DNA from: Stenotrophomonas maltophilia
GTDB lineage: Bacteria; Pseudomonadota; Gammaproteobacteria; Xanthomonadales; Xanthomonadaceae
Reading direction: 5' to 3'
DNA: 64,000 nt
NCBI RefSeq assembly: GCF_002799155.1
Contig: NZ_NERD01000002.1
Coordinates: 3,224,001 to 3,288,000, forward strand
Of this stretch, positions 1 through 64,000 are shown piece by piece. Positions within the stretch are counted from its first letter, which is position 1. Each line of letters starts with the position of its first letter. The position numbers were made by a program, and so were the translations under genes. The notes beneath the pieces are model-generated. The model ran no database searches and was not told the origin of the DNA. It saw nothing but the letters and a program-made list of their open reading frames with translations.

Positions 1-1
1 G

Positions 2-493
2 GCGCCGGGCGATGACCTGGTCGGCTTCGCTGCCCTCACCCACGATCTCGGCAAGGGCCTGACCCCGCCGGAGGAATGGCCGCGCCACATCATGCACGAG
101 CAGCGCGGCATCAAGCCACTGAAGGCATTGTGCGCACGGTTGAAGATTCCCACCGAGCACCAACAGCTGGCAGAAGCGGTCTGCCGCGAACACTTGAACG
201 TGCACCGCATCGACGAACTGCGCGATGCCACCGTGCTGGAACTGCTGGGCCGCTGTGATGCACTGCGCCGGCCAGAACGCGTGGCTCGTATCGCACTGTG
301 CTGCGAGGCCGACAAACGCGGCCGGCTCGGCTTCGAGGACGCCGCTTACCCACAGGGCGAGACGCTCAAGCGGCTGCACCAGGCGGCACTGTCAGTGCAG
401 GCGCGGGACTTGGATACCACGCATCTGAAGGGCCCAGCCATCGGTGAGGCACTGGCCAAGGCACGGGTGAAAGCCATCGCCGCCGCCCGCTGA
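2..493 (+). CDS. cca: CCA tRNA nucleotidyltransferase / multifunctional CCA protein, C-terminal part
   Basis: This is the 3' part of a gene that begins before the window; 163 residues remain. The family adds or repairs the CCA end of tRNA in the cytoplasm, and the gammaproteobacterial form also carries an HD phosphohydrolase domain. What is visible is that HD-domain part: the motif THDLGKG near the left edge, followed by helical text with [12 protein letters not shown] and [14 protein letters not shown], which is typical of the Cca C-terminus. The nucleotidyltransferase head is outside the window, so its catalytic residues cannot be checked. The stop codon is followed within 10 bases by a GTAG repeat. 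Confidence 0.88.
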
Positions 494-501
494 AGCACCG
501 G

Positions 502-524
502 GTAGTGCCGGTCGCTGGCCGGCA
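502..524 (+). repeat. GTAG-type REP stem-loop
   Basis: GTAG followed by an imperfect palindrome TGCCGGTCGCTGGCCGGCA. This is the head-plus-hairpin layout of the small GTAG repeats known from S. maltophilia. It lies between cca and the convergent sseB-like gene, where it could also help end transcription. Confidence 0.8.
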
Positions 525-542
525 ACCAGGCAATCCCTGGAC

Positions 543-977
543 TCAGTGCGCCATGCCGCGGGTGATCGCTGCCGCACGCTGCTTCAGCTGGGCCACGGCA
601 TCGGGAATCATCTCCATGCCCACGTCCAGGCCCGGGTTCAGCACCAGGCCGACGCCATCGCCGATACCGGCCAGCAGCGCGTGCACCGCGATCGGCATGG
701 CATGCGCGAACTGCGGCAGCTGCTCGTGCCACAGGCCCGCGCGCTCGGGGGCGGTGAACACCGCGAACATCGGCTCGCCGCTCTCGCTGGTCAGCACCAG
801 AGGCGAGATGCTCTCGTCCCAGGCGCCGTCTTCGCCAATGGCCTTGTCCAGCAGCACGAACGCCGTCGAGGTCAGCAGGCCGTCGAGGAACTGCGATGCG
901 GTCAGCGTGCCGTCCTGGGCCTGCAGCAGGCGCACCTCGAGGTCGTTGAGGGGTTCGAACGGGGTGTCGTGGTCCAT
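543..977 (-). CDS. sseB: SseB family protein
   Basis: Encodes 144 residues, starting MDHDTPFEPLNDLEVRL. An upstream in-frame Met at 1034 would add 19 residues of poor quality, so the start at 977 is preferred. The text LVLTSESGEPMFAVFTAPERA and the hydrophobic segment after it match the SseB N-terminal domain family (enhanced serine sensitivity protein). No enzymatic activity is established for the family, and the protein should be cytoplasmic. It lies convergent to cca across a GTAG repeat and appears monocistronic. I am sure of the gene, moderately sure of the family name. Confidence 0.7.
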   Translation of the reverse strand: MDHDTPFEPLNDLEVRLLQAQDGTLTASQFLDGLLTSTAFVLLDKAIGEDGAWDESISPLVLTSESGEPMFAVFTAPERAGLWHEQLPQFAHAMPIAVHALLAGIGDGVGLVLNPGLDVGMEMIPDAVAQLKQRAAAITRGMAH

Positions 978-1064
978 GGTCGGTTCCGGTACGTGATTGC
1001 AGGCTGCAACTTTAGCAGGCCGGGGGTGAGGCACGGCAGCGCATCGGCAGGGACTCGCGGGGCT

Positions 1065-1166
1065 TCAGTGGCCGATGTACCAAAGCGCCCAGCGCTCACC
1101 GGCCTGGGCCCGGCCATAGGGATTCGGGGCCGTGCGGAAGTCTTGATAGCCTTGGAAGGAAAGCAT
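1065..1166 (-). CDS. Possible 33-residue Rmf/CrpP-like mini-protein
   Basis: A short frame starting MLSFQGYQDFRT and ending ERWALWYIGH. The spacing of GYQ, then NPYGRAQ, then W..WYIGH resembles the core of ribosome modulation factor (GYQAG, CPYQ, QWLGGW) and the related CrpP family. It is shorter than E. coli Rmf (55 residues). A GTG codon further upstream in the same frame would lengthen it to about 48. No clear ribosome binding site precedes the ATG. Composition is protein-like (aromatic-rich C-terminus), unlike the arginine-rich noise in neighbouring frames. The family link is inference from a few residues. Confidence 0.35.
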   Translation of the reverse strand: MLSFQGYQDFRTAPNPYGRAQAGERWALWYIGH

Positions 1167-1674
1167 GGCGGGCAGGATACGGCCGGCCGCAGATGCGACG
1201 AACCCTGCTACCCCACCTGAACCGTTCGACGGTGGAATTGTTAAGACCTGCTTCGACAGTCTGACGAAATGGTCAATGTGTCCAATTCGCTTGTGACCGT
1301 GTGCCGGCGCCGCTCCACTCAATCCTGGAAGGACGTTGAGACTGGCATGACCAGGAGCTTTGAGCACGGTTGGAGCGGGTCGTATAGTCGGATGACGTAG
1401 AGCAATGGAACGCCGATGAACGCTACCTCGCAAGGCCTCGCGCCACAGGCATGCATGGATGGAGGCCAAGGAAGCTGGCAGCACGAGCGGCGCAACCTGT
1501 CGCATGTGCCCCGTAACGCGGTACATCGCGCCGTCTTCCTCGGCCATCCCTCCTGTCCAGCCGATCAAGGATCAGGGCAATCCTGCCGGTATCCTCACGC
1601 GCAGAGAACCGTGCCCCGCAGTAACCCTGAAGAGGCGCCCCCCGTAGTACCTCAATAAGCGACACGGACCGCTC
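1167..1674. other. 508-bp stretch without a convincing gene
   Basis: Several short frames run here on both strands (for example from ATG 1416 to 1658), but all have Arg/Pro/His-rich, low-complexity translations and none has a clear ribosome binding site. The only site I support is the promoter at 1360-1388. The stretch may hold the decayed remnant of another gene or a long leader for the immunity lipoprotein. Confidence 0.5.
1360..1388 (+). promoter_or_regulatory. Sigma-70-like promoter upstream of the lipoprotein/effector pair
   Basis: TTGAGC at 1360-1365, a 17-base spacer, then TATAGT at 1383-1388. Both boxes are close to consensus and the spacing is ideal. Transcription would start near 1395 and run toward the lipoprotein gene at 1675, giving a leader of about 280 bases. 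Confidence 0.5.
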
Positions 1675-2313
1675 ATGCTGAAACCCTCCCCCCCCCTCAC
1701 TCACGTTGTGTTGATCGCCTTGATCACACTGGCCGTTTCTGGATGCAACAAGGAACGCTCATACCCGGTCTATCGCGAGAATCCGGCACCCAAGGATGCG
1801 CTACCGATTGTGATTCGGGTCCACGATGCACCTGTGGAGCTCGCTCTCCCGAAGGTTTTCGTCTCCTACGAGATAGATCCGCTCTGCCTCCCGCCGATCA
1901 ACAACTACGAGGGTGTGCAGTACGCCCCCCAACGGCAGTCAGTAGAGTTCCCAGTACAACGTGTCAGTGCAACCGAGTTCAGCAGCACCGTGTTCGAGGA
2001 CGGCATGGCAGTCGCTGACTATTACGGGCGCGGGCCATGCGAATGGAAACCCAGCATCATTCGAGCTTCATTCCCAGTCATTTCCGAGGGACACGAAGGC
2101 TTCATATCAGTTGCCGTCCACCATCTCGAACTGAAGAAACTACTCACGTCGATTTCGTACGCAGACAGTCAAATGACCCTGCAAACAGCGAGTTCGACGC
2201 CGGGGTGGGTGCGAACGCAGTCCCAGTATAGCTACGACAGATTGTCTGATATCGAGAAGCAGAAGTACTTTCCCATAGAGATATCGTCTCCTTCGAAAGG
2301 ATTCGTCCCATGA
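1675..2313 (+). CDS. Lipoprotein, probable immunity protein for the adjacent lipase effector
   Basis: 212 residues with an N-terminal hydrophobic segment (about 8-22) ending in a lipobox, LAVSGC, so it should be lipid-anchored and face the periplasm. The mature part has no family I recognise; conserved-looking pieces are DAPVELALPKVFVSYEI and ADYYGRGPCEWKP. Its stop overlaps the ATG of the next gene (ATGA at 2310-2313), so the two are translated together. In Xanthomonadales, periplasmic lipoproteins encoded just upstream of antibacterial type IV effectors are often their immunity proteins; the assignment here rests on that context. Codon use is less GC-biased than in flanking genes, suggesting horizontal acquisition. 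Confidence 0.65.
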   Translation: MLKPSPPLTHVVLIALITLAVSGCNKERSYPVYRENPAPKDALPIVIRVHDAPVELALPKVFVSYEIDPLCLPPINNYEGVQYAPQRQSVEFPVQRVSATEFSSTVFEDGMAVADYYGRGPCEWKPSIIRASFPVISEGHEGFISVAVHHLELKKLLTSISYADSQMTLQTASSTPGWVRTQSQYSYDRLSDIEKQKYFPIEISSPSKGFVP

Positions 2314-3793
2314 GACCTCTAACCAATGCAGCCCTGGCCAATGCAGCCTACTCCCCACCGTCACATCCAGCCCCAGGTGATAAGGAATCGCTGCGCGTTG
2401 ATGGTGAAGACTTCGAAGTTCTAGGGCGGCGTGATGCAGCCAGCGGCTATCAAGGCGTTGTGTACCGGAACATCAAGACCAACGAGATCATCATCGCCCA
2501 TCGAGGCACCGAGTTTGATCGCCAGGCCATACTTGATGGCGGCGTCGACGCAGCGATGGTCAGCGCCAGAGTCAACGCACAGATTGATGATGCCCTCGTA
2601 CTGACCAAGCAGGCAATCAAGCAAGCTGAGAAAACGGATATGGTCCGGTGTACGTCACTGGACATTCCCTAGGCGGCGCACTCGCGCAGATCACTGCCCA
2701 CCACTACAACCTCCCGGGCGACGCCTTCAATCCCTACGGCGCTGCCGGGTTGGCGTATCGCCTGCCTGAAGGCCAGCCGGCCAATGCGGCGCCCTTCACC
2801 AACCATGTGATGGCGGGCGACCTGGTTAGTGCGGCCGGCCCTCATTACGGCAAGGTTGAGATGTACGCGCTGCCCAAGGAACTGGAGGTCCTGCGCAATG
2901 CCGAGCAGGGCCAGCGCATCGCCTCGCTCGGATCGCTTGGGATGAAAAGCGGCCATGTCATGCCCGCTGCGGTTGCGGTCCAGTTGGGTGATTCCCATCG
3001 AATGGTTCACTTCATTGACCGTATGACCGACAAGGGTCCATTGCAGTCCGTGCTGGACGACCCCGAGGCGCGGATCACAGATGCGGAGGACCTGCGCCGG
3101 ATAGTGGAGTATCGCAAAGACATCCACCAGTTACGCCTGGGAGCGACCGTACTTGTCGGCGGTGGCCCTGGACTCCTGCGCGACGGGGTCAATTACCTTC
3201 GCGGCACCGAGGAAGCCGGAGCATACGTCCGTCGCGAAGCCGAAGCCGTGCAGCGCGCAGAAAACCCATTGAAACCAGGGGAGCGTTTGGTCCAAGAGGC
3301 GACCGAAATGGGCTCGCCCTCTCTGAGCAACCCAGGCTTCGCTCCCAAGAGCTCATTGCAGGAGAGCATCGAATCAACCTTGGACAAGGCAGGCCTGGAT
3401 CCCAGAACGGAAGGCCACCCAGACCATGCGCTCTACCGGCAGATTCGCGATGGTGTATCGGCCGTGGATGCCAGGCACGGGCGCAGCTTCGATGAAACCA
3501 GTGAGCGTGTGACGGCCGGCCTGCTTGCAACGGCCAAGCGCAGCGGCCTGGAACGCGTCGATCATGTTGTCTTGGGCAACACCCCCAGCGATGGTTCAGG
3601 CCCTCGCATGTTCGTCGTGCAGGGAGCGCTCGACAATCCGGCACACCTGCGGGCATCGATTGCGGTCAGCGAGGCCGTCAATACACCCGTAGAGCAGTCG
3701 CTCGCCAAGGTCGAGCAGATTTCGCAGGCACATCAGGTCGCTCAGCAAGAGCAAACCCAAGAGCAGACCCGAACAGCGATGCGCCTGGGCTAG
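2310..3793 (+). pseudogene. Frameshifted lipase-type type IV secretion effector with XVIPCD tail
   Basis: Two overlapping frames make one protein of about 490 residues. The first (2310-2672) carries an N-terminal hydrolase part with IIAHRGTEFD, the oxyanion region of class-3 lipases. The second, open from before 2648 to 3793, begins with YVTGHSLGGALAQ, the nucleophile elbow. Restoring one base near 2643 (ATG GGT CCG GTG TAC in place of ATG GTC CGG) joins them. The last 120 or so residues (HPDHALYRQIRDGV, RVDHVVLGN, FVVQGALDNPAH, NTPVEQSL, Gln-rich end) match the XVIPCD signal that targets effectors to the Xanthomonadales VirB/D4 system. The product would hydrolyse lipids in rival cells. As the sequence stands, it is split. 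A true mutation and a sequence error cannot be told apart here. Confidence 0.75.
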
Positions 3794-3873
3794 GCCAGCG
3801 TGAATTGCTTGGCTCCACCCGAGGCTAGCGCCCACTGGAACGGCCTGCTGAGGCTATGTCGGCCCCCCTCTCC

Positions 3874-4209
3874 CTAGGAGGAATACAGGTTCCGCCACAT
3901 CCATCCGGCCACCGCCAGCGCGGCGACCACCACCAGCATCAGCGGCAGCCCGAAGCGGTGCCGCCACGGGATCGGCACCCCGCCCAGCTGCTGGTCCATG
4001 GTCTCGGTATCGAGCACCCAGCCGTGCTCGCAGCGGGTGCAGGCCAGTTCGTAGCGGCGCTGGTAGGTGAAGCCAAACAGCAGGTCGATGCGCGCCATCT
4101 TGTAGCGTAGCTGCAGGGCGAACTCGGTTTCCGCCTGGCAGCGCAGGCAGTGGTGCGCTTCGGTGGGGCCGACGATCACCACCCGTTCCTGTTGGCCGAT
4201 CAGGATCAT
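3874..4209 (-). CDS. Small membrane protein with a zinc-ribbon-like Cys motif
   Basis: 111 residues. Two CxxC pairs (CLRC near residue 22 and CTRC near 57) are placed as in a zinc ribbon. A single transmembrane helix follows near the C-terminus (LPLMLVVVAALAVAGWMW), and the protein ends five residues later. It would sit in the inner membrane with the Cys domain in the cytoplasm. No function is known to me. It starts 3 bases after the stop of the S41 protease gene, so the two are probably co-transcribed. Confidence 0.65.
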   Translation of the reverse strand: MILIGQQERVVIVGPTEAHHCLRCQAETEFALQLRYKMARIDLLFGFTYQRRYELACTRCEHGWVLDTETMDQQLGGVPIPWRHRFGLPLMLVVVAALAVAGWMWRNLYSS

Positions 4210-4212
4210 GGG

Positions 4213-5247
4213 TCAGCGCGCCTGGCAGGCGGGCTGGGCCAGCAGCCAGGCCTGCGCGGCGGCCACGGTAGCTGCATCACCTTCGATGCGCTGGTCCGGT
4301 TCGATCTTCAGCCCATCCCCCTGGCCGTTGCGGTCCTGCATCACGCTGGTGGTCAGCAGCAGCGCGCTGCCATCGACCAGCGGCCGCATCACGTTGGCGG
4401 TGGAAAGCCCCGAGGTGGCCAGGCCAAAACTGCGCGTCTGCGGGCGACCGCGGAAGGCAAGCACGGTCGCTTCGCCGGAACTGGCGGTGCGCGGCCCGGT
4501 CAGTACGGCCACGGGCGCTCCCGGGTGCTTCAGCAGATGGCCGGGCCCGCCAAGATCGATCCGCACGCGCCCGCCGAGGCGCACGCTGGTCGTAGTCAGC
4601 TGCCAGCGCGACGGACCGTCCACAGTGGCGAAGGAACCCACGTCCTCTTCGGCGCCGGGCGTGGTCCGCAGCAGCGGCGCCGCGCCCAGCAGCATCGGCC
4701 ACATGTTGCCGCCGGTGTTGCCACGCAGATCAACGATCCAGCCGCAACGGAGGCCGCTGTCCTGGTCACGGATGATCGCCTGCCAGCGCTGCGCACGTTC
4801 CTTCATCTGCTGATGCGCGGTAGGGCCCTGCATGACACCGTAGCCCCCGATCTCCACCCGACCGATGCGCGGGTCCAGTGATTCAGCCGGGGCAGTCGTT
4901 GCGCCCGAGGCTGGCGCCGATGCGCCATTGGCGCGCGCCAGGCGCTCTGCCTTCGCCTGCAGCTGCTTCGCGCTGATCCAGGCACCATGCCCTCCGGAAC
5001 TGCGGCCGGTGGCCTCCCGCAGCAGCTCGCGGGTCTTGGCCGGATCGTTCTGCGCCGCCTTCAGGCGCGTACGGATGGCGGGCCAGTCCACGCGGTCGCG
5101 GTGCAGCGATTCCTTCTCAAGCATGTCCAGCAGCTGGGCCTGCGCCTGTGCTGTCGGCAGGTCGATGGCATCCGGGGCGGCGGCCTGTGCGCTGCTGCAG
5201 AACAAGACACCCAGTGCAGCGGCCATCACGCGGAGATCAAGAGGCAT
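4213..5247 (-). CDS. S41 family (C-terminal processing-like) peptidase, secreted
   Basis: 344 residues from MPLDLRVMAAALG; an upstream in-frame Met at 5283 lacks support, and the chosen start gives a clean signal peptide ending in AQA-A. The catalytic-domain landmarks of S41 proteases are present: GWIVDLRGNTGGNMWPML, then the nucleophile region GPRTASSGEATVLAF, then RSFGLATSGL. There is no visible PDZ domain, so it is closer to the short TSP/Tricorn-like group than to Prc. It should be periplasmic or exported. Substrate is unknown. The zinc-ribbon membrane protein gene follows after 3 bases. Confidence 0.8.
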   Translation of the reverse strand: MPLDLRVMAAALGVLFCSSAQAAAPDAIDLPTAQAQAQLLDMLEKESLHRDRVDWPAIRTRLKAAQNDPAKTRELLREATGRSSGGHGAWISAKQLQAKAERLARANGASAPASGATTAPAESLDPRIGRVEIGGYGVMQGPTAHQQMKERAQRWQAIIRDQDSGLRCGWIVDLRGNTGGNMWPMLLGAAPLLRTTPGAEEDVGSFATVDGPSRWQLTTTSVRLGGRVRIDLGGPGHLLKHPGAPVAVLTGPRTASSGEATVLAFRGRPQTRSFGLATSGLSTANVMRPLVDGSALLLTTSVMQDRNGQGDGLKIEPDQRIEGDAATVAAAQAWLLAQPACQAR

Positions 5248-5319
5248 TCGACGTTCCTTCGTCGTGGATGAGTACCGCAGCATACGCGTTCGCCACCATC
5301 GTTGTGTGCCGGCTTTGGC

Positions 5320-5689
5320 ATGCGCCGTGCGGGAGGCGATTTACCGTTGCTCATGGAAGATGCGCTGACCGAAGCCATCGAGCAGGCGCCCATCCGCATT
5401 CTTCGCGCGGTTGCGTGGTATCGCGGAAAGCCACGCTGCCGATGGCCAGCCCTGGCGCGAACGGCACCTCAGCGAGGCGCGTCGCCGGGAACTGGCCAAG
5501 GCTACGCGCTGCCTAGCTGCATTGTCTGCGTGCGGCGGCATGTTGCTCGCGGCGCAGCCGGCCCGCGAGATGGAGGATGCGCCGGCGCAGTGCCTGCCGC
5601 AGGTGGAGGAAGGCCTGCTGCACGCGGTGGTGGTGCTGGCCGATCATGCAGGTGGGCCGGAGGCACCGGGTGCGCGCGCGGCATCGTGA
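5320..5689 (+). pseudogene. Hypothetical protein gene broken by a frameshift
   Basis: A frame starting at ATG 5320 (or 5354, MEDALTEAIEQAPIRILRAV) gives sensible protein until AWYRG near 5436, then turns Arg/Pro-rich. In the next frame, sensible protein picks up at ESHAADGQPWRERHLSEARR and runs to a stop at 5689 (LLHAVVVLADHAGG). One extra base near 5436 would join them into about 120 residues. No family is recognised. Either half alone lacks a good start, which is why I read it as one broken gene. It sits between the S41 protease and the autotransporter, next to GTAG repeats. Confidence 0.4.
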
Positions 5690-5702
5690 CGCCGCTGGAT
5701 TC

Positions 5703-5837
5703 GTGTCGACCAAGGTCGACACCCACCAGAGCGGATTATGGCGCCGGTTGGAATCCAGAGCGGATCGGCGCGTCGGTTGGAACCCGGAGCGGATCATGGC
5801 TGTGATGGGGTGAGTGCCGACCCAGGTCGGCACCTAC
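5703..5837. repeat. REP-like hairpins and a short tandem repeat
   Basis: Two hairpins of the GTAG family, GTGTCGACC/GGTCGACAC at 5703-5722 and GTGCCGACC/GGTCGGCAC at 5814-5833, the latter followed by CTAC (GTAG on the minus strand). Between them, about 5745-5800, the text GGTTGGAAYCCRGAGCGGAT occurs twice in tandem. They occupy the space downstream of the autotransporter stop. Confidence 0.75.
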
Positions 5838-5852
5838 CCAAGCCTGCGGTTG

Positions 5853-8800
5853 TCACCAATCCGCGCGCAGGCCGATGTTGCCTTCAATGATGCGGCGCTT
5901 CTCGTTGCGGTCGCTGCCCAGCTCGCGCGTGTAATCGGCCACGGCATAAGCGCTGATGGTGCGATTGAAGCGACCTACCACACCCACACCGGCTTCCAGC
6001 GCGCGCGAGCGCTGCGAATTGACGATCACGTCGTCGTCGAAGCGGATCCGATCTTCGCCGGAACGGCCATGCCAGTAATTGAGCTTGAAATACGGCTGCC
6101 AGCCGTTGTCGGCCAACTGGTAATCACCGGCCAGGCGCAGGCCGACGCGGCCGGTCCAGGCGTTGTCGTTGTCGAAGCGCACGCTCGAAACCTCATCGCG
6201 GCGGTCATCCAGCGAGGTGCGTTGCCAGATCACCTGCACCTGCGGTTCCAGCCACCACGCGGACTGGCCAAAATGCAGCAGCGGCTTTCCCGCTTCCACC
6301 GACGCACTGGTGCCGTCGCCGCTCAGGCCGAAGCCGAGCCCACGCGAGGAACGCACGCGGCCGTCGTAGCGGCTCTGCATCGCCACCGCGTCGATGTACC
6401 CCCCGCTGCTGTCGGTGAGCGTCCAGTACAGGCCCACGTGCTTGTCGTCCAGGCGGTTCTGGCCCACCTGCACGTTCTCCCACCCCAATGCCAGGCCGGT
6501 GGTCTTGCCCTGCGCGCGGGTGCGGCCGACAAACACGCCGATCTGGTTGCGATGGTTGTCAGAAGCAGCGGCCCACACATCCAGACCGGCCTGCAGGCCC
6601 ATCACATCGCCATCGAAACCCGGCTGTGCATCGCCCTTCCAGTGGATCTCGCTGCTCTGGCCCACCAACCGGCCCCAGGCGGTGCGGAATGCGCCCTGGT
6701 TGTACAGCAGGCGTTGTTCGCCCTGCCGCTCGTGGAACGTGCCGAGACTGGCCAGTGAAGTCTCGCGCAGCAGTGGCGGCACCACGGCGTAAGCGGCGGT
6801 CTCCACGCGGTACAGCGGTACCACTGCCCCTTCGGCCGGACGTGCACCCGGCGTCGGCGGTTGCCCGGTTCCGGGCAATGCACCGCCGGCCACAGGCACG
6901 TCCGGCACTGCCGGATCGCTGGGCGGCGCCACCGGTGCCGGTTCCGGCGGCGGCGGTGGCGGCGCGGTCTCGCCCGCGGTCAGGTCCGGATCGGTGGCGC
7001 CTTCGGGCGGCGGCGGCGGTGCCGGGGTGATCGGCGGCGGTGGGGCTACCGGCGGCGTCAATGGCGGTGGCGTGGCACTGCCGCCGCCGTTGGGTGCCGG
7101 CGTCGGCCCGGTCACCAGCGTCGAGCGCAGGTACCAGTTCTCGCTGGTACCGGCACTGACACCGCCCTTGAACAGGAAGTACTCGTAGGCACCGGCCGCG
7201 ACCGGTGCAAACAACGAAAACGCGCCCGGCGCGGTGCGGCCACCATTCAAGGCCTGCACCACCAGGATGCCATCGGCCAGCGTGGCCGCGCCGCTGCCGC
7301 CCGCATTGAGCACACCGATGCCGGTAGTCCCGGTGGCAGTACCGCCATCGATCACCAGGCGGTCGCTGGTGGAATCGTCCGCACCCAGCACGGTGCGCAG
7401 GTACAGGCCACCGCCATCACCGCGATAGTTGCCACGCACGGTGAACACATCGCCAGCGCCAGTACCGGTCAGGTCGATACGCCCGGCGTTGACCATCTCC
7501 ACCAGGGCACCACCGTTGAGCGGACGGATGGCGTGGCCACCACTGCCCGCGTAGACGGTGCTGGTGTCATCTACGGTCAGCGTGCCAGTGCCGGTTGCGC
7601 TGTCGCCGAGCACCAGGTCGCCATCGAAGGCCAGTTCGGTGCTGTTGGCCAGGCGGATCGTCTCCCAGTTCTGGAATCGGCCCACGCCCTCGGTCTTGAC
7701 GTTGCTGAAGTTGAGCTGGTCGATGCCGCTGCCACCGTCGAACAGCGGCACTGCACCGAGGTTGCCCTGGTTGAGGTTGCTGAAGTTGGCCACGTCGTTG
7801 TCCGGGCCCATGTCGATCGCGCCGTAGACGATGCCGCCGCCATTCCAGTTGAAGGTGTCGTCACCGGTACTGAGCAGCACCTGGCCGCGCACGGTGCCAT
7901 CGGTGATGGTCACGCTGTCGGCGCCGCCACTGACGCTGATGTTGCCGCCGATATACGCCGTACCCGAGATGATGATGGTGTCGGTATCGAAGCCGGTCAC
8001 CACGTTGCCGTCCACGGTGCCGCCGGACTGGTCCCACAGGTTCTTGTCCAACTTCATGTTGACGCGGCCGATGCGCCCACCGGTCATCCACGCCTGGTCG
8101 CCATCCTCGAACGCGCCGATGATGCGGCCAGCGCTCATGCGGAACGTATCGATATTGTCGCCCTGCTGCAGCGCGCCGATCGTGCCGCCACTCATGACGA
8201 AATCGTCGCGGCCGCTGCCCTGCGCCACCACGCCGGTGACGGTGCCGCCGGTGACGGTCAGCTGGTCATCGCCATTGCCCTGGTCGACGCTGTCGATGGT
8301 GCCATTGCTCAGCAGCAGCACATCGTTGCCGTCGCCCTGCAGGACACCGCCGGAGATGCTGCCTGCCTGCATCTCCAGGCGATCATTGCCGGCGCCGAAC
8401 TGCACGCCGGTGCGCCCACTGATCGTTCCGCTGTTGACCAGCACGCTGTCGCCTGCGCCAACGAACTGCAGGGCCGTGTTGTTGCCGGTGCTGATGCTGC
8501 CGGTATTTTCGACGCGGCTGCCACCGCCCAGCTGGACCGCCACACCGCCCGCCGAACTGATCGCGCCCTGGTTTGACAACAGGTGGCCGCCTGCACCGAC
8601 CAGGGCGATGGCCGACCCACCACCGCTTTGCTGCAACTGGGCACCGTTGGCGACGTTGACGGTGATGCCGGCCGCGCCATTGGCGGTGACGGGAACGGTC
8701 TGCGGATTCGGCGCGTTGGCGTCGCAGGTGACCGTCTGGCCGGCGGCCGGGGTGGCATTGTCACAGCCGGCCCAGGCGGCACTGGCGGTCAACAGTATGA

Positions 8801-8879
8801 CGGACGGGACGGCCAGGGCCTGCAGCAGGGAAACAGTGAGGCGGCGTGGACGGAAAGCGCGCGGGGCGGCACGGGACAT
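5853..8879 (-). CDS. Classical (type Va) autotransporter
   Basis: 1008 residues in the usual three parts. A long basic signal peptide leads (about residues 1-38, ending AAWAG). The passenger, about 40-600, is a beta-helix-like array of short Gly/Asn/Asp/Thr repeats such as VENTGSISTGNNTAL, DNDVANFSNLNQGN and TGTLTVDDTSTVY. A Pro-rich linker (about 605-680, APPPPITPAPPPPPEGA) precedes a C-terminal barrel of about 280 residues ending in an aromatic residue (IGLRADW). This is the AIDA/pertactin layout: the barrel inserts in the outer membrane and exposes the passenger. No protease or esterase motif was seen in the passenger, so an adhesive role is the likeliest but unproven. The gene stands alone. 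Confidence 0.88.
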   Translation of the reverse strand: MSRAAPRAFRPRRLTVSLLQALAVPSVILLTASAAWAGCDNATPAAGQTVTCDANAPNPQTVPVTANGAAGITVNVANGAQLQQSGGGSAIALVGAGGHLLSNQGAISSAGGVAVQLGGGSRVENTGSISTGNNTALQFVGAGDSVLVNSGTISGRTGVQFGAGNDRLEMQAGSISGGVLQGDGNDVLLLSNGTIDSVDQGNGDDQLTVTGGTVTGVVAQGSGRDDFVMSGGTIGALQQGDNIDTFRMSAGRIIGAFEDGDQAWMTGGRIGRVNMKLDKNLWDQSGGTVDGNVVTGFDTDTIIISGTAYIGGNISVSGGADSVTITDGTVRGQVLLSTGDDTFNWNGGGIVYGAIDMGPDNDVANFSNLNQGNLGAVPLFDGGSGIDQLNFSNVKTEGVGRFQNWETIRLANSTELAFDGDLVLGDSATGTGTLTVDDTSTVYAGSGGHAIRPLNGGALVEMVNAGRIDLTGTGAGDVFTVRGNYRGDGGGLYLRTVLGADDSTSDRLVIDGGTATGTTGIGVLNAGGSGAATLADGILVVQALNGGRTAPGAFSLFAPVAAGAYEYFLFKGGVSAGTSENWYLRSTLVTGPTPAPNGGGSATPPPLTPPVAPPPPITPAPPPPPEGATDPDLTAGETAPPPPPPEPAPVAPPSDPAVPDVPVAGGALPGTGQPPTPGARPAEGAVVPLYRVETAAYAVVPPLLRETSLASLGTFHERQGEQRLLYNQGAFRTAWGRLVGQSSEIHWKGDAQPGFDGDVMGLQAGLDVWAAASDNHRNQIGVFVGRTRAQGKTTGLALGWENVQVGQNRLDDKHVGLYWTLTDSSGGYIDAVAMQSRYDGRVRSSRGLGFGLSGDGTSASVEAGKPLLHFGQSAWWLEPQVQVIWQRTSLDDRRDEVSSVRFDNDNAWTGRVGLRLAGDYQLADNGWQPYFKLNYWHGRSGEDRIRFDDDVIVNSQRSRALEAGVGVVGRFNRTISAYAVADYTRELGSDRNEKRRIIEGNIGLRADW

Positions 8880-9174
8880 ACAGTACTCCTGTACAGGGGA
8901 TCAGGAACTGCAGAACTGCGCGGGCAGTGTGACGTGTGGTGAACGGTTTCGATAGGTGAATTTGCGTGCCACTTATCACAGTTCAGATTCGAACCTGATC
9001 GGGCATCACTTCGCTTCTACCTGGCTGAAATCGTTCATCTTTGCAGCGATCATGAATCAGTGGAGAGCATTTGCGCATGGCGTCATCTACCGGACATTCC
9101 ACTTCCACCGCGCCACCTCCATCGCGTTCGCCCCGTGTACAGGCCGAACCGCGCCATGCATGGATGACGCGCCA
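8880..9174. other. Gap between autotransporter start and nagX stop
   Basis: About 295 bases with no gene. It should hold the autotransporter promoter, but no close match to a sigma-70 promoter stood out. A small GATCGCGCC/ATGCATGGATGACGCGCCATC palindrome-like text near 9150-9180 is at the end of the nag operon. Confidence 0.4.
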
Positions 9175-10242
9175 TCAGATCTTCAGATAGATCTTCCGCC
9201 GGTCCAGCCACCACGCCACACCCCACCACAGTGCGACGAACGCCAGCGCCTGCAGCATCGACGCCAGTTCCAGTGCCTGCGGCATCACGTTGGCCAGCTG
9301 CTGCCAGATCCAGCCCCAGGCGCCGGTCGCCATCAGCACCACCGACATCACCGATGCCCCCAGATACGCGGTGATCGCGTTGACCCCGAAGCGCCGGCCC
9401 AACGCCGGCCAGCCCTTCTGGTCGATCAGCACGTGCCCCAGCCACAGCGCCAGCGCGGCCAGGCCGCCGGTCCACAGCACATAGCTGGGCGTCCATAGCT
9501 GCTTGTTCAGCGGCAGCACCGTAGCCAGCAGCAGGCCCAGCACAGCAGTCGCCACACCCAGCCCGGCCAATGCTGCCGGACGCCCGTTGCGCAGCAGGCC
9601 ACCGGCAATCAGGCCGAGTACGGTGCTGGCCAGGCCGCCCAAGGTGCTCAGCAATCCTTCCGGGTCATGACCGAGCCCGGTATCGGCGTGCCACTGGTAG
9701 ATCCACGGTGCGAACAGCGTGGTATCCAGGCGGCTGGCCGGGTTGGTCCATGGCGCCAGATCACCGATACCCAGCAGCAGCACGGTATACCCCACCAGCA
9801 GCGTGACCAGCACGGCCGCCTGTGCGCGCGGGCGGGCATACACGGCCAGCACGCCCACCAGCGCCGCACATGCCGCAATCCGCTGCAGCACGCCCCAGAT
9901 GCGGAAGTGAGGGGTGTGCAGTGCCCACCAGATCAGCAGGTGCAGCAGCGCACCGGCCACCAGGATGCGCAGCGCGCGCTCCAGTACGCCGCGCGCCAAT
10001 GCCGGTCGCGCCACCGCATCCCGCGCACGCGGTGCCACGCTGAAGGCCATCGACACGCCGACCAGGAACAGGAAGAACGGGAACACCAGGTCGGTAGGCG
10101 TGCAGCCGTGCCATTCCGAATGACGCAGCGGCGCGAACACCGCACTCCAGTCGCCCGGGTTGTTGACCAGCAGCATTGCCGCCACGGTGATGCCGCGCAG
10201 GGCATCGATCGAGCCCAAGCGGCGCGGCGGCATACCATTCAT
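9175..10242 (-). CDS. nagX: NagX-type membrane acyltransferase family protein
   Basis: 355 residues, polytopic, about ten hydrophobic segments. It starts MNGMPPRRLGSIDALRGITV and has the HGCTPTDLVFPFFLFLVGVS signature of the DUF5009/heparan-alpha-glucosaminide N-acetyltransferase-like family, which in Xanthomonas and Shewanella nag loci is called NagX. It is the last gene of the nag operon; its ATG overlaps the nagA stop (TGATG at 10240-10244). NagX is proposed to act on the sugar at the inner membrane, perhaps in its acetylation or uptake. The exact reaction is not established. Confidence 0.85.
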   Translation of the reverse strand: MNGMPPRRLGSIDALRGITVAAMLLVNNPGDWSAVFAPLRHSEWHGCTPTDLVFPFFLFLVGVSMAFSVAPRARDAVARPALARGVLERALRILVAGALLHLLIWWALHTPHFRIWGVLQRIAACAALVGVLAVYARPRAQAAVLVTLLVGYTVLLLGIGDLAPWTNPASRLDTTLFAPWIYQWHADTGLGHDPEGLLSTLGGLASTVLGLIAGGLLRNGRPAALAGLGVATAVLGLLLATVLPLNKQLWTPSYVLWTGGLAALALWLGHVLIDQKGWPALGRRFGVNAITAYLGASVMSVVLMATGAWGWIWQQLANVMPQALELASMLQALAFVALWWGVAWWLDRRKIYLKI

Positions 10243-11390
10243 CAGGCGGCCTCGTACTGTCCGGCAATCCAGGTGCCGCGCACCTGCAAGGCGTCATCCA
10301 GCAGGACCAGGTCGGCCTGGTAGCCCTCGGCGATGTGGCCGAGGCGGTCGTCGACGTTGAGGAACTGCGCCGGGTAGGTCGAGGCCATGCGTGCGGCTTC
10401 GGCCAGCGGCTGGCCGAGCAGCTGCACGGTGTTGCGCACGGCGGTGGCCATGTCCAGCGCAGAGCCGGCCAGCGAACCGGCGGCATTGCGCACCACGCCA
10501 TCGATGGCAGTGATGGTTTCGCCATACAGCACGTAGCTGGGATCATCCGCACCGACCGGCGGCATCGCATCGGTCACCAGCAGCAGGCGGCCGCGCGGCT
10601 TGGCCGCCAGTGCCACGCGCAGGCTGGCCGGATGCACATGCACGCCATCGACGATGATGCCGATCCAGCTGTCGCGGTCTTCCAGCGCAGCGCCCACCGC
10701 GCCGGGCTCACGGCCCTGCAGCGGCGACATCGCGTTGTACAGATGGGTGAAGCCACGCACGCCGGCATCCAGGCCGGCACGGATTTCTTCGTAGGTGCCT
10801 GCGGTATGCCCAGCGGCAACGATCACACCGCGCTCGACCAGCGCACGGATGGTCTCCAGCGGCACGCGTTCGGGCGCCAGGGTCAGCAGGGTCACGCCGT
10901 TGTCGAGCGATGCGGCCAGCGCGATCTCCTCTTCGTCCGGCACGCGGAACTTGCTGGCATCGTGCGTGCCCTTGCGGGCCGGCGCGATGTACGGGCCTTC
11001 CAGATGGATACCGATCACACCCGGCACACCCTGCTCGATCGCATCGCGCATCGCGCTGATGGCTTCGCGCATCACGCCCACGTCGTCGCTGATCAGCGTC
11101 GGCAGCATCGCGGTGGTACCGAAGCGGCGGTGCGCCTGCGCGATGGTGCGCAGCGACGCCACGTCCGGCGTGTTGTTGAACAGCGCGCCGCCGCCACCAT
11201 TGACCTGCACGTCGATGAAGCCGGGCAGCAGCCAGCCACCGCCCAGATCGACCTGCTCGGCCGCCTGGCCCAGCTGCGGCGCTGCATCGGGCAGCAGCGC
11301 GCTGATGCGGCCATTCTCGATCACTACCGCCAGACCGTCGCGGAACTCATCGCCCGCAAGGATGCGGGCGTTGCGCAGGACCGTTGCCAT
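10242..11390 (-). CDS. nagA: N-acetylglucosamine-6-phosphate deacetylase
   Basis: 382 residues starting MATVLRNARILAGDEF; the ATG overlaps the upstream nagB-II stop by one base (TAATG at 11388-11392), which fixes the start even though the frame is open further upstream. Removes acetate from GlcNAc-6-P in the cytoplasm to give glucosamine-6-P. Amidohydrolase landmarks are all present: PGFIDVQVNGGGG, GIHLEGPYI, AAGHTAGTYEE with the metal His, GFTHLYNAMSP, the catalytic Asp in LLVTDAMPP, and GSLAGSALDM. Length is as expected for the family. Confidence 0.95.
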   Translation of the reverse strand: MATVLRNARILAGDEFRDGLAVVIENGRISALLPDAAPQLGQAAEQVDLGGGWLLPGFIDVQVNGGGGALFNNTPDVASLRTIAQAHRRFGTTAMLPTLISDDVGVMREAISAMRDAIEQGVPGVIGIHLEGPYIAPARKGTHDASKFRVPDEEEIALAASLDNGVTLLTLAPERVPLETIRALVERGVIVAAGHTAGTYEEIRAGLDAGVRGFTHLYNAMSPLQGREPGAVGAALEDRDSWIGIIVDGVHVHPASLRVALAAKPRGRLLLVTDAMPPVGADDPSYVLYGETITAIDGVVRNAAGSLAGSALDMATAVRNTVQLLGQPLAEAARMASTYPAQFLNVDDRLGHIAEGYQADLVLLDDALQVRGTWIAGQYEAA

Positions 11391-12418
11391 TACACCGTCT
11401 CCGTAACCTTGTTCAGGTGCGGCGGCAGGTCCGGGTTGAAGCCACGGCGCAGCGCCAGCGCATTGATCGCGCGATAGAAGCTCTGCACGGTCAGCAACGG
11501 TGCGCACAGCGGATGCGGCGCGGCAGCCACCGGCAGGTTGCCACCGGCACCTGCCATCCACACCTGCGCGCCGCGCGAAGTAAATTCTTCGACCACCGCA
11601 CGGGTACCGGCGCCGGTCTCGTCCGGCTGGGCGAAGGCCAGCACCGGGAAACCGCGATCGACAAGGGCCATCGGGCCATGCTTGACCTCGGCCGAGCTGT
11701 AGGCTTCGGCATGCAGGCTGCACGTTTCCTTGAACTTCAATGCCGCCTCCTGCGCCGCGCCCAGGCCCAGGCCACGGCCCAGCACGAACAGGTTGGTGGC
11801 ATCGACCAGGCCCTCGGTCACCGCACTCCAGTCGCACTGCCAGGCCTCGCGCATCGCGTCCGGCAGCAGATCCAGCGCCGCACGCAGGCTGCTGTCCTGC
11901 TTCCAGTACGCGGCCAGCTGCAGCAGTGCCGCCAGCGAAGCCAGGTAGCTCTTGGTGGCCGCCACGCTCTTCTCGGCACCGGCATGCAGCGGAATGACCG
12001 TATCGGCCAGCTGCGCCAGCGGCGAATCCTCGACGTTGACCAGCGCGACCACGCGCGCACCGGCGGCCTTGGCAGCTTCCGCATTGCGCAGCAGGTCCGG
12101 GCTCTTGCCCGACTGCGAGATGACGATGAACAGCGCACCACGCAGCTGCAGCGGAGCAGCGTAGACCGACCCCACCGACGGCGAGGCCGAGGCAACCACC
12201 AGGCCCAGCTGGGTCTCCAGCAGGTACTTGCCATAGGTGGCGGCATGGTCGGAGCTGCCGCGTGCGCAGGTGACCACGAACGGCGGCGGCGCGGCGCGCA
12301 GGCTGGCGGCCAGGGTTTCCATGGTGGCGTGGTTGCGCGAGAACTGGCGCGCGACCACGTCGGCCGCTTCAGCGGCCTCGGCAAACATCAGGGTGGCAGT
12401 GGGGTCTGACAGCGACAT
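11390..12418 (-). CDS. nagB-II: Glucosamine-6-phosphate deaminase, SIS-domain type
   Basis: 342 residues from MSLSDPTATLMFAEAAEAAD. Two SIS domains are visible: residues about 35-170 with VTCARGSSDHAATYGKYL and ISQSGKSPDLL, and about 190-320 with VLGRGLGLGAAQEAALKFKE and SAEVKHGPMALV. This is the AgaS/NagB-II family, related to the isomerase half of GlmS but without a glutaminase domain. It replaces classical NagB and converts glucosamine-6-P to fructose-6-P and ammonia. It sits between nagR (7-base gap) and nagA (1-base overlap), so the operon context supports the deaminase role over a GlmS-like one. Confidence 0.9.
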   Translation of the reverse strand: MSLSDPTATLMFAEAAEAADVVARQFSRNHATMETLAASLRAAPPPFVVTCARGSSDHAATYGKYLLETQLGLVVASASPSVGSVYAAPLQLRGALFIVISQSGKSPDLLRNAEAAKAAGARVVALVNVEDSPLAQLADTVIPLHAGAEKSVAATKSYLASLAALLQLAAYWKQDSSLRAALDLLPDAMREAWQCDWSAVTEGLVDATNLFVLGRGLGLGAAQEAALKFKETCSLHAEAYSSAEVKHGPMALVDRGFPVLAFAQPDETGAGTRAVVEEFTSRGAQVWMAGAGGNLPVAAAPHPLCAPLLTVQSFYRAINALALRRGFNPDLPPHLNKVTETV

Positions 12419-12425
12419 GGCAGGC

Positions 12426-13493
12426 TCAGGCAGGATCGGAAGGAAGGGGGCGTGCGCCGGCCGGGCGCATCGGCGCGGTCGAACCGCGCACCACCAGCTG
12501 CGGCACGAAGCCCTGGTTGTGCAGCGGTGCCGGCGCATCGTCGTAGGCATCGCTGCGCAGCTGCGCGATCAGCAGGCGCGCAGCGTGGCGGGCGATGTCC
12601 TCGGTGGCCTGCTTGGCGGTGGTCAGCGGCGGCCACGACTGGCGGGAGAACGGGCTGTCCTCGAAACCGGCAATCGACAGGTCATACGGCACGTTCATGC
12701 CGGCCGACTTCGCGGCGGCCAGCACGCCGGCGGCGATTTCGTCGTTGGAACCGAAGATGGCGGTGGGCGGCTCGCGCAGCGCCAGCAGGCGGCGCGCGCC
12801 TCGGAAGCCATCGTCGAAGGTGTAGTCGCCCTGCACCACCAGGTGCTTGTCCACGGTCATGCCGTAGTCCTTCAGCGCGGCTTCGTAACCGGCATAGCGC
12901 TCGCCCGAGGACCGGTGCGAGATGCCGCCCCAGAGGAAGCCGATGCGCTGGTGACCCAGCTGGATCAGGTGCTCGGTGATCTCGTAGGCGGCCTCGCGGT
13001 CGTCGACGAATACGCAGGCACCGTCGGCCGGGTCTTCGGTGGCCGCAATGATGCGCACCAGCTTGATGCCACGCGCGGTCAGCGCCTGGATCAGGTCGCG
13101 GCGCTCGGACATCGGCGCGGTCAGCACCAGCCCGGCCAGCCGCGAGCGCTGCACCCAGTCGGCCAGTTCATCGGCCAGCAGCGGCGAGCTGGAATCGCAG
13201 GGATGGATCTGCAGGCCGAAGCCGGTCTCGCGGCACGCAGCGAGCACCCCGTTCTGCACGCCGATGATGTGGTACGGGTTCGGGTTGTCGTAGACCAGCC
13301 CGATCACGAAGGTGGTGCCGCTGCGCAGGTTGCGCGCGGACGGATCGGGCTCGTAATCGAGCTCGGCGATGGCACGCAGCACCCGTGCACGGGTGGCCTG
13401 CATCACCGAAGGTTCGTTGTTGATCACCCGCGAGACCGTCTTCAGCGAGACCTTGGCCTTCTCCGCAACGTCCTTGATGGTCGCTCTGCGCAT
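12426..13493 (-). CDS. nagR: LacI-family repressor of the nag locus
   Basis: 355 residues. The start MRRATIKDVAEKAKVSLK at 13493 puts the DNA-binding helix-turn-helix at residues 4-25 (KTVSRVINNEPSV follows), as in all LacI proteins; an in-frame Met 11 residues earlier is less likely. The periplasmic-binding-like effector domain follows (GLVYDNPNPYHIIGVQNGVL, IFGSNDEIAAGVL, LSIAGFEDSPFSRQSWPPLTT). By position and family it is NagR, which represses GlcNAc-use genes and is released by a pathway metabolite. Candidate operators are at 14873-14886 and 15110-15123. The gene lies inside its own operon, so it is likely autoregulated. Confidence 0.88.
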   Translation of the reverse strand: MRRATIKDVAEKAKVSLKTVSRVINNEPSVMQATRARVLRAIAELDYEPDPSARNLRSGTTFVIGLVYDNPNPYHIIGVQNGVLAACRETGFGLQIHPCDSSSPLLADELADWVQRSRLAGLVLTAPMSERRDLIQALTARGIKLVRIIAATEDPADGACVFVDDREAAYEITEHLIQLGHQRIGFLWGGISHRSSGERYAGYEAALKDYGMTVDKHLVVQGDYTFDDGFRGARRLLALREPPTAIFGSNDEIAAGVLAAAKSAGMNVPYDLSIAGFEDSPFSRQSWPPLTTAKQATEDIARHAARLLIAQLRSDAYDDAPAPLHNQGFVPQLVVRGSTAPMRPAGARPLPSDPA

Positions 13494-13532
13494 GGGTTTT
13501 CCCTCGGGTTGGCTGCCGTCCATCATCGCCGA

Positions 13533-14819
13533 TCAGCGCTCCTGCGGCAGGCCGGCGCGATGGCCGATCACCGAGTAGAACAGGATGTACAGGTAGCACG
13601 GCACCATCAGCAGCACGAACACCAGCTGGAAGTCGATGTGCTGCTTGAGCACGGCGAACAGCTGCGGAATGATCGCGCCACCGGCGATGCCCATCACCAG
13701 CAAGGCCGAGCCGGTCTCGGTGAAGCGGCCCAGGCCGCGGATCGCCAGCGGGAAGATCGCCGGCCACATCATCGCGTTGGCGAAGCCCAACAGGGCCACG
13801 AAGGCCACCGATACGTAGCCGTGGGTGGCCCAGGCGCCCAGGCAGAACACCACGCCCAGCACGGCAGAGAAGGTCAGGTAGCGCGACTGCGAAACGACCT
13901 TGGGGATCAACAGCAGGCCGACCACATAGCCGACCAGCATCGCGCCAAGGGTAAGCGAGGTGAACATCTTGGTCTGGTCCAGCGGCAGGTCGAAACCATG
14001 GCCGTAGGTACCGATCGCATCACCGGCCATCACCTCCACGCCCACGTAGACGAACAGGCACAGCACGCCCAGCCACAGGTGCGGGAACTGGAAGATGCTG
14101 CGGCGCTCGGCGGCACCGGCAGCCGCCGGCGTGGCGTTGGCTTCGGACGACTTGATTTCCGGCAGCGGCGAGAACAGCACCGCCACCGCCAGCACCACCA
14201 GCAGCGCAGCCATCGCCAGGTACGGGGTGTGGATCTTGGCGGCAAACTCGTTCAGCAGCGCGGCCTTGGTGACCGCATCTGCCGCCTGCACCTGCGCATC
14301 GAGGTCACCGATGCCGTGCAGCACCAGCGTGCCGATCAGCACCGGCGCCAGCATGCCGGCGATCTTGTTGCAGATGCCCATCAGCGCAATGCGGCGTGCC
14401 GCCGTCTCGATCGGGCCGAGGATGGAGATGTAGGGGTTGATCGCGGTCTGCAGCAGCGCCAGGCCGCTGCCGATCACGAACAGGCCGCCGAGCGCCCCCG
14501 GATACCAGCGCTGGGTGGCGAACTCACCGAACAACGCGGCACCACCGGCCATCACCAGCAGGCTCAGGCTCAGGCCCTTCTTCATGCCGGTGCGGCGCAG
14601 GATCCACGAGGCCGGCAGGGCCAGGAAGAAGTAGGACAGGTAGAACACCATCAGCACCAGGAAGGCGCCGACCTCGCTGAGTTCGAAGGCGAGCTTGACG
14701 AAGGTGATCAGCGGGCCGTTGAGCCAGGTGAAGAAGCCGATCAGGAAGAACAACACGCCGACGATGGCGATGGAGGTGGCCACGTTCGGGCGCGCGCTTG
14801 CAGCGGGGACGGCGGACAT
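13533..14819 (-). CDS. nagP: GlcNAc/sugar MFS transporter NagP
   Basis: 428 residues from MSAVPAASARPNVATSIAIV; the frame is open upstream to 14918 but the extension is not membrane-like. About 12 transmembrane helices. Motifs of the FucP/glucose-galactose transporter group are clear: FFLIGFFTWLNGPLITFVKLAF, GLALLQTAINPYISILGP, GVEVMAGDAIGTYG. In Shewanella and Xanthomonas nag loci this protein is the proton-driven GlcNAc permease of the inner membrane, so the sugar arrives unphosphorylated and needs a kinase. It is the first gene of the nagPR-B-A-X operon; an operator-like palindrome lies 54 bases upstream of the start. Confidence 0.9.
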   Translation of the reverse strand: MSAVPAASARPNVATSIAIVGVLFFLIGFFTWLNGPLITFVKLAFELSEVGAFLVLMVFYLSYFFLALPASWILRRTGMKKGLSLSLLVMAGGAALFGEFATQRWYPGALGGLFVIGSGLALLQTAINPYISILGPIETAARRIALMGICNKIAGMLAPVLIGTLVLHGIGDLDAQVQAADAVTKAALLNEFAAKIHTPYLAMAALLVVLAVAVLFSPLPEIKSSEANATPAAAGAAERRSIFQFPHLWLGVLCLFVYVGVEVMAGDAIGTYGHGFDLPLDQTKMFTSLTLGAMLVGYVVGLLLIPKVVSQSRYLTFSAVLGVVFCLGAWATHGYVSVAFVALLGFANAMMWPAIFPLAIRGLGRFTETGSALLVMGIAGGAIIPQLFAVLKQHIDFQLVFVLLMVPCYLYILFYSVIGHRAGLPQER

Positions 14820-14872
14820 CAGGAGGGCTCCTGCGGCGACGGCCGCAGAACGCGGCGTCGGAGAGTGGCTGG

Positions 14873-14886
14873 GAACAACGTTGTCA
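14873..14886. promoter_or_regulatory. Candidate NagR operator upstream of nagP
   Basis: GAACAACGTTGTCA, containing the perfect palindrome ACAACGTTGT with a central CG as in LacI-family operators. It differs at two positions from TGACANCGNTGTCA, the motif I recall for NagR. A second imperfect palindrome, GACAACCGCGGTTTGTC, lies at 14900-14916. Confidence 0.5.
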
Positions 14887-15048
14887 CATTCTTTCGATGG
14901 ACAACCGCGGTTTGTCAACTTCCGTGCACGCCCCCATCAACCTCGTGCTGCACTGCGCAAGCCGATTGCCGCGCACCGCACTGAATGCGCGATAGCCCTT
15001 GAACCCCATGCGGCAACGGTTCCCGTGTGAATCCAGCACTCACGTCAT

Positions 15049-15060
15049 GTAAACGTTTAC
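15049..15060. promoter_or_regulatory. Perfect 12-bp LacI-type palindrome GTAAACGTTTAC
   Basis: A perfect CG-centred palindrome in the nagP/glk divergent gap. It does not match the NagR-like sites nearby and looks like the operator of a different LacI-family regulator (maltose/sugar type). It is 135 bases upstream of the glk start. Confidence 0.5.
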
Positions 15061-15109
15061 TGCCTGCCGCATTCGTTGCGGCGCAGCAACGAAAGTGTCA
15101 CGAACTCGT

Positions 15110-15123
15110 TGACATCGTTGTCA
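15110..15123. promoter_or_regulatory. Candidate NagR operator upstream of the glk-family kinase
   Basis: TGACATCGTTGTCA, an exact fit to the pattern TGACANCGNTGTCA. It lies 72 bases before the kinase start, so a bound repressor would cover the promoter region of the plus-strand kinase-receptor genes. Confidence 0.6.
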
Positions 15124-15194
15124 GCAGGGTTACAGACTCCGCCCCAATCGCCGCCCCGATCCCGGGGTCGGCCCCACCTGCAGCAGGAGCCCGC

Positions 15195-16211
15195 GTGACC
15201 GCCAGCCACCCCGCCCCGGCCCATGTCCTGTCCCGCGTCGCGCCCTCGTTCCTGGCCGCGGACGTCGGTGGCACCCATGTGCGCGTGGCCCGGGTCCAGG
15301 CCAGCGGTGATGCCGCCCACCCGGTGCAGGTGCTGGAGTACCGCAAGTACCGCAATGCCGACCACGCCGGCCTCAGCGCGATCCTGTCCGACTTCCTCGG
15401 CGAAGGCCCGCGCCCGGCACACTGCGTGGTCGCCAGCGCCGGCTATGCCCGCGAGGACGGCACCGTGATCACCGCCAACCTGCCGTGGCCGCTGTCGGCC
15501 CGCCAGGTGGAAGCGGACGTCGGCCTGCAGCGGGTCTACATCGTCAACGACTTCGAAGCGGTGGCCTATGCCGCTGCGCAGGTGGACGCCAGCGGCGTGC
15601 TGCACCTGTGCGGGCCGGACACCGCCGCGCGCGGCCCGACCCTGGTGGTCGGCCCTGGCACCGGCCTCGGCGCCGCGCTGTGGATCCCCACCGCGCATGG
15701 CCCGGTGGTCCTGCCGACCGAAGCCGGCCAACCGACCCTGGCCGCCAGCACCGAACTGGAAATGGCCATCGTCCGCCACATGCAGCGCGACCGCGCGCAC
15801 GTGTCGATCGAACACGCGATCTCCGGCCCGGGCCTGATGAACCTGTACCGCGCGGTATGCGCGCTGCAGGGCCAGGCGCCGACCCTGGCCAGCCCCGACG
15901 CGGTCACCGCTGCGGCCATGGCCGACAGCGATGCACATGCGCGCCAGGCGCTGGATGTGTTCTGCGGCCTGCTCGGCAGCACCATCGGCGACATGGCGCT
16001 GTTCTACGGCGCCCATGGTGGCGTCTACCTGGCCGGCGGCATCCTGCCGCAGATCCGCGAGTACCTGCACGCCAGCACCTTCGTCGAACGCTACCTGCAG
16101 AAGGGGCCGATGGGCGAAGCGCTGGCACGCATCCCGGTGAAGGTCGTCGAACACGGCCAGCTGGGCGTGGTCGGCGCTGCCAGCTGGTACCTGCAGCAGT
16201 CGGCCGCCTGA
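15195..16211 (+). CDS. glk: Glucokinase-family sugar kinase of the nag locus
   Basis: 338 residues, starting at GTG 15195, which has an AGGAG ribosome binding site five bases upstream. The frame is open back to 15027, but that part is Pro/Ala-rich and would run through the operator at 15110. Phosphorylates the 6-position of glucose-type sugars with ATP in the cytoplasm. Seen: phosphate-1 motif FLAADVGGTHVRVA, catalytic Asp in VYIVNDFEAVAYA, the GPGTGLGAA loop, the PTEAGQP text, and GVYLAGGILP near the end. NagP delivers free GlcNAc and NagA needs GlcNAc-6-P, and no other kinase is in the locus. It is therefore inferred to act on GlcNAc, possibly also glucose. Confidence 0.85.
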   Translation: MTASHPAPAHVLSRVAPSFLAADVGGTHVRVARVQASGDAAHPVQVLEYRKYRNADHAGLSAILSDFLGEGPRPAHCVVASAGYAREDGTVITANLPWPLSARQVEADVGLQRVYIVNDFEAVAYAAAQVDASGVLHLCGPDTAARGPTLVVGPGTGLGAALWIPTAHGPVVLPTEAGQPTLAASTELEMAIVRHMQRDRAHVSIEHAISGPGLMNLYRAVCALQGQAPTLASPDAVTAAAMADSDAHARQALDVFCGLLGSTIGDMALFYGAHGGVYLAGGILPQIREYLHASTFVERYLQKGPMGEALARIPVKVVEHGQLGVVGAASWYLQQSAA

Positions 16212-16354
16212 CACCGCAACAGGCTTCAACGCAATCGCAGCACGCTGTACGTGGCACGCCAACGCACGGGACTTCGCCGCCGCCCCGCGCATGTCATCGC
16301 AACCGCAACCGAACACCGCCGCCGGCATCCAATCGAGTGATGAGGAGAGACATC

Positions 16355-19015
16355 ATGAACACCCGCAAGACCCTGCTTTCGGCCGCCATCGTCAGCTGCA
16401 TCGCCTTCAGTGCGCACGCGCAGCAGGCTGCCCCGACCGCCACCGACCTGGACACCGTGACTGTCACGGGCATCCGTGGTTCGATGGAAAAGTCGCTGGA
16501 CACCAAGCGCGAAGCCAATGCGCGCGTGGAAGTGGTCACCGCCGAAGACGTGGGCAAGCTGCCGGCGCACAACGTCGCCGACACCCTGCAGCGCCTGCCG
16601 GGCGTGAACATCAGCTCGTCCAGCGCCGATGAAGGCGGCTTCGACGAAGCCGACCGTGTCAGCCTGCGCGGCACCAGCCCGAGCCTGACCCAGACCCTGA
16701 TCAACGGCCACACCGTCGGCTCGGCCGACTGGTTCGTGCTCAGCCAGGGCAACAACGTCGGTCGCAGCGTCAGCTACTCGCTGCTGCCGTCGGAACTGGT
16801 CAGCTCGGTGGAAGTGAACAAGTCCTCGCAGGCCAAGCTGCAGGACGGCGGCACCACCGGTACCGTCAACATCATCACCCGCAAGCCGCTGGAATTCTCC
16901 AAGCCGTTCACCGCTGAAGGCTCGATCGGCATGGTGCGTTCGGACCAGGCCAAGTCGAACGACCCGCAGCTGTCGGCCCTGTTCAACTACAAGAACGACG
17001 AAGGCACCTTCGGCGTGATGCTGCAGGCCTTCAGCCAGAAGCGCGAGCTGCGCCGCGAAGCGCAGGAAATCCCGGGTGGCTTCTTCACCATTGAAGCCAA
17101 TGATCCGGTCGCCCAGACCAATCCGGATCTGGTCGGCGTTCAGGTCCCGGGCCTGCTGGGCTCCACCCTGTTCGAACAGACCCGCAAGCGCACCGGCGGC
17201 TTGGTTTCGCTGCAGTTCAAGCCGACCGATGACCTGAGCTTCGTACTCAGCGGCTTCAGCTCCAAGCTGGAAGCGAACAACTACAATCGCAACTTCATGA
17301 TGTTCGGCAACAGCTTCGGCAAGTCGCAGGCACCTGATCCGGGATACGTGGTCAAGGATGGCGTGCTGACCCAGGCCAGCTATGCAGGCAAGCCGGGCAC
17401 CAACTACGCGGTGTACGACATGATCTACCGCGAGTCGACGGCCAAGACCAACTACATCACCCTGGATGCCGACTGGCAGGTCAGCGACAACCTGACCGCG
17501 AAGTTCCAGGCCGGTACCACCAAGGGCACTGGCGAAACGCCGCGCCAGTACATCGCCGAGCTGTTGACCGCAAACGGGGGTGGCGCCAGCTGGACCACTC
17601 ATGGCAACGGCTCGCCGGTGGATTGGAATGTGGGGGGCGACATCAGCCCCGCCGGCGCCAGCTGGGGCGGCACCTGGGGTAACCAGCAGGTCACTGCAAT
17701 CGACAAGGAAAAGTGGGCCAACGTTGATTTCAGCCAGTATTTCAACGCGGGCGTGTTGAGCTCGATCGATTTCGGCGCACGCTACGCCGACCACACGCGT
17801 GAAGCAAAGTCGCCGGAAGGCGCCACTCCCGGCAACATCTGGGACGCCCTGCGTGGCAGCCCGACCGCCAACTATCCGGGTGGCTTCGCCGACGACATCG
17901 GCGGCAACTTCCCGCGCAACATCTGGTACTACACCCCAGCAGCGCTGCGCAATGCGGTGACCAACAATTCCGAATGGCTGTCCGGCAACGATGGTCCCGA
18001 CGGCCGCCACAACTACGGCGCGGAATGGAAGGTGACCGAGAAGAACTTCGCTGCCTACGTGCAGGGCAACTTCAGTGGCGACCGCTGGAGCGGCAACGTC
18101 GGCCTGCGCTACGTCAATATCAAGCAGGATATCGACACTTACGCCACGGCGACAGGTTCGACCGTGCCGGACGTGAGGAGCCTGTTCGGCGCATGGACCC
18201 GCGAGGCCTTCGAGAACAAGCACAACCGCGTGCTGCCGAGCGCCAACTTCAAGTACGATCTGCGCGACGATCTGGTGCTGCGCCTCGCCGCCTCGCAGAC
18301 CCAGACGCTGCCCGATTACTCCGCATTGGGCGCGTCTTCGTACGGCTCGGATCTGAACCGCAAGGGCGGCGGCGGCAATCCGAAGCTGAAGCCGGTGATC
18401 TCGACCAACTTCGACGCCAACCTGGAGTGGTACTTCATGCCCCGCGGCATGCTGTCGGTTGGTGCCTACTCGATGCGCCTGAAGGACTACGTGGCCTTCA
18501 GCACCGAGAAGCAGATGCTGTTCAGCGAGCTGACCAACCAGCTCGAGGAGTACGACATCTCGCGTCCGAAGAACGCCGACGGCAAGGTGCGCGGTATCGA
18601 AGTGGCCTACGAGCAGCCGATCGGCGAGTACTTCGGCGTCAATGCCAACTACACCTACGCCGATGGCAGCACCGAACACACCTGGGCCGACGGAACCGAC
18701 AACCTGCTGGGCACTTCGAAGAACACCTACAACGTGGGAGCCTACTTCGAGAACGACACCTTCGGTGCGCGTGTCAGCTACACCCGCCGTTCGTCGTTCC
18801 TGATCGGCCTGTCCGGCGCCAACCCGTACTACCAGGATGATTTCGGCACGCTGTCGGCATCGCTGAGCTACAAGGCCACCGACTGGCTGAGCATCAGCTT
18901 CGATGCGCTCAACCTCAACAACCCAACCTACAAGTACTACCAGACCGCGGCCATCCCGACCTCGTTCTACAGCAACGGTCGCCAGTACTACCTCAACTTC
19001 CGCTTCAAGTACTGA
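16355..19015 (+). CDS. TonB-dependent receptor, probably for GlcNAc/chitin oligomers
   Basis: 886 residues. The ATG is preceded by TGAGGAGAG, a good ribosome binding site. A signal peptide (about 1-22, AFSAHAQ) is followed by a TonB-box-like stretch DTVTVTGIRGS, then the plug domain (about 45-165: NVADTLQRLPGVNI, VSLRGTSPSLTQTLINGH, GGTTGTVNIITRKPL). A 22-strand-type barrel runs to the C-terminal aromatic end YLNFRFKY. It works in the outer membrane, powered by TonB-ExbB-ExbD encoded elsewhere. The subfamily (VTVTGIRGS start, long loops) is the one found with chito-oligosaccharide genes in Xanthomonads and Caulobacter. The kinase upstream and the hexosaminidase downstream support that substrate. 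A terminator follows at 19051. Confidence 0.88.
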   Translation: MNTRKTLLSAAIVSCIAFSAHAQQAAPTATDLDTVTVTGIRGSMEKSLDTKREANARVEVVTAEDVGKLPAHNVADTLQRLPGVNISSSSADEGGFDEADRVSLRGTSPSLTQTLINGHTVGSADWFVLSQGNNVGRSVSYSLLPSELVSSVEVNKSSQAKLQDGGTTGTVNIITRKPLEFSKPFTAEGSIGMVRSDQAKSNDPQLSALFNYKNDEGTFGVMLQAFSQKRELRREAQEIPGGFFTIEANDPVAQTNPDLVGVQVPGLLGSTLFEQTRKRTGGLVSLQFKPTDDLSFVLSGFSSKLEANNYNRNFMMFGNSFGKSQAPDPGYVVKDGVLTQASYAGKPGTNYAVYDMIYRESTAKTNYITLDADWQVSDNLTAKFQAGTTKGTGETPRQYIAELLTANGGGASWTTHGNGSPVDWNVGGDISPAGASWGGTWGNQQVTAIDKEKWANVDFSQYFNAGVLSSIDFGARYADHTREAKSPEGATPGNIWDALRGSPTANYPGGFADDIGGNFPRNIWYYTPAALRNAVTNNSEWLSGNDGPDGRHNYGAEWKVTEKNFAAYVQGNFSGDRWSGNVGLRYVNIKQDIDTYATATGSTVPDVRSLFGAWTREAFENKHNRVLPSANFKYDLRDDLVLRLAASQTQTLPDYSALGASSYGSDLNRKGGGGNPKLKPVISTNFDANLEWYFMPRGMLSVGAYSMRLKDYVAFSTEKQMLFSELTNQLEEYDISRPKNADGKVRGIEVAYEQPIGEYFGVNANYTYADGSTEHTWADGTDNLLGTSKNTYNVGAYFENDTFGARVSYTRRSSFLIGLSGANPYYQDDFGTLSASLSYKATDWLSISFDALNLNNPTYKYYQTAAIPTSFYSNGRQYYLNFRFKY

Positions 19016-19050
19016 TCCAGCGGCGGCAACATCGCCGAGTCGTGCACGCA

Positions 19051-19085
19051 CGCCGGGCCTGGGTCATTCCGGGCCCGGCGTTTTT
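19051..19085 (+). terminator. Rho-independent terminator after the TonB receptor
   Basis: CGCCGGGCCT, a 10-base loop, then GGGCCCGGCG followed by TTTTT. A near-perfect 10-bp GC stem with a U-tract, 36 bases after the receptor stop. The next gene (hexosaminidase) would then need its own promoter or read-through. Confidence 0.85.
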
Positions 19086-19126
19086 CATGTATAGCGTTCA
19101 TCGCACCGTTCCAAGGAGTCGTTCCG

Positions 19127-21484
19127 ATGGTCAAGCCTTCCCGCGCCCGGATGCGCAGCGCACTGCTGCTGGGCAGCCTGCTCGCGATGTTGCAGGCGCT
19201 GCCGGCACTCGCCGCCGATCCCACGCCCGCCGCTGAAGCACCTGGTCCGCAGCTGCGTGCCGGCAGCCTGATGCTGATTCCCGCCCCGGCCACCGTGCAG
19301 CCCGGCCAGGGCAGCGGCATCACCGTGCGCGCCGATACCGTGCTGCGCGCCGAAGGCGAGGCCGCACAGCGGGTCGCCACCCAGTTCGCCGACCTGCTGG
19401 CCCGCAGTGGCGGCCCGCGTCTTGCACTGGCCAAGGGCAAGGCTGCTGGCAAGTCGGGCAGCATCCGCTTCCAGATCGTGCCCACCTTCCGCGACAGCGG
19501 CGAAGGCTACACGCTGGAAAGCACCGCGCAGGGCGTGGTGATCCAGGCTGGCAACGAAACCGGCCTGTTCTATGGCGCCACCACGCTCGCCCAGCTCGCC
19601 ACCGGCGGCAGCAACGGCGTGCTTCCAGCGGTGCAGATCCAGGATGCACCGCGCTTCAGCTGGCGCGGTTTCATGCTCGACTCGGCACGGCATTTCCAGA
19701 GCCTGGACGAGATCAAGCGCGTGCTCGACGCGATGGCCGCGCACAAGCTCAACACCTTCCACTGGCACCTCACCGATGACCAGGGCTGGCGCATGGAGAT
19801 CAAGCGCTACCCGAAGCTGACCGAGGTGGGCAGCTGCCGCCTGCCGGCCGGCGACGGTGGCATCGACCCGGTCAGTGGCCAGGAGCACCCGTACTGCGGC
19901 TTCTACACGCAGGAGCAGATCCGCGAAGTGATCGCCTATGCCGCGAAGCTGCACATCCAGGTGATTCCGGAGATCGACGTACCCGGCCACGCGACCGCAG
20001 CGATTGCCGCGTACCCGGAACTGGGCTCGATCAGCACCCCGCTGAAGCCGATCAGCGAATGGGGCGTGTTCCCGAACCTGTTCAACGTGGAAGACAGCAC
20101 CGTCACCTTCCTCGAGAACGTGCTGGAGGAAGTGATCGAACTGTTCCCGGCCAAGTACGTGCACGTGGGTGGCGACGAGGCGGTGAAGGACCAGTGGGAA
20201 GCCTCCAGGCAGGTGCAGCAGCGCATGCGTGCACTGGGCATCAAGGATGAGATGGCCATGCAGAGCCACATCATCAAGCGCCTGGAAACGTTCCTTGAGG
20301 AACACGACCGGCGCCTGATCGGTTGGGACGAAATCCTCGAAGGTGGCCTGCCGCCACAGGCCACGGTGATGTCGTGGCAGGGCACCGAAGGCGGACTGGC
20401 TGCGGCCAGCGCCGGCCATGACGTGATCATGTCACCGGTCGGCTACCTGTACCTGGACTACCTGCAGACCGCCTCCCCAAATGAACCGCCGGGCCGCCCG
20501 GCCCAGGTCAACCTCGGCAAGCTGTACAACTTCGAACCGGTACCGGCTGAACTGGCTGCCGACAAGCGCGGCCACATCCTCGGCCTGCAGGCCAACATGT
20601 TCACCGAGCACACGCGCAGCTACGCACGCCTGCAGCACAACCTGTTCCCACGCCTGGCCGCGGTGGCCGAAACCGGCTGGAGCACGCCGGAACATCGTGA
20701 CTTCCGCGATTTCCTCGCACGCCTGCCGGCGCAGCTGCAACGCTACCGCGCCTGGGGCCTGGCGTATGCGCAGACCCCATTCGAAGTGGGCGTGGACTAC
20801 ACCGATGATCGTGCGAAGAACACCGTAACCGTTTCGCTGGCCAACCCGCTGGGCTATGAAGTGCGCTACAGCACCGATGGCCAGCCGGTGACCGCGCAGT
20901 CGCCGCTGTACCAGCAGCCGCTGACCGCGACGCTGCCCGCCACCGTGCAGGCCGCCGCGTTCTACCAGGGCCAGATGCTGGCCGCGAAGCCGACGGTCGC
21001 GGACTTCACTGCGCAGTCGCTGCTCAGCCGCCGCAGTGATGAACTGCTCAGCTGCGTAGGCAAGAAGGGGCTGGTGCTGCGCCTGGAAGACGATGGCCCG
21101 CGCGAGGGAACGCGCGCGGTGTTCAACGTCGACATTTTCCAGCCGTGCTGGCGCTGGCCGCAGGCACAGCTGGACGGCATCGGCAGCGTCGAGGTCCGCG
21201 CGGGCCGTATTCCGTACTACTTCCAGCTGGCCCATGACGAACCCAAGCGTCGCTTCGAGAAGGCCAAGCGCGCGCATGGCGAGATGCGGGTGCGTCGCGG
21301 CGACTGCAGCGGCAAGGTGCTGGCCGAAGTGCCGCTGCCGGCCACGCCGGATGCCGATGGCTTCGTGACGCTGCGTGCGACGCTGCCGAAGGGAACCCAG
21401 GGCACCGGTGACCTGTGCATCAACTTCACCGGCGACACGCGCCCGGCGATGTGGGTGCTGGACGAGGTCACGCTGGGGAAATGA
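19127..21484 (+). CDS. Beta-N-acetylhexosaminidase, GH20
   Basis: 785 residues; AAGGAG stands upstream of the ATG. Signal peptide about 1-29 (ALPALAADP), so exported. An N-terminal GH20b-like domain (about 45-170) leads into the TIM barrel (about 175-520) with WRGFMLDSARHFQ, FHWHLTDDQGWRMEI, the catalytic pair in YVHVGGDEAV, and MSWQGTEGG. The neighbouring Asp-Glu assist acetamido-group hydrolysis that frees GlcNAc from chitin oligomers or peptidoglycan fragments. The last 200 residues form an extra beta-rich module (SCVGKKGLVLRLEDDGP onward) that may bind carbohydrate. It follows the TonB receptor in the nag locus and would feed NagP. Confidence 0.93.
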   Translation: MVKPSRARMRSALLLGSLLAMLQALPALAADPTPAAEAPGPQLRAGSLMLIPAPATVQPGQGSGITVRADTVLRAEGEAAQRVATQFADLLARSGGPRLALAKGKAAGKSGSIRFQIVPTFRDSGEGYTLESTAQGVVIQAGNETGLFYGATTLAQLATGGSNGVLPAVQIQDAPRFSWRGFMLDSARHFQSLDEIKRVLDAMAAHKLNTFHWHLTDDQGWRMEIKRYPKLTEVGSCRLPAGDGGIDPVSGQEHPYCGFYTQEQIREVIAYAAKLHIQVIPEIDVPGHATAAIAAYPELGSISTPLKPISEWGVFPNLFNVEDSTVTFLENVLEEVIELFPAKYVHVGGDEAVKDQWEASRQVQQRMRALGIKDEMAMQSHIIKRLETFLEEHDRRLIGWDEILEGGLPPQATVMSWQGTEGGLAAASAGHDVIMSPVGYLYLDYLQTASPNEPPGRPAQVNLGKLYNFEPVPAELAADKRGHILGLQANMFTEHTRSYARLQHNLFPRLAAVAETGWSTPEHRDFRDFLARLPAQLQRYRAWGLAYAQTPFEVGVDYTDDRAKNTVTVSLANPLGYEVRYSTDGQPVTAQSPLYQQPLTATLPATVQAAAFYQGQMLAAKPTVADFTAQSLLSRRSDELLSCVGKKGLVLRLEDDGPREGTRAVFNVDIFQPCWRWPQAQLDGIGSVEVRAGRIPYYFQLAHDEPKRRFEKAKRAHGEMRVRRGDCSGKVLAEVPLPATPDADGFVTLRATLPKGTQGTGDLCINFTGDTRPAMWVLDEVTLGK

Positions 21485-21504
21485 CGGCAGGTCCGTCCTG
21501 GTGG

Positions 21505-21617
21505 GTGCCGACCCTGGTCGGCACCTCGGGCAGTTCATCCACGCACGGCGTGGATCTACTGGAATTCCATCCACGCATGGCGCGGATCTACGGGTAGGTG
21601 CCAACCTTGGTTGGCAC
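21505..21617. repeat. Cluster of GTAG-family REP stem-loops
   Basis: Three hairpins: GTGCCGACC/GGTCGGCAC at 21505-21524; an ATCCACGC/GCGTGGAT-type pair of half-elements at about 21540-21590 ending in CTAC; and GTAG plus GTGCCAACCTTGGTTGGCAC at 21594-21617. They fill the convergent space between the hexosaminidase and the VanZ-like gene. Confidence 0.8.
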
Positions 21618-21621
21618 GCCC

Positions 21622-22014
21622 TCAGCCGTGCCAGCGCAGCAGCAGGTCGCGCAGCGGGGTCAATGCGGTAGCCATGCCGGCCAGCACGCCGATCGTATTG
21701 GCGAGCGCATCCACCGGGTCGGCGGTGCGATTGCTGGTCAGTGCGCCCTGCGCGAACTCGATGCCGACACCCATCAGCACCAGGCCCACGCCCACCCACA
21801 GCAGCGGACGTCCGCGACGGAACAGCTGCACCGCACTGCCGGCCAGGATGAAATAGGCGAGGAAATGCTCGCCCTTGTCGCTGTTCTCCGGCAACGGAAT
21901 CGGCGGCGGTGGAATCAGGCAGACCACGATCACCAGCAGCACCGCCGACACCCACAGTGCGGCCCACAGACGCGGCCGACGCAGCGGCTTGGTCACCGGC
22001 TGCGCATCACTCAC
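21622..22014 (-). CDS. VanZ-like membrane protein
   Basis: 130 residues with four hydrophobic segments. It has the VanZ-like pattern: a first helix, then PENSDKGEHFLAYFILA with the conserved Asp-Lys-x-x-H, then GIEFAQG and RTADPVDALANTIGVLAG. The family is found in many bacteria. Only the VanZ of one glycopeptide-resistance cluster has a resistance link, and the general function is unknown. The ATG overlaps the stop of the MidA-like gene (ATGA), so they form one transcription unit. Confidence 0.8.
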   Translation of the reverse strand: MSDAQPVTKPLRRPRLWAALWVSAVLLVIVVCLIPPPPIPLPENSDKGEHFLAYFILAGSAVQLFRRGRPLLWVGVGLVLMGVGIEFAQGALTSNRTADPVDALANTIGVLAGMATALTPLRDLLLRWHG

Positions 22015-23195
22015 AGGCGCCAGCTCAGGTCACCCAGCTCGAAGGCCGGCTCGAAGTCGACGCCACGCTGCAGGCCTATTGCCTGGAAGCGTTCGCCCAT
22101 CTCGGTCGGCAGGGTCAGCTTCTTCACCTGGTCGCGCAGCTGGATGCGGCCGACCTCATCAGTACGCTCTTCGGCCAGCAGCAGCACCTGGTCCAGGCCG
22201 TTGCCGAGCAGGAAGCTGGCCTGGCTGCAGTAGCCCGCCAGCTCAAAGCCACCGTGCATGCCGGCCTCGGCCATGGCGGTGAAATCCACCGACGCGGTGA
22301 TGTCCTGCAGGCCCGGCCAACGATGCACGTCGTTGTGCACGTGGTGGCGGTAGAACGCGCGCACGGTGCCATCGCCACGGTCGTGCTGGTAGAACTCGCC
22401 GCGGTTGTAGCCGTAATCGACGAACAACATCGCGCCGCGCTGCAGGCCGCCAGCCACCGCCTGCAGCCAGTACGGCAGCTGCGGCAGCACCTCGGAGCGG
22501 TAGCCCTCGGCGAAGGGCTTTTCCAGGTAACGCTCGATATGCCGCACCGCACCGTTGAGCAGGATGTCAGCCGGCTGCGCGCCCCGGATGAAGTTGCCTT
22601 CGGCGTCCAGCTCGACGGTTTCCTCGTAGACCTCGCCATCCCTGATCAGGAAGCGCGGGGTGGGCAGCGCGTCGATCACCTCATTGGCGAACACCACGCC
22701 TTCCCAGTCCTCTTCAAACGGGCGATCAACCCAGTCCACGCGCGCGGCCAGCTCGGCCGGCAGGTTCTGCTGCAGGCGTTGCTGCTGGCGCTCGCGCAGG
22801 TCCGCACTGGGTTCGAGGATGGCGTAGCATGATGGCAGCGCGTCCAGCTCGGCCAGCCGCAGCAGCACGGCCTCAGCGAAGGCGCCGGTACCACCACCCA
22901 GTTCCAGCATCCGCGCCTGCGCACCCAACTGGGCGAACACCGGCGCCAACGCATTGGCCACGCTGCCGGCAAACAGGCTGCCGAGCTCGGGCGCGGTGGT
23001 GAAGTCGCCGCTGCCGCCGAACTTGCTGGCACCGGCGCTGTAATAGCCCCAGCCGGGGGTATACAGGCACAGTTCCATGAAGCGGGAGAACGGCATCGCC
23101 CCACCCTGCGCAAGGATTTCGGCACGCAGGGCGGCGGCCAGCTGGTCGCTGTGGGCCAGGGCATCGGCTTCGGGCAGGGGGAAGGTGGGCTGCAT
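22011..23195 (-). CDS. SAM-dependent methyltransferase, MidA/NDUFAF7 family
   Basis: 394 residues. The COG1565 signature is clear: GGAMPFSRFMELCLYTPGWGYYS, the SAM-binding glycine-rich segment MLELGGGTGAFAEAVL, FANEVIDALPTPRFLI, and LFVDYGYNRGEFY. In eukaryotes the homologue methylates an arginine of a complex I subunit during assembly. The bacterial role is not established, though a protein arginine methyltransferase of this kind is the best guess. It is cytoplasmic and is translationally coupled to the VanZ-like gene. It diverges from the pteridine reductase gene with a 59-base gap. Confidence 0.85.
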   Translation of the reverse strand: MQPTFPLPEADALAHSDQLAAALRAEILAQGGAMPFSRFMELCLYTPGWGYYSAGASKFGGSGDFTTAPELGSLFAGSVANALAPVFAQLGAQARMLELGGGTGAFAEAVLLRLAELDALPSCYAILEPSADLRERQQQRLQQNLPAELAARVDWVDRPFEEDWEGVVFANEVIDALPTPRFLIRDGEVYEETVELDAEGNFIRGAQPADILLNGAVRHIERYLEKPFAEGYRSEVLPQLPYWLQAVAGGLQRGAMLFVDYGYNRGEFYQHDRGDGTVRAFYRHHVHNDVHRWPGLQDITASVDFTAMAEAGMHGGFELAGYCSQASFLLGNGLDQVLLLAEERTDEVGRIQLRDQVKKLTLPTEMGERFQAIGLQRGVDFEPAFELGDLSWRL

Positions 23196-23254
23196 GGCGT
23201 CTTCGAATGCGGTGACAATGGTGCACAGGATAGCCGAGCCTTGGAGGACCCTCG

Positions 23255-23992
23255 ATGAGCGACACCCACCCTGTGGTGCTGATCACCGGCAGCGCGCGCC
23301 GGATCGGTGCGGCCATCGCCCGCCAGTTCCACGCCTGTGGCTGGTCGGTGGTGCTGCACGCCAACACCTCCAGCGCCGAGCTGCAACAGGCGGCGTTCGA
23401 TTTCGACAACGTGCGCCCGGGCAGCGTGCTGGCCCTGCAGGCCGACCTGCGTGACGCTGACGCCCTGCCCGACCTGGTGGAACAGGCCGTCACCCACTTC
23501 GGCCGGCTGGATGCGCTGGTCAACAACGCCTCCAACTTCTTCCCCACCCCGCTCGGCCAGGTCACCGCCGAGGCGATGGACGAGCTGTATGCGGTCAATG
23601 CACGCGCGCCGCTGCTGCTGTCACAGGCGGCGGCGCCCTACCTGCGCCGCCAGCAGGGCAGCATCGTCAACCTGACCGACCTGCACGGCACCGACCCGAT
23701 GCGCGACCACATCGCCTACACCATGGCCAAGGCCGCGCTGGAAATGGCCACCCGCTCGCTGGCGCTGGAGCTGGCGCCGAAGGTGCGGGTGAATGCGGTG
23801 GCGCCGGGCGCGATCCTGTGGCCGGAACAGGGCAAGGACGATTTCGCGCGTGAGGCGCTGCTGGCACGCACCCCGCTGGCACGGATCGGCACCGTCGAGG
23901 AGATCGCCGAGGCGGTGTACTGGCTGGTGGCCGAGGCCAGCTTCGTCACCGGCCACACCCTGCGCGTGGATGGCGGGCGTACGGTCAGCTGA
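23255..23992 (+). CDS. Pteridine reductase (FolM-like short-chain dehydrogenase)
   Basis: 245 residues. Classical SDR fold: the NADPH-binding TGSARRIGAAIA near the N-terminus (the Arg pair favours NADPH), NNASNFFPTPL, active-site YTMAK with upstream Asp-Leu-His in LTDLHGTDP, and the C-terminal VTGHTLRVDGG. The TGSARRIG and ASNFFPTP text is typical of pteridine reductase/FolM, which reduces dihydropterin or dihydrofolate. Its neighbour folK, convergent on the other strand, makes the pterin diphosphate for folate synthesis, which fits. Confidence 0.82.
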   Translation: MSDTHPVVLITGSARRIGAAIARQFHACGWSVVLHANTSSAELQQAAFDFDNVRPGSVLALQADLRDADALPDLVEQAVTHFGRLDALVNNASNFFPTPLGQVTAEAMDELYAVNARAPLLLSQAAAPYLRRQQGSIVNLTDLHGTDPMRDHIAYTMAKAALEMATRSLALELAPKVRVNAVAPGAILWPEQGKDDFAREALLARTPLARIGTVEEIAEAVYWLVAEASFVTGHTLRVDGGRTVS

Positions 23993-24013
23993 AAGGTTGC
24001 CGGGATCCACAAC

Positions 24014-24056
24014 GGGGTCAGATCCCTTTTCCCGCCGGGAAAAGGGATCTGACCCC
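24014..24056. repeat. Long palindrome of the GGGGTCAGATCCC family
   Basis: Near-perfect inverted repeat: GGGGTCAGATCCCTTTTCCC on the left, its complement on the right, with a 3-base loop. It lies between the convergent pteridine reductase and folK genes and may act as a two-way terminator. Related copies are at 31022, 31070 and 48068. Confidence 0.85.
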
Positions 24057-24067
24057 GTCACTCACCA

Positions 24068-24553
24068 TCATTCCAGGTCCACCACCTCGAACGCCTCACC
24101 AAACTGCTTGTGCGCACGCCACAGCGTAGCCAGGTCCAGCCCGCTGACCGGGTCGATGAAGCCCGGCGCGATGTCGGCCAGCGGCTTCAGCACGAAGGCA
24201 TGCTTCAGCTCCGGGCGCGGAATGCGCAGGTGGCCGGGGCCCTCCACCACCAGATCCCCATAGAACACCACGTCGATGTCCAGCGTCCGGTCGGAGAAGC
24301 GCGGCCCGCTGCGGTCGCGGCCGTGTGCGTCTTCCAGCGCATGCAGCCAGTCATCCAGTTCCTGCAGCGGCAGGTCGGTCTCGATTGCTACTGCATTGTT
24401 GAGGAAGGCCGGGCCATCGAAGCCGACCGCGGCGGTACGGTAAGCCGGTGATACCTGCAGCGCGCCGAAGCGCTCGCGCAGGGCCGCCACCGCGGCGTGG
24501 AGGTAGCGGCGGGGCTGGACATTGCTGCCCAGGCTCAGGAGCACGGTCGTCAT
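24068..24553 (-). CDS. folK: 2-amino-4-hydroxy-6-hydroxymethyldihydropteridine diphosphokinase
   Basis: 161 residues from MTTVLLSLGSNVQPRRYL, the expected length and start for HPPK; the upstream open frame is not protein-like. It transfers pyrophosphate from ATP to 6-hydroxymethyl-dihydropterin, the step before dihydropteroate synthase. Signature text: SPAYRTAAVGFDGPAFLNNAVAIET, GRDRSGPRFSDRTLDIDVVFY (conserved Arg and Asp residues) and LRIPRPELKHAFVLKPLADIAP, given here in parts. It is separate from folB and folP in this window and convergent with a pteridine reductase gene. Confidence 0.93.
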   Translation of the reverse strand: MTTVLLSLGSNVQPRRYLHAAVAALRERFGALQVSPAYRTAAVGFDGPAFLNNAVAIETDLPLQELDDWLHALEDAHGRDRSGPRFSDRTLDIDVVFYGDLVVEGPGHLRIPRPELKHAFVLKPLADIAPGFIDPVSGLDLATLWRAHKQFGEAFEVVDLE

Positions 24554-24642
24554 GCGGTTCAGGTGGCAGCGATGGGGGCGTGGACATGCCGTCGTCACGG
24601 CGGCCTGCCTACAATCCGGGACGCACATGATAGGGCACCGAC

Positions 24643-25383
24643 ATGACCTATTGCGTTGGAATCGAGGTGGACGAGGGCCTGGTCTTCGCCGCCGACACCC
24701 GGACCAATGCCTCGCTGGACGATGTGCGCGTGCATCGCAAGCTGCACGTGTTCGAATATCCCGGCCAGGCAGCCTACGTGCTGATGGCGGCTGGCAACCT
24801 GGCCACCACCCAGCTGCTGGTGTCGCGCCTGGGACGCGATGCCGACGAACGGCGCGCGCCCAACCTGCGCGACATGACCCACCTGTTCGAAGCCGCCGAG
24901 TACGTCGGCCAGCTGCTGGTGGACAGCCAGGTGCACAGCAGCCACAGCGAACACGGCCACGACGGGGTCAACACCCAGGCCACGCTGATCTTCGGCGGCC
25001 AGATCGCCGGCGAGCGTCCCGGGCTGTACATGATCTACCCGCTCGGCAACGCCATCGCCGCCTCGCCGGAGACGCCCTACCTGCAGATTGGTGAATCCAA
25101 GTACGGCAAGCCGATCCTCGACCGCATCCTCAGCCCGGCCACGCGCCTGGAGGATGCGGCCCGCACCGCCATCGTCTCGCTGGACTCCACCATCCGGTCC
25201 AACCTGTCGGTGGGCCTGCCGATCGACCTGGCGCTGCTGCGCGACGGTGAACTGCGCATCGCCCAGCAGCTGCGGCTGGGCGCGGATTCAGCGCTGTATG
25301 CCGATATCCACCAGAACTGGTCGCGGCGGCTGGAGCAGGCGGTGGACGCCCTGCCGCGGTTCCCGTGGGAAACCGTCCTGTAG
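24643..25383 (+). CDS. Anbu-type proteasome-related peptidase
   Basis: 246 residues beginning MTYCVGIEVDEGLVFAADTR. After Met removal the N-terminal Thr would be the nucleophile, with Asp in FAADTRTNA and Lys in VHRKLHVF completing the usual Thr-Asp-Lys set. This is the COG3484/Anbu (ancestral beta subunit) family, which assembles into open rings rather than the closed HslV barrel. Cytoplasmic. Peptidase activity has been hard to show for the family. The genes that usually accompany it (alpha-E protein, ATP-grasp ligase, transglutaminase) are not next to it here. Confidence 0.85.
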   Translation: MTYCVGIEVDEGLVFAADTRTNASLDDVRVHRKLHVFEYPGQAAYVLMAAGNLATTQLLVSRLGRDADERRAPNLRDMTHLFEAAEYVGQLLVDSQVHSSHSEHGHDGVNTQATLIFGGQIAGERPGLYMIYPLGNAIAASPETPYLQIGESKYGKPILDRILSPATRLEDAARTAIVSLDSTIRSNLSVGLPIDLALLRDGELRIAQQLRLGADSALYADIHQNWSRRLEQAVDALPRFPWETVL

Positions 25384-25396
25384 AACCCCAGTGGCA

Positions 25397-26908
25397 TCAG
25401 CCCAGCGCTTCGGCCACCGCGCGGAACACCTGCTGCATCTGCAGCGGCTTGCGCAGAACATGCACCTCCACGCCGGCCGGGAATGCATCGGCGGGCACCG
25501 CAATCGCCGCATCCTCCAGCACCAGTGCCGGGCCGCGATAGCCCAGCGTGGCCATCTCGCCCAGCAGCTGGCTGGCCGGCAGCAACTTCGAGCCGGCATC
25601 GGCAATCACCAGCGCCGGCATCGCCTCCTGCTGCATCCAACGCAGCGCTGCCGGGCCATCGGAGGCCAGCTGCAGCTGGTAACCCTGGCTGGACAGCGCA
25701 TTGCCGAGCAGCGACAGGCGCGTGGCCTCGCCGTCGACCACCAGGATCGACTGGCCGCTGCCCAGCGCCACCAGCTGCTCGATCGGCTCGCTGCCGTCGC
25801 TGGCTTCGTGCATCGGCAAGCGCAGCTCGAAACAGGTGCCTTGCCCCGGCTGGCTGCTGACATGGATGCTGCCGCCGGCACCTTCGACGATGCGCTTGCA
25901 GGAAATCAGGCCCAGGCCGGTGCCATCGGCCTTGGTGGTGAAGAACGGATTGAACAGGTGCGACAGCGTGTCCGCATCCATGCCGATGCCTTCATCGGCC
26001 ACGCAGATCCGCATCCAGTCCACGCCATCACGCTCGCCGGCATGGCTGGCGGTCAGGCTCAGGCGGCCGCCGTTGGGCATCGCCTGGATCGCATTGAGCG
26101 CCAGGTTCAACATCACCTGCTGCAGCTCGGTGTAGTTGGCATCGACCGCCAGGCCTTCGTCCTGCACCTGCAGTTCCAGGCGCACGGCATCGGGTACGTT
26201 GCTGCGCAACAGGAGTGCCACGGCATCGAACAGGCCATCGATCTCGATGCGCTCGCTCGGCTTGCGCGAACCGCGCACGAACGACAGCATCGATTCGGCC
26301 ATCTCGTGGCCGCGGCGGCCACACTCGGCGATGACGTCGGCCAGGTGGTGCAGCTGCGGATCCTCGGTGCGCGCCTTCAGCAGGTCAGGCATGATCAGCA
26401 ACGGCTGCAGGATGTTGCGCAGGTCGTGGCTGAGGCCGGCGGCAAGCAGCGACAGGCTTTCCAGGCGCTGCGCGCGCATCAGTTCGGTTTCCACGCGTGC
26501 ACGCTCCACCGCGCTGCGTGCATCGCGGATCGCACGCGCCACCGCCGACGGCAGGCGCGCCGGCAGATGCTTGATGATGTAGTCATTGGCGCCCTTCTGC
26601 AGCGCCGCCACCGCGTTCTCCTCACCCATGGTGCCGGAGACGAAGATGAAGGGTACGTCCGGGGAGGTCTCGCGCACGATGCGCAGCGCGTCATCACCGG
26701 AGAACCCCGGCATGCTCAGGTCGGACAGCACGATGTCCGGCTGGAACGCAGCCAGTGCCTGGCGCAGTTCCGCCTCGCTCTCGACACGCTCGAAGCGGGC
26801 GTCCAGGCCCGCGTCGAGCATCTGTTCGGACATCAGCTCGGCATCTTCCGGTGAGTCCTCCACCAGCAGGATGCGCAGCGCCCCCAGGGCGGGACCGGTC
26901 AGGGGCAT
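25397..26908 (-). CDS. Hybrid sensor kinase: receiver - histidine kinase - degenerate receiver
   Basis: 503 residues, no membrane segment. Residues about 12-125 form a receiver (ILLVEDSPEDAELM, phosphoacceptor Asp in IVLSDLSMPG, Lys region near YIIKH). A HisKA-type kinase follows with the phosphorylated His in AGLSHDLRNILQP, N-box LNLALNAIQAMP, DEGIGMD and GTGLGLISCKRI. The last 115 residues are a second receiver in which the acidic pair is reduced to one Asp (ILVVDGEATR); the site Asp (LVIADAG) and Lys (LRKPL) remain. It lies 4 bases after the response regulator, so it acts in that phosphorelay, probably as a receiver-controlled kinase or phosphatase. Confidence 0.85.
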   Translation of the reverse strand: MPLTGPALGALRILLVEDSPEDAELMSEQMLDAGLDARFERVESEAELRQALAAFQPDIVLSDLSMPGFSGDDALRIVRETSPDVPFIFVSGTMGEENAVAALQKGANDYIIKHLPARLPSAVARAIRDARSAVERARVETELMRAQRLESLSLLAAGLSHDLRNILQPLLIMPDLLKARTEDPQLHHLADVIAECGRRGHEMAESMLSFVRGSRKPSERIEIDGLFDAVALLLRSNVPDAVRLELQVQDEGLAVDANYTELQQVMLNLALNAIQAMPNGGRLSLTASHAGERDGVDWMRICVADEGIGMDADTLSHLFNPFFTTKADGTGLGLISCKRIVEGAGGSIHVSSQPGQGTCFELRLPMHEASDGSEPIEQLVALGSGQSILVVDGEATRLSLLGNALSSQGYQLQLASDGPAALRWMQQEAMPALVIADAGSKLLPASQLLGEMATLGYRGPALVLEDAAIAVPADAFPAGVEVHVLRKPLQMQQVFRAVAEALG

Positions 26909-26912
26909 GGGC

Positions 26913-27353
26913 TCACTCGAGTTCCGGTGCCTGGTTGATCAACGCCCAGAACTTGCCCAGTGTCTGCACCGCGCCGAAGAACTGGTCCACGTCCACCGGC
27001 TTGACCACGTAGGCGTTCACGCCCATGTCCCAGCTGCGGGCCAGATCGCTTTCCTCGCGCGAGGACGACAGGATCACCACCGGCAGGCGCTTGAGTTCTT
27101 CGTGCTCGCGGATCTGCCGCAGCACCTCCAGGCCATCCATGCGCGGCATCTTGATGTCCAGCAGCAGTACCGCCGGCAGGCCTTCCTCGCGGCTGGCGAA
27201 GGCGCCGCGGCGCAGCAGGTAGTCCATCACTTCCACGCCGTCTTCGACGTGCACGATGGGATTGGCCAGACGCGCCTCTTCCAGGGCGTCGATCGCCATT
27301 TCGGCATCGGCCGGGCTGTCTTCGGCGAGAAGAATGGTGCGCAGAGTGGTCAT
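26913..27353 (-). CDS. Single-domain response regulator, Rcp1-like
   Basis: 146 residues, a receiver only. It has ILLAEDSPADAEMA with the acidic pair, the phosphoacceptor in AVLLLDIKMPRMDG, switch Ser in VVILSSSREE and Lys in YVVKPVD. The long insertion MDYLLRRGAFASREEG is characteristic of Rcp1-type regulators that pair with phytochrome-like kinases. There is no output domain, so it passes phosphate on or acts by protein contact. It overlaps the upstream kinase gene by four bases (ATGA at 27350-27353) and is followed by the hybrid kinase. Confidence 0.9.
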   Translation of the reverse strand: MTTLRTILLAEDSPADAEMAIDALEEARLANPIVHVEDGVEVMDYLLRRGAFASREEGLPAVLLLDIKMPRMDGLEVLRQIREHEELKRLPVVILSSSREESDLARSWDMGVNAYVVKPVDVDQFFGAVQTLGKFWALINQAPELE

Positions 27354-29167
27354 GCAGAGGGCCCTTGTTTGTCCGCGTCGATCGCGGGAGGCAGGTAGAA
27401 GTGGAAGGTGGCGCCGACGTCCGGTTCGGCCTCGGCCCAGATACGGCCGCCATGGCGGGTCAGAACGCGGCGCACGCTGGCCAGGCCGATGCCGGTACCC
27501 GGGTAGTCGCTGGCCTTGTGCAGGCGCTGGAACACACCAAACAGCTTGCCGGCGTAGGCCATGTCAAAGCCTGCACCATTGTCGCTGACCGTGAACTGAT
27601 GGCCACCATCGGGCTGCTGCTGGTAATCCACGCGGATCTTCGCCGGCTCGCGGTTGCCCGAGTACTTCACCGCGTTGCCGAGCAGGTTCAGCCAGACCTG
27701 GCGGATCATGTTCTCGTCGCCCACCACGATCGGCAGCGGTGCGATGCTCCACTCCACCTGGTGCGCATGGCCGCTGTTCTCGGCCTCGGCCTGCAGGTTG
27801 GAATCGAGCATGGCGCGGGTATCGGCCACCAGCGACTGCATGTCCACCGCCTGCTGGCGCATCGCCACGCGGCCCAGCCGCGAATAGACCAGCAGGTCGT
27901 CGATCAGCGCCGCCATGCGCCGGGCCGAACTGGAGATCACCTCCAGGTAGTGGCGGCTCTTGTCGTCGGCCTGCTCGCCAAGGTGGCGCGACAGCTTGTC
28001 GGAGAATCCGGCCACATGGCGCAGCGGCGCGCGCAGATCGTGCGAGACGGAATAGCTGAAGGCCTCCAGTTCCCTGTTGACCTCGGACACCTGCGCAACC
28101 TTGCCTTCCAGCTGGCGGTTCAGCTCTTCCACCCGCAGCTGCACCGCGCGCTGCATGGTGACGTCGCTGATGGTCAGCAGCACCACTTCGTCATCGGTGT
28201 CGGGCAGCGGCATGCGCCGTGCATTGAGCAACATGTAGCGCACCATGCCGTCGGCGGTGCGCTGCTCGTGCTCGAAGTCCCAGAGTTCGCGGCCACGCGA
28301 CAGTACGTCGGACAGCCGCTGCCGCACCACCGGATCCTGCCAGGCATTGTCGCCAACCGTCTCCAGCAACAGGCCATCAGCGCGCTCGTCCTGCAGGCCG
28401 TACAGCTCGGCGAATGCCGGGTTGTGCAGCTGCACGCGCAGGTCGCGGTCGAGCAGCACGATCGGTTCGCGTACGGTCTGCAGCACCGAGGCCGCACGCG
28501 CGGCCGAGCGCAGCGATTGCCGCTCCGCTTGCAGGCGGCGGCCGATCTGCCGCTGCAACAGCCAAAGCACCAGTCCGAGCAGCGCCAGCTGGATCACCAG
28601 CGAACTCCACGACACCAGTTCGGTCTGCTTGCGCTGGCGCGCGGCCTGCTCGGCACGAAGCGTGAGCAGCTTCTGCTCGCTGGCCTGCAGCTCTTCCACC
28701 AGCCCACGAATCGGATAACGCGTGCTCAGGTCCTGTACCAGCTCATGCTGGTCGGAGTTCGGTTCGGACCTGGCCAGATCGCGGGCCACGGCCAAGCGGC
28801 CCTCCAGCATCGATTCAATGCGACCGATCCGGATCAGCTGATCCGGATTGTCGCGTGTCATCCGCCCCAGTTCGGCCAGGCGCCCGGGAATCTCGTCGGC
28901 CCTGGCCATGCGCTCGCGCAGGCCGGGGGCATCCACACCCTTGGACAGGGTCAATGCCGCCGATTCGACATCGCGCACGTCGGCCTGCAGTTGCTGCAGC
29001 GCCACGCCAACGGCCTGGGTGTGGTTGACCCAGGCCATCGCTTGTTCACTGTCCTGCTGCAGTTTGCGCAGGGTCAACCACGGCACCACGATGATCGCGG
29101 CAGCGGCCAGCGCCAGGGCCGGCAACCGCCAGCGGTCCCAGATGTCGTCACTGAAAACCAGCGCCAT
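27350..29167 (-). CDS. Membrane sensor histidine kinase with CHASE3-like and PAS domains
   Basis: 605 residues. A transmembrane helix (about 13-32) leads into a periplasmic helical sensor (about 33-180, CHASE3-like). A second helix follows (about 190-207), then a PAS domain (about 225-340, VLQTVREPIVLLDRDLRV). The kinase core has FSYSVSHDLRAPLRHVAGF with the site His, NLLGNAVKYSGNR, DNGAGFDM and GTGIGLASVRRV. The core is of the phytochrome-like class that signals to Rcp1-type regulators, which is the next gene. It stands first in a three-gene operon. The stimulus cannot be read from the sequence. Confidence 0.88.
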   Translation of the reverse strand: MALVFSDDIWDRWRLPALALAAAAIIVVPWLTLRKLQQDSEQAMAWVNHTQAVGVALQQLQADVRDVESAALTLSKGVDAPGLRERMARADEIPGRLAELGRMTRDNPDQLIRIGRIESMLEGRLAVARDLARSEPNSDQHELVQDLSTRYPIRGLVEELQASEQKLLTLRAEQAARQRKQTELVSWSSLVIQLALLGLVLWLLQRQIGRRLQAERQSLRSAARAASVLQTVREPIVLLDRDLRVQLHNPAFAELYGLQDERADGLLLETVGDNAWQDPVVRQRLSDVLSRGRELWDFEHEQRTADGMVRYMLLNARRMPLPDTDDEVVLLTISDVTMQRAVQLRVEELNRQLEGKVAQVSEVNRELEAFSYSVSHDLRAPLRHVAGFSDKLSRHLGEQADDKSRHYLEVISSSARRMAALIDDLLVYSRLGRVAMRQQAVDMQSLVADTRAMLDSNLQAEAENSGHAHQVEWSIAPLPIVVGDENMIRQVWLNLLGNAVKYSGNREPAKIRVDYQQQPDGGHQFTVSDNGAGFDMAYAGKLFGVFQRLHKASDYPGTGIGLASVRRVLTRHGGRIWAEAEPDVGATFHFYLPPAIDADKQGPSA

Positions 29168-29305
29168 AGTTCCTCGTCAGCTCAGCCGCGAAGCGTTGGC
29201 CGGGACGAACCCGGCTGCGGCGGAACCGGCAATATAGCGCAGGCGGTCACAACTCTGGAGTTTCCAGCCGGGTTGCCTGAACAGGTTATGGGAACCCCAT
29301 GCAGC

Positions 29306-29328
29306 GGGCGCCCCATGCCGGGGCGCCC
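29306..29328. repeat. Strong GC hairpin downstream of the BON gene
   Basis: GGGCGCCCC, 5-base loop, GGGGCGCCC. A 9-bp perfect stem just after the stop of the minus-strand BON gene. No U-tract follows, so it is a hairpin that may protect the 3' end rather than a standard terminator. Confidence 0.6.
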
Positions 29329-29335
29329 ACCGGAT

Positions 29336-29719
29336 TCAGCGCTTGGCTGCGGCGCTGACCTTCAATGCCGCAGCATCGACGCGGGTCACGCCCTTGATGC
29401 TCTTGGCGGTGGTGACCGCCTTGTCCTTCTCGGCCTGGGTCGCCACGGCACCGCTCAGGCTGACCACGCCGTTCACGGTTTCCACCTTGATTTCAGTGCC
29501 CGGGACGTTGCTGCTGGCCAGCAGGTCGGCCTTCACCTTGGTGGTGATCCAGCTGTCGGTCACCGGCTCATTGGAGTCATGGCGATCGGCATGGGTCGTC
29601 GGATGGGTGCTGGTCGGCGGGCTCTTCGCGGCCGGGTCCTTGGCGAATGCAGCCGAGGAGGACAGCGCCAGGCCCAGCGTCAGGGCATAAGCAATCAGCG
29701 TTCGGGTAGTGTTGCTCAT
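29336..29719 (-). CDS. BON-domain periplasmic protein (OsmY-like)
   Basis: 127 residues. A signal peptide (about 1-26, SSSAAFAKDP) is followed by a Ser/Thr/His-rich linker and one BON domain (about 52-120: DSWITTKVKADLLAS, VETVNGVVSLSGAVATQ, AKSIKGVTRVD). BON domains are thought to bind membrane lipids; OsmY-type proteins are periplasmic and stress-induced. Only one BON domain is present where OsmY has two. Monocistronic. Confidence 0.85.
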   Translation of the reverse strand: MSNTTRTLIAYALTLGLALSSSAAFAKDPAAKSPPTSTHPTTHADRHDSNEPVTDSWITTKVKADLLASSNVPGTEIKVETVNGVVSLSGAVATQAEKDKAVTTAKSIKGVTRVDAAALKVSAAAKR

Positions 29720-29892
29720 CGTGTCGTACTCCTTCGGAATGTGCTGCCAGTCTGGACAAGCGGCCGTAGAGCAGGCGTGGCGTTGCGGTCATGCCGCCGT
29801 GAATCGAAGCGTTTCCAACGGCAACGGTTCAGTTTTGGCCTGTCCGCCGCCGTCGTTTACCCTGCCCTTCCCCATTGCCGGAGCCCTCTGCC

Positions 29893-30936
29893 ATGCGCCC
29901 CGACCTGCAACTGGCCCTGGTCGGCTACGGCCTCGCCGGCCGCGTCTTCCATGCGCCGCTGATCCAGCACACACCGGGCCTGGCGCTGCACAGCATCGTC
30001 AGTTCGCAACGCGACACCCTGTTGCGCGTGTTCAGCGACGTGCACGTGCGCGCCACGCCCCAGGACGTGTTCGACGATCCAGCAGTGGATGCGGTGGTGA
30101 TCGCCACACCGAACGCGCAACACGCGCCGCTGGCGATCGCCGCGCTGGCGGCGGGCAAGCACGTGCTGGTCGACAAGCCGTTCGCACTGGATGTGGCCGA
30201 AGCGGAAACGGTGCTGGCTGCAGCGCGCGACGCCGGACGCATCGTCACCGTGTTCCAGAACCGGCGCTTCGACGCCGACTTCCTCACCCTGCAGGCGCTG
30301 CTGTCCGAAGGCGCGCTGGGCGACGTCGCCGAGTGCCATGCACATTTCGATCGCTACCGGCCTCAGGTGCGCGACCGCTGGCGCGAACAGAACGGTCCGG
30401 GAAGCGGCTTGTGGTACGACCTTGGCCCGCATCTGCTGGACCAGATGCTGGTGCTGTTCGGCTGGCCCGAGGCGATCGATGCCGATCTGGCCGTGCAGCG
30501 CGAAGGCGGCAGCGGCATCGATTACTTCCACGCGGTGCTGCACTACCCGCGGCACCGCGCGATCGTGCACGCCGGTTCGATGGTGGCTGCACCCACGCCG
30601 CACTTCGCAGTGCATGGCCGCAATGGCAGCTGGATCAAGCACGGACTGGATGTGCAGGAGGCGCAGCTGCGCCGTGGCGTGGCACCGGGAGCGCCGGGCT
30701 GGGGCATTGATCCGCGGCATGGCGAGCTGCTGCGTTGCGACGCCGAGGACAACGTGCAACGCACGACGGTCGACAACCTGCCGGGCGATTACCGGCGGCT
30801 GTATGCGCAGTTCGCTGCAGCGATGCAGGGCGATGGCGAGCCGGCGGTCAGTCCGGTGCAGGCGCTGCAGCTGATGCGGTTGCTGCAGGCCGGCATGGAC
30901 AGCGCGCGCGAAGGGCGGCGAATCGCGTTGGATTGA
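29893..30936 (+). CDS. Gfo/Idh/MocA family oxidoreductase
   Basis: 347 residues from MRPDLQLALVGYGLAGRVFH, with a GGAG ribosome binding site about ten bases upstream; an in-frame TTG at 29875 is less likely. The N-terminal Rossmann domain binds NAD(P) (ALVGYGLAGRVFHAPLI), and the family lysine motif is present in VLVDKPFALD. The C-terminal alpha/beta domain has GLWYDLGPHLLDQML with the conserved Asp and His. It oxidises or reduces a sugar or inositol-like substrate, but the exact substrate cannot be told. Stands alone between a BON gene and repeats. Confidence 0.85.
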   Translation: MRPDLQLALVGYGLAGRVFHAPLIQHTPGLALHSIVSSQRDTLLRVFSDVHVRATPQDVFDDPAVDAVVIATPNAQHAPLAIAALAAGKHVLVDKPFALDVAEAETVLAAARDAGRIVTVFQNRRFDADFLTLQALLSEGALGDVAECHAHFDRYRPQVRDRWREQNGPGSGLWYDLGPHLLDQMLVLFGWPEAIDADLAVQREGGSGIDYFHAVLHYPRHRAIVHAGSMVAAPTPHFAVHGRNGSWIKHGLDVQEAQLRRGVAPGAPGWGIDPRHGELLRCDAEDNVQRTTVDNLPGDYRRLYAQFAAAMQGDGEPAVSPVQALQLMRLLQAGMDSAREGRRIALD

Positions 30937-30939
30937 CCA

Positions 30940-31013
30940 GTAGATCCACGCCATGCGTGGATGACGTGGGAACGATCGGAGAAGGCTTTTGTAGAGTCGA
31001 GCCATGCTCGACT
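30940..31013. repeat. Two GTAG-family REP hairpins of different stem types
   Basis: GTAG plus ATCCACGCCATGCGTGGAT at 30940-30962, and GTAG plus AGTCGAGCCATGCTCGACT at 30991-31013. Same GTAG head and central CCATG, but different stems. Confidence 0.8.
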
Positions 31014-31021
31014 GGCTGTAT

Positions 31022-31110
31022 GGGGTCAGAGCCCTTTCCTGCGAAAAGGGATCCGACCCCGATCTGCCTGGGGTCAGAGCCCTTCGGCAACGCCGAAGGG
31101 CTCTGACCCC
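31022..31110. repeat. Two GGGGTCAGA-type palindromes in tandem
   Basis: The first, 31022-31060, pairs GGGGTCAGAGCCCTTT with AAAAGGGATCCGACCCC (imperfect). The second, 31070-31110, pairs GGGGTCAGAGCCCTTCGGC perfectly with its complement over a 3-base loop. They lie after the gnd stop and could end its transcription. Confidence 0.85.
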
Positions 31111-31125
31111 ACCGCACCGCGGTGC

Positions 31126-32031
31126 TTACGATTTCTTGATGGCGTGGCCGCCGAATTCGTTGCGCATCGCCGACAGCAGGCGATCAGTGAACGAATTGGA
31201 TTCACGCGAACGCAGGCGTTCCAGCAGCGACAGCGTGATCACCGGTGCCGGCACATCGAGCGCGATGGCTTCGGCGACAGTCCAGCGGCCTTCGCCGGAA
31301 TCCTCCACATACGGCGCGATGCCATCCAGCGACGGATTGCGCTTGAGGGCTTCGGTGCTCAGGTCCAGCAGCCACGAACGCACCACGCTGCCGTGGCGCC
31401 ACACCTCGGCCACCTGGGCCAGGTCCAGCTCCATCTCCTGCTTGCGCTCCATCAGCGCGAAGCCTTCGGCATAGGCCTGCATCATTCCGTACTCGATGCC
31501 GTTGTGGACCATCTTGGTGAAGTGGCCGGCGCCGGACGGGCCGACACGCCCCCAGCCACGATCCTCGGCCGGAGCCAGCGTGCGCAGCAGCGGTGCAATC
31601 TGCTCCACCACCGAGGCTTCGCCACCGACCATCAGGCTGTAGCCTTCCTGCAGGCCCCACACGCCACCACTGGTGCCGCAGTCGACATAGCCCAGATCGT
31701 CCTCGGCCAGCGCCTTGGCGCGGCGGATCGAGTCCTGGTAGTTGGAGTTGCCGCCGTCGATGACGATGTCACCCTCGGCCAGGTGCGGGGTCAGCTGGCC
31801 CAGCGTCTGGTCGACGGTTTCGCCGGCCGGCACCATCAGCCACACCACGCGCGGTACCGGCAGCGCGGCCACGGCGGCGGCCAGCGAATCAACCACCTCC
31901 AGGCCGGCCTCGGCGGCGCGCTGGCGGGCACCTTCGCCCGGGTCGTAGCCGACCACGCGGTGGCCGCCGCGATGCAGGCGCTGGGCCATGTTGGCGCCCA
32001 TGCGGCCGAGGCCGATCATTGCAATATCCAT
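31126..32031 (-). CDS. gnd: 6-phosphogluconate dehydrogenase (decarboxylating), short form
   Basis: 301 residues. Oxidises 6-phosphogluconate to ribulose-5-phosphate with loss of CO2. Starts MDIAMIGLGRMGANMAQRL, the nucleotide-binding turn; further landmarks are VWLMVPAG, VIDGGNSNY, and the catalytic GPSGAGHFTKMVHNGIEYG with Lys and Asn-Gly. At about 300 residues it is the short, YqeC/NAD-type form rather than the 470-residue E. coli Gnd. No zwf, pgl or edd-eda neighbour is present. The C-terminus is FGGHAIKKS. Confidence 0.92.
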   Translation of the reverse strand: MDIAMIGLGRMGANMAQRLHRGGHRVVGYDPGEGARQRAAEAGLEVVDSLAAAVAALPVPRVVWLMVPAGETVDQTLGQLTPHLAEGDIVIDGGNSNYQDSIRRAKALAEDDLGYVDCGTSGGVWGLQEGYSLMVGGEASVVEQIAPLLRTLAPAEDRGWGRVGPSGAGHFTKMVHNGIEYGMMQAYAEGFALMERKQEMELDLAQVAEVWRHGSVVRSWLLDLSTEALKRNPSLDGIAPYVEDSGEGRWTVAEAIALDVPAPVITLSLLERLRSRESNSFTDRLLSAMRNEFGGHAIKKS

Positions 32032-32041
32032 TGTTTCACCT

Positions 32042-33301
32042 TCAGTTGGGGTCTAGGGTCAGGCTGCCTGGCCTGCCGGTAGCCGCGCAGTGGCGCAGCT
32101 GCGCCTCGCGCCAACGCCGGTAGAGCGTGGTATGCAGATTGTGCACCGCCAGGTCGATTGAAAACGGCGTGCGCGGGTTGCGATCGAGCAGGCGGGCGAT
32201 GTGGTAGCCAATCGGACGTATACCGCGCGGATGCACATAGATCACGAACTGCCGGTAGAACGGATCGTCCAGCAAGTGGTCCATGCGTGCCAGCGTATCG
32301 TGGTAGCGCGGCGCCAGCCGTGCACGCAGGCGAGGGTCGCGCTCGAAAAGCAGTCGCTCGAAGTAGCGCTGGCCGATGCGCGGGATGCCCTGCGCCAGGG
32401 TCCACAACTCGGCATTGCGCTGGTCGTACCAGGCCAGGCCGCCGTGCTGCGCCAGGGCCTGCGCAGCGCCCTCGCCGACGTCGACCACCACGAAGTTCTC
32501 GGCCTGGTTGCTCAGGTCATCCAGGGTGCCCTTGTCGTACACGTGCTCAATGAAACCAGGCACGCCGACAAAGGCCTGGCGTCCCATCGCCGATGTGCGC
32601 ACCGCCTTGCCATCGGCGAAGAAATCACCGGCATGCGCGCCGAGCAGGATGCTGTCGGTCTCGTGCAGGGCCAGGAAGGTACCGATCGACAGCTCATCCG
32701 CAGCGAACTCAGCATCGAACGCGGTATCGCCATACAGCTCGCGCTGGGCGGCCAGCTGCGCAACCTGGCGGCCGACACCGCACTCGGCACGCACGGCACC
32801 GCTGTAGAACGCCTGCAGCGCCTGGCTGTTGCCCGCACTGGGCACGAAGCCACGGCCGAAACTGCGCGTGCGCTGCCAGCCTTGTGCCGGCGCGCCGTGC
32901 AGGCCAAAGCCGATCCAGCCCAACTGCGGGCCGGAGAAGCGGAACGAGGGATTGCCCTGCAATGCAGAGGTCGCGCGCCGCGTGGCCGCCCCCAGCTCGA
33001 AGGCATAGGCGCAGACCGTGGCCGGGTCATCCAGCAGCTGCTGCAGCAGTGCCTGCCGCGCGCCGGCGGACAGCGCAGCCGGCCACCGCACGCGCATGTC
33101 ACCGGCCGCCTGTGAAGCAGCCAGAGAAGCACGCGTGCACACAGGCCCTCCCTGCACCTGCGGTGCACCGAGCGACGCTTCTTCGAAGCGCCATCCCAGC
33201 CGCTGCAGCAGGCCCTGCGCACAGTCCGGAGATGGCGCTGCCCCGACCCACGCGGGCGCCAGCAGCAGGGCTGCAATCAGCCACCTGCCGCGCACGCTCA
33301 A
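32042..33301 (-). CDS. Secreted protein of unknown function
   Basis: 419 residues with a signal peptide (about 1-21, PAWVGAAPS). I do not recognise a family. Visible features are five Cys spread through the mature protein (possible disulfides), an acidic centre (LALHETDSILLGAHAGDFFADG), and a C-terminal helical region with many Arg/His and HPRGIRPIGYHIARLLDRNPRTP (given only to show its character, residues about 372-394). The start overlaps the stop of the DUF2242 lipoprotein gene by four bases (ATGA), so the two are co-expressed and may act together in the periplasm. Confidence 0.75.
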   Translation of the reverse strand: MSVRGRWLIAALLLAPAWVGAAPSPDCAQGLLQRLGWRFEEASLGAPQVQGGPVCTRASLAASQAAGDMRVRWPAALSAGARQALLQQLLDDPATVCAYAFELGAATRRATSALQGNPSFRFSGPQLGWIGFGLHGAPAQGWQRTRSFGRGFVPSAGNSQALQAFYSGAVRAECGVGRQVAQLAAQRELYGDTAFDAEFAADELSIGTFLALHETDSILLGAHAGDFFADGKAVRTSAMGRQAFVGVPGFIEHVYDKGTLDDLSNQAENFVVVDVGEGAAQALAQHGGLAWYDQRNAELWTLAQGIPRIGQRYFERLLFERDPRLRARLAPRYHDTLARMDHLLDDPFYRQFVIYVHPRGIRPIGYHIARLLDRNPRTPFSIDLAVHNLHTTLYRRWREAQLRHCAATGRPGSLTLDPN

Positions 33302-33906
33302 CCCTGGTCCGGGACCGCCGCTGCGGGTTCCGGCGCCGCTTCCGGCGATGGCGATGGCGATGGCGATGGCGCAGGTTTGCCCGTCGCCGCCGGCAGGTAC
33401 TGCTGCAGGCGCTGGAAGAAGCGACGATAGAACTCGGCGTCGGTGACCGTGCTGCTGGCCACCTTCACCAGCGAATCGTCATTGCTGCCGAACGGCAGCG
33501 ATACCGAACCCAGCGCGCCCACGCCGACGCTGGCCGAGGTCGGGCTCTTCTTCAGGGCGTAGCGGTCCTGCACCGCGCTGACGAACACCAGCGCCTGGCT
33601 GCCACGCGGCGCACAGGAGATGCGCAGCACCAGCTGCTCATGGTCATCCTCGCGCGGCTGGAAGTTCTTGTTGCCCTCCACCTGCGCCTCGTCGGAGCGG
33701 GCAATCGCATAGCCCTGGCTGAGCAGGGTGCGCCGCGCCGCCTCGCAGGCATCGGCGGGGTGTCCATCGACCGTGCGCGAGAAGGTATCTCCGGAGTCGA
33801 AGGATTCGCGCAGCAGGGTGCTGTCGGCGGCACGGCCACCACAGGCCGAGAGGATCAGGGCGCTGGTGAGTGCCACGGCAGCGCCGGAAAGACGGGAGGC
33901 CCGCAT
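33298..33906 (-). CDS. DUF2242 lipoprotein
   Basis: 202 residues from MRASRLSGAAVALTSALIL; the frame is open further upstream but only this start places a lipobox (ILSACGG) at the end of the hydrophobic segment. The mature part matches the DUF2242 family: FDSGDTFSRTVDGHPADACEA in the N-terminal half and VTDAEFYRRFFQRLQQYL near the end, followed by a Pro/Ser/Glu tail. A function has not been established. It should be anchored at the outer or inner membrane facing the periplasm and is coupled to the secreted protein gene at 32042. Confidence 0.82.
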   Translation of the reverse strand: MRASRLSGAAVALTSALILSACGGRAADSTLLRESFDSGDTFSRTVDGHPADACEAARRTLLSQGYAIARSDEAQVEGNKNFQPREDDHEQLVLRISCAPRGSQALVFVSAVQDRYALKKSPTSASVGVGALGSVSLPFGSNDDSLVKVASSTVTDAEFYRRFFQRLQQYLPAATGKPAPSPSPSPSPEAAPEPAAAVPDQG

Positions 33907-34000
33907 GGGTACTCCTGCGAGAACGGAAGCACCAAGGGTAGTCCCGCCCCCGTGTGCGGCAGGTCGACATGGCCTCCCACGTTGCTCCCGGTTCATGCAC

Positions 34001-34093
34001 GTAAAAGGGGACGGAGGGAATTACGTCGTTTCTGCCACAAACGACTTAATTCCCTCCGTCCCCTTTTACGGTCCCTTTTACGGTCCCTTTTTA
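34001..34093. repeat. 30-bp-arm inverted repeat plus short direct repeats
   Basis: Left arm 34001-34030 (GTAAAAGGGGACGGAGGGAA, then TTACGTCGTT), 9-base loop, right arm 34040-34069, one mismatch only. Two further partial copies of the right-arm end, GGTCCCTTTTAC and GGTCCCTTTTTAC, follow at 34070-34093. Placed between the DUF2242 gene start and the end of prc. Confidence 0.85.
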
Positions 34094-34095
34094 CG

Positions 34096-34124
34096 CCGAG
34101 GGGCCGGCAATGCCGGCCCCTCGG
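34096..34124. terminator. Strong hairpin downstream of prc
   Basis: CCGAGGGGCCGGC, 3-base loop, GCCGGCCCCTCGG: a 13-bp perfect stem 21 bases past the prc stop. There is no clean U-tract on the minus strand, so it may act as a terminator or a 3' stabiliser. Confidence 0.55.
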
Positions 34125-34145
34125 GTATCACATGCCGTCGCCGGC

Positions 34146-36323
34146 TCAGTCCGCCCAGCGGCCGGCGCCGGTGGACTGCGGCAGCACCTGTGCGGACAGC
34201 GGACGGTCGTTGGCCAGCAGGTTCACCGCGTCGGCCAGGATCGAGGCCGACTCGCGCAGCAGCGGGTCCGGACGCTTCTCGGCAGCCTTCTCGCGCGCGG
34301 CATCCTTGACGATGTCACGCTCGTTGCCGGTCAGGCCATCGTCGCTGCTGTCATCAGCCAACGGATCCAGGGCCAGGCCCAGCTCCTTGCGCATCACCTG
34401 GCGCTCCTTGCGCTGGGTGTCCTGGCGCTCACGCTCGGTGCGGCGCGTGGCCTCGTTGAGCGAGATGTACTTCTTCGCGGCCTCGGTGCGGAACTGCTGC
34501 ACATCCTCGTTCCACCACTGGAATTCCTTGTCGGCGGCAATGCGCGCGTCATGGCGGGTTTCCAGCTTCGGCAGCAGCGGCGCGAAGTTGCCGTACTGGG
34601 TGTGCGGCACGGCGGCGATGCGGGTCCACGGCAGGGCGTTGTCGTAGGTGCTTTCGCCGAACTCGGTGGCATCGACGCTGGCCGGGAAGGCCAGGTCCGG
34701 CACCACACCCTTGTGCTGGGTGCTGCTGCCGCTGATGCGGAAGAACTGGGCGATGGTCAGCTTGACCTGGCCGAAGCGCTGGGTCTCGCCGCTCGGCCAA
34801 CGATCAAGGTCGACGATGTTCTGCACGGTGCCCTTGCCGAAGCTGGTTTCACCGATCACCAGGCCACGACCGTAATCCTGGATGGCACCGGCGAAGATCT
34901 CCGAGGCCGAGGCCGAGCCACGGTTGATCAGTACCGCCAGCGGGCCGTCCCACGCCACGCCCTGGTTGCGGTCGCTGTTGACGGTGATGCGGCCACCGGA
35001 CTCGCGCACCTGCACCACCGGGCCCTGCTCGATGAACAGGCCGGTCAGTTCGATGGCTTCATCCAGCGAACCACCACCGTTGTTGCGCAGGTCCAGCACC
35101 ACACCGTCCAGCTTGTCGTTCTTGAAACCGGCCAGCAGCTTGGCCACGTCGCGGGTCGCCGAGGCGTAGTCGGTGGCATTGCGGCGACGGCCTTCGAAGT
35201 CCTGGTAGAAGGTCGGCAGCTTGATCACGCCGATCTTCCGCGCCGGTTCGCCATTGGCAGCCGGAATACTCATGGTCTCGCCCTTGGCAGCCTGTTCGGC
35301 CAGGCGCACCTTCTGGCGGGTCAGCACCAGCGTGTGGTGCTTGCCGTCGGCACCTTCGGCAGCCGGAATGAATTCCAGCTTGACCTGGGTGTCCTTGGCG
35401 CCGCGGATCTTGGCCACGACATCGTCGATGCGCCAGCCGATCACGTCCTCGACCAGGCCGGACTTGCCCTGGCCAACGCCGACAATGCGGTCACCCGGCT
35501 TCAGCGTGCCGTCCACCGCAGCCGGACCGCCGGCGATGATCTCGCGGATCACCACCACATCGTCCTGGCGCTGCAGCTGCGCACCGATGCCTTCCAGCGA
35601 CAGCGACATCGCCTGGTTGAAGTTCTCGGCGGTGCGGGGGGTGAAGTAGTCGGTATGCGGATCGACCGCGCTGGTGTACGAGTTCATGAAGAACTGGAAG
35701 ACATCTTCGCCCTTCAGCTCGTTGACCGACTTCTCCAGCGTCGCGTAGCGCTTGTCCAGCGTCTTGCGGATGTCGTCCGGCTTCTTGCCGGCCAGCTTCA
35801 GGCGCAGCCAATCGTTCTTGACCGACTTGCGCCACAGTTCATCCAGCTCGGCGCTGCTGGCCGCCCACGGCACCTTCTTGCGGTCGTATTCGAAGCGCTC
35901 GTCGGTGGTGAAGTCCGGCTCCTGCCTGAGCAGCTTGCGCGCATAGGCCACGCGTTCGCCGACACGCTGCTTGTAGACCGCGAACACCTGGAACGCTGGC
36001 TCAAGCTCGCCGCCACGGATGGCCGAGGAAATGTTCGCTTCGAACGGCGCGAAGCGCGCCACATCGGCCTGGGTGAAGTACTGCTTGCCGCCGTCCAGCG
36101 TCTCCAGGTAGCGCTTGAATACGTCCTTGGAGGTGGCCTCGTCCAGCGCGCGCGGGCGGTAGGCGTAGCGGCTGTCGGACAACAGGCCGTACACCAGCTT
36201 GGAGGTGGTCACCTGATCGGCGGTGGCCGCCGCGGGCAATGCGGGCGAGTCGGCCTTGGCCGCCAGCGCCAGCGGCGCGACCAGCGCCAGGGCCATCAGG
36301 AATGCGGGGGCTTTGAATTTCAT
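34146..36323 (-). CDS. prc: Carboxy-terminal (tail-specific) protease Prc
   Basis: 725 residues from MKFKAPAFLMALALVAPL, which gives a clean signal peptide ending LALAAKA; the frame is open upstream without a signal. Periplasmic S41 protease that trims or degrades proteins at their C-termini, including PBP3 and MepS in E. coli. A helical N-terminal domain (about 25-230) precedes the PDZ domain (about 235-330, GIGAQLQRQDD). The S41 core has LDLRNNGGGSLDEAI, the nucleophile in NRGSASASEIFAGAI, and the Lys in GETSFGKGTVQN; a DUF3340-type tail runs to the end. Size is close to E. coli Prc (682). Confidence 0.94.
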   Translation of the reverse strand: MKFKAPAFLMALALVAPLALAAKADSPALPAAATADQVTTSKLVYGLLSDSRYAYRPRALDEATSKDVFKRYLETLDGGKQYFTQADVARFAPFEANISSAIRGGELEPAFQVFAVYKQRVGERVAYARKLLRQEPDFTTDERFEYDRKKVPWAASSAELDELWRKSVKNDWLRLKLAGKKPDDIRKTLDKRYATLEKSVNELKGEDVFQFFMNSYTSAVDPHTDYFTPRTAENFNQAMSLSLEGIGAQLQRQDDVVVIREIIAGGPAAVDGTLKPGDRIVGVGQGKSGLVEDVIGWRIDDVVAKIRGAKDTQVKLEFIPAAEGADGKHHTLVLTRQKVRLAEQAAKGETMSIPAANGEPARKIGVIKLPTFYQDFEGRRRNATDYASATRDVAKLLAGFKNDKLDGVVLDLRNNGGGSLDEAIELTGLFIEQGPVVQVRESGGRITVNSDRNQGVAWDGPLAVLINRGSASASEIFAGAIQDYGRGLVIGETSFGKGTVQNIVDLDRWPSGETQRFGQVKLTIAQFFRISGSSTQHKGVVPDLAFPASVDATEFGESTYDNALPWTRIAAVPHTQYGNFAPLLPKLETRHDARIAADKEFQWWNEDVQQFRTEAAKKYISLNEATRRTERERQDTQRKERQVMRKELGLALDPLADDSSDDGLTGNERDIVKDAAREKAAEKRPDPLLRESASILADAVNLLANDRPLSAQVLPQSTGAGRWAD

Positions 36324-36469
36324 TGACGTGCTCGAAGGCGCCTTGCCAAGGGAGAGACTGCGGGGTGTTAAGACACCACGACAGTGCCGAAAGTTGCCGG
36401 GTTTGTCACCCGGCCGCGCTCGGTGGAAAACCAGCCTAGCGGGGCCGGTGTAGCAAATTGTGAATGCAG

Positions 36470-36576
36470 GCAAAGGCGTGCGGGCCAACGCTCCGCGCCC
36501 ACCATGGTGGTGGCCCCCATTGGCAGCGCCGGGCCATGGCTGGCGAAGGCGTACGGACCAACGGTCCGCACCCACC
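36470..36576. repeat. Pair of direct REP-like repeats
   Basis: Two 34-base direct copies, 36470-36503 and 36543-36576, sharing GCRAAGGCGTRCGGRCCAAC and CCGCRCCCACC. The second contains a hairpin (GCGGACCG/CGGTCCGC type: ACGGACC/GGTCCGC). They separate prc from lipA; the second abuts the lipA stop. Confidence 0.7.
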
Positions 36577-37587
36577 TCAGGAAATGCCGGCGCCCTTGGC
36601 CTGCACGTCGGCGTGGTACGACGAGCGCACCATCGGGCCGGACGCCACGTGGCTGAAGCCCAGCTCGTAGCCGTAGTCTTCCAGCGCCTTGTAGTCTTCC
36701 GGGGTCCAGTACTTCAGCACCGGGTGGTGATGCGCGGTCGGCTGCAGGTACTGGCCGATGGTGATCATGTCCACGTCGTGCGCGCGCAGATCGCGCATGG
36801 TGGCCTTGATCTGTTCGAACTCTTCGCCCAGGCCCAGCATGATGCCGCTCTTGGTCGGCACCTCAGGATGCTGCGCCTTGAAGTTCTTCAGCAGGTTCAG
36901 CGACCACTGGTAGTCCGCACCCGGGCGCACGTTGCGGTACAGGTCCGGCACGGTCTCGATGTTGTGGTTGAACACATCCGGCGGGTTCTGCGCCAGGATT
37001 TCCAGCGCGCGCTCCATGCGGCCCTTGCCGCGGAAATCGGGGGTCAGCACTTCGATGCGGGTACCCGGCGACTTCGCGCGGATGGCGGTGATGCAGTCGA
37101 CGAAGTGCTGGGCACCGCCATCGCGCAGGTCATCGCGGTCGACGCTGGTCACCACCACGTACTTCAGGCCCATGTCGGCCACGGTCTGGCCGAGGCTGGC
37201 CGGCTCGTTGGCATCCGGCGGCTTCGGGCGGCCGTGGGCCACGTCGCAGAACGAGCAGCGGCGAGTGCAGACCTCGCCGAGGATCATGAAGGTGGCGGTG
37301 CCATGCCCGAAGCATTCGTGGATGTTCGGGCAGCTGGCTTCCTCGCACACCGTCACCAGGCGGTTCTCGCGCAGCTTGGCCTTCAGGTTCTGCACGGCAT
37401 TGCCCGAGGGAATGCGCACGCGGATCCAGGAAGGCTTGCGCAGCACCGGTGCGTCGGCGAACTGCACCGGCGAACGGTTGATCTTGTCACCGCCCAGCTG
37501 CTTGACCCCGGCCTGCAACGGCGCGGCGGACGGGGAGTCGCCCTGCACGATCTGCAGGGGAATGGAACGGGCGGTGGTTTCAGTCAT
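36577..37587 (-). CDS. lipA: Lipoyl synthase
   Basis: 336 residues. Radical-SAM enzyme that inserts two sulfurs into protein-bound octanoate. Both iron-sulfur sites are visible: the auxiliary cluster motif [12 protein letters not shown] and the radical-SAM motif CTRRCSFC. Later landmarks are [38 protein letters not shown] and [13 protein letters not shown]. Cytoplasmic. It follows lipB after an 18-base gap, and together they complete lipoate synthesis. Confidence 0.97.
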
Positions 37588-37605
37588 GGCAGTTCCGGGG
37601 GGCGG

Positions 37606-38316
37606 TCAGGCGGCCGCAGAAAGATCGGGCAGTTCCGGCGTGTGCTGCAGCAGCAGGCCGAACTGGCGGGCCAGGTGGTCCAGCAGCACCGGCTTGACGG
37701 CTTCCATCCCTGAGGGGCCGCCCAAGTCTACCACCGAGGTCACCTGCAACCCCTGATAGCCACAGGGGTTGATGCGGTGGAAGGGTTCCAGGTCCATGGA
37801 CACGTTGAACGCCAGGCCATGGAAGGTGCATCCCCGGCGCACGCGGATGCCGAGCGCGGCGATCTTGGCGCCACCGACATAGACGCCCGGGGCGCCCTCT
37901 CGGCGCTCGGCGCCGATGTTCCACTCGGCCAGGGTATCGATGAGGGCCTGCTCGATGCGGCACACGTAGTCGCGCACGCCGATGCCCAGCCGCGGCAGGC
38001 GCAGCAATGGATAGACCACGATCTGGCCGGGGCCGTGATAGGTCACCTGGCCGCCGCGGTCCACGTGCAGCACCGGGATCTCGCCCGGCGCCAGCACATG
38101 CTCGTCCTTGCCGGCCTGGCCCAGGGTGAACACCGGATCGTGTTCCACCACCCACAGCTCGTCGGCATCGGCGTCGCTGCGCTGGTCGGTGAAGCGCTGC
38201 ATCGCGCGCCACACCGGTTCATAAGCCTGGCGGCCGAGGTCACGGACCACCGCCGGACGCGGCGCGCGGTCTTCCGGGGCGGCTTCGGCCGGGCAGCTGT
38301 CGGCTACAGCGTCCAC
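37606..38316 (-). CDS. lipB: Octanoyl-(acyl carrier protein):protein N-octanoyltransferase
   Basis: 236 residues; the start at 38316 overlaps the end of ybeD by 13 bases. An internal start is possible because the first 20 residues are acidic and not conserved-looking. It moves octanoate from ACP to lipoyl domains. Signature text: [35 protein letters not shown], the catalytic Lys in [20 protein letters not shown] and the Cys in [15 protein letters not shown] (shown in parts). Operon order is ybeD-lipB-lipA, as in many gammaproteobacteria. Confidence 0.95.
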
Positions 38317-38582
38317 TTCACTTCCGGGTGGTCGCGCAGTGCCTGGTGCGCCAGGTCGTACTGCTCGCGGCTCTCGGCCTTGAACACGATACGCACGGAC
38401 ACGTACTTGCCGTTGGACGAGTGCTTCCAGCTGATGCGTTCGTTCACCACATCAATGCCGGCAGCCAGCAGCAGACGGGGAAGCTCATGCTCCAGGCCGC
38501 GGTTGGCCGGGCCCATGGCACTGAGCTCGAACTGGCCGGGGAACTGGAAGCCGTGGTCGGGGTTGTCGGACTTGATTTCCAT
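38304..38582 (-). CDS. ybeD: YbeD-like DUF493 protein
   Basis: 92 residues from [19 protein letters not shown]. The DUF493 pattern is clear: an N-terminal [11 protein letters not shown], and a C-terminal [18 protein letters not shown] followed by [13 protein letters not shown]. coli YbeD has the same length (87), a ferredoxin-like fold and sits next to lipB. A regulatory role in lipoate metabolism has been suggested from the location but not proved. The gene leads the lip operon. Confidence 0.88.
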
Positions 38583-38920
38583 GGCCCCATTATCGGGCCG
38601 CAGGGCAACAAACCCAAGAGTATTCATCAACGTCAAAGACGGCACCGGCGGCCTGCTGCGTTGCAGGTGCCCCCGGATGTCCGGGCCAAAGCCAAACAAC
38701 AGCTGACTAAAATCCCCTGTCCCGCACTGGGCCCGGCACCGTGCGGGCGTCCCTGCGGTCGCCTTCACACCAAGCCCGCGGCGCGTGCGCGGGTAACGAA
38801 TTGTGTCCGCCGGACAATGTTGTTTTCGGAACAGACAAGTGATCCGAACGTGCTCGTTCCGGGACGCGGGCGCGAGTACCGTAACGTTGCAGAAAACGAC
38901 AGAAAATCGCCCCCTTCCCC
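38583..38920. other. 338-bp divergent gap between ybeD and the LpxR-like gene
   Basis: No gene and no repeat of the families found elsewhere in the window. It must contain the promoters of the lip operon (minus) and of the LpxR-like gene (plus), but I could not single out a convincing sigma-70 match. A GC-rich patch (CCCGCGGCGCGTGCGCGGG) occurs near 38775. Confidence 0.45.
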
Positions 38921-39994
38921 ATGAGCATTCCATCCATGCGTAGTGTCGCAGCCCTCGGGCTGGCCGGCCTGATGGCCGCTACCCTCCCCCTTGCCGCCCA
39001 GGCGGCCGAACAATGTGGCCCGGACGCGATGCGCGATCACCCGCCGCAGGTCAATTTCCGCGTCGACAACGATCTGTTTGGCGGCCGCCACCAGGACCAG
39101 GGCTATACCAACGGTGCGCTGTTGACCCTGGTCTCGCCAAACCTGGTCGATTACACCGACGACCCATGCCTGCCGCGCATGGCGCGCTGGGTGAACCGGT
39201 ATCTGGAAGGCCTGCATCCGGGCAGGTTCGAACAGCAGAACATGATCTTCAGCATTGGCCAGGGCATCTTCACCCCGACCGATTTCAGCCGCAGGGACCT
39301 GATCGAGGATGACCGCCCTTACGCCGGCGTACTGATCGCAAACTTCGGTTTCAATGCGCGCAGCGGCGACCGCCTGCAGACCACCCAGCTGACGCTGGGC
39401 GTGGTTGGCCCGTGGGCACAGGGAAGGCAGGTGCAGAATGCCGTGCACGAAGTGCTGGGCGACGAGAAATTCAAGGGCTGGGACAACCAGCTGCACAACG
39501 AGCCGCTCTTCATGCTGACCCATGAGCGCATGCGCCGCTGGCCGGGTGATGCCAGCATCAATGCCGACGGCTGGGGTTGGGACGCGATCAGCCACTACGG
39601 CGGCTCCATCGGCAACCTGGAAACCAAGGCCAACTTCGGCGGTGAAGTGCGCTTCGGCTGGAAGCTGCCGGACGACTTCGGCAGCACGCCGTTGCGCCCG
39701 GCCGGTGAAAACACGGCACCGACCCGCGGCGGTCGCCCCAATGGCTGGTCATGGCACCTGTTCGCGACCTCGGACGTCGCCTGGGTGATCCGCGACATCA
39801 CGCTGGACGGCAACACCTTCCGCAACAGTCACAGCGTGGACAAGCGCCATGTGGTGGCCTACGGCGGCTACGGCGTGGCCGTGATGCGTGGGCGCTGGAA
39901 GTTTGCAATGGCGCGTTACCACAGCACGCGCGAGTTCAACGGCCAGCGCGAAGCGCCGGTGTTCGGCAGTTTCACCATCAGCCGCGCGCTGTAA
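38921..39994 (+). CDS. LpxR-family lipid A deacylase (DUF2219)
   Basis: 357 residues. Signal peptide about 1-28 (LPLAAQAAEQ), so outer-membrane bound. The family's active-site landmarks are visible: NFRVDNDLFGG with Asn and Asp near residue 44, DQGYTNGALLTLVSP near 60, and the His/Glu pair in NQLHNEPLFMLTHERM. In Salmonella, LpxR removes the 3'-acyloxyacyl chain of lipid A in a calcium-dependent way. Beta-barrel strands alternate to the end (SFTISRAL). The start at 38921 is followed by another Met five codons later. A two-way terminator follows. Confidence 0.85.
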   Translation: MSIPSMRSVAALGLAGLMAATLPLAAQAAEQCGPDAMRDHPPQVNFRVDNDLFGGRHQDQGYTNGALLTLVSPNLVDYTDDPCLPRMARWVNRYLEGLHPGRFEQQNMIFSIGQGIFTPTDFSRRDLIEDDRPYAGVLIANFGFNARSGDRLQTTQLTLGVVGPWAQGRQVQNAVHEVLGDEKFKGWDNQLHNEPLFMLTHERMRRWPGDASINADGWGWDAISHYGGSIGNLETKANFGGEVRFGWKLPDDFGSTPLRPAGENTAPTRGGRPNGWSWHLFATSDVAWVIRDITLDGNTFRNSHSVDKRHVVAYGGYGVAVMRGRWKFAMARYHSTREFNGQREAPVFGSFTISRAL

Positions 39995-40031
39995 TGTGAG
40001 TGGCGGCCGCTGGCCGGCACACCGGATCCAA

Positions 40032-40063
40032 CAAAAAAAGGCCGGCTTTCGCCGGCCTTTTCG
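40032..40063. terminator. Two-way terminator between the LpxR-like and adhesin genes
   Basis: A-run, GGCCGGC, TTTC loop, GCCGGCC, TTTT. A 7-bp GC stem with A and T runs on either side, so it works for both converging genes. Confidence 0.9.
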
Positions 40064-40098
40064 TTCACCGCGCCTGGGCGTGGTCCGGCGCTACCGCT

Positions 40099-42039
40099 TT
40101 ACCAGCTGAAACCCGCACCGGCGGAAACACTCTGGTCACTACCACTGAAGGCGCCGCCCAAGGACACCGAGACGTTCTTCTTCTCGCCCAGTATCCGCTG
40201 GTAACCCACGGCCAACGCCGAACGCCCGTTCTGCGAACCGACACCCGCACCCAAACGGTTGTTGCCGCTCAAGCCGGCGGTGTTGATCGCCATGCCCGCA
40301 TAGGCCGCGCTGATCGCCCCCATGCGGTCAAGCCGCTTGTCCATCGCGTTGAAGCGGCCATCGGTGTACTCACGTTCGGCCTTGAAGCGATCATCCATCT
40401 GCTGCACGTTCACGGCATCGGTCGGGCGTACACCGGCCGCGACATTGCTGACGACGCGCTCATTACCCTGGGAGCCTACCGAGAACTCACTGTCGCGGTC
40501 AGCCGTAGATCCGGCACCGACAGCAACCGAGTTGTTGCCCGTCGCACTGGCGCCTTCGCCCATGGCAACCGAGCCCGTGCCCGAGGCCACACTGCCCTCG
40601 CCCACGGCCACCGAGCCAGCGCCGGATGCCGCACTTCCATTGCCGAGGCCGATCGCGCCCTTGCCGGAGGCATCGCTCCCTTCGCCAATGGCCACCGATC
40701 CCTCACCGGTACCGGGGGAGACACCGGGATTGCCCGTGCCGGGATCTCCGGTGCCCGGGCCACCAATGGAACCCTCCTCGATCCCACGTTCGATCGAACC
40801 CAGCCGGTCGTCCATCTGTCGCCACTGGGCTTCCCAGTTGGCATTCATCTGCCACAGCTGGCTGCCATTGACGGCTTCCATGCTGAACTGGCCAATCTGG
40901 CCTGCGGCGACCTTGTCCAGCACGGTGCCCCCCGTTCCGCCGAGCGAGGCCCTGGACAGGCTTGCATCGTCATAGGTGAGTACGCTCAGCGTCTCACCGC
41001 TGACCGGGTCAATCGCGCCCGCCGCCCGCAGCTGCGCAATGGTCACCACATCATCATCGTTGAGGCCATTGGCCACGCCACTCAGGCGCCGGTTGCCATC
41101 CCCCCCTGCGAAATCCACCACAGTGCCGCCCTTGCCGGCCGCCACGCTCACCACGCCTGTAGCGGAATCATGGGTCACGATGCCGGAGGAGCCGTCAGCA
41201 AGGCCTGCGACGTCATCACTCAGCGTCTTCAGCGAGCCTTCTGCGCCGGACATGCGCGCCTGCAATCCGCCAACGTCGCTTCCCAGCGAATCCACCCGGG
41301 CACCCAGCTTCGAGGCATCGTCCTTGATCGTATCGACGTCACTCTCCACCCGCTCAACGCGCTCGTTGGTCGAGAACAGCTGCGCGCCGGTGATGGCATC
41401 GGTACTGCCTGCAGCAATCGTACCGTCAGCCATATTGGTGATGCGGCGATTGTCGACGCCATTGCCCACCGATACCGTATTGTCCGCATGGGTGGTCGCC
41501 CCGGCTCCCAGCGCCACACTGTTGCTGTGGCTGGCGGTCGCTTCATAGCCCACTGCCACGCCACCTTCGGCCGAAACAGTGCTGGCATTGCCCAAGGCTA
41601 CCGCCTTCATCTTGGTGGTTGCGGCGCCGTCCACGCTGGCGCCGCCGCCCAGCGCCAGCGAACCTCCGCCCGCCACCTCTGCACCGGGTCCGATCGCAAT
41701 CGAGTAGTCAGGCGAATCAGTGCCCGGCGAGCGTGAGCTGTCCGTCTTCGCGAAATTGCCGATGGCAATATCGCGCGCGCCCCCCGCTACGGCGCCATCG
41801 CCAAGTTCAACCTTGGTGGCAAGCACACTCGACCTGGTCAGCCCCTGGTCACGGGGGCAGCGCTCACGCTCCGCATTGGTTGCTTCATTGGCGCAGTCCC
41901 CGTGGTCCGCTGCTGCGACAGCCAGGGCTGCCGGCAGCATCAAGGCTCCCGCCAGCGCCACTGCCAGCGGGGTGCGGCGCGCAGCGCAACGCGTCGTTGG
42001 GGAAATCACGGATATCAGTGTGCGCATGGTCATTGGCAT
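40099..42039 (-). CDS. YadA-type trimeric autotransporter adhesin
   Basis: 646 residues from MPMTMRTLISVISPTTRC with AGAGGAG just upstream; the frame is open to 42219 but that is leader DNA. Signal peptide about 1-46. Residues about 75-240 form a head with YadA-like repeats (SIAIGPGAEV, SVALGAGATT, NTVSVGNG). A neck (RRITNMADG) and coiled-coil stalk (ERVESDVDTIKDDASKLG) follow. A Gly/Pro linker and a second, smaller head (SVAIGEGSDASG repeats, about 470-530) come next, then another neck (ERVVSNVAAGVRPTDAVNV) and the 70-residue YadA anchor ending GAGFSW. Three chains would share a 12-strand outer-membrane barrel. Confidence 0.92.
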   Translation of the reverse strand: MPMTMRTLISVISPTTRCAARRTPLAVALAGALMLPAALAVAAADHGDCANEATNAERERCPRDQGLTRSSVLATKVELGDGAVAGGARDIAIGNFAKTDSSRSPGTDSPDYSIAIGPGAEVAGGGSLALGGGASVDGAATTKMKAVALGNASTVSAEGGVAVGYEATASHSNSVALGAGATTHADNTVSVGNGVDNRRITNMADGTIAAGSTDAITGAQLFSTNERVERVESDVDTIKDDASKLGARVDSLGSDVGGLQARMSGAEGSLKTLSDDVAGLADGSSGIVTHDSATGVVSVAAGKGGTVVDFAGGDGNRRLSGVANGLNDDDVVTIAQLRAAGAIDPVSGETLSVLTYDDASLSRASLGGTGGTVLDKVAAGQIGQFSMEAVNGSQLWQMNANWEAQWRQMDDRLGSIERGIEEGSIGGPGTGDPGTGNPGVSPGTGEGSVAIGEGSDASGKGAIGLGNGSAASGAGSVAVGEGSVASGTGSVAMGEGASATGNNSVAVGAGSTADRDSEFSVGSQGNERVVSNVAAGVRPTDAVNVQQMDDRFKAEREYTDGRFNAMDKRLDRMGAISAAYAGMAINTAGLSGNNRLGAGVGSQNGRSALAVGYQRILGEKKNVSVSLGGAFSGSDQSVSAGAGFSW

Positions 42040-42178
42040 GTACTCCTCTGGGATGGGACGGACAGCCGCAGTGCCCGGCAGTCCTGATGCGCACATGCTC
42101 GGCCGGACACGCTGGCAAACCCATCGGACGTGTACCAATTCCACGTACCTGACCCGGCCCGACAGCGCCGATACAGGC

Positions 42179-42208
42179 AAAAAAAAGGCCGGCATTCGCC
42201 GGCCTTTT
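42179..42208. terminator. Terminator downstream of dacC
   Basis: A-run, GGCCGGC, 4-base loop, GCCGGCC, TTTT. On the minus strand it reads stem then eight T residues, 25 bases past the dacC stop. It is nearly identical in sequence to the terminator at 40032. Confidence 0.9.
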
Positions 42209-42232
42209 CCGTTCACCACGCCGGGACGTGGA

Positions 42233-43447
42233 TCATTCCGATTCCCACCACATCCAGAAGCTGTCCCACAGGCGCTTGAAGAAGCCGGCCTGCTCGACGG
42301 CGGCCACCGCTACCAGCGGTGCCTCGGCGATGACCTTTCCATCCAGGGTGACCTTCACGGTGCCGATCTGCTGGCCGGCGGTGAACGGGGCTTCCAGGGT
42401 CTTGGGCACATCGATGCTCGGCTTCAGGTCGTTGTAGCGGCCGCGCGGCACGCTCACCAGCATCGGCTGGGCCACGCCCAGCTGCACCTTGTCGCTGGTG
42501 CCCTTCCAGACCTTGTGCTCGGCCACGGCCTTGCCCGGTTCGTACAGGCGGTGGGTCTCGAAGAAGCGGAAGCCCCAGTTCAGCAGGGCCAGGCTGTCGT
42601 CGGCACGCTGCTTCTCCGACGCGCCGCCCAGCACCACGGCGATCAGGCGCTGGTCGCCACGCTGGGCCGAGCTCATCAGGCAGTAGCCGGCTTCGGACGT
42701 GTGGCCGGTCTTGATGCCGTCCACGCTGCCATCGCGCCACAGCAGCAGGTTGCGGTTCGGCTGCTTGATGTTGCCGACCTGGAATTCCTTGATCTTGTTG
42801 TACGCGTAGGTTTCCGGGTAATCACGCACCATCGCGCGACCCAGCAGCGCCAGGTCATAGGCGGTGCTGTGGTGGCCTTCGGCGGTCAGGCCGTGGGCGT
42901 TGACGAAGTGCGAGTTTTTCATGCCGATCTTGGCGGCGTAGCTGTTCATCAGCGACGCAAAGGCTTCTTCGCTGCCGGCCACGTGCTCGGCCAGGGCGAT
43001 CGCGGCGTCATTGCCGGACTGGATCGCCATGCCCTTTTCCATGTCCTCCAGGCGTGCGGTCTGGTTGACCGGGAAGCCGCTGTAGCTGCCGTCGGTGCCG
43101 GCGCCACCTTCGCGCCAGGCGCGCTCGCTCATCATCACCTGGTCATCCGCACGAACCTTGCCGTTCTTGACCTCGGCGGCGATCACGTAGGACGTCATCA
43201 CCTTGGTGATGCTGGCCGGTGCCAGCTGCTCGTGGACGTTCTCGCCAGCCAGCACCTGGCCGGTGGCGTAGTCCATCAGGATCCAGGCCTTGGACACGCT
43301 CGGCGCGGGGGCCGGCGGGGTGGCAACGGTGGCCGGGGCAGCGGCGGCAGGCGCCGGCGTGGCCGGGGTCGGCAGCGGTGTCTGGGCGGAAGCCAGGCCC
43401 ACCACCAGGGTGGCGGCCAGGGCGGTGGCGGCGGAACGGAAATTCAT
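42233..43447 (-). CDS. dacC: D-alanyl-D-alanine carboxypeptidase (PBP5/6 family)
   Basis: 404 residues from MNFRSAATALAATLVVGL; this start gives a signal peptide ending ASAQ, while the open frame above it does not. Removes the terminal D-Ala of peptidoglycan stem peptides at the periplasmic face of the inner membrane. Active-site motifs: SxxK in PASITKVMTSYV, SxN in AIQSGNDAAIAL and KTG in DGIKTGHTSEAG. The C-terminal part (about 300-385, PBP5_C domain) and an amphipathic end (GFFKRLWDSFWMWWE) serve as membrane anchor. Symbol is family-level; dacA would also fit. It follows rlpA. Confidence 0.92.
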   Translation of the reverse strand: MNFRSAATALAATLVVGLASAQTPLPTPATPAPAAAAPATVATPPAPAPSVSKAWILMDYATGQVLAGENVHEQLAPASITKVMTSYVIAAEVKNGKVRADDQVMMSERAWREGGAGTDGSYSGFPVNQTARLEDMEKGMAIQSGNDAAIALAEHVAGSEEAFASLMNSYAAKIGMKNSHFVNAHGLTAEGHHSTAYDLALLGRAMVRDYPETYAYNKIKEFQVGNIKQPNRNLLLWRDGSVDGIKTGHTSEAGYCLMSSAQRGDQRLIAVVLGGASEKQRADDSLALLNWGFRFFETHRLYEPGKAVAEHKVWKGTSDKVQLGVAQPMLVSVPRGRYNDLKPSIDVPKTLEAPFTAGQQIGTVKVTLDGKVIAEAPLVAVAAVEQAGFFKRLWDSFWMWWESE

Positions 43448-43547
43448 TGGACAGCAGGCTCCAGGGGACGGCCAGGAATGGAGGGTGGAACGTAACGGCC
43501 ATTGTAAGGCCGGGGGAGCATGGGCCGGCAGCACCGGCCCACGCGGA

Positions 43548-44813
43548 TCAATCCTTGACGATCTGCGGCGAACCCAGGCCCAGACCGGCGATGCGCCCGA
43601 CAAGTTCCGCAGCACTGGCATGGTCGCTGGCGGGAACGCGCAGGCGGAACAGGGTGCGGCCACCGGCGGCAATGTCGCTGATGGTCGCACCGACGATGCC
43701 AGCGGCGTTGAGCTGCCCCATCGCACGGTTGGCATTGTCGCGGTTGGAGAAGCTGGCGACCTGTACCATCACCGCGCCCACCACCTGCTGCGACAGGCTG
43801 GGTGCTGCCGACGTGGCGTCGCGCACCGGTGCGGGCGCGACGGCGCGCGGCGCGGCACTGGCGACCGCAACCGGTGCCGGCGCGGTGCTGCGCGGCGGCG
43901 GCGCACTCGGCGGCAGGCTGCTGACCGCCACATCCGGCACGGCGCTGGCCACGCCCTGGGTGGTGGCCGGCTGGCCACGCGCAGGCATGCCGTCGGCCGG
44001 CAGGCGCTTGACCAGGCGATCGATATCGCTGTCGGCGGTGCCGCGCGCGGTCGCTGCGGGCCGCGCGCTGGCCACTGCGGCAGCCGCTTCGGCGGCACGA
44101 CGCTCGCGGCGCGACGGCTTCTGCGCCATCAGGTTGCTCTCGCCCGGCTGCAGCGCGCGCACTTCGACGTTGCCGGTACCGCGTTGGGTGATGCCCAAGC
44201 GCACGGCGGCGGCATAGCTGAGATCGACCACGCGGCCATCATGGAACGGGCCGCGATCGTTGACGCGCACGATCACCGATTCGCCATTGTCCAGGTTGGT
44301 CACGCGGGCGAAGCTGGGCAACGGCAGCGTCTTGTGCGCGGCGGTGAACTGGTACATGTCGTAGACCTCGCGGTTGGAGGTCAGGCGGCCATGGAACTTG
44401 GCGCCGTAGTACGACGCGGTGCCGCGCTCGACGTAGTTGCGGGTATCGTCGAGCACCTTGTACGACTTGCCCAGCACCACGTACGGCGACTTGTTGCCGA
44501 TCGCCGAGCGTTGCTCGGCGGTCACTTCCGGCTCGGGAATGCAGGCGACGTTCGGAACGTAGTCCGGCGTGCTGTCACGCACGCCCGGCTTGTACAGGCC
44601 ACCGGCGGTGTAATTGCCGCGGGTGCTCAGGTCTTCCTTGGCCGCCGCGTACGGCGACCCTTCCGGGCAATGCGCCGGGCGCGAGCCACGCCCCTGCACC
44701 AGCGTGCCGCCGGACTTGCCACCATGGCCGGCCGTGGCCGGCTTCTTCGGCGCGCTGCTGCAGGCAGCCAACGCGAGGACGATCAAGCCTGGAACCAGCC
44801 ATCTGATGTTCAT
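43548..44813 (-). CDS. rlpA: Septal ring lytic transglycosylase RlpA with SPOR domain
   Basis: 421 residues, lipoprotein: the lipobox LALAACSS follows a short hydrophobic stretch. A double-psi beta-barrel (about 140-225) carries RGTASYYGAKFHGRLTSN and the acidic VRVNDRGPFHDGRVVDLS. An Ala/Pro/Arg-rich linker leads to the C-terminal SPOR domain (about 340-415, VMVQVASFSNRDNANRAM), which binds glycan strands lacking stem peptides at the division site. It cuts such naked glycans in Pseudomonas. Start overlaps the mltB stop (ATGA at 44810-44813). Confidence 0.93.
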   Translation of the reverse strand: MNIRWLVPGLIVLALAACSSAPKKPATAGHGGKSGGTLVQGRGSRPAHCPEGSPYAAAKEDLSTRGNYTAGGLYKPGVRDSTPDYVPNVACIPEPEVTAEQRSAIGNKSPYVVLGKSYKVLDDTRNYVERGTASYYGAKFHGRLTSNREVYDMYQFTAAHKTLPLPSFARVTNLDNGESVIVRVNDRGPFHDGRVVDLSYAAAVRLGITQRGTGNVEVRALQPGESNLMAQKPSRRERRAAEAAAAVASARPAATARGTADSDIDRLVKRLPADGMPARGQPATTQGVASAVPDVAVSSLPPSAPPPRSTAPAPVAVASAAPRAVAPAPVRDATSAAPSLSQQVVGAVMVQVASFSNRDNANRAMGQLNAAGIVGATISDIAAGGRTLFRLRVPASDHASAAELVGRIAGLGLGSPQIVKD

Positions 44814-45955
44814 GCCGGGGGCAGCTCCTGTCCGGCGATGGCCTGGGACAACTGGAACACGGCCATCGCGTACATCTTCGAAAGGTTGTAGCGGGTGATC
44901 GCGTAATAGTTCTGGAAGCCCAGCCAGTACTGCTTGCCGGCGCTGCCTTCCAGCGTGACCGGGGTGGCGGTGGCACCCGGCTGCACCGCTGCGCTCGGCT
45001 GGTAGCCGCGCTGCGCCAGGTCGGCCAGCGACCAGGTCGGCATCCATTCGGTCGGGTTGAATTCCTCGCGGCCCGGCGCCAGCGTGGCCGGCACGGCCAC
45101 CTGCCCGCCACGCACCCAGCCGCCCTTCTTCACGAAGTAGTTGGCGATGGACGAGAACACATCGTCGTAGCTGGTGAACAGGTCGCGACGGCCATCACCA
45201 TTACCGTCCACGGCGTAATCGAGGTAACTGGACGGCATGAACTGGCCCATGCCCATCGCGCCGGCATAGCTGCCCTTGAGCGTAGTGATGTCCAGTTTCT
45301 CTTCGCGGCCCAGCTCGAACAGCTTGGCCAGCTCATCGCGGAAGAACAGCTCGCGGCGCACTTCGCGTTCCAGCTTGGCCGGGTCGCCGCTGCGCGGGTA
45401 ATAGAACGCCAGCGTATACAGCGCATCCAGCACGCGATGGCTGCCTGCGTTCTTGCCGTAACTGGTTTCCACGCCAATGATCGCCACGATCACTTCGGCC
45501 GGGACGCCGGTGCGCTGCTGCACGCGATCCAGTTCGGCACGGTGCTGGGCCAGGAACGCACGACCGCCGTCGATGCGTGCCTTGCTGATGAACATCGGCC
45601 GGTACTCGTTCCACGGCTTGACCCGCTCGGCCGGGCGCGACATCGCCGCGATGATCGGCTGGCGCACCTGCGCCTGGTCGAGCACGTTGCTGATCTGCTC
45701 CGGCTTCAGGCCATAGCGCTTGGCGGTATCGGCAATGAAGCGGGCCCGCGCGACCTCGAACGGCACCGGGGTGAGATCGACCGGCGGCGCAGTGGCGGCA
45801 GTGGCTTCGGGTGCGGCCTCGGCCGGGCCATGGGCCTTGGCGGCGGGCTGGCGCGGCGTACTGCTGGCCTGGGGTGAAGACGGTGGGGACTTCGGCTGGG
45901 TCGCGCAGGCGACCAGGCCGAGGGTGAGCATGCAGGCCAGAGTGCGTCGAATCAT
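44810..45955 (-). CDS. mltB: Lytic murein transglycosylase B
   Basis: 381 residues, lipoprotein with lipobox LGLVACAT. Cleaves the glycan between MurNAc and GlcNAc to form anhydro ends. The catalytic Glu is in AIIGVETSYGKNAGS; the family text GAMGMGQFMPSSYLDYA follows, and an EF-hand-like loop DGNGDGRRDL matches the calcium site of Slt35. An Ala/Pro-rich spacer (about 20-55) separates the anchor from the enzyme. It leads the mltB-rlpA-dacC operon; a 947-base gap lies upstream. Confidence 0.94.
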   Translation of the reverse strand: MIRRTLACMLTLGLVACATQPKSPPSSPQASSTPRQPAAKAHGPAEAAPEATAATAPPVDLTPVPFEVARARFIADTAKRYGLKPEQISNVLDQAQVRQPIIAAMSRPAERVKPWNEYRPMFISKARIDGGRAFLAQHRAELDRVQQRTGVPAEVIVAIIGVETSYGKNAGSHRVLDALYTLAFYYPRSGDPAKLEREVRRELFFRDELAKLFELGREEKLDITTLKGSYAGAMGMGQFMPSSYLDYAVDGNGDGRRDLFTSYDDVFSSIANYFVKKGGWVRGGQVAVPATLAPGREEFNPTEWMPTWSLADLAQRGYQPSAAVQPGATATPVTLEGSAGKQYWLGFQNYYAITRYNLSKMYAMAVFQLSQAIAGQELPPA

Positions 45956-46289
45956 CGTCGCAGGTTAGCAGGTCATGGATGAATTAAAACCCCTAACACC
46001 ATGAATCACAACGATTTGCCCGCGTTCAGCGGGAAATGTGAAGACGTCGTGATCACCCCGCCCCATTCAGATAGAGGTTGCCGGTTGCGTCCCCATCCCC
46101 GCAGACGCAACCGGCGACCGGATCCGGTCGGTACCTGCGCGGCTGCCGCTCCCCAGTGGCAGTACCCCGCGCTCCCTGTACCCGTTGGATCAGTACTGCT
46201 TCCCGCCCGACGCCCCCTCGCGCTGCATCGATTGACGGCGCGCCGTGCCGAACGGGCCGCCATTGTGCAGGCCGATTACGACAAGTCCA

Positions 46290-46303
46290 TTGATCAAGAT
46301 CAA
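46290..46303. promoter_or_regulatory. Perfect FNR/ANR-type box
   Basis: TTGAT-CAAG-ATCAA, an exact match to the TTGAT-N4-ATCAA consensus. A TAACAT box at 46328-46333 would put a plus-strand start near 46339, with the site centred near -42. On the minus strand CACAAT at 46267-46262 would put a start near 46255, exactly -41.5, toward mltB. Both fit class II activation. Confidence 0.6.
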
Positions 46304-46500
46304 CGCGCTGTAAAAATGTGAACCAGCTAACATTTTTTATGGAATTTGGTCAGAGCGCGTGTTGCTGTGCGGCGTTGTGAGAACGCTTCCACAACGGGCA
46401 TTGCGCAGAGTCAGGAAGGCTCCAGCCAACGGCGCAGCCCCTCGTGTGTGGCCGCGCAAAGCAGTTCAGGGGTGAGGCCAAGGTTCCGTGCGCGTCTATC

Positions 46501-46714
46501 CACGGAGAAGAAAGAGAAGATCAAAAGCGGGTCGCGGCGCTGCGCTTGCTCGTGAGCCGAGCACTGCTATGCCGGTCGTCCTGACCGGCACCCTTCGGGC
46601 CGCCGCCATGGGCGACGTTGGCAGCGGCTCCTGCCGCTGCCTTCGGCGCTGCAGGATGCAATGAAGCGGGCGGCCAAGCTGGTTTTGCTTTTGATCTTCT
46701 TTTTCTTTTCCGTG
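46501..46714. repeat. Long inverted repeat with 28-bp arms
   Basis: Left arm 46501-46528 starts CACGGAGAAGAAAGAGAAGA; right arm 46687-46714 is its complement with two mismatches. The 158 bases between hold smaller hairpins (TGCCGGTC/GACCGGCA at about 46570-46590). Transcribed, the whole could fold into one branched structure. Confidence 0.75.
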
Positions 46715-46740
46715 GGTGGACGCGCCCGAAAACTGTCAGG

Positions 46741-46844
46741 GGGCGGGCGCGGTGGGTTCGCGGGACCGTTGGCGCCATGGATGGCGCCATCGAGCCCCCA
46801 AGGACGGGTTTACGGCGTGTCCCGCGAACCCACCGTGCCCGCCC
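46741..46844. repeat. Second long inverted repeat with 26-bp arms and inner hairpin
   Basis: Left arm 46741-46766 (GGGCGGGCGCGGTGGGTTCG and on), right arm 46819-46844, with two mismatches. A perfect inner palindrome TGGCGCCATGGATGGCGCCA lies at about 46770-46789. It sits 58 bases past the stop of the second rodA. Confidence 0.75.
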
Positions 46845-46902
46845 CACACATGAGCCGCGTTACGCGACCACCCACGAGGGGCTGCGCCGTTGGCTGGAAA
46901 CC

Positions 46903-48006
46903 CTATCCCCCGTGTACAGGCCGGTGCCCACGCACCGCCATCACCAGCCCGATGCCGGCCAACAGCGAGACCGCCGAGGTCCCGCCGTAACTGATCAGCG
47001 GCATCGGAATGCCCACCACCGGCAGCAGGCCGGAAATCATTCCACCGTTCACCAGCACGTAGACGAAGAACGCCAGCCCCAGGCTGCCGGCCAGCAACCG
47101 CGCATGGGTGTCGCGCGCATGCACTGCAATCCACAGGCAACGGCCAACCACGAACAGGTACAGCGCGAACAGCGTCACCACGCCAAGCCAGCCGAACTCT
47201 TCGGCCAGCACCGAAAATGCGAAGTCGGTGGTGTACTCGGGCAGGAAATCCAGCGTGGCCTGCGTGCCCTGACCCCAGCCACGCCCCTCCCAGCCACCGG
47301 AGCCGATCGCGATGCGCGACTGCAGGATGTTCCATCCCGTACCAAGCGGGTCCGCTGCCGGGTCGAGGAAGGTCAGTACGCGATCCTTCTGGTATTGCCG
47401 CAACAGGCCGAACCACGCCAGCGGTGCGGCCACCGACAGCCCCGCCGCGCCGGTGGCCACCCAGCCCCAGTGCAGTCCGGCCAGCAACAATGCGAACACG
47501 CCGCTGGCAGTCACCAATGTGGCGGTGCCGAGGTTGGGCTGCATCAGGATCAGCACCGCCGGCACGCCGATCAGCACTGCGGCCGTCAGCACCGTGCGCG
47601 GCGAAGGGGGCAGCGGTTGCCGGTGCAGGTACCACGCCATCATCAGCGGCAGGCTGAGCTTGAGCAGCTCGGACGGCTGCAGGTAGAACGCGCCCAGGTT
47701 GAGCCAGCGCTGCCCGTACTTTCCGGTGCCGATCACGTACACCGCCACCAGCGGCAGCATCGACAAGGCATACAACGCCGGTGTCCATGCGCGCAGGCGC
47801 AGCAGCGAAACACGCGACAGCAGCCACATGGCCAGCAGCCCACCGGCAAAGCGCGCCGCCTGCCCGGCCACTGGCCCGGACACGCTGTGCAGCACCGCCA
47901 GGCCCGCGCCCATCAGCATCAACAAGGCGACCAGCAACGGCAGATCGATCGTGCGCACCACCTCACGGCAGCCGCCAAGCAGTCGTTTCCATTCCACGCG
48001 CAGCAC
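46903..48006 (-). CDS. Second RodA-like SEDS glycosyltransferase
   Basis: 367 residues from GTG 48006, about ten transmembrane helices. It is a paralogue of the rodA next to it, with the same landmarks: GTGKYGQRWLNLG, FYLQPSELLKLSLPLMMAWYL (in parts), QPNLGTATLV, QSRIAIGSGGWEGRGW, the catalytic-Asp region EYTTDFAFSVLAEEFGW and IPMPLISYGGTSAVSLL. SEDS proteins polymerise lipid II glycan at the inner membrane with a class B PBP. It lies directly after rodA, separated by 114 bases with a GGGGTCAG palindrome. The key Asp is kept, so it should be active. Confidence 0.88.
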   Translation of the reverse strand: MLRVEWKRLLGGCREVVRTIDLPLLVALLMLMGAGLAVLHSVSGPVAGQAARFAGGLLAMWLLSRVSLLRLRAWTPALYALSMLPLVAVYVIGTGKYGQRWLNLGAFYLQPSELLKLSLPLMMAWYLHRQPLPPSPRTVLTAAVLIGVPAVLILMQPNLGTATLVTASGVFALLLAGLHWGWVATGAAGLSVAAPLAWFGLLRQYQKDRVLTFLDPAADPLGTGWNILQSRIAIGSGGWEGRGWGQGTQATLDFLPEYTTDFAFSVLAEEFGWLGVVTLFALYLFVVGRCLWIAVHARDTHARLLAGSLGLAFFVYVLVNGGMISGLLPVVGIPMPLISYGGTSAVSLLAGIGLVMAVRGHRPVHGG

Positions 48007-48067
48007 GCTAGCAACGGGCGCTTGCGTGAAGCTGTCATGGTGCTCCTGCTCTCCGTGGCCGAGCTGT

Positions 48068-48110
48068 GGGGTCAGATCCCTTTTTCCTGTGGAAAAAGGG
48101 ATCTGACCCC
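48068..48110. repeat. GGGGTCAGATCCC-family palindrome between the two rodA genes
   Basis: GGGGTCAGATCCCTTTTTCC paired with its complement over a 3-base loop. Nearly identical to the copy at 24014. It may lower read-through from rodA into the second copy. Confidence 0.85.
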
Positions 48111-48120
48111 GACGCCGGAC

Positions 48121-49233
48121 TCAACCGTAGCCGCCGTGCACCGGGTTGTGACTGCGCACGGCCATCACCAACCCGAAACCGGCCAGCAGCGATACCGCCG
48201 AGGTTCCACCGTAGCTGATCAGCGGCATCGGCACGCCCACTACCGGCAGCAGGCCGGAGATCATCCCGCCGTTCACCAGCACGTAGACGAAGAACGCCAG
48301 GCCGGTGGCGCCGGCCAGCAGGCGCGAATAGGAATCGCGCGACTGGCTGGCAATCCACAGGCAGCGCCCGATCACCACCAGGTACAGCGCCAGCACGGTG
48401 GCCACGCCGATCCAGCCGAATTCCTCGCTCAGCACCGAGAACGCGAAGTCGGTGGTCTGTTCGGGAATGAAGTTCAGGTGCGACTGCGAGCCCTCGCCCC
48501 AGCCCTTGCCGTCGAAGCCGCCGGAACCGATCGCGATCTTCGACTGGATGATGTTCCAGCCGGCCCCGAGCGCATCCATCTCCGGGTCCAGGAACATCAT
48601 GATGCGGTCCTTCTGGTACGGCCGCAGCAGCCAGAACCAGGCCACCGGAGCGACCGCCGCGACGCCGCCCACGCCCAGACCGACCCACCACCATGGCAGG
48701 CCCGCCAGCAGCAGCACGAACACGCCGCTGGCGGCGATCAGCACGCCGGTGCCAAAGTCCGGCTGCAGCATCACCAGGCCGGTGGGCACGCCGATGATGA
48801 CCAGCGCGGTCAGCACGGTACTGAAGCGCGGTGGCAGCGGCATCTTGTGCAGGTACCACGCCACCATCATGGGCAGGCTGACCTTCAACAGCTCGGCCGG
48901 CTGCAGGTAGAAGAATTTCAGGTCCAGCCACTGCCGGCCGTACTTGCCGGTGCCGAGCACGAACACCGCCAGCAACGGGATCATCGAGATCGCGTAGATC
49001 ATCGGCGTGGCCGAGCGGATGCGCAGGATCGGTACCCTCGAGATGCCCCACAGCGCGGCCATGCCCACCGCGAAGCGCACGCCCTGGGCCATCACCAGGC
49101 CGTCGCCACCGGCGCTCTTCAAGGTGGCCAGGCCAATCACCATCAGCGCGCCCAGGGCGAGGCACAGCACCCAGTCCAGCGTGCTGAAGAAGCGGCGCAG
49201 CATGTCGCCGGCCCAGCGCAGGAACACTCTCAT
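48121..49233 (-). CDS. rodA: Rod shape-determining SEDS glycosyltransferase RodA
   Basis: 370 residues, about ten transmembrane helices. Polymerises peptidoglycan glycan for cell elongation with PBP2 (mrdA). Family text: GTGKYGRQWLDLKFFYLQPAEL, QPDFGTGVLIAASG, QSKIAIGSGGFDGKGWGEGS, EQTTDFAFSVLSEEFGWIG with the catalytic Asp, and VPMPLISYGGTSAVSLLAGFG (split here for length). Start overlaps the mrdA stop (ATGA at 49230-49233), and order mreBCD-mrdA-rodA is the standard elongasome operon. Confidence 0.95.
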   Translation of the reverse strand: MRVFLRWAGDMLRRFFSTLDWVLCLALGALMVIGLATLKSAGGDGLVMAQGVRFAVGMAALWGISRVPILRIRSATPMIYAISMIPLLAVFVLGTGKYGRQWLDLKFFYLQPAELLKVSLPMMVAWYLHKMPLPPRFSTVLTALVIIGVPTGLVMLQPDFGTGVLIAASGVFVLLLAGLPWWWVGLGVGGVAAVAPVAWFWLLRPYQKDRIMMFLDPEMDALGAGWNIIQSKIAIGSGGFDGKGWGEGSQSHLNFIPEQTTDFAFSVLSEEFGWIGVATVLALYLVVIGRCLWIASQSRDSYSRLLAGATGLAFFVYVLVNGGMISGLLPVVGVPMPLISYGGTSAVSLLAGFGLVMAVRSHNPVHGGYG

Positions 49234-51305
49234 CGTGCGGGCTCCGCGGGGGTCGGGCGCGGCGTGGCCGGCAGCGCGGCGGCGGCCGGCGTTCCCGGCT
49301 GCGGTGCGGGCGCGGGTTCGGGCGCAGGCACGCCGACCAGCACCGGATGCTCACCCAGCTGCGCCGCGGCGAGGTCACCCGCCTGGCGCGCGCCCACATC
49401 TTCGTTGTCGAATGCAGTGGCGCCGATGGCGGTGGTGCCGCGCTCGCTGTCCAGCGGCTGCATGCCTTCGGGCATCTTGCCGAGCAGGTAGGCGTCGAAC
49501 ACCTTGCGGGCGATCGGCGCGGCCGCGGCGCCGCCGTAACCACCGCCCTCCACCGCGATCGCCAGCGCGATCACCGGCTGGTCCACCGGCGCAAAGCCAA
49601 CGAACAGCGCGCGGTGGCGCAGGTGCATCGGCAAGCTCTTGGGATTCACCGCGGCGGTGCCCTTGCGGCTGATGACCTGCGCGGTTCCGGTCTTGCCGGC
49701 CATCGTGTACGGAGCGCCGGCCGCCATGCGTGCGGCACTGCCGCCAGGCAGCATGGTGGCCATCATGCCTTCGCGCACCGCCTGCAGGTTGTTCGGGTTC
49801 GGGCTGATCGGCTTGCTCTCGCCCGGGTCGGTCGCCACCCAGTCATGGTCGAACCCCGCGCGCTGCTGGATCACCAGATGGGGCGTGCGCAGCTGCCCGT
49901 CGGCCAGTCCACTGACACCCCGCGCCAGCTGCAGAGGGGTGACCTTCCAGTCGCCCTGGCCGATGCTGATGTTGACCGTGTCGCCGGGGTACCAGGCTTC
50001 CTTGCGGCTCTTCCGCTTGTAGGCCGGCGAAGGCAGGATGCCGCCGATCTCGCCGGTCAGGTCGATCCCGGTCGGCTGGCCGAAGCCGTAGTACTCCATG
50101 TAATGGTCGAAACGCTCGATGCCCAGGTCCAGCGCCAGCTTGTAGTAGTACGTGTTGACCGACTGCGCGATGGATTTGCGCAGGTCGGTCCAGCCATGGC
50201 CGCCGCGGTGCGAGTCACCCCAGCCGCGCGAAGTACCGGGCAGGTAGAACATGCCGGTGGAAAGCACTTTGTCTTCGGGCCGGCGCACGCCCGAATCGAG
50301 GCCGGCCAGTCCGATCAGCGGCTTCAACGTGGAACCGGGGGCGACGCCACCCAGCACCAGGCGGTTGAACTGCGGCCGCGAGGGATTGTCGTTCAGTGCC
50401 TTGAAGTCGGCATGCGAAATGCCGTTGACGAACAGATTGGGGTCATAGGATGGCAGGCTGACCATCGCCAGCACTTCGCCGGTACGCGGGTCCATCGCCA
50501 CCGCCGAGCCTTCCTGGTCGCCGAAAGCGGCCACCATGGCGCGCTGCAGGTCGGCGTCGATCGACAGTCGCAGGTCGGCACCGGACTGCGCGGCGACACG
50601 GCCGATGGTGCGGATCGCACGGCCCTGCACGTTGGTCTCGACCTGCTCGTAGCCGACCTTGCCGCGCAGCTGCTGCTCGTAGTAGCGCTCCAGGCCGGAC
50701 TTGCCGATGTGGGTCAGCGCGGCATTGCCTTCGCCGAGAATCTCCAGGTCCTTGTCATCGACGCGGCCGACGTAGCCGATGATGTGCGCGAACAGATCGC
50801 CATACGGGTAGCGGCGGGTCAGGTAGGGCTCCAGCTCGACGCCGGGGAAGCGCCAGCGATCAACCGCGAAGCGCGCCATCTCCTCGTCGCTCATGCGCAG
50901 CTTCAGCGTGACCGGCAGGAACTTGCGGCGCGCCTTGCGCGACTTGTTGAACGCTTCCAGCTCTTCCGGGCTGATGTTGATGATCTTCGCCAGCCCTTCC
51001 AGGGTGGCGTCCATGTCCTTGACCTTGTCCGGAGTCACGTCCAGGCGGAAGGCCGGCACGTTCTCGGCCAGCAGGCGGCCGTTGCGGTCGTAGATCATGC
51101 CGCGCCCGGGCACCACCGGCCGCGGCTTGATGCGGTTGGCTTCCGAGCGCGTGGCGTAGACGTCATGGTCCAGCACCTGCAGCTTGAAGTACCAGCCACC
51201 CAGGCCCAGCAGGCAGACCAGCACGCCCAGGAAGCCCAGCGCCGCGCGACGGCGGAACTGTTCGGCTTCGGCGTGCGGGTTCTTGACCTGGCGGCGCGGG
51301 ATCAT
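49230..51305 (-). CDS. mrdA: Penicillin-binding protein 2, elongation-specific transpeptidase
   Basis: 691 residues. One N-terminal transmembrane helix (about 25-45), pedestal domain (about 50-260), then the transpeptidase: SxxK in GVAPGSTLKPLIGL, SxN in IAQSVNTYYYKLAL and KTG in MAGKTGTAQVISRKG. Crosslinks peptidoglycan in the elongasome with RodA. The extreme C-terminus (about 640-691) is an Ala/Pro-rich tail beyond the usual domain end (E. coli PBP2 is 633). It follows mreD after a 3-base gap. Confidence 0.96.
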   Translation of the reverse strand: MIPRRQVKNPHAEAEQFRRRAALGFLGVLVCLLGLGGWYFKLQVLDHDVYATRSEANRIKPRPVVPGRGMIYDRNGRLLAENVPAFRLDVTPDKVKDMDATLEGLAKIINISPEELEAFNKSRKARRKFLPVTLKLRMSDEEMARFAVDRWRFPGVELEPYLTRRYPYGDLFAHIIGYVGRVDDKDLEILGEGNAALTHIGKSGLERYYEQQLRGKVGYEQVETNVQGRAIRTIGRVAAQSGADLRLSIDADLQRAMVAAFGDQEGSAVAMDPRTGEVLAMVSLPSYDPNLFVNGISHADFKALNDNPSRPQFNRLVLGGVAPGSTLKPLIGLAGLDSGVRRPEDKVLSTGMFYLPGTSRGWGDSHRGGHGWTDLRKSIAQSVNTYYYKLALDLGIERFDHYMEYYGFGQPTGIDLTGEIGGILPSPAYKRKSRKEAWYPGDTVNISIGQGDWKVTPLQLARGVSGLADGQLRTPHLVIQQRAGFDHDWVATDPGESKPISPNPNNLQAVREGMMATMLPGGSAARMAAGAPYTMAGKTGTAQVISRKGTAAVNPKSLPMHLRHRALFVGFAPVDQPVIALAIAVEGGGYGGAAAAPIARKVFDAYLLGKMPEGMQPLDSERGTTAIGATAFDNEDVGARQAGDLAAAQLGEHPVLVGVPAPEPAPAPQPGTPAAAALPATPRPTPAEPAR

Positions 51306-51308
51306 GGC

Positions 51309-51794
51309 TCAGCGCCCGCGCTTGCCGAATCGCACCGCGTCCAGCAGCACGAACACCAGCGGCCACAGGCCCATGCCCAGTAGCGGTGCCCACCAGTACG
51401 ACCACGGCAGGGTGGGTTCACCCACCAGGATGTGCACCAGCGCGCTGACGATGCGGTCGTTGAACAGCAGGCCGCCGATGGCCAGCATCTGCTGCGACAT
51501 CGGGAAGAAGCGGATGCGGGCGCGGAAGCGCTGCAGGATGAAGGCCAGCATCACCAGCCGCAGCGCCTGTTCGCCGAGCACGCCGCCGTACAGCAGGTCG
51601 GCAACCACGCCGCTGGCGAAGGCGATGCCCAGGCCGACGCGCTCGGGGGCTTCGATCACCCAGTACGCCAGCACCAGCGCCAGCCAGTACGGGCGCAACG
51701 GCTGCAGCAGCGCCGGCAACGGCAGCAGGCCCAGCAGCAGCGCCACCACCAGGCTGGCCGGCAGCACCCACGGATTGTCGCGCAGGCGGCTCAT
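51309..51794 (-). CDS. mreD: Rod shape-determining protein MreD
   Basis: 161 residues, five to six transmembrane helices. Family text includes PYWLALVLAYWVIEAPERVGLG (in part) and GVVADLLYGGVLGEQALRL with the conserved Asp. Inner-membrane partner of MreC in the elongasome. Start overlaps the mreC stop by four bases (ATGA). Confidence 0.93.
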   Translation of the reverse strand: MSRLRDNPWVLPASLVVALLLGLLPLPALLQPLRPYWLALVLAYWVIEAPERVGLGIAFASGVVADLLYGGVLGEQALRLVMLAFILQRFRARIRFFPMSQQMLAIGGLLFNDRIVSALVHILVGEPTLPWSYWWAPLLGMGLWPLVFVLLDAVRFGKRGR

Positions 51795-53029
51795 CGCTGG
51801 GCCTCCGGCTGCGGCTGGGTGGGTTGCGGTTGCAGGCCAGCGGCCGGCACTACCGTAGAGCCGGCTGGAGTGGAGCCCCCTTGTTGTTGAAGGGGGCGCG
51901 CCGACGGCGCGGGGTTAAGGGAGGATGCGGGGGCAACCGGCTTCGTCGAAGACGGAGCCGGTTGCCGGCCAGCGGCCGACGCTACCGGAGCGCCGGCTGG
52001 GGGAGAGCCCCCCTCTTGTTGAGGGGGGCGCGCCGAAGGCGCGGGGGTAAGGGAGGATGCGCGGGCCGGTTGCGCCGAAGGTGCGGTCGGCTCAAGGGGA
52101 CGCGCCGAAGGCGGGGGGTTAAGGGAGGGTGCGGGGGCCGGTTGCACCGAAGGTGCAGTCGGCTGCAATTCGCTGGCCGCAGGCAAGCGAATTGCCGCCC
52201 CCGGGCGCAGCAGCAGCACGTCGCGACCGCGGTCGAGCTGCGCCGCCGGCTTCAGTTCGCCGACCAGGAAAGCATGGGTATCGTCCGGGCGCAGGCCGGT
52301 GATGGTGCCGACCGGGAAGCCGGCCGGGAAACGCCCGCCGAGGCCGGAGGTGACGATCTCATCGCCCACTTCCACCCCGGCGCTGAGCGGAATGTCGCGC
52401 AGCTCCAGCGTGTCGCCGCGACCGTAGACGATCAGGCGCACGCCGTTGCGGGCCACGGTGACCGGCACCGCGTGGTCGGGGTCGGTCAGCAGCAGCACGG
52501 TGGAAGTGCCGCCGGTGACGCTGATCACCTGCCCCATCAAGCCGCCGGCATCGATCACCGCCTGGCCGACGTGCACGCCCTCGCGGGTACCTGCATCGAG
52601 CACCAGGCGTTGCTTCACCGGGTCCAGGTCGATATCCAGGATCGGCGCCAGCTGCACGTCCAGGCCACTGCGCTCGGCCACATTCAGCAGTTCGCGCAGC
52701 TGGGCGTTGTCCAGCGCGGCGGTCTGCAGGCGGGTCAGGCGCGCGTTGGCCAGCAGCAACTGGTTGCGCAGTTCGCGGTTCTCGGTCACCAGCTGGGTGT
52801 GGCTGGCGGCGGAATCCTTCACCTGGTTGCCGAGTTTGCCGGGCAGGCCAGCCAGTGCCCATACCGGCTGCACCAGGCTGTTGGCCTGCTCGCGCAGGCG
52901 CGCCAGCCAGCCGGCCTGGTCGTCGAGCACGATCAGGGTGATGGCCAATGCGAGATAAGCCAGCAACCGCAAGGGGCTGGCGGCATCACCGGATCGGGAA
53001 GCGACGGGAGGACCGGCGTAGGGCGGCAC
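51791..53029 (-). CDS. mreC: Rod shape-determining protein MreC with a repeat-derived C-terminal tail
   Basis: 412 residues from GTG 53029. One transmembrane helix (about 22-40), coiled coil (about 65-105, AASHTQLVTENRELRNQLLL), and the beta-domain core (about 110-275: GLDVQLAPILDIDLDP, GTREGVHVGQAVID, VTSGLGGRFPAGFPVGTI). MreC links cytoplasmic MreB to PBP2 in the periplasm. The core ends near residue 280. The last 130 residues are a Pro/Ala/Ser/Gln tail containing a 44-residue unit twice (ASSLTPAPSARPPQQ and ASSLNPAPSARPLQQ) plus a partial third. The DNA of each unit includes a GTAG REP (51831-51853 and 51963-51985), so the tail is translated intergenic-type repeat. Most MreC proteins end soon after the core. 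Confidence 0.93.
   Translation of the reverse strand: MPPYAGPPVASRSGDAASPLRLLAYLALAITLIVLDDQAGWLARLREQANSLVQPVWALAGLPGKLGNQVKDSAASHTQLVTENRELRNQLLLANARLTRLQTAALDNAQLRELLNVAERSGLDVQLAPILDIDLDPVKQRLVLDAGTREGVHVGQAVIDAGGLMGQVISVTGGTSTVLLLTDPDHAVPVTVARNGVRLIVYGRGDTLELRDIPLSAGVEVGDEIVTSGLGGRFPAGFPVGTITGLRPDDTHAFLVGELKPAAQLDRGRDVLLLRPGAAIRLPAASELQPTAPSVQPAPAPSLNPPPSARPLEPTAPSAQPARASSLTPAPSARPPQQEGGSPPAGAPVASAAGRQPAPSSTKPVAPASSLNPAPSARPLQQQGGSTPAGSTVVPAAGLQPQPTQPQPEAQR
51831..51985. repeat. GTAG REPs inside the mreC coding tail, 132-bp period
   Basis: Two REP copies, TGCAGGCCAGCGGCCGGCAC plus TAC at 51831-51853 and TGCCGGCCAGCGGCCGACGC plus TAC at 51963-51985, reading GTAG on the coding strand. Each belongs to a unit of about 104 bases that continues through AGGGGGCGCGCCGA and TTAAGGGAGGATGCG; the units start 132 bases apart, which keeps the reading frame. 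Confidence 0.85.
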
Positions 53030-53150
53030 GGCAACGATTCAACTGGCAGAAGGCGGAAGGGAAACACGCGGGCGCCCCGCCGGTGCCGGCCCGCCATCAC
53101 AGCGGGCCGCACCCCGGAAGGGCGCGGCGGGCAGGAACGGCCGGGACGGC

Positions 53151-54308
<1,158 letters not shown>

Positions 54309-54480
54309 CTAGCTGAACCCGCGTCTTCACAGGCTTTCGGCCTGATCGGGCCTCACCCGGTTCTGGCCCTGAGCGGCACCAGCGGGTAACCTTTGCGCCG
54401 TCGGGCGCCCAAGGGCGCCGTTTGCTTGCCCGCTGAACCGGGCCGGCCCACCCCAAAATTCACCGCATAGGCTTACATCG

Positions 54481-55419
54481 ATGTCCGCTCTGATCTGTGG
54501 TTCTCTTGCCTTCGACACCATCATGGTGTTCCCGGACCAGTTCAAGAATCACATCCTGCCGGACAAGGTGCACATCCTGAACGTGTCCTTCCTGGTGCCG
54601 CGCATGCGCCGCGAGTTCGGCGGCTGTGCCGGCAACATCGCCTACAACCTGCACCTGCTGGGCGGCCAGCCGATCCCGATGGGCACCGTGGGTTCGGACT
54701 TCGGCCCGTACCGCGAATACTTCGACGGCCTGGGCATCGACCTGTCGCGCGTGCGCGTGATCGATGAGCTGTTCACCCCGCAGGCGTTCATCACCACCGA
54801 CCACGACAACAACCAGATCACCGCCTTCCACCCGGGCGCGATGATGCGTTCCTACGAGAACCACGTGCGCGGCGTGCCGGGCGTGACCCTGGGCCTGGTC
54901 GGCCCTGACGGCCGCGAGGGCATGATCCAGAACGCGCAGGAATTCCACGAAGACGGCATCCCGTTCATCTTCGACCCGGGCCAGGCCATGCCGCTGTTCA
55001 ACGGCCCGGAGCTGCGCGCCTTCATCGACCAGGCCGACTACGTGGTGGTCAACGACTACGAGTCGAACCTGCTGCAGGAACGCACCGGCTGGGACGAGAA
55101 GGAGATCGTCAGCCGGGTGAAGGCCTACATCACCACCCGCGGCCCGAAGGGCGCGGTCATCCACACCCCGGAAAAGAGCTACGACATCCCGCCGGCGCAC
55201 GAGCGCCGTGTGGTCGACCCGACCGGCTGTGGCGACGCTTTCCGCGCCGGCCTGATCTACGGCATCCAGAAGGGCTACGACTGGCTGACCATCGGCCGCA
55301 TGGGCAACCTGATGGGCGCGCTGAAGGTCGAGCACCCGGGCACGCAGAACCAGCGCTTCACCTTTGATGAGTTCAACGAGCAGTTCAAGCAGCAGTTCGG
55401 TTACGCGCTGGGCGCGTAA
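54481..55419 (+). CDS. PfkB-family carbohydrate kinase (adenosine kinase-like)
   Basis: 312 residues. Starts MSALICGSLAFDTIMVFPDQ. The ribokinase fold signature 1 is in EFGGCAGNIAYNLHLLG and signature 2 in DPTGCGDAFRAGLIYGI with the catalytic Asp. The order of motifs and the start text match proteins labelled adenosine kinase in Xanthomonadales; sugar-kinase activity cannot be excluded. Cytoplasmic. Divergent from mreB with a 283-base gap and followed by GTAG repeats. Confidence 0.87.
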   Translation: MSALICGSLAFDTIMVFPDQFKNHILPDKVHILNVSFLVPRMRREFGGCAGNIAYNLHLLGGQPIPMGTVGSDFGPYREYFDGLGIDLSRVRVIDELFTPQAFITTDHDNNQITAFHPGAMMRSYENHVRGVPGVTLGLVGPDGREGMIQNAQEFHEDGIPFIFDPGQAMPLFNGPELRAFIDQADYVVVNDYESNLLQERTGWDEKEIVSRVKAYITTRGPKGAVIHTPEKSYDIPPAHERRVVDPTGCGDAFRAGLIYGIQKGYDWLTIGRMGNLMGALKVEHPGTQNQRFTFDEFNEQFKQQFGYALGA

Positions 55420-55448
55420 ACCGAACTGCCCGCGCATCTGCTCGGTGG

Positions 55449-55526
55449 GTGTCGACCTTGGTCGACACGCTGTGCTCTGGCAGGTGCCGACCCTGGTCGG
55501 CACTGCCGGCCAGCGGCCGGCACTAC
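55449..55526. repeat. Three GTAG-family REP hairpins
   Basis: GTGTCGACC/GGTCGACAC at 55449-55468, GTGCCGACC/GGTCGGCAC at 55484-55503, and TGCCGGCCAGCGGCCGGCA plus CTAC at 55504-55526. The last overlaps the stop of the HAD gene by four bases. Confidence 0.85.
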
Positions 55527-56146
55527 CCCCTGCGCTGCCAGGCGGCCAACAGGTCGCGGCAATCAGCGAAATGCCAGTCAGCGTGGTCCGGCCACGGGTT
55601 CTCCGGCAGGTTGACCAGCACGGTGTGGGTGCCCGCGGCGCGGCCGCACTCCAGGTCGTAGGCGTGGTCTCCGACCATCACCGCCTCCGCAGCCCCGATT
55701 CCCCAGCGACGAAGGTGCTGCTGCAAGCCATCCGGCGACGGCTTGGGTACCGCCTCGTCGCGGCCGATGATGTCGGCATCGTCGAACAACGCCCCGACCC
55801 CGATCGCGTCCAGCGTCAGCTTCGCCAATGCATGATCGTTGCGGGTCAGGATGCCCAGCCGGCAACCAGCCTCCGCCAGCGCGCGCAGCAGCGCCACCGC
55901 GCCCGGCGCCGGGAGCGCGTCCTCGGCCAGCGCACGTTCGTGATCCAGCAACCACTCCCGCTTGGCCTGCGCCGGTGCGTCCGGCAGCGCTGCGATATGG
56001 TCGAGGATGTCTTCCTCGGCCGCGATCTGCAGCGCGCGGCGGATCGCGGCGAAATCATGCACGGCCACCGTCAGCGTGCCGTCCATGTCGAACACCCAGT
56101 GCCTGATCGCGGACAACGCGTGCACTGCGCTGCCCGTCGCGATCAT
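55523..56146 (-). CDS. HAD-superfamily phosphatase
   Basis: 207 residues from MIATGSAVHALSAIRHWV; the start overlaps the stop of the preceding lipoprotein gene (TGATG at 56144-56148). HAD motifs: I in VFDMDGTLT, II in LGILTRNDHAL, III Lys in DEAVPKPSPDGL and IV in MVGDHAYDLECGRAAG. The layout is that of the phosphoglycolate-phosphatase/Gph-like group with a helical cap; the substrate is not known. Cytoplasmic. Confidence 0.85.
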   Translation of the reverse strand: MIATGSAVHALSAIRHWVFDMDGTLTVAVHDFAAIRRALQIAAEEDILDHIAALPDAPAQAKREWLLDHERALAEDALPAPGAVALLRALAEAGCRLGILTRNDHALAKLTLDAIGVGALFDDADIIGRDEAVPKPSPDGLQQHLRRWGIGAAEAVMVGDHAYDLECGRAAGTHTVLVNLPENPWPDHADWHFADCRDLLAAWQRRG

Positions 56147-56877
56147 CACTGCCACCACTGCGGCATGCGACTGGCGTCGACACCACCGGTTTCGAACACG
56201 GCCGTACGCGTGCCGCCGGCCTTGACCGGAAACTCGATGCTGATCGACTTGCCCTTGCGCGCCAGCTTCCACAGTGCCTTCTGGTCGGTGATGAACAGGG
56301 CGATGGCTTCATCGGTCTTCGGCCGCCAGGCCGCCATCGACACCGGCTTGCCGTCGTCCACGGTCACTTTTACCGTGCACTGCGGGCAGCGGAAATCGCC
56401 GGCCTGCAGCACCAGGTAGGCGTGCCGCTTCCATTCCGGGTGATCGCGGAACACCAGCTGCACCGGCTTGGCACCGCTGCCATCCACGTCCACCCGTTCC
56501 TTGCTGTAGATCTGCGCCGAAACCTGGTTGCCCTTGCTGCCCACCGGGATCTGGTTGTACTGCCACAGCGCCTGCATGCGGCGCAGGTCGCGCGCGGCAT
56601 CGCCCTTGGCCTTGACCTCGTCGAAGCCGGCGGCGATGCGCTCGGCGGCGGCGGTGTCCTTGTACTGGTCCAGCAGCGAGGCGCCGTGCAGGCGCGCACG
56701 CTCCCAGTCCTGCGCGGCCACGGCCATGTCGTACTGCTTGGCCACATCCTCGGCCTTGGCTTCCTTCTGCGCCTGCACGGCGGCCGCGGCGGCTTCCTGC
56801 GCCTTGCGCTCTTCCTCGGGGTTGCTGCAGGCGGCCAGGGCCAGGGTGCAGGCGGTGAGCAGGATCAGTCGTTTCAT
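56146..56877 (-). CDS. Lipoprotein of unknown function
   Basis: 243 residues from MKRLILLTACTLALAACS, a typical lipoprotein signal with lipobox LAACS. The mature protein begins with a charged Ala/Glu/Lys-rich helix (about 20-60), continues with a helical middle, and ends with a beta-rich part containing a CxxC pair (DFRCPQCTVKVTVDDG). No family is recognised. It is coupled to the HAD gene, but the two products are in different compartments. Confidence 0.75.
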   Translation of the reverse strand: MKRLILLTACTLALAACSNPEEERKAQEAAAAAVQAQKEAKAEDVAKQYDMAVAAQDWERARLHGASLLDQYKDTAAAERIAAGFDEVKAKGDAARDLRRMQALWQYNQIPVGSKGNQVSAQIYSKERVDVDGSGAKPVQLVFRDHPEWKRHAYLVLQAGDFRCPQCTVKVTVDDGKPVSMAAWRPKTDEAIALFITDQKALWKLARKGKSISIEFPVKAGGTRTAVFETGGVDASRMPQWWQ

Positions 56878-56932
56878 GGCGGAGGTCCTTTGCGAGTGCA
56901 TCCCGATTCTATCGGCAGCGAAAAGCGGATAC

Positions 56933-56960
56933 ACCAACGGCGGGTTTCCCCGCCGTTGGT
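56933..56960. terminator. 12-bp-stem hairpin after the M1 aminopeptidase
   Basis: ACCAACGGCGGG, TTTC loop, CCCGCCGTTGGT. Perfect stem between the aminopeptidase stop and the lipoprotein start; a CTTTT run on the minus strand begins eight bases past the stem, so termination is plausible but not textbook. Confidence 0.6.
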
Positions 56961-56978
56961 GGTGAAGCAGTGACCGGT

Positions 56979-57001
56979 TGCCAGCCAGCGGCCGGCACTA
57001 C
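56979..57001 (-). repeat. GTAG REP stem-loop
   Basis: TGCCAGCCAGCGGCCGGCAC plus TAC; reads GTAG on the minus strand. Immediately after the M1 aminopeptidase stop. Confidence 0.8.
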
Positions 57002-57004
57002 CGC

Positions 57005-58933
57005 TTACTTGGCTTCAGCCTTGGCCAGCATGTCCTGGACCGAGGCGGTGGTGATCGGGTGATAGCCCGGCTTGGCCTTTTCAAAGGCCTGCTTGGCCAG
57101 CTCCAGTCCCTTCGGGGTCTTCACCAGTTCGGCGTAGATCGGCATGATCAGCTTGCGACGACCGACGCGCTCGATGAACGCGGCTGCGCCTTCATTGGCC
57201 TGCTCGTAGCCGCTGCGGATCGCCAGCGGGTACCAGCGCATGGCGATCTCGCCATTCGGGGTGCCGGTGAAGTGGAAGGCCTTGTCCAGCGTGGCCAGCT
57301 TGTCCAGCGGCTGGGTCGCACCCAGGCCGTCGATGAAGCGCACCCATTCCTGCGTGCTCCAGTCGGCGATGACATGGCTGCTCGGCACGGTGCCGGCGCT
57401 GGCGAAGGCGATGCGCGCAGTATCGACACTGCTGAAGTTGCGCGACTGCGCCTTGGCCGCGAACGCCGGAATGCCCGGCTCGTCCAGCCATGCCTTCAGT
57501 TCGGCCTCGGTCACTGCCGACGGATTCTTCGGCAGCAGGTTCTTCTTCATGTACTCGACGAACTGGTCGGTGTTCGCGCTCTGGAACGCGTGGTCATCGA
57601 ACCAGCCGCGCAGGAACGGATCGAAGGTCTCGCGGCCGAAGCGCTGCTCGAGGAATTCCAGGAACCACGAACCCTTGACGTAGGCCACCTGGCTGAGGGC
57701 TTCGTCGGGGTCGCGCTCGTTCAGCGGCGGCAGCGCCAGCGCCTGGTCGGCCGGGCTCATGTCCTTCACTTCGGCCAGCAGGTCGGTCTGGTCGATCTGC
57801 TTCTCCATCTCGGCCATCTCCTTGCCGTACAGGGCTTCGGTGATGCGGCCCTGGACGTAGGTGGTGAAGCCTTCATTGAGCCAGATGTCCTTCCAGCTGG
57901 CGTTGGTCACCAGGTTGCCCGACCAGCTGTGCGCCAGTTCGTGGGCGACCAGCGAAACCAGCGACTTGTCGCCGACGATCACGGTCGGGGTGGCGAAGGT
58001 CAGGCGCGGGTTCTCCATGCCACCGAACGGGAACGAAGGCGGCAGCACCAGCATGTCGTAGCGGCCCCAGCGGTATTCGCCGTACAGCTTCTCGGCGGCA
58101 CCGATCATCTTCTCGGTGTCTTCGAATTCCTTGGCGGCCTTGTTGACCATGGTCGGCTCGGCCCAGACGCCGGAGCGGCCGGAAATCGGCTCGAACACCA
58201 GGTCGCCGGCGGCGATGGCCAGCAGGTACGACGGAATCGGCTGCGGCATCTTGAAGGTGTAGTCACCGTCACGCGCGGCCTTCGGGTCGTTGTCGGCGCT
58301 CATCAGCACCATCACGTCCGGTCGCGAGACCACGTGCGCACTGTAGGTGAAGCGCACGCTCGGGGTGTCCTGCAGCGGCACCCAGGAACGGGCGTGGATG
58401 GCCTGCGACTGGCTGAACATGAAGGGCAGCTTCTTGCCCTCGGTCATCGACGGCGCCAGCCACTGCAGGCCCGAGGCGGTCGGTGCGGTGTGGTAGGTCA
58501 CTTCCACCTTGGCCGGCTGTTCCGGGGCCTCGATGGTCAGCTTGCTGCCGAACACCTTGTCGACCGGGGCCAGCTCGAACTTCAGCGCGCTGCGCGCGCC
58601 ATCGGCGGCGACGGCCTCCACCTTGGACACGGTCAGCTCGCGGGTGTCGAGCACCAGCTGCTTGGCGTCCTTCTGCTTCCATTCCAGGGTGTAGGTGGCG
58701 GTACCGCCGATCTGCTTCTGGTCGAAGTCCAGCTTCAGATCCAGCGCGATGTCCTTGATGACGACCTTGTCCGGCTCGGCGTACGAGCTTTCGTCGTGGC
58801 TGCGGTTCTCGGCGTTCACGGGGGCGGCGGGGGCCTTTGCGGCAGTCGGGGCGGCGGCGGGCGCGGCCGCCTCCTGGGAGCAGCCGGCGGCCAGGGCCAC
58901 GGCCAGCGGAAGGAGCATCAGCGGATTACGCAT
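57005..58933 (-). CDS. M1 family aminopeptidase, lipoprotein
   Basis: 642 residues. The N-terminus MRNPLMLLPLAVALAAGCSQ has a lipobox, so the enzyme is exported and anchored, unlike cytoplasmic PepN. M1 landmarks: exopeptidase motif FGGMENPRLTF, zinc motif HELAHSWSGN with the third ligand in WLNEGFTTYVQG, and a C-terminal helical domain (about 500-642) like that of leukotriene A4 hydrolase. It removes N-terminal residues from peptides in the periplasm. Size fits the LTA4H-like subgroup. GTAG repeats lie on both sides. Confidence 0.92.
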   Translation of the reverse strand: MRNPLMLLPLAVALAAGCSQEAAAPAAAPTAAKAPAAPVNAENRSHDESSYAEPDKVVIKDIALDLKLDFDQKQIGGTATYTLEWKQKDAKQLVLDTRELTVSKVEAVAADGARSALKFELAPVDKVFGSKLTIEAPEQPAKVEVTYHTAPTASGLQWLAPSMTEGKKLPFMFSQSQAIHARSWVPLQDTPSVRFTYSAHVVSRPDVMVLMSADNDPKAARDGDYTFKMPQPIPSYLLAIAAGDLVFEPISGRSGVWAEPTMVNKAAKEFEDTEKMIGAAEKLYGEYRWGRYDMLVLPPSFPFGGMENPRLTFATPTVIVGDKSLVSLVAHELAHSWSGNLVTNASWKDIWLNEGFTTYVQGRITEALYGKEMAEMEKQIDQTDLLAEVKDMSPADQALALPPLNERDPDEALSQVAYVKGSWFLEFLEQRFGRETFDPFLRGWFDDHAFQSANTDQFVEYMKKNLLPKNPSAVTEAELKAWLDEPGIPAFAAKAQSRNFSSVDTARIAFASAGTVPSSHVIADWSTQEWVRFIDGLGATQPLDKLATLDKAFHFTGTPNGEIAMRWYPLAIRSGYEQANEGAAAFIERVGRRKLIMPIYAELVKTPKGLELAKQAFEKAKPGYHPITTASVQDMLAKAEAK

Positions 58934-59042
58934 GAATCGGGACCGTTACGGGGATCAAACCCCAATGGTACCTCCCTCCGGCCCGGCAGGCGTTGCGCGG
59001 TGCGGGGTAATGGCGGGCGGGCCGATCCTGCGCCTCCGGCGC

Positions 59043-59186
59043 ATGCCAACCAAGGTTGGCATCCACAGGTAGGTGCCAACCTTGGTTGGCACGGATCCAT
59101 CAACGCTCGCGTCAAGCCGGTGCCGACCAAGGTCGGCACCCACCAGAGCAGATACCGGCAGCTGCTTTGCCGACCAAGGTTGGCAC
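59043..59186. repeat. Four GTAG-family REP hairpins
   Basis: ATGCCAACCAAGGTTGGCAT at 59043-59062, GTAG plus GTGCCAACCTTGGTTGGCAC at 59069-59092, GTGCCGACCAAGGTCGGCAC at 59120-59139 and GCCGACCAAGGTTGGCAC at 59169-59186. The two right-hand copies share the downstream text CCACCAGAGCAG. The first and second are inverted, so the pair could form a longer hairpin. Confidence 0.85.
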
Positions 59187-59224
59187 CCACCAGAGCAGGT
59201 ACCGGGGTTTCCCCCGTCCAGGGC

Positions 59225-59986
59225 TTACAGCTTGTAGCCGGAGTGGATCGAAACGATGCCGCCGGTCAGGTTCTTGTAGTGGCAGCGCTCGAAACCGGCC
59301 TGTCCCATCATCGCCTTCAGCTCGTCCTGCGGCGGGTGCTTGCGGATGCTCTCGGCCAGGTACTGGTAGCTGTCCGAATCATTGGCGAACAGCTTGCCCA
59401 GCTTGGGCAGGATCTTGAACGAGTGGAAGTCGTAGATCGGCTTGAACCAGTCCGCAGTGACTTCTGAGAACTCCAGCACGCGGGCCTGGCCGCCGACCTT
59501 CAGCACGCGGTACATCTCGCGCAGGCCAGCGTCCTTGTCGGTGACATTGCGCAGGCCGAAGGCGATGGTGACCAGGTCGAAGCTGTTGTCCGGGAACGGC
59601 AGGGCTTCGGCGTTGCACTGCACGTAGTCCAGGCCGAGCACCAGGCCGCGGTTGGTCAGGCGGTCACGGCCAACCGACAGCATGCCGGCGTTGATGTCGC
59701 CCAGCACCACCGAGCCCTCGGCGCCGACGCGCTCCTTCAGCAGGGCGGCGATGTCGCCGGTGCCGCCGGCCAGGTCGAGCACGCGGTCGCCCGGCTTCAC
59801 CTGCGCGGTCGCCACGTAGTAGCGCTTCCACGCCCGGTGCACGCCCAGGCTCATCAGGTCGTTCATCAGGTCGTAGTTGCGCGCGACCGAGGTGAACACC
59901 TGGCCGACCAGCTTCTGCTTGTCCTTGGCGGCGACGTCGCGGAACCCGAAATGGGTCGTACCGGCTTTGTAGGGGGATTCGCTCAT
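59225..59986 (-). CDS. ubiE: Ubiquinone/menaquinone biosynthesis C-methyltransferase
   Basis: 253 residues from MSESPYKAGTTHFGFRDV, 12 residues after the first in-frame Met; this is the conserved start. Methylates the quinone ring with SAM. Family text: VARNYDLMNDLMSLGVHRAWK, VLDLAGGTGDIAALL (SAM site), NAEALPFPDNSFDLVTIAFG, LRNVTDKDAGLREMYRVLK and the end LTGGIVSIHSGYKL. E. coli UbiE is 251 residues. ubiJ and ubiB do not follow here. Confidence 0.96.
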   Translation of the reverse strand: MSESPYKAGTTHFGFRDVAAKDKQKLVGQVFTSVARNYDLMNDLMSLGVHRAWKRYYVATAQVKPGDRVLDLAGGTGDIAALLKERVGAEGSVVLGDINAGMLSVGRDRLTNRGLVLGLDYVQCNAEALPFPDNSFDLVTIAFGLRNVTDKDAGLREMYRVLKVGGQARVLEFSEVTADWFKPIYDFHSFKILPKLGKLFANDSDSYQYLAESIRKHPPQDELKAMMGQAGFERCHYKNLTGGIVSIHSGYKL

Positions 59987-60066
59987 GCCCCCGATTATCG
60001 CACCGCCGGGGGCCAGCGGCACCCCCTGCCCGTATCATGGCGGGCCACGACTTACCGGAGCCCCGC

Positions 60067-60519
60067 ATGATCACCACGCCCGACTACCAGGCCCTGCTGC
60101 AGACCGCCATCGCCGAAGCCCGCCAGGGCCTGGCCGAAGGCGGCGTGCCGATCGGCGCGGCGCTGTACCACAACGATGGCCGCCTGCTCGGCTGCGGCCA
60201 CAACCGCCGCGTGCAGGAAGGCGACCCGTCGGTGCACGGCGAAACCGACGCCTTCCGCAAGGCCGGGCGCCAGCGCCGTTACCAGGACACCATCATGGTC
60301 ACCACCCTGGCCCCGTGCTGGTACTGCTCGGGCCTGGTGCGCCAGTTCAACATCGGCACCGTGGTGGTGGGCGAATCGCGCACCTTCCAGGGCGGCATCG
60401 ACTGGCTGCGCGAAAACGGCGTCAACGTGATCGACCTGGACAGCCAGGAATGCGTGGACCTGCTGGGCGGCTTCATTGCGCAGCATCCGGAGATCTGGAA
60501 CGAAGACATCGGTGAATGA
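60067..60519 (+). CDS. Nucleoside/cytosine deaminase of the CDA superfamily
   Basis: 150 residues from MITTPDYQALLQTAIAEA, with a GGAG site upstream. Zinc-dependent deaminase: HAE-type motif present as HGETDAFRKAG and the PCxxC motif in TTLAPCWYCSGLV. The text GVPIGAALYHNDGRLLGCGHNRRVQEGDPSVHGE resembles yeast-type cytosine deaminase more than tRNA deaminase TadA (shown split; residues about 26-60). It would convert cytosine or a related base to the keto form. Cytoplasmic, single gene. Confidence 0.85.
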   Translation: MITTPDYQALLQTAIAEARQGLAEGGVPIGAALYHNDGRLLGCGHNRRVQEGDPSVHGETDAFRKAGRQRRYQDTIMVTTLAPCWYCSGLVRQFNIGTVVVGESRTFQGGIDWLRENGVNVIDLDSQECVDLLGGFIAQHPEIWNEDIGE

Positions 60520-60719
60520 ACACCGCGCAGTGTCCTGTTGAACCCGCTTAATGAACGCTTCAGTGCCGGCCTGCCCTAGTGCCGGCAGCGTTTGCGGCCA
60601 TTGCTGTGAACCCGCGCACAGTCAGCTGCGCTGCGTGCATACGCTGCGGTAACACCCCACCCGGCCGAGGCGCCTAGGGTGGGGTTACCGGGGCCTTCTC
60701 TCCCCCGGCGGAGCCAGCC

Positions 60720-60980
60720 ATGTGCGCGCATGCCGTCCGCCTCACGCCCGACCCGATGCTTGATGCCATCCGCGAGCGCCTGCAGCAGCAGTACGCGCTG
60801 CACCAGCGCGGCGCGCTGTTCTGGACCGCCTACCAGGGCCTGCAGCTGGAACTGGTGCGTGGCCATCCGCTCGACCATGAGCGCCTGTGCAATGCGATGG
60901 CCAACATGGCCGAAGACCTCGGCGCGGTCCAGCATGCGCAGTTGATAGGCAATCGCAACGCCGGCTCCACATCTCGCTGA
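60720..60980 (+). CDS. Small protein of unknown function
   Basis: 86 residues, starting MCAHAVRLTPDPMLDAIR with GGAG ten bases upstream. Mostly helical by eye (RERLQQQYALHQRGALF), no signal or membrane segment, no family recognised. The next gene starts 33 bases after its stop, so they may be co-transcribed. Confidence 0.5.
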   Translation: MCAHAVRLTPDPMLDAIRERLQQQYALHQRGALFWTAYQGLQLELVRGHPLDHERLCNAMANMAEDLGAVQHAQLIGNRNAGSTSR

Positions 60981-61013
60981 CGCGGCATCCACTGCCTCAT
61001 CGGCCACACTCGG

Positions 61014-61382
61014 ATGAACCCCCACTCCCTTTCCACTCAACCGAACTGGATTGTCATGCACGCTGAAGTCCCCACCATTCCCCCGGTCATCAATGTTGAC
61101 GCCGAACTTGACCACTGGCGCCGCCAGCATGCCGACGGCGCACTGCCGCACAACTCGTTCGGCTCCTACGTGCCGTGGATCAAGTTCGCCTGCGACTCGC
61201 TGATTACCCAGCCGCGCGCCAGCAATGCGCAGCGCGACGAGATGTTCCAGACCCAGTACGCGCTGCAGATCATGCCGCGCCTGAGCGAAGCCCAGGCCCG
61301 CGAATTCGTCGACCGTTGCTGGCAGCACGTCTACCAGACCAGCCCGGTGCGCCTGCAGGACGCTCCGCGCCTGCGTGCCTGA
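61014..61382 (+). CDS. Small protein of unknown function
   Basis: 122 residues from ATG 61014; a second Met at 61056 (MHAEVPTIPPVINVDAEL) would give 108 and may be the true start. The text AELDHWRRQHADGALPHNSF and YVPWIKFACDSLIT suggests a compact cytoplasmic protein. I do not recognise a family. It lies between another small gene and the iron-permease-like gene, all on the same strand. Confidence 0.6.
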   Translation: MNPHSLSTQPNWIVMHAEVPTIPPVINVDAELDHWRRQHADGALPHNSFGSYVPWIKFACDSLITQPRASNAQRDEMFQTQYALQIMPRLSEAQAREFVDRCWQHVYQTSPVRLQDAPRLRA

Positions 61383-61458
61383 GCTGCGGCGCGACGGCTG
61401 CACGGCCCCTGCACGAGCCACCGCCGATCATCCTCGTCACCTGAGTGGGACGACGACG

Positions 61459-61881
61459 ATGAAAGCACGAAACCTGTTCAATACGATCGCCAAGAAGGCT
61501 GCGGCCGCCACCGGTTCGCCGTGGACCTTCCTGGCTGCGGTGGCGATCGTGGTGATCTGGGGCATCAGTGGTCCGGTGTTCGGTTTCAACGACACCTGGC
61601 AGCTGGTGATCAACACCGGTACCACCATCATCACCTTCCTGATGGTGTTCCTGATCCAGCACACGCAGAACGCGGATACCGCCGCAATGCAGATCAAGCT
61701 GGACGAGCTGATCCGCGCGACGGCCGAAGCCAACAACGAACTGTTGGATCTGGAAGAACTGGACGAGGAGCGGCTGGAAGAAATCCGCCGTGAGTACGAG
61801 CAGATGGCGCGCGAAGCCGGCGACGCGCTGGCACGCGTTCGCGCCTGCCATGCCGCGCGCCGCGATGATGAAGCGGTGTAG
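61459..61881 (+). CDS. Low-affinity iron permease family protein
   Basis: 140 residues. Two transmembrane helices (about 21-41 with TFLAAVAIVVIWGISGPVF, and 50-68 with IITFLMVFLIQHTQN), then a long acidic coiled coil (LDELIRATAEANNELLDLEEL). The motif FNDTWQLVINTGTTIITFL followed by IQHTQNADTAAMQIKLDELI (split) is the signature of the PF04120 family, named after yeast Fet4 although the bacterial members are short and their iron role is not shown. Inner membrane. Confidence 0.82.
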   Translation: MKARNLFNTIAKKAAAATGSPWTFLAAVAIVVIWGISGPVFGFNDTWQLVINTGTTIITFLMVFLIQHTQNADTAAMQIKLDELIRATAEANNELLDLEELDEERLEEIRREYEQMAREAGDALARVRACHAARRDDEAV

Positions 61882-61899
61882 CAGGCCCTGAAATGACAA

Positions 61900-62012
61900 T
61901 GCCGGCCAGCGGCCGGCACTACCATCGATCATCAGGGTAGGTGCCAACCTTGGTTGGCACGGATGCGTCAGCGCAGGCGGCTGGCCCTGTGCCAACCAAG
62001 GTTGGCACCTAC
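61900..62012. repeat. Three GTAG-family REPs, two in opposite orientation
   Basis: TGCCGGCCAGCGGCCGGCAC plus TAC at 61900-61922; GTAG plus GTGCCAACCTTGGTTGGCAC at 61937-61960; GTGCCAACCAAGGTTGGCAC plus CTAC at 61989-62012. The last two are inverted copies 28 bases apart and can pair over 24 bp. They separate the convergent iron-permease-like gene and the efflux outer-membrane gene. Confidence 0.88.
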
Positions 62013-62024
62013 CAGAAGCGCTGC

Positions 62025-63410
62025 TCACCCGCGCTCGTGCCAGCCGCCGCCCAGCACCTTGTACAGGGTGATGCGGTTGGCCTGCTGGGCCAGCTGCGCC
62101 TGCAGCTGGGTCTGCTGCGCGTTGTAGGCGGTACGCCGCGCATCGAGCAGGGTCACGAAGCTGTCCAGCCCAGCGTCGTAGCGTGCCTGCGACAGGCGGT
62201 TGGCCTGTTCGGCCGCTTCCACCAAGCGCTGCTGTGAACTCACCTGCTCATCCAGGCTGACGTTCAACGCCAGTGCGTCGGCGGTTTCGCGGAAGCCCAC
62301 CTGGATCGCCTTTTCGTACTGCGCGAGCGCGATGTCACGGTCTGCATTGGCGATGGCGAGGTTGGCGCGCAGCTTGCCGCCCTGGAAGATCGGCAGCGTG
62401 ATCTTCGGCAGGAAGCTCCACACACGGGTGCCGCTGTCGAACAGATTGGACAGTTCGCTCGAGCCACTGCCGATGCTGCCGGTCAGCGAGATGCTCGGGA
62501 AGAAGGCGGCACGTGCCGCGCCGATGTTGGCGTTGGCCGCCAGCAGCTGGTGCTCGGCGGCCATGATGTCCGGGCGCTGCAGCAGCACGTCGCTGGGCAG
62601 GCCGGCTGGCGGCGGTGCGAGTGCAAGCAGCTGCGGTTCGATGCTGTCAGGCAGCAGCGCCGGATCCAGCTGGCCACCGGCCAGCAGCGCCAGCGCATTG
62701 CGGTCCTGGGCCAGCTGGCCACGCAGCCGGGCGGCATCGGTGCGCGCGGTCTCGACCAGGGTACGGGTCTGGGTCAGTTCCAGCCCCGAACTGCCGCCCC
62801 GTTCGTGGCGGGCCTCGGCTAGGCGCAGCGAATCCTCGTAGGTCTTCAGCGTCGCGTCGGCGATCTTCAGCCGCTGCGCATCAGCCCCGTAGGTCAACCA
62901 CGCCGTGGCAGTCTCGGCGACCAGGCTCAACTGCGCGTTGCGACGGTTGGCGGCCACAGCAAAGTACTGCTGCAGTGCCGCCTCGCTGAGGTTGCGCACG
63001 CGACCGAACAGGTCGAGCTCGAACTCGGCCACGCCAACACCGGCGGTGAACTGCTCGGTGACACCGGCGTCGGTACCTCGGCGATCCATCTGGCCGGTGA
63101 CGGCTACGCCCGGCACGCGATCGGCGCGCTGTACGCGATACTGGCCGCGCGCACGTTCAACATTGAGCACGGCCACGCGCAGGTCGCGGTTGTTCTGCAG
63201 CGACTGGTCGATCACCTGCTGCAGGCGCGCATCGGTGAAGAAGTCGCGCCAGCCGACGGCGGCAACATCGGCCACCTCACCCTGCGCGGCCTCGGCCGGC
63301 CATTGCGCCGGAATGGCCGGAGCAACGGCGGTGTTCTTCGGCACCAGGGTGGAGCAGCCGGCCAGCGCGAGCGCAGCGGCAATGGAAACAGCAATGGAAT
63401 GAAGCTTCAT
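62025..63410 (-). CDS. smeF: RND efflux outer-membrane factor, SmeF-like
   Basis: 461 residues from MKLHSIAVSIAAALALAG, with lipobox ALAGCST, so a lipoprotein of the OprM/NodT type. TolC-like repeats: the two OEP domains (about 60-250 and 270-455) contain RNLSEAALQQYFAVAANRR, the periplasmic hairpin LRLAEARHERGGSSGLEL, RPDIMAAEHQLLAANANIGAARAAFFPSI (split, about 295-323) and QARYDAGLDSFVTLLDARR. It forms the outer-membrane duct of a tripartite pump together with the RND transporter encoded just upstream. The smeF name rests on organism, order and similarity recalled from memory. Confidence 0.85.
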   Translation of the reverse strand: MKLHSIAVSIAAALALAGCSTLVPKNTAVAPAIPAQWPAEAAQGEVADVAAVGWRDFFTDARLQQVIDQSLQNNRDLRVAVLNVERARGQYRVQRADRVPGVAVTGQMDRRGTDAGVTEQFTAGVGVAEFELDLFGRVRNLSEAALQQYFAVAANRRNAQLSLVAETATAWLTYGADAQRLKIADATLKTYEDSLRLAEARHERGGSSGLELTQTRTLVETARTDAARLRGQLAQDRNALALLAGGQLDPALLPDSIEPQLLALAPPPAGLPSDVLLQRPDIMAAEHQLLAANANIGAARAAFFPSISLTGSIGSGSSELSNLFDSGTRVWSFLPKITLPIFQGGKLRANLAIANADRDIALAQYEKAIQVGFRETADALALNVSLDEQVSSQQRLVEAAEQANRLSQARYDAGLDSFVTLLDARRTAYNAQQTQLQAQLAQQANRITLYKVLGGGWHERG

Positions 63411-63434
63411 GGCAACACCTTGGGGGTCACGGTG

Positions 63435-63494
63435 GTAGCGCCGGGCCATGCCCGGCGGCTACGCGGTGAGACATCCGCCGGGCACGGCCCGGCG
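63435..63494. repeat. Two GC hairpins between smeE and smeF
   Basis: GTAG plus CGCCGGGCCATGCCCGGCG at 63435-63457 and CGCCGGGCACGGCCCGGCG at 63476-63494. They fill most of the 97-base space between the two genes of the pump operon. Confidence 0.85.
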
Positions 63495-63507
63495 CGACCG
63501 GATTTCA

Positions 63508-64000
63508 TCACTCGGCGGTCTTGCGCTTGAACACGCGCTGCACCACTACGAAGAACAGCGGTACGAAGAACACGCCGAGCACGGTGCCGACGATCATGCC
63601 ACCGAGCACGCCGGTGCCGATCGCCTGCTTTGCGCCGGAACCGGCACCAGTGGAGATCGCCAGCGGCACCACGCCCATGCCGAAGGCCAGCGAGGTCATC
63701 ACGATCGGGCGCAGGCGGTCACGCACGGCGTGCATGATCGATTCGATCAGACCTGCACCCTTCTCCAGGTTTTCCTTGGCGAACTCGACGATCAGGATCG
63801 CGTTCTTGCTGGTCAGGCCCACCGTGGTCAGCATCGCCACCTGGAAGTAGATGTCGCGTTCCAGGCCCTTGAAGGTGTTGGCCAGCACCGCGCCGAGGAT
63901 ACCCAGCGGGGCCGCCAGCAGCACCGCGGTCGGCACGCTCCAGCTTTCGTACATCGCGGCCAGGCACAGGAACACGATCATCAGCGACAGCGTGTACAGC
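63508..64000 (-). CDS. smeE: RND multidrug efflux transporter, C-terminal part (SmeE-like)
   Basis: The gene continues past the right edge; about 164 codons are present. The protein is the C-terminal transmembrane part of an AcrB/MexB-type (HAE1) transporter: [68 protein letters not shown] and [23 protein letters not shown] (each shown in part), ending RVFKRKTAE. It sits in the inner membrane and exchanges protons for drugs. The proton-relay Asp pair lies outside the window. It is upstream of smeF on the same strand. No membrane-fusion gene is visible in the window. Confidence 0.88.

Follow-up and report, generated by a model that had tools for sequence, protein, structure and literature searches.

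In both Stenotrophomonas and Xanthomonas, the C-terminal tail of MreC is probably encoded by a translated spacer, that is, a loosely constrained stretch with two fixed ends that takes in the intergenic repeats of its lineage. The tail DNA carries in-frame repeats that have copies dispersed in the genome, its ends are fixed, it shows the signature of a translated sequence, and the stems of its repeats differ within shared flanks. The gene, which codes for a cell-shape protein, is described here from 64,000 nt of Stenotrophomonas maltophilia DNA (contig NZ_NERD01000002.1), the whole of which is called the window, and from the mreC loci of other Stenotrophomonas genomes, of Xanthomonas and of the wider family. 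The features of the window that concern the tail are as follows.

51309..51794, minus strand: mreD, named from gene order
51791..53029, minus strand: mreC, 412 aa, GTG start
51791..51794, minus strand: ATGA overlap of the mreC stop and the mreD start
51803..51806, minus strand: GGAG, putative Shine-Dalgarno (SD) motif of mreD within the final mreC codons
51794..52204, minus strand: tail of 137 codons, variable and rich in Pro/Ala/Gln, without predicted secondary structure and with low pLDDT
51799..51930, minus strand: 132-nt unit, copy closest to the stop codon, 80% identity to the other copy
51831..51853, minus strand: GTAG REP (SMAG type), in frame, 1 mismatch to the consensus, encodes VVPAAGL(Q)
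51874..51928, no strand assigned: element B, a second dispersed repeat with two hairpins, from a genome self-search
51931..52062, minus strand: 132-nt unit, upstream copy, 80% identity to the other copy
51963..51985, minus strand: GTAG REP (SMAG type), in frame, 2 mismatches to the consensus, encodes VASAAGR(Q)
52006..52063, no strand assigned: element B, second copy
52024..52164, minus strand: 72-nt tandem duplication, 2 copies
52090..52124, no strand assigned: element B, third and incomplete copy, a weak match at E 0.14
52208..52633, minus strand: conserved MreC barrel domain PF04085, residues 133-274, Pfam E 6.5e-40

The barrel domain scores 136.7 bits (Pfam cut-off 28), and the core of the protein is 100% identical over 276 residues to the nearest named core, that of S. 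maltophilia D457. A gene model preferred an alternative start at 52948. Proteins of the MreC family have a membrane helix at the N-terminus and a coiled coil ahead of the barrel, and AlphaFold (low-confidence model) places helices at residues 19-39 and 65-120. Since PF04085 ends at residue 274, positions 51794-52204 form a tail outside the conserved domain. It is 411 nt long, from 52204 to the stop codon, and rich in Pro, Ala, Gln and Ser; AlphaFold predicts no secondary structure for it, with pLDDT mostly 34-50 (pTM 0.27, 31 sequences), a model that weakly suggests disorder. The protein encoded downstream (49230-51305, minus strand; PBP2-like, named from gene order) also has a Pro/Ala-rich C-terminal tail.

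The downstream end of the tail lies at the junction with mreD. Across 90 Stenotrophomonas loci the overlap is ATGA in 86, GTGA in three and GTAA in one (L087). GGAG is conspicuous at -16 to -13 within the final 30 nt of mreC, and a putative SD motif occurs in the 18 nt preceding the overlap at 72 of 88 Stenotrophomonas loci, against 303 of 4400 random 18-mers from the tails. In other genera the motif precedes mreD at 19 of 20 loci; in the wider family it is less regular (13 of 19). Between the mreC core and this putative signal, length changes come in threes. In L087 (genome G002), the core reads on into an open frame of 653 residues, which closes with GTAA and lacks the ATGA overlap; a frameshift in the assembly or in the gene is the probable cause.

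The first-pass annotation had the window's tail coded by 132-bp units, each holding a GTAG REP. Two such units exist, each with one in-frame REP, but there are only two, and they are followed by the 72-nt repeat. Both REPs were compared with the consensus GTAGTGCCGGCCGCTGGCCGGCA, which at up to three mismatches matches the window seven times and 100 shuffles of it not at all. When the tail was searched against its own genome, at least 49 rows came back in addition to the match of the whole tail to itself, the best at E 1.8e-18 and one being the reverse strand of the tail. The number is a lower bound, since scores were computed for 40 of the 226 candidates. The matches are of two kinds, GTAG REPs and the ~60-nt element B. 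Of the 411 nt, about 46 nt are REP and 113 nt element B, with a further 35 nt in the weak third copy. An Rfam search of the window gave nothing that reached the gathering threshold.

Where such repeats lie elsewhere was examined in a 464-kb sample, about a tenth of the genome, made up of 20 evenly spaced 20-kb stretches and the window, the latter added on account of its mreC; a home-made codon-based caller found 393 genes in it. The sample holds 82 REP sites (up to three mismatches, seven REP forms), of which 75 are intergenic, five partially overlap a gene and two are wholly intragenic, these last being the pair in the mreC tail. Outside the window none of 56 REP sites is wholly intragenic (52 intergenic, four partial). 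The earlier view that REPs are rare in coding sequence is thus borne out in this sample. By sequence the mreC pair belongs to the GTAG REPs, but its location is not extragenic. The same annotation had described the other REPs as confined to intergenic DNA, and this holds for most sites, including those at 61900, which is intergenic, and at 502, which starts 8 nt past the end of a called gene. The third example does not fit: the REP at 55504-55526, a perfect SMAG match, shares 4 nt with the end of a called gene, and its GTAG seems to provide the TAG stop codon. With a looser detector, which accepted every perfect GT[AG]G hairpin, the count was 69 sites (61 intergenic, three partial, five intragenic), as against 12 in shuffled sequence; the five intragenic sites are unlike the REP families and are taken to be chance. 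SMAG REPs are numerous, with 90 matches to the GCCGCTGGC-stem pattern in genome G000.

Element B occurs at about ten other places in the genome, and none of the seven other copies examined overlaps a called gene; the codon-based caller was used here, plain ORF lists being ambiguous around these copies in such GC-rich DNA. Matches to element B or similar sequences (E <=1e-4) are present in 82 of 91 Stenotrophomonas genomes, with up to 16 per genome when tail copies are counted. In G066, G073, G019, G020, G038, G053 and G045, element B lies ~2.4 kb upstream of mreC, a spot that by the gene order of the window is just beyond a sugar-kinase-like gene adjoining mreB, and in G045 there are five tandem copies. 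At the matching spot of the window (55420-55530) two GTAG/GTGG REPs stand in place of element B. The upstream copies might have supplied the mreC tail as a nearby donor.

An mreC match was found in all 91 Stenotrophomonas genomes. Two genomes were left out, G054, in which mreC is cut, and G067, where the match lies 152 nt from the end of a contig, and 88 of 90 loci were analysed, omitting L087 for its odd read-through frame and L098, a second copy in G008. Tail length ranges from 32 to 183 residues, and tail sequence varies widely despite near-identical cores. REPs are carried by 58 of the 88 tails, 95 in total, from none to six per tail. The first-pass annotation had proposed aligning mreC 3' ends in search of variable-copy and tail-less forms, and had set against its own reading a tail common to all relatives; copy number does vary, nearly tail-less relatives exist (see later), and the tails differ. 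Its suggestion that a unit of 44 codons keeps the frame does not carry over, as there are only two units in the window and many species have a single REP.

All but four of the tail REPs (91) are in sense orientation. The antisense REPs are limited to three related loci (L055, L069 and L072), where they encode ADGQRPSLP and sense REPs are found as well. Each of the 91 sense REPs starts at a codon boundary, mostly with GTA, and the other stop-free frames are unused. Most begin GTAGTG or GTAGCG (82/91, the remaining nine being variants); GTAGAG, which would read Val-Glu, is found in none of the 91, and is frequent among the genomic copies of three REP types, among the matches listed. As a second sense frame is also free of stops, the constant frame needs an explanation: either all descend from a single insertion, or the peptide is under selection.

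The tails hold several REP stem types, four of which encode VVPAAGRQ, VVPSHARQ, VVPGSARQ and VAPTVGRP. Among close relatives, stems that differ yet are each internally paired sit within the same flanks when L068 is compared with L074, L065 and L066 with L067, L061 with L071/L073, and L052 with L056. These differences point more to replacement of the stem-loop than to stepwise mutation. On a tree of core sequences, from which L110 was left out (a locus of another genus, with a frame lacking an ATGA or GTGA end), at least 10 changes of REP presence are required and, among REP-bearing tails, at least 17 of REP type. The 30 REP-free tails comprise 18 outside the REP-bearing group (L076, L080-L086 and L088-L097) and 12 within it. 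Four genomes of the outside set, G051, G055, G076 and G087, have 481-620 copies of one REP type, yet their mreC is without a REP.

The REP type of the tail is the commonest of four counted types in the host genome in 36 of 52 entries, a degree of matching reached in none of 20,000 permutations that ignored relatedness. In phylogenetically independent pairs the match between tail and host type was not significant, with too few informative cases. Exceptions are L051, L052, L058 and L059, where the tail type has two to six copies in the host. Tail REP type may thus follow host REP abundance.

In Xanthomonas the repeat is a different one. The mreC tail of the Xanthomonas-like genome G153 contains (GGGAWTS)n units, and a 320-kb sample of that genome has 13 heptamer arrays, of which 11 are intergenic, one is in the mreC tail and one is right where another called gene starts. 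The called mreC start of G153 likewise has a heptamer array 10 nt ahead of it (L226:13176-13203), so that there repeats are found at both ends of mreC. Paired heptamers occur in 15 of 21 tails of other genera and in no cores, and are absent from the 88 analysed Stenotrophomonas tails. Among named Xanthomonas records, several of which share a species, the GGGANTN heptamer is in 22 of 30 tails and none of the 30 cores, leaving eight tails without it, and it was found in one of 48 named Stenotrophomonas tails. The heptamers encode glycine/serine and proline runs. Other genera examined have Pro/Ala-rich tails without GTAG REPs, and four members of the wider family are nearly tail-less, with five to nine residues after the core; the 20 members compared were a non-random choice, taken for having short or long tails. 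The original description of the tail as built from GTAG REPs is therefore not supported: REPs are a minority of the window's tail, 30 of 88 Stenotrophomonas tails are free of them, and in many Xanthomonas tails the intergenic repeat is another one. REP-free, Pro/Ala-rich tails in relatives indicate that the REPs probably entered an already existing tail.

Could the REP instead be kept as a hairpin upstream of the mreD ribosome site, tuning mRNA decay or the stoichiometry of mreC and mreD, and sit within the gene for want of intergenic space? Several results are in keeping with such a role. The inner 6-bp stem is fully paired in 82 of the 95 tail REPs despite differing stem sequences, hairpin pairing probability is at least 0.5 in 44 of 53, and the predicted fold is more stable in tails with a REP than in those without (mean z -1.07 and -0.43, respectively; p 0.016, 88 tails). 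The distance from the last sense REP to the end of the stop codon is exactly 30 nt in 29 of 58 tails, although this spacing may be shared descent. REP sites also differ less between 23 close pairs (23/523, against 270/2825 other tail sites), a figure that is biased because REPs were detected by similarity to the consensus. Stem pairing, spacing, low divergence and folding could reflect function, or recent arrival and homogenisation. Against a hairpin role, 30 of 88 tails do without a REP, the Xanthomonas repeat is not a REP, both REPs of the window are mismatched in a region that folds no better than shuffles (z 0.26), and exposure of the ribosome site in REP tails is not clearly different (p 0.087). 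This explanation is considered unlikely.

The tail evolves as a translated sequence. In 19 independent close pairs, its dN/dS is 0.40 in the coding frame, compared with 1.11 and 1.98 in the shifted frames, while that of the core is 0.03, and none of 42 aligned tail blocks is out of frame. The pairs were aligned as DNA, with blocks of at least 24 nt, dN/dS being taken from blocks at least 80% identical; a protein-guided alignment gave a tail dN/dS of 0.35 from 24 overlapping pairs, a biased choice of similar tails, and the value of 0.40 was used in its place. The frame-specific dN/dS and the lack of frameshifted blocks argue that the tail is translated and weakly constrained, and to speak of no constraint is too strong, since dN/dS is below 1. 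With the REPs inside the reading frame as well, the proposal that repeat DNA had turned into protein holds.

These values could also be read as signs that the tail peptide is adaptive, a Pro/Ala/Gln-rich periplasmic arm with a length or motifs that would help MreC to contact the cell wall or partners, and for which the repeats were raw material. The use of one of two stop-free sense frames by all sense REPs, and the absence of GTAGAG, would agree with this. However, both length (32-183 residues) and sequence vary between species with near-identical cores, relatives with tails of five to nine residues exist, and the tail has no predicted secondary structure, albeit in a weak model (pTM 0.27). 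An adaptive arm is thought improbable.

A mis-called stop or an untranslated tail is ruled out by the frame-specific dN/dS. Chance or low-complexity similarity is ruled out by the shuffles and by two control tails searched against their own genomes, a REP-free Stenotrophomonas tail with two weak other matches (best E 0.001) and a Lysobacter-like tail with 24 weak matches, none better than E 1.9e-4. The tails are GC-rich and of low complexity, and chance sites in genes do turn up when hairpins are sought loosely, but with no matches in the shuffles, no strong matches in the controls, frame-specific dN/dS and no frameshifted blocks, it is scarcely credible that a chance Pro/Ala stretch resembles REPs or that an untranslated region was called coding.

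The translated spacer, loosely constrained between two fixed ends, remains the preferred explanation. As mreC and mreD overlap at ATGA, the DNA between the MreC domain and the mreD ribosome site would have to stay open and in frame, and so be read as a disordered tail that is presumably periplasmic. Repeats, namely GTAG REPs and element B in Stenotrophomonas and G-rich heptamers in Xanthomonas, would enter and persist there because the tail is nearly free to vary, and would then duplicate in multiples of three. The REP stem-loop may be overwritten in place by other REP types, probably through recombination with copies elsewhere in the genome. The constant REP frame may reflect one ancestral insertion and not repeated entry, and the ATGA overlap is a putative cause of the mreC hot spot.

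A broader reading, put forward tentatively and with somewhat less than even confidence, is that the mreC 3' end of Stenotrophomonas and Xanthomonas is a standing entry point at which between-gene repeats have repeatedly turned into protein, the tail following the repeat families of its host. If true, repeats at other genomic sites, whether selfish or structural, and a portion of an essential protein evolve together. With a single gene whose tails span ~5 to ~200 residues over scores of species, nature provides a tractable series in which to see how intergenic repeats become protein and to ask whether gene overlap turns spacers into repeat sinks, with the REP-free and nearly tail-less relatives as ready controls. 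A further suggestion from the series is that one REP stem type can take the place of another even within a coding region.

Intragenic REPs are already known. In the main text of Di Nocera et al. 2013 (PMC3733652), GTAG/CGTC REPs are reported inside genes and read as protein, S. maltophilia included, with the tRNA pseudouridine synthase A and B genes as examples from that species; REP clusters encode 43-82 residues in Thauera and R. conorii, and REPs that supply a gene's stop codon are also reported. The name mreC does not occur in that main text and may stand in its supplementary gene list. Compared with the REPs described there, those of mreC are spread through most of a genus, swap their stems at a single site and share the tail with another repeat family, and the tail of another genus holds a different repeat. 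The SMAG consensus given for S. maltophilia in the main text of PMC2613905 is GTAGTGCCGGCCGCTGGCCGGCA, the same as that of the tail REPs, and SMAG loci are described there as varying in tandem copy number, and at one locus another GTAG family has taken the place of a SMAG dimer; that text contains none of the terms mreC, coding and in-frame. The heptamer of Xanthomonas mreC tails corresponds to the published GGGAATC heptamer, (GGGANTN)n, which the main text of PMC4692102 places 89% and 93% in intergenic DNA in two genomes, with no occurrence of mreC. A literature search gave no title on the mreC tail among the matches listed, and a hot spot common to two genera, with unrelated repeats and stem swaps, was not found in the literature searched.

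A parallel can be drawn with the Rickettsia palindromic elements (RPEs), palindromic repeats that, going by the main text of PMC3733652, lie in frame in many protein genes, as the tail REPs do in mreC. In mreC too, the repeats are read without a stop and the gene is under protein-level selection. A spread across unrelated genes was not seen here, as no other called gene of the 464-kb sample contains a whole REP of the seven forms. RPEs are found in many unrelated genes, whereas mreC is a single gene end that collects different repeats in each lineage.
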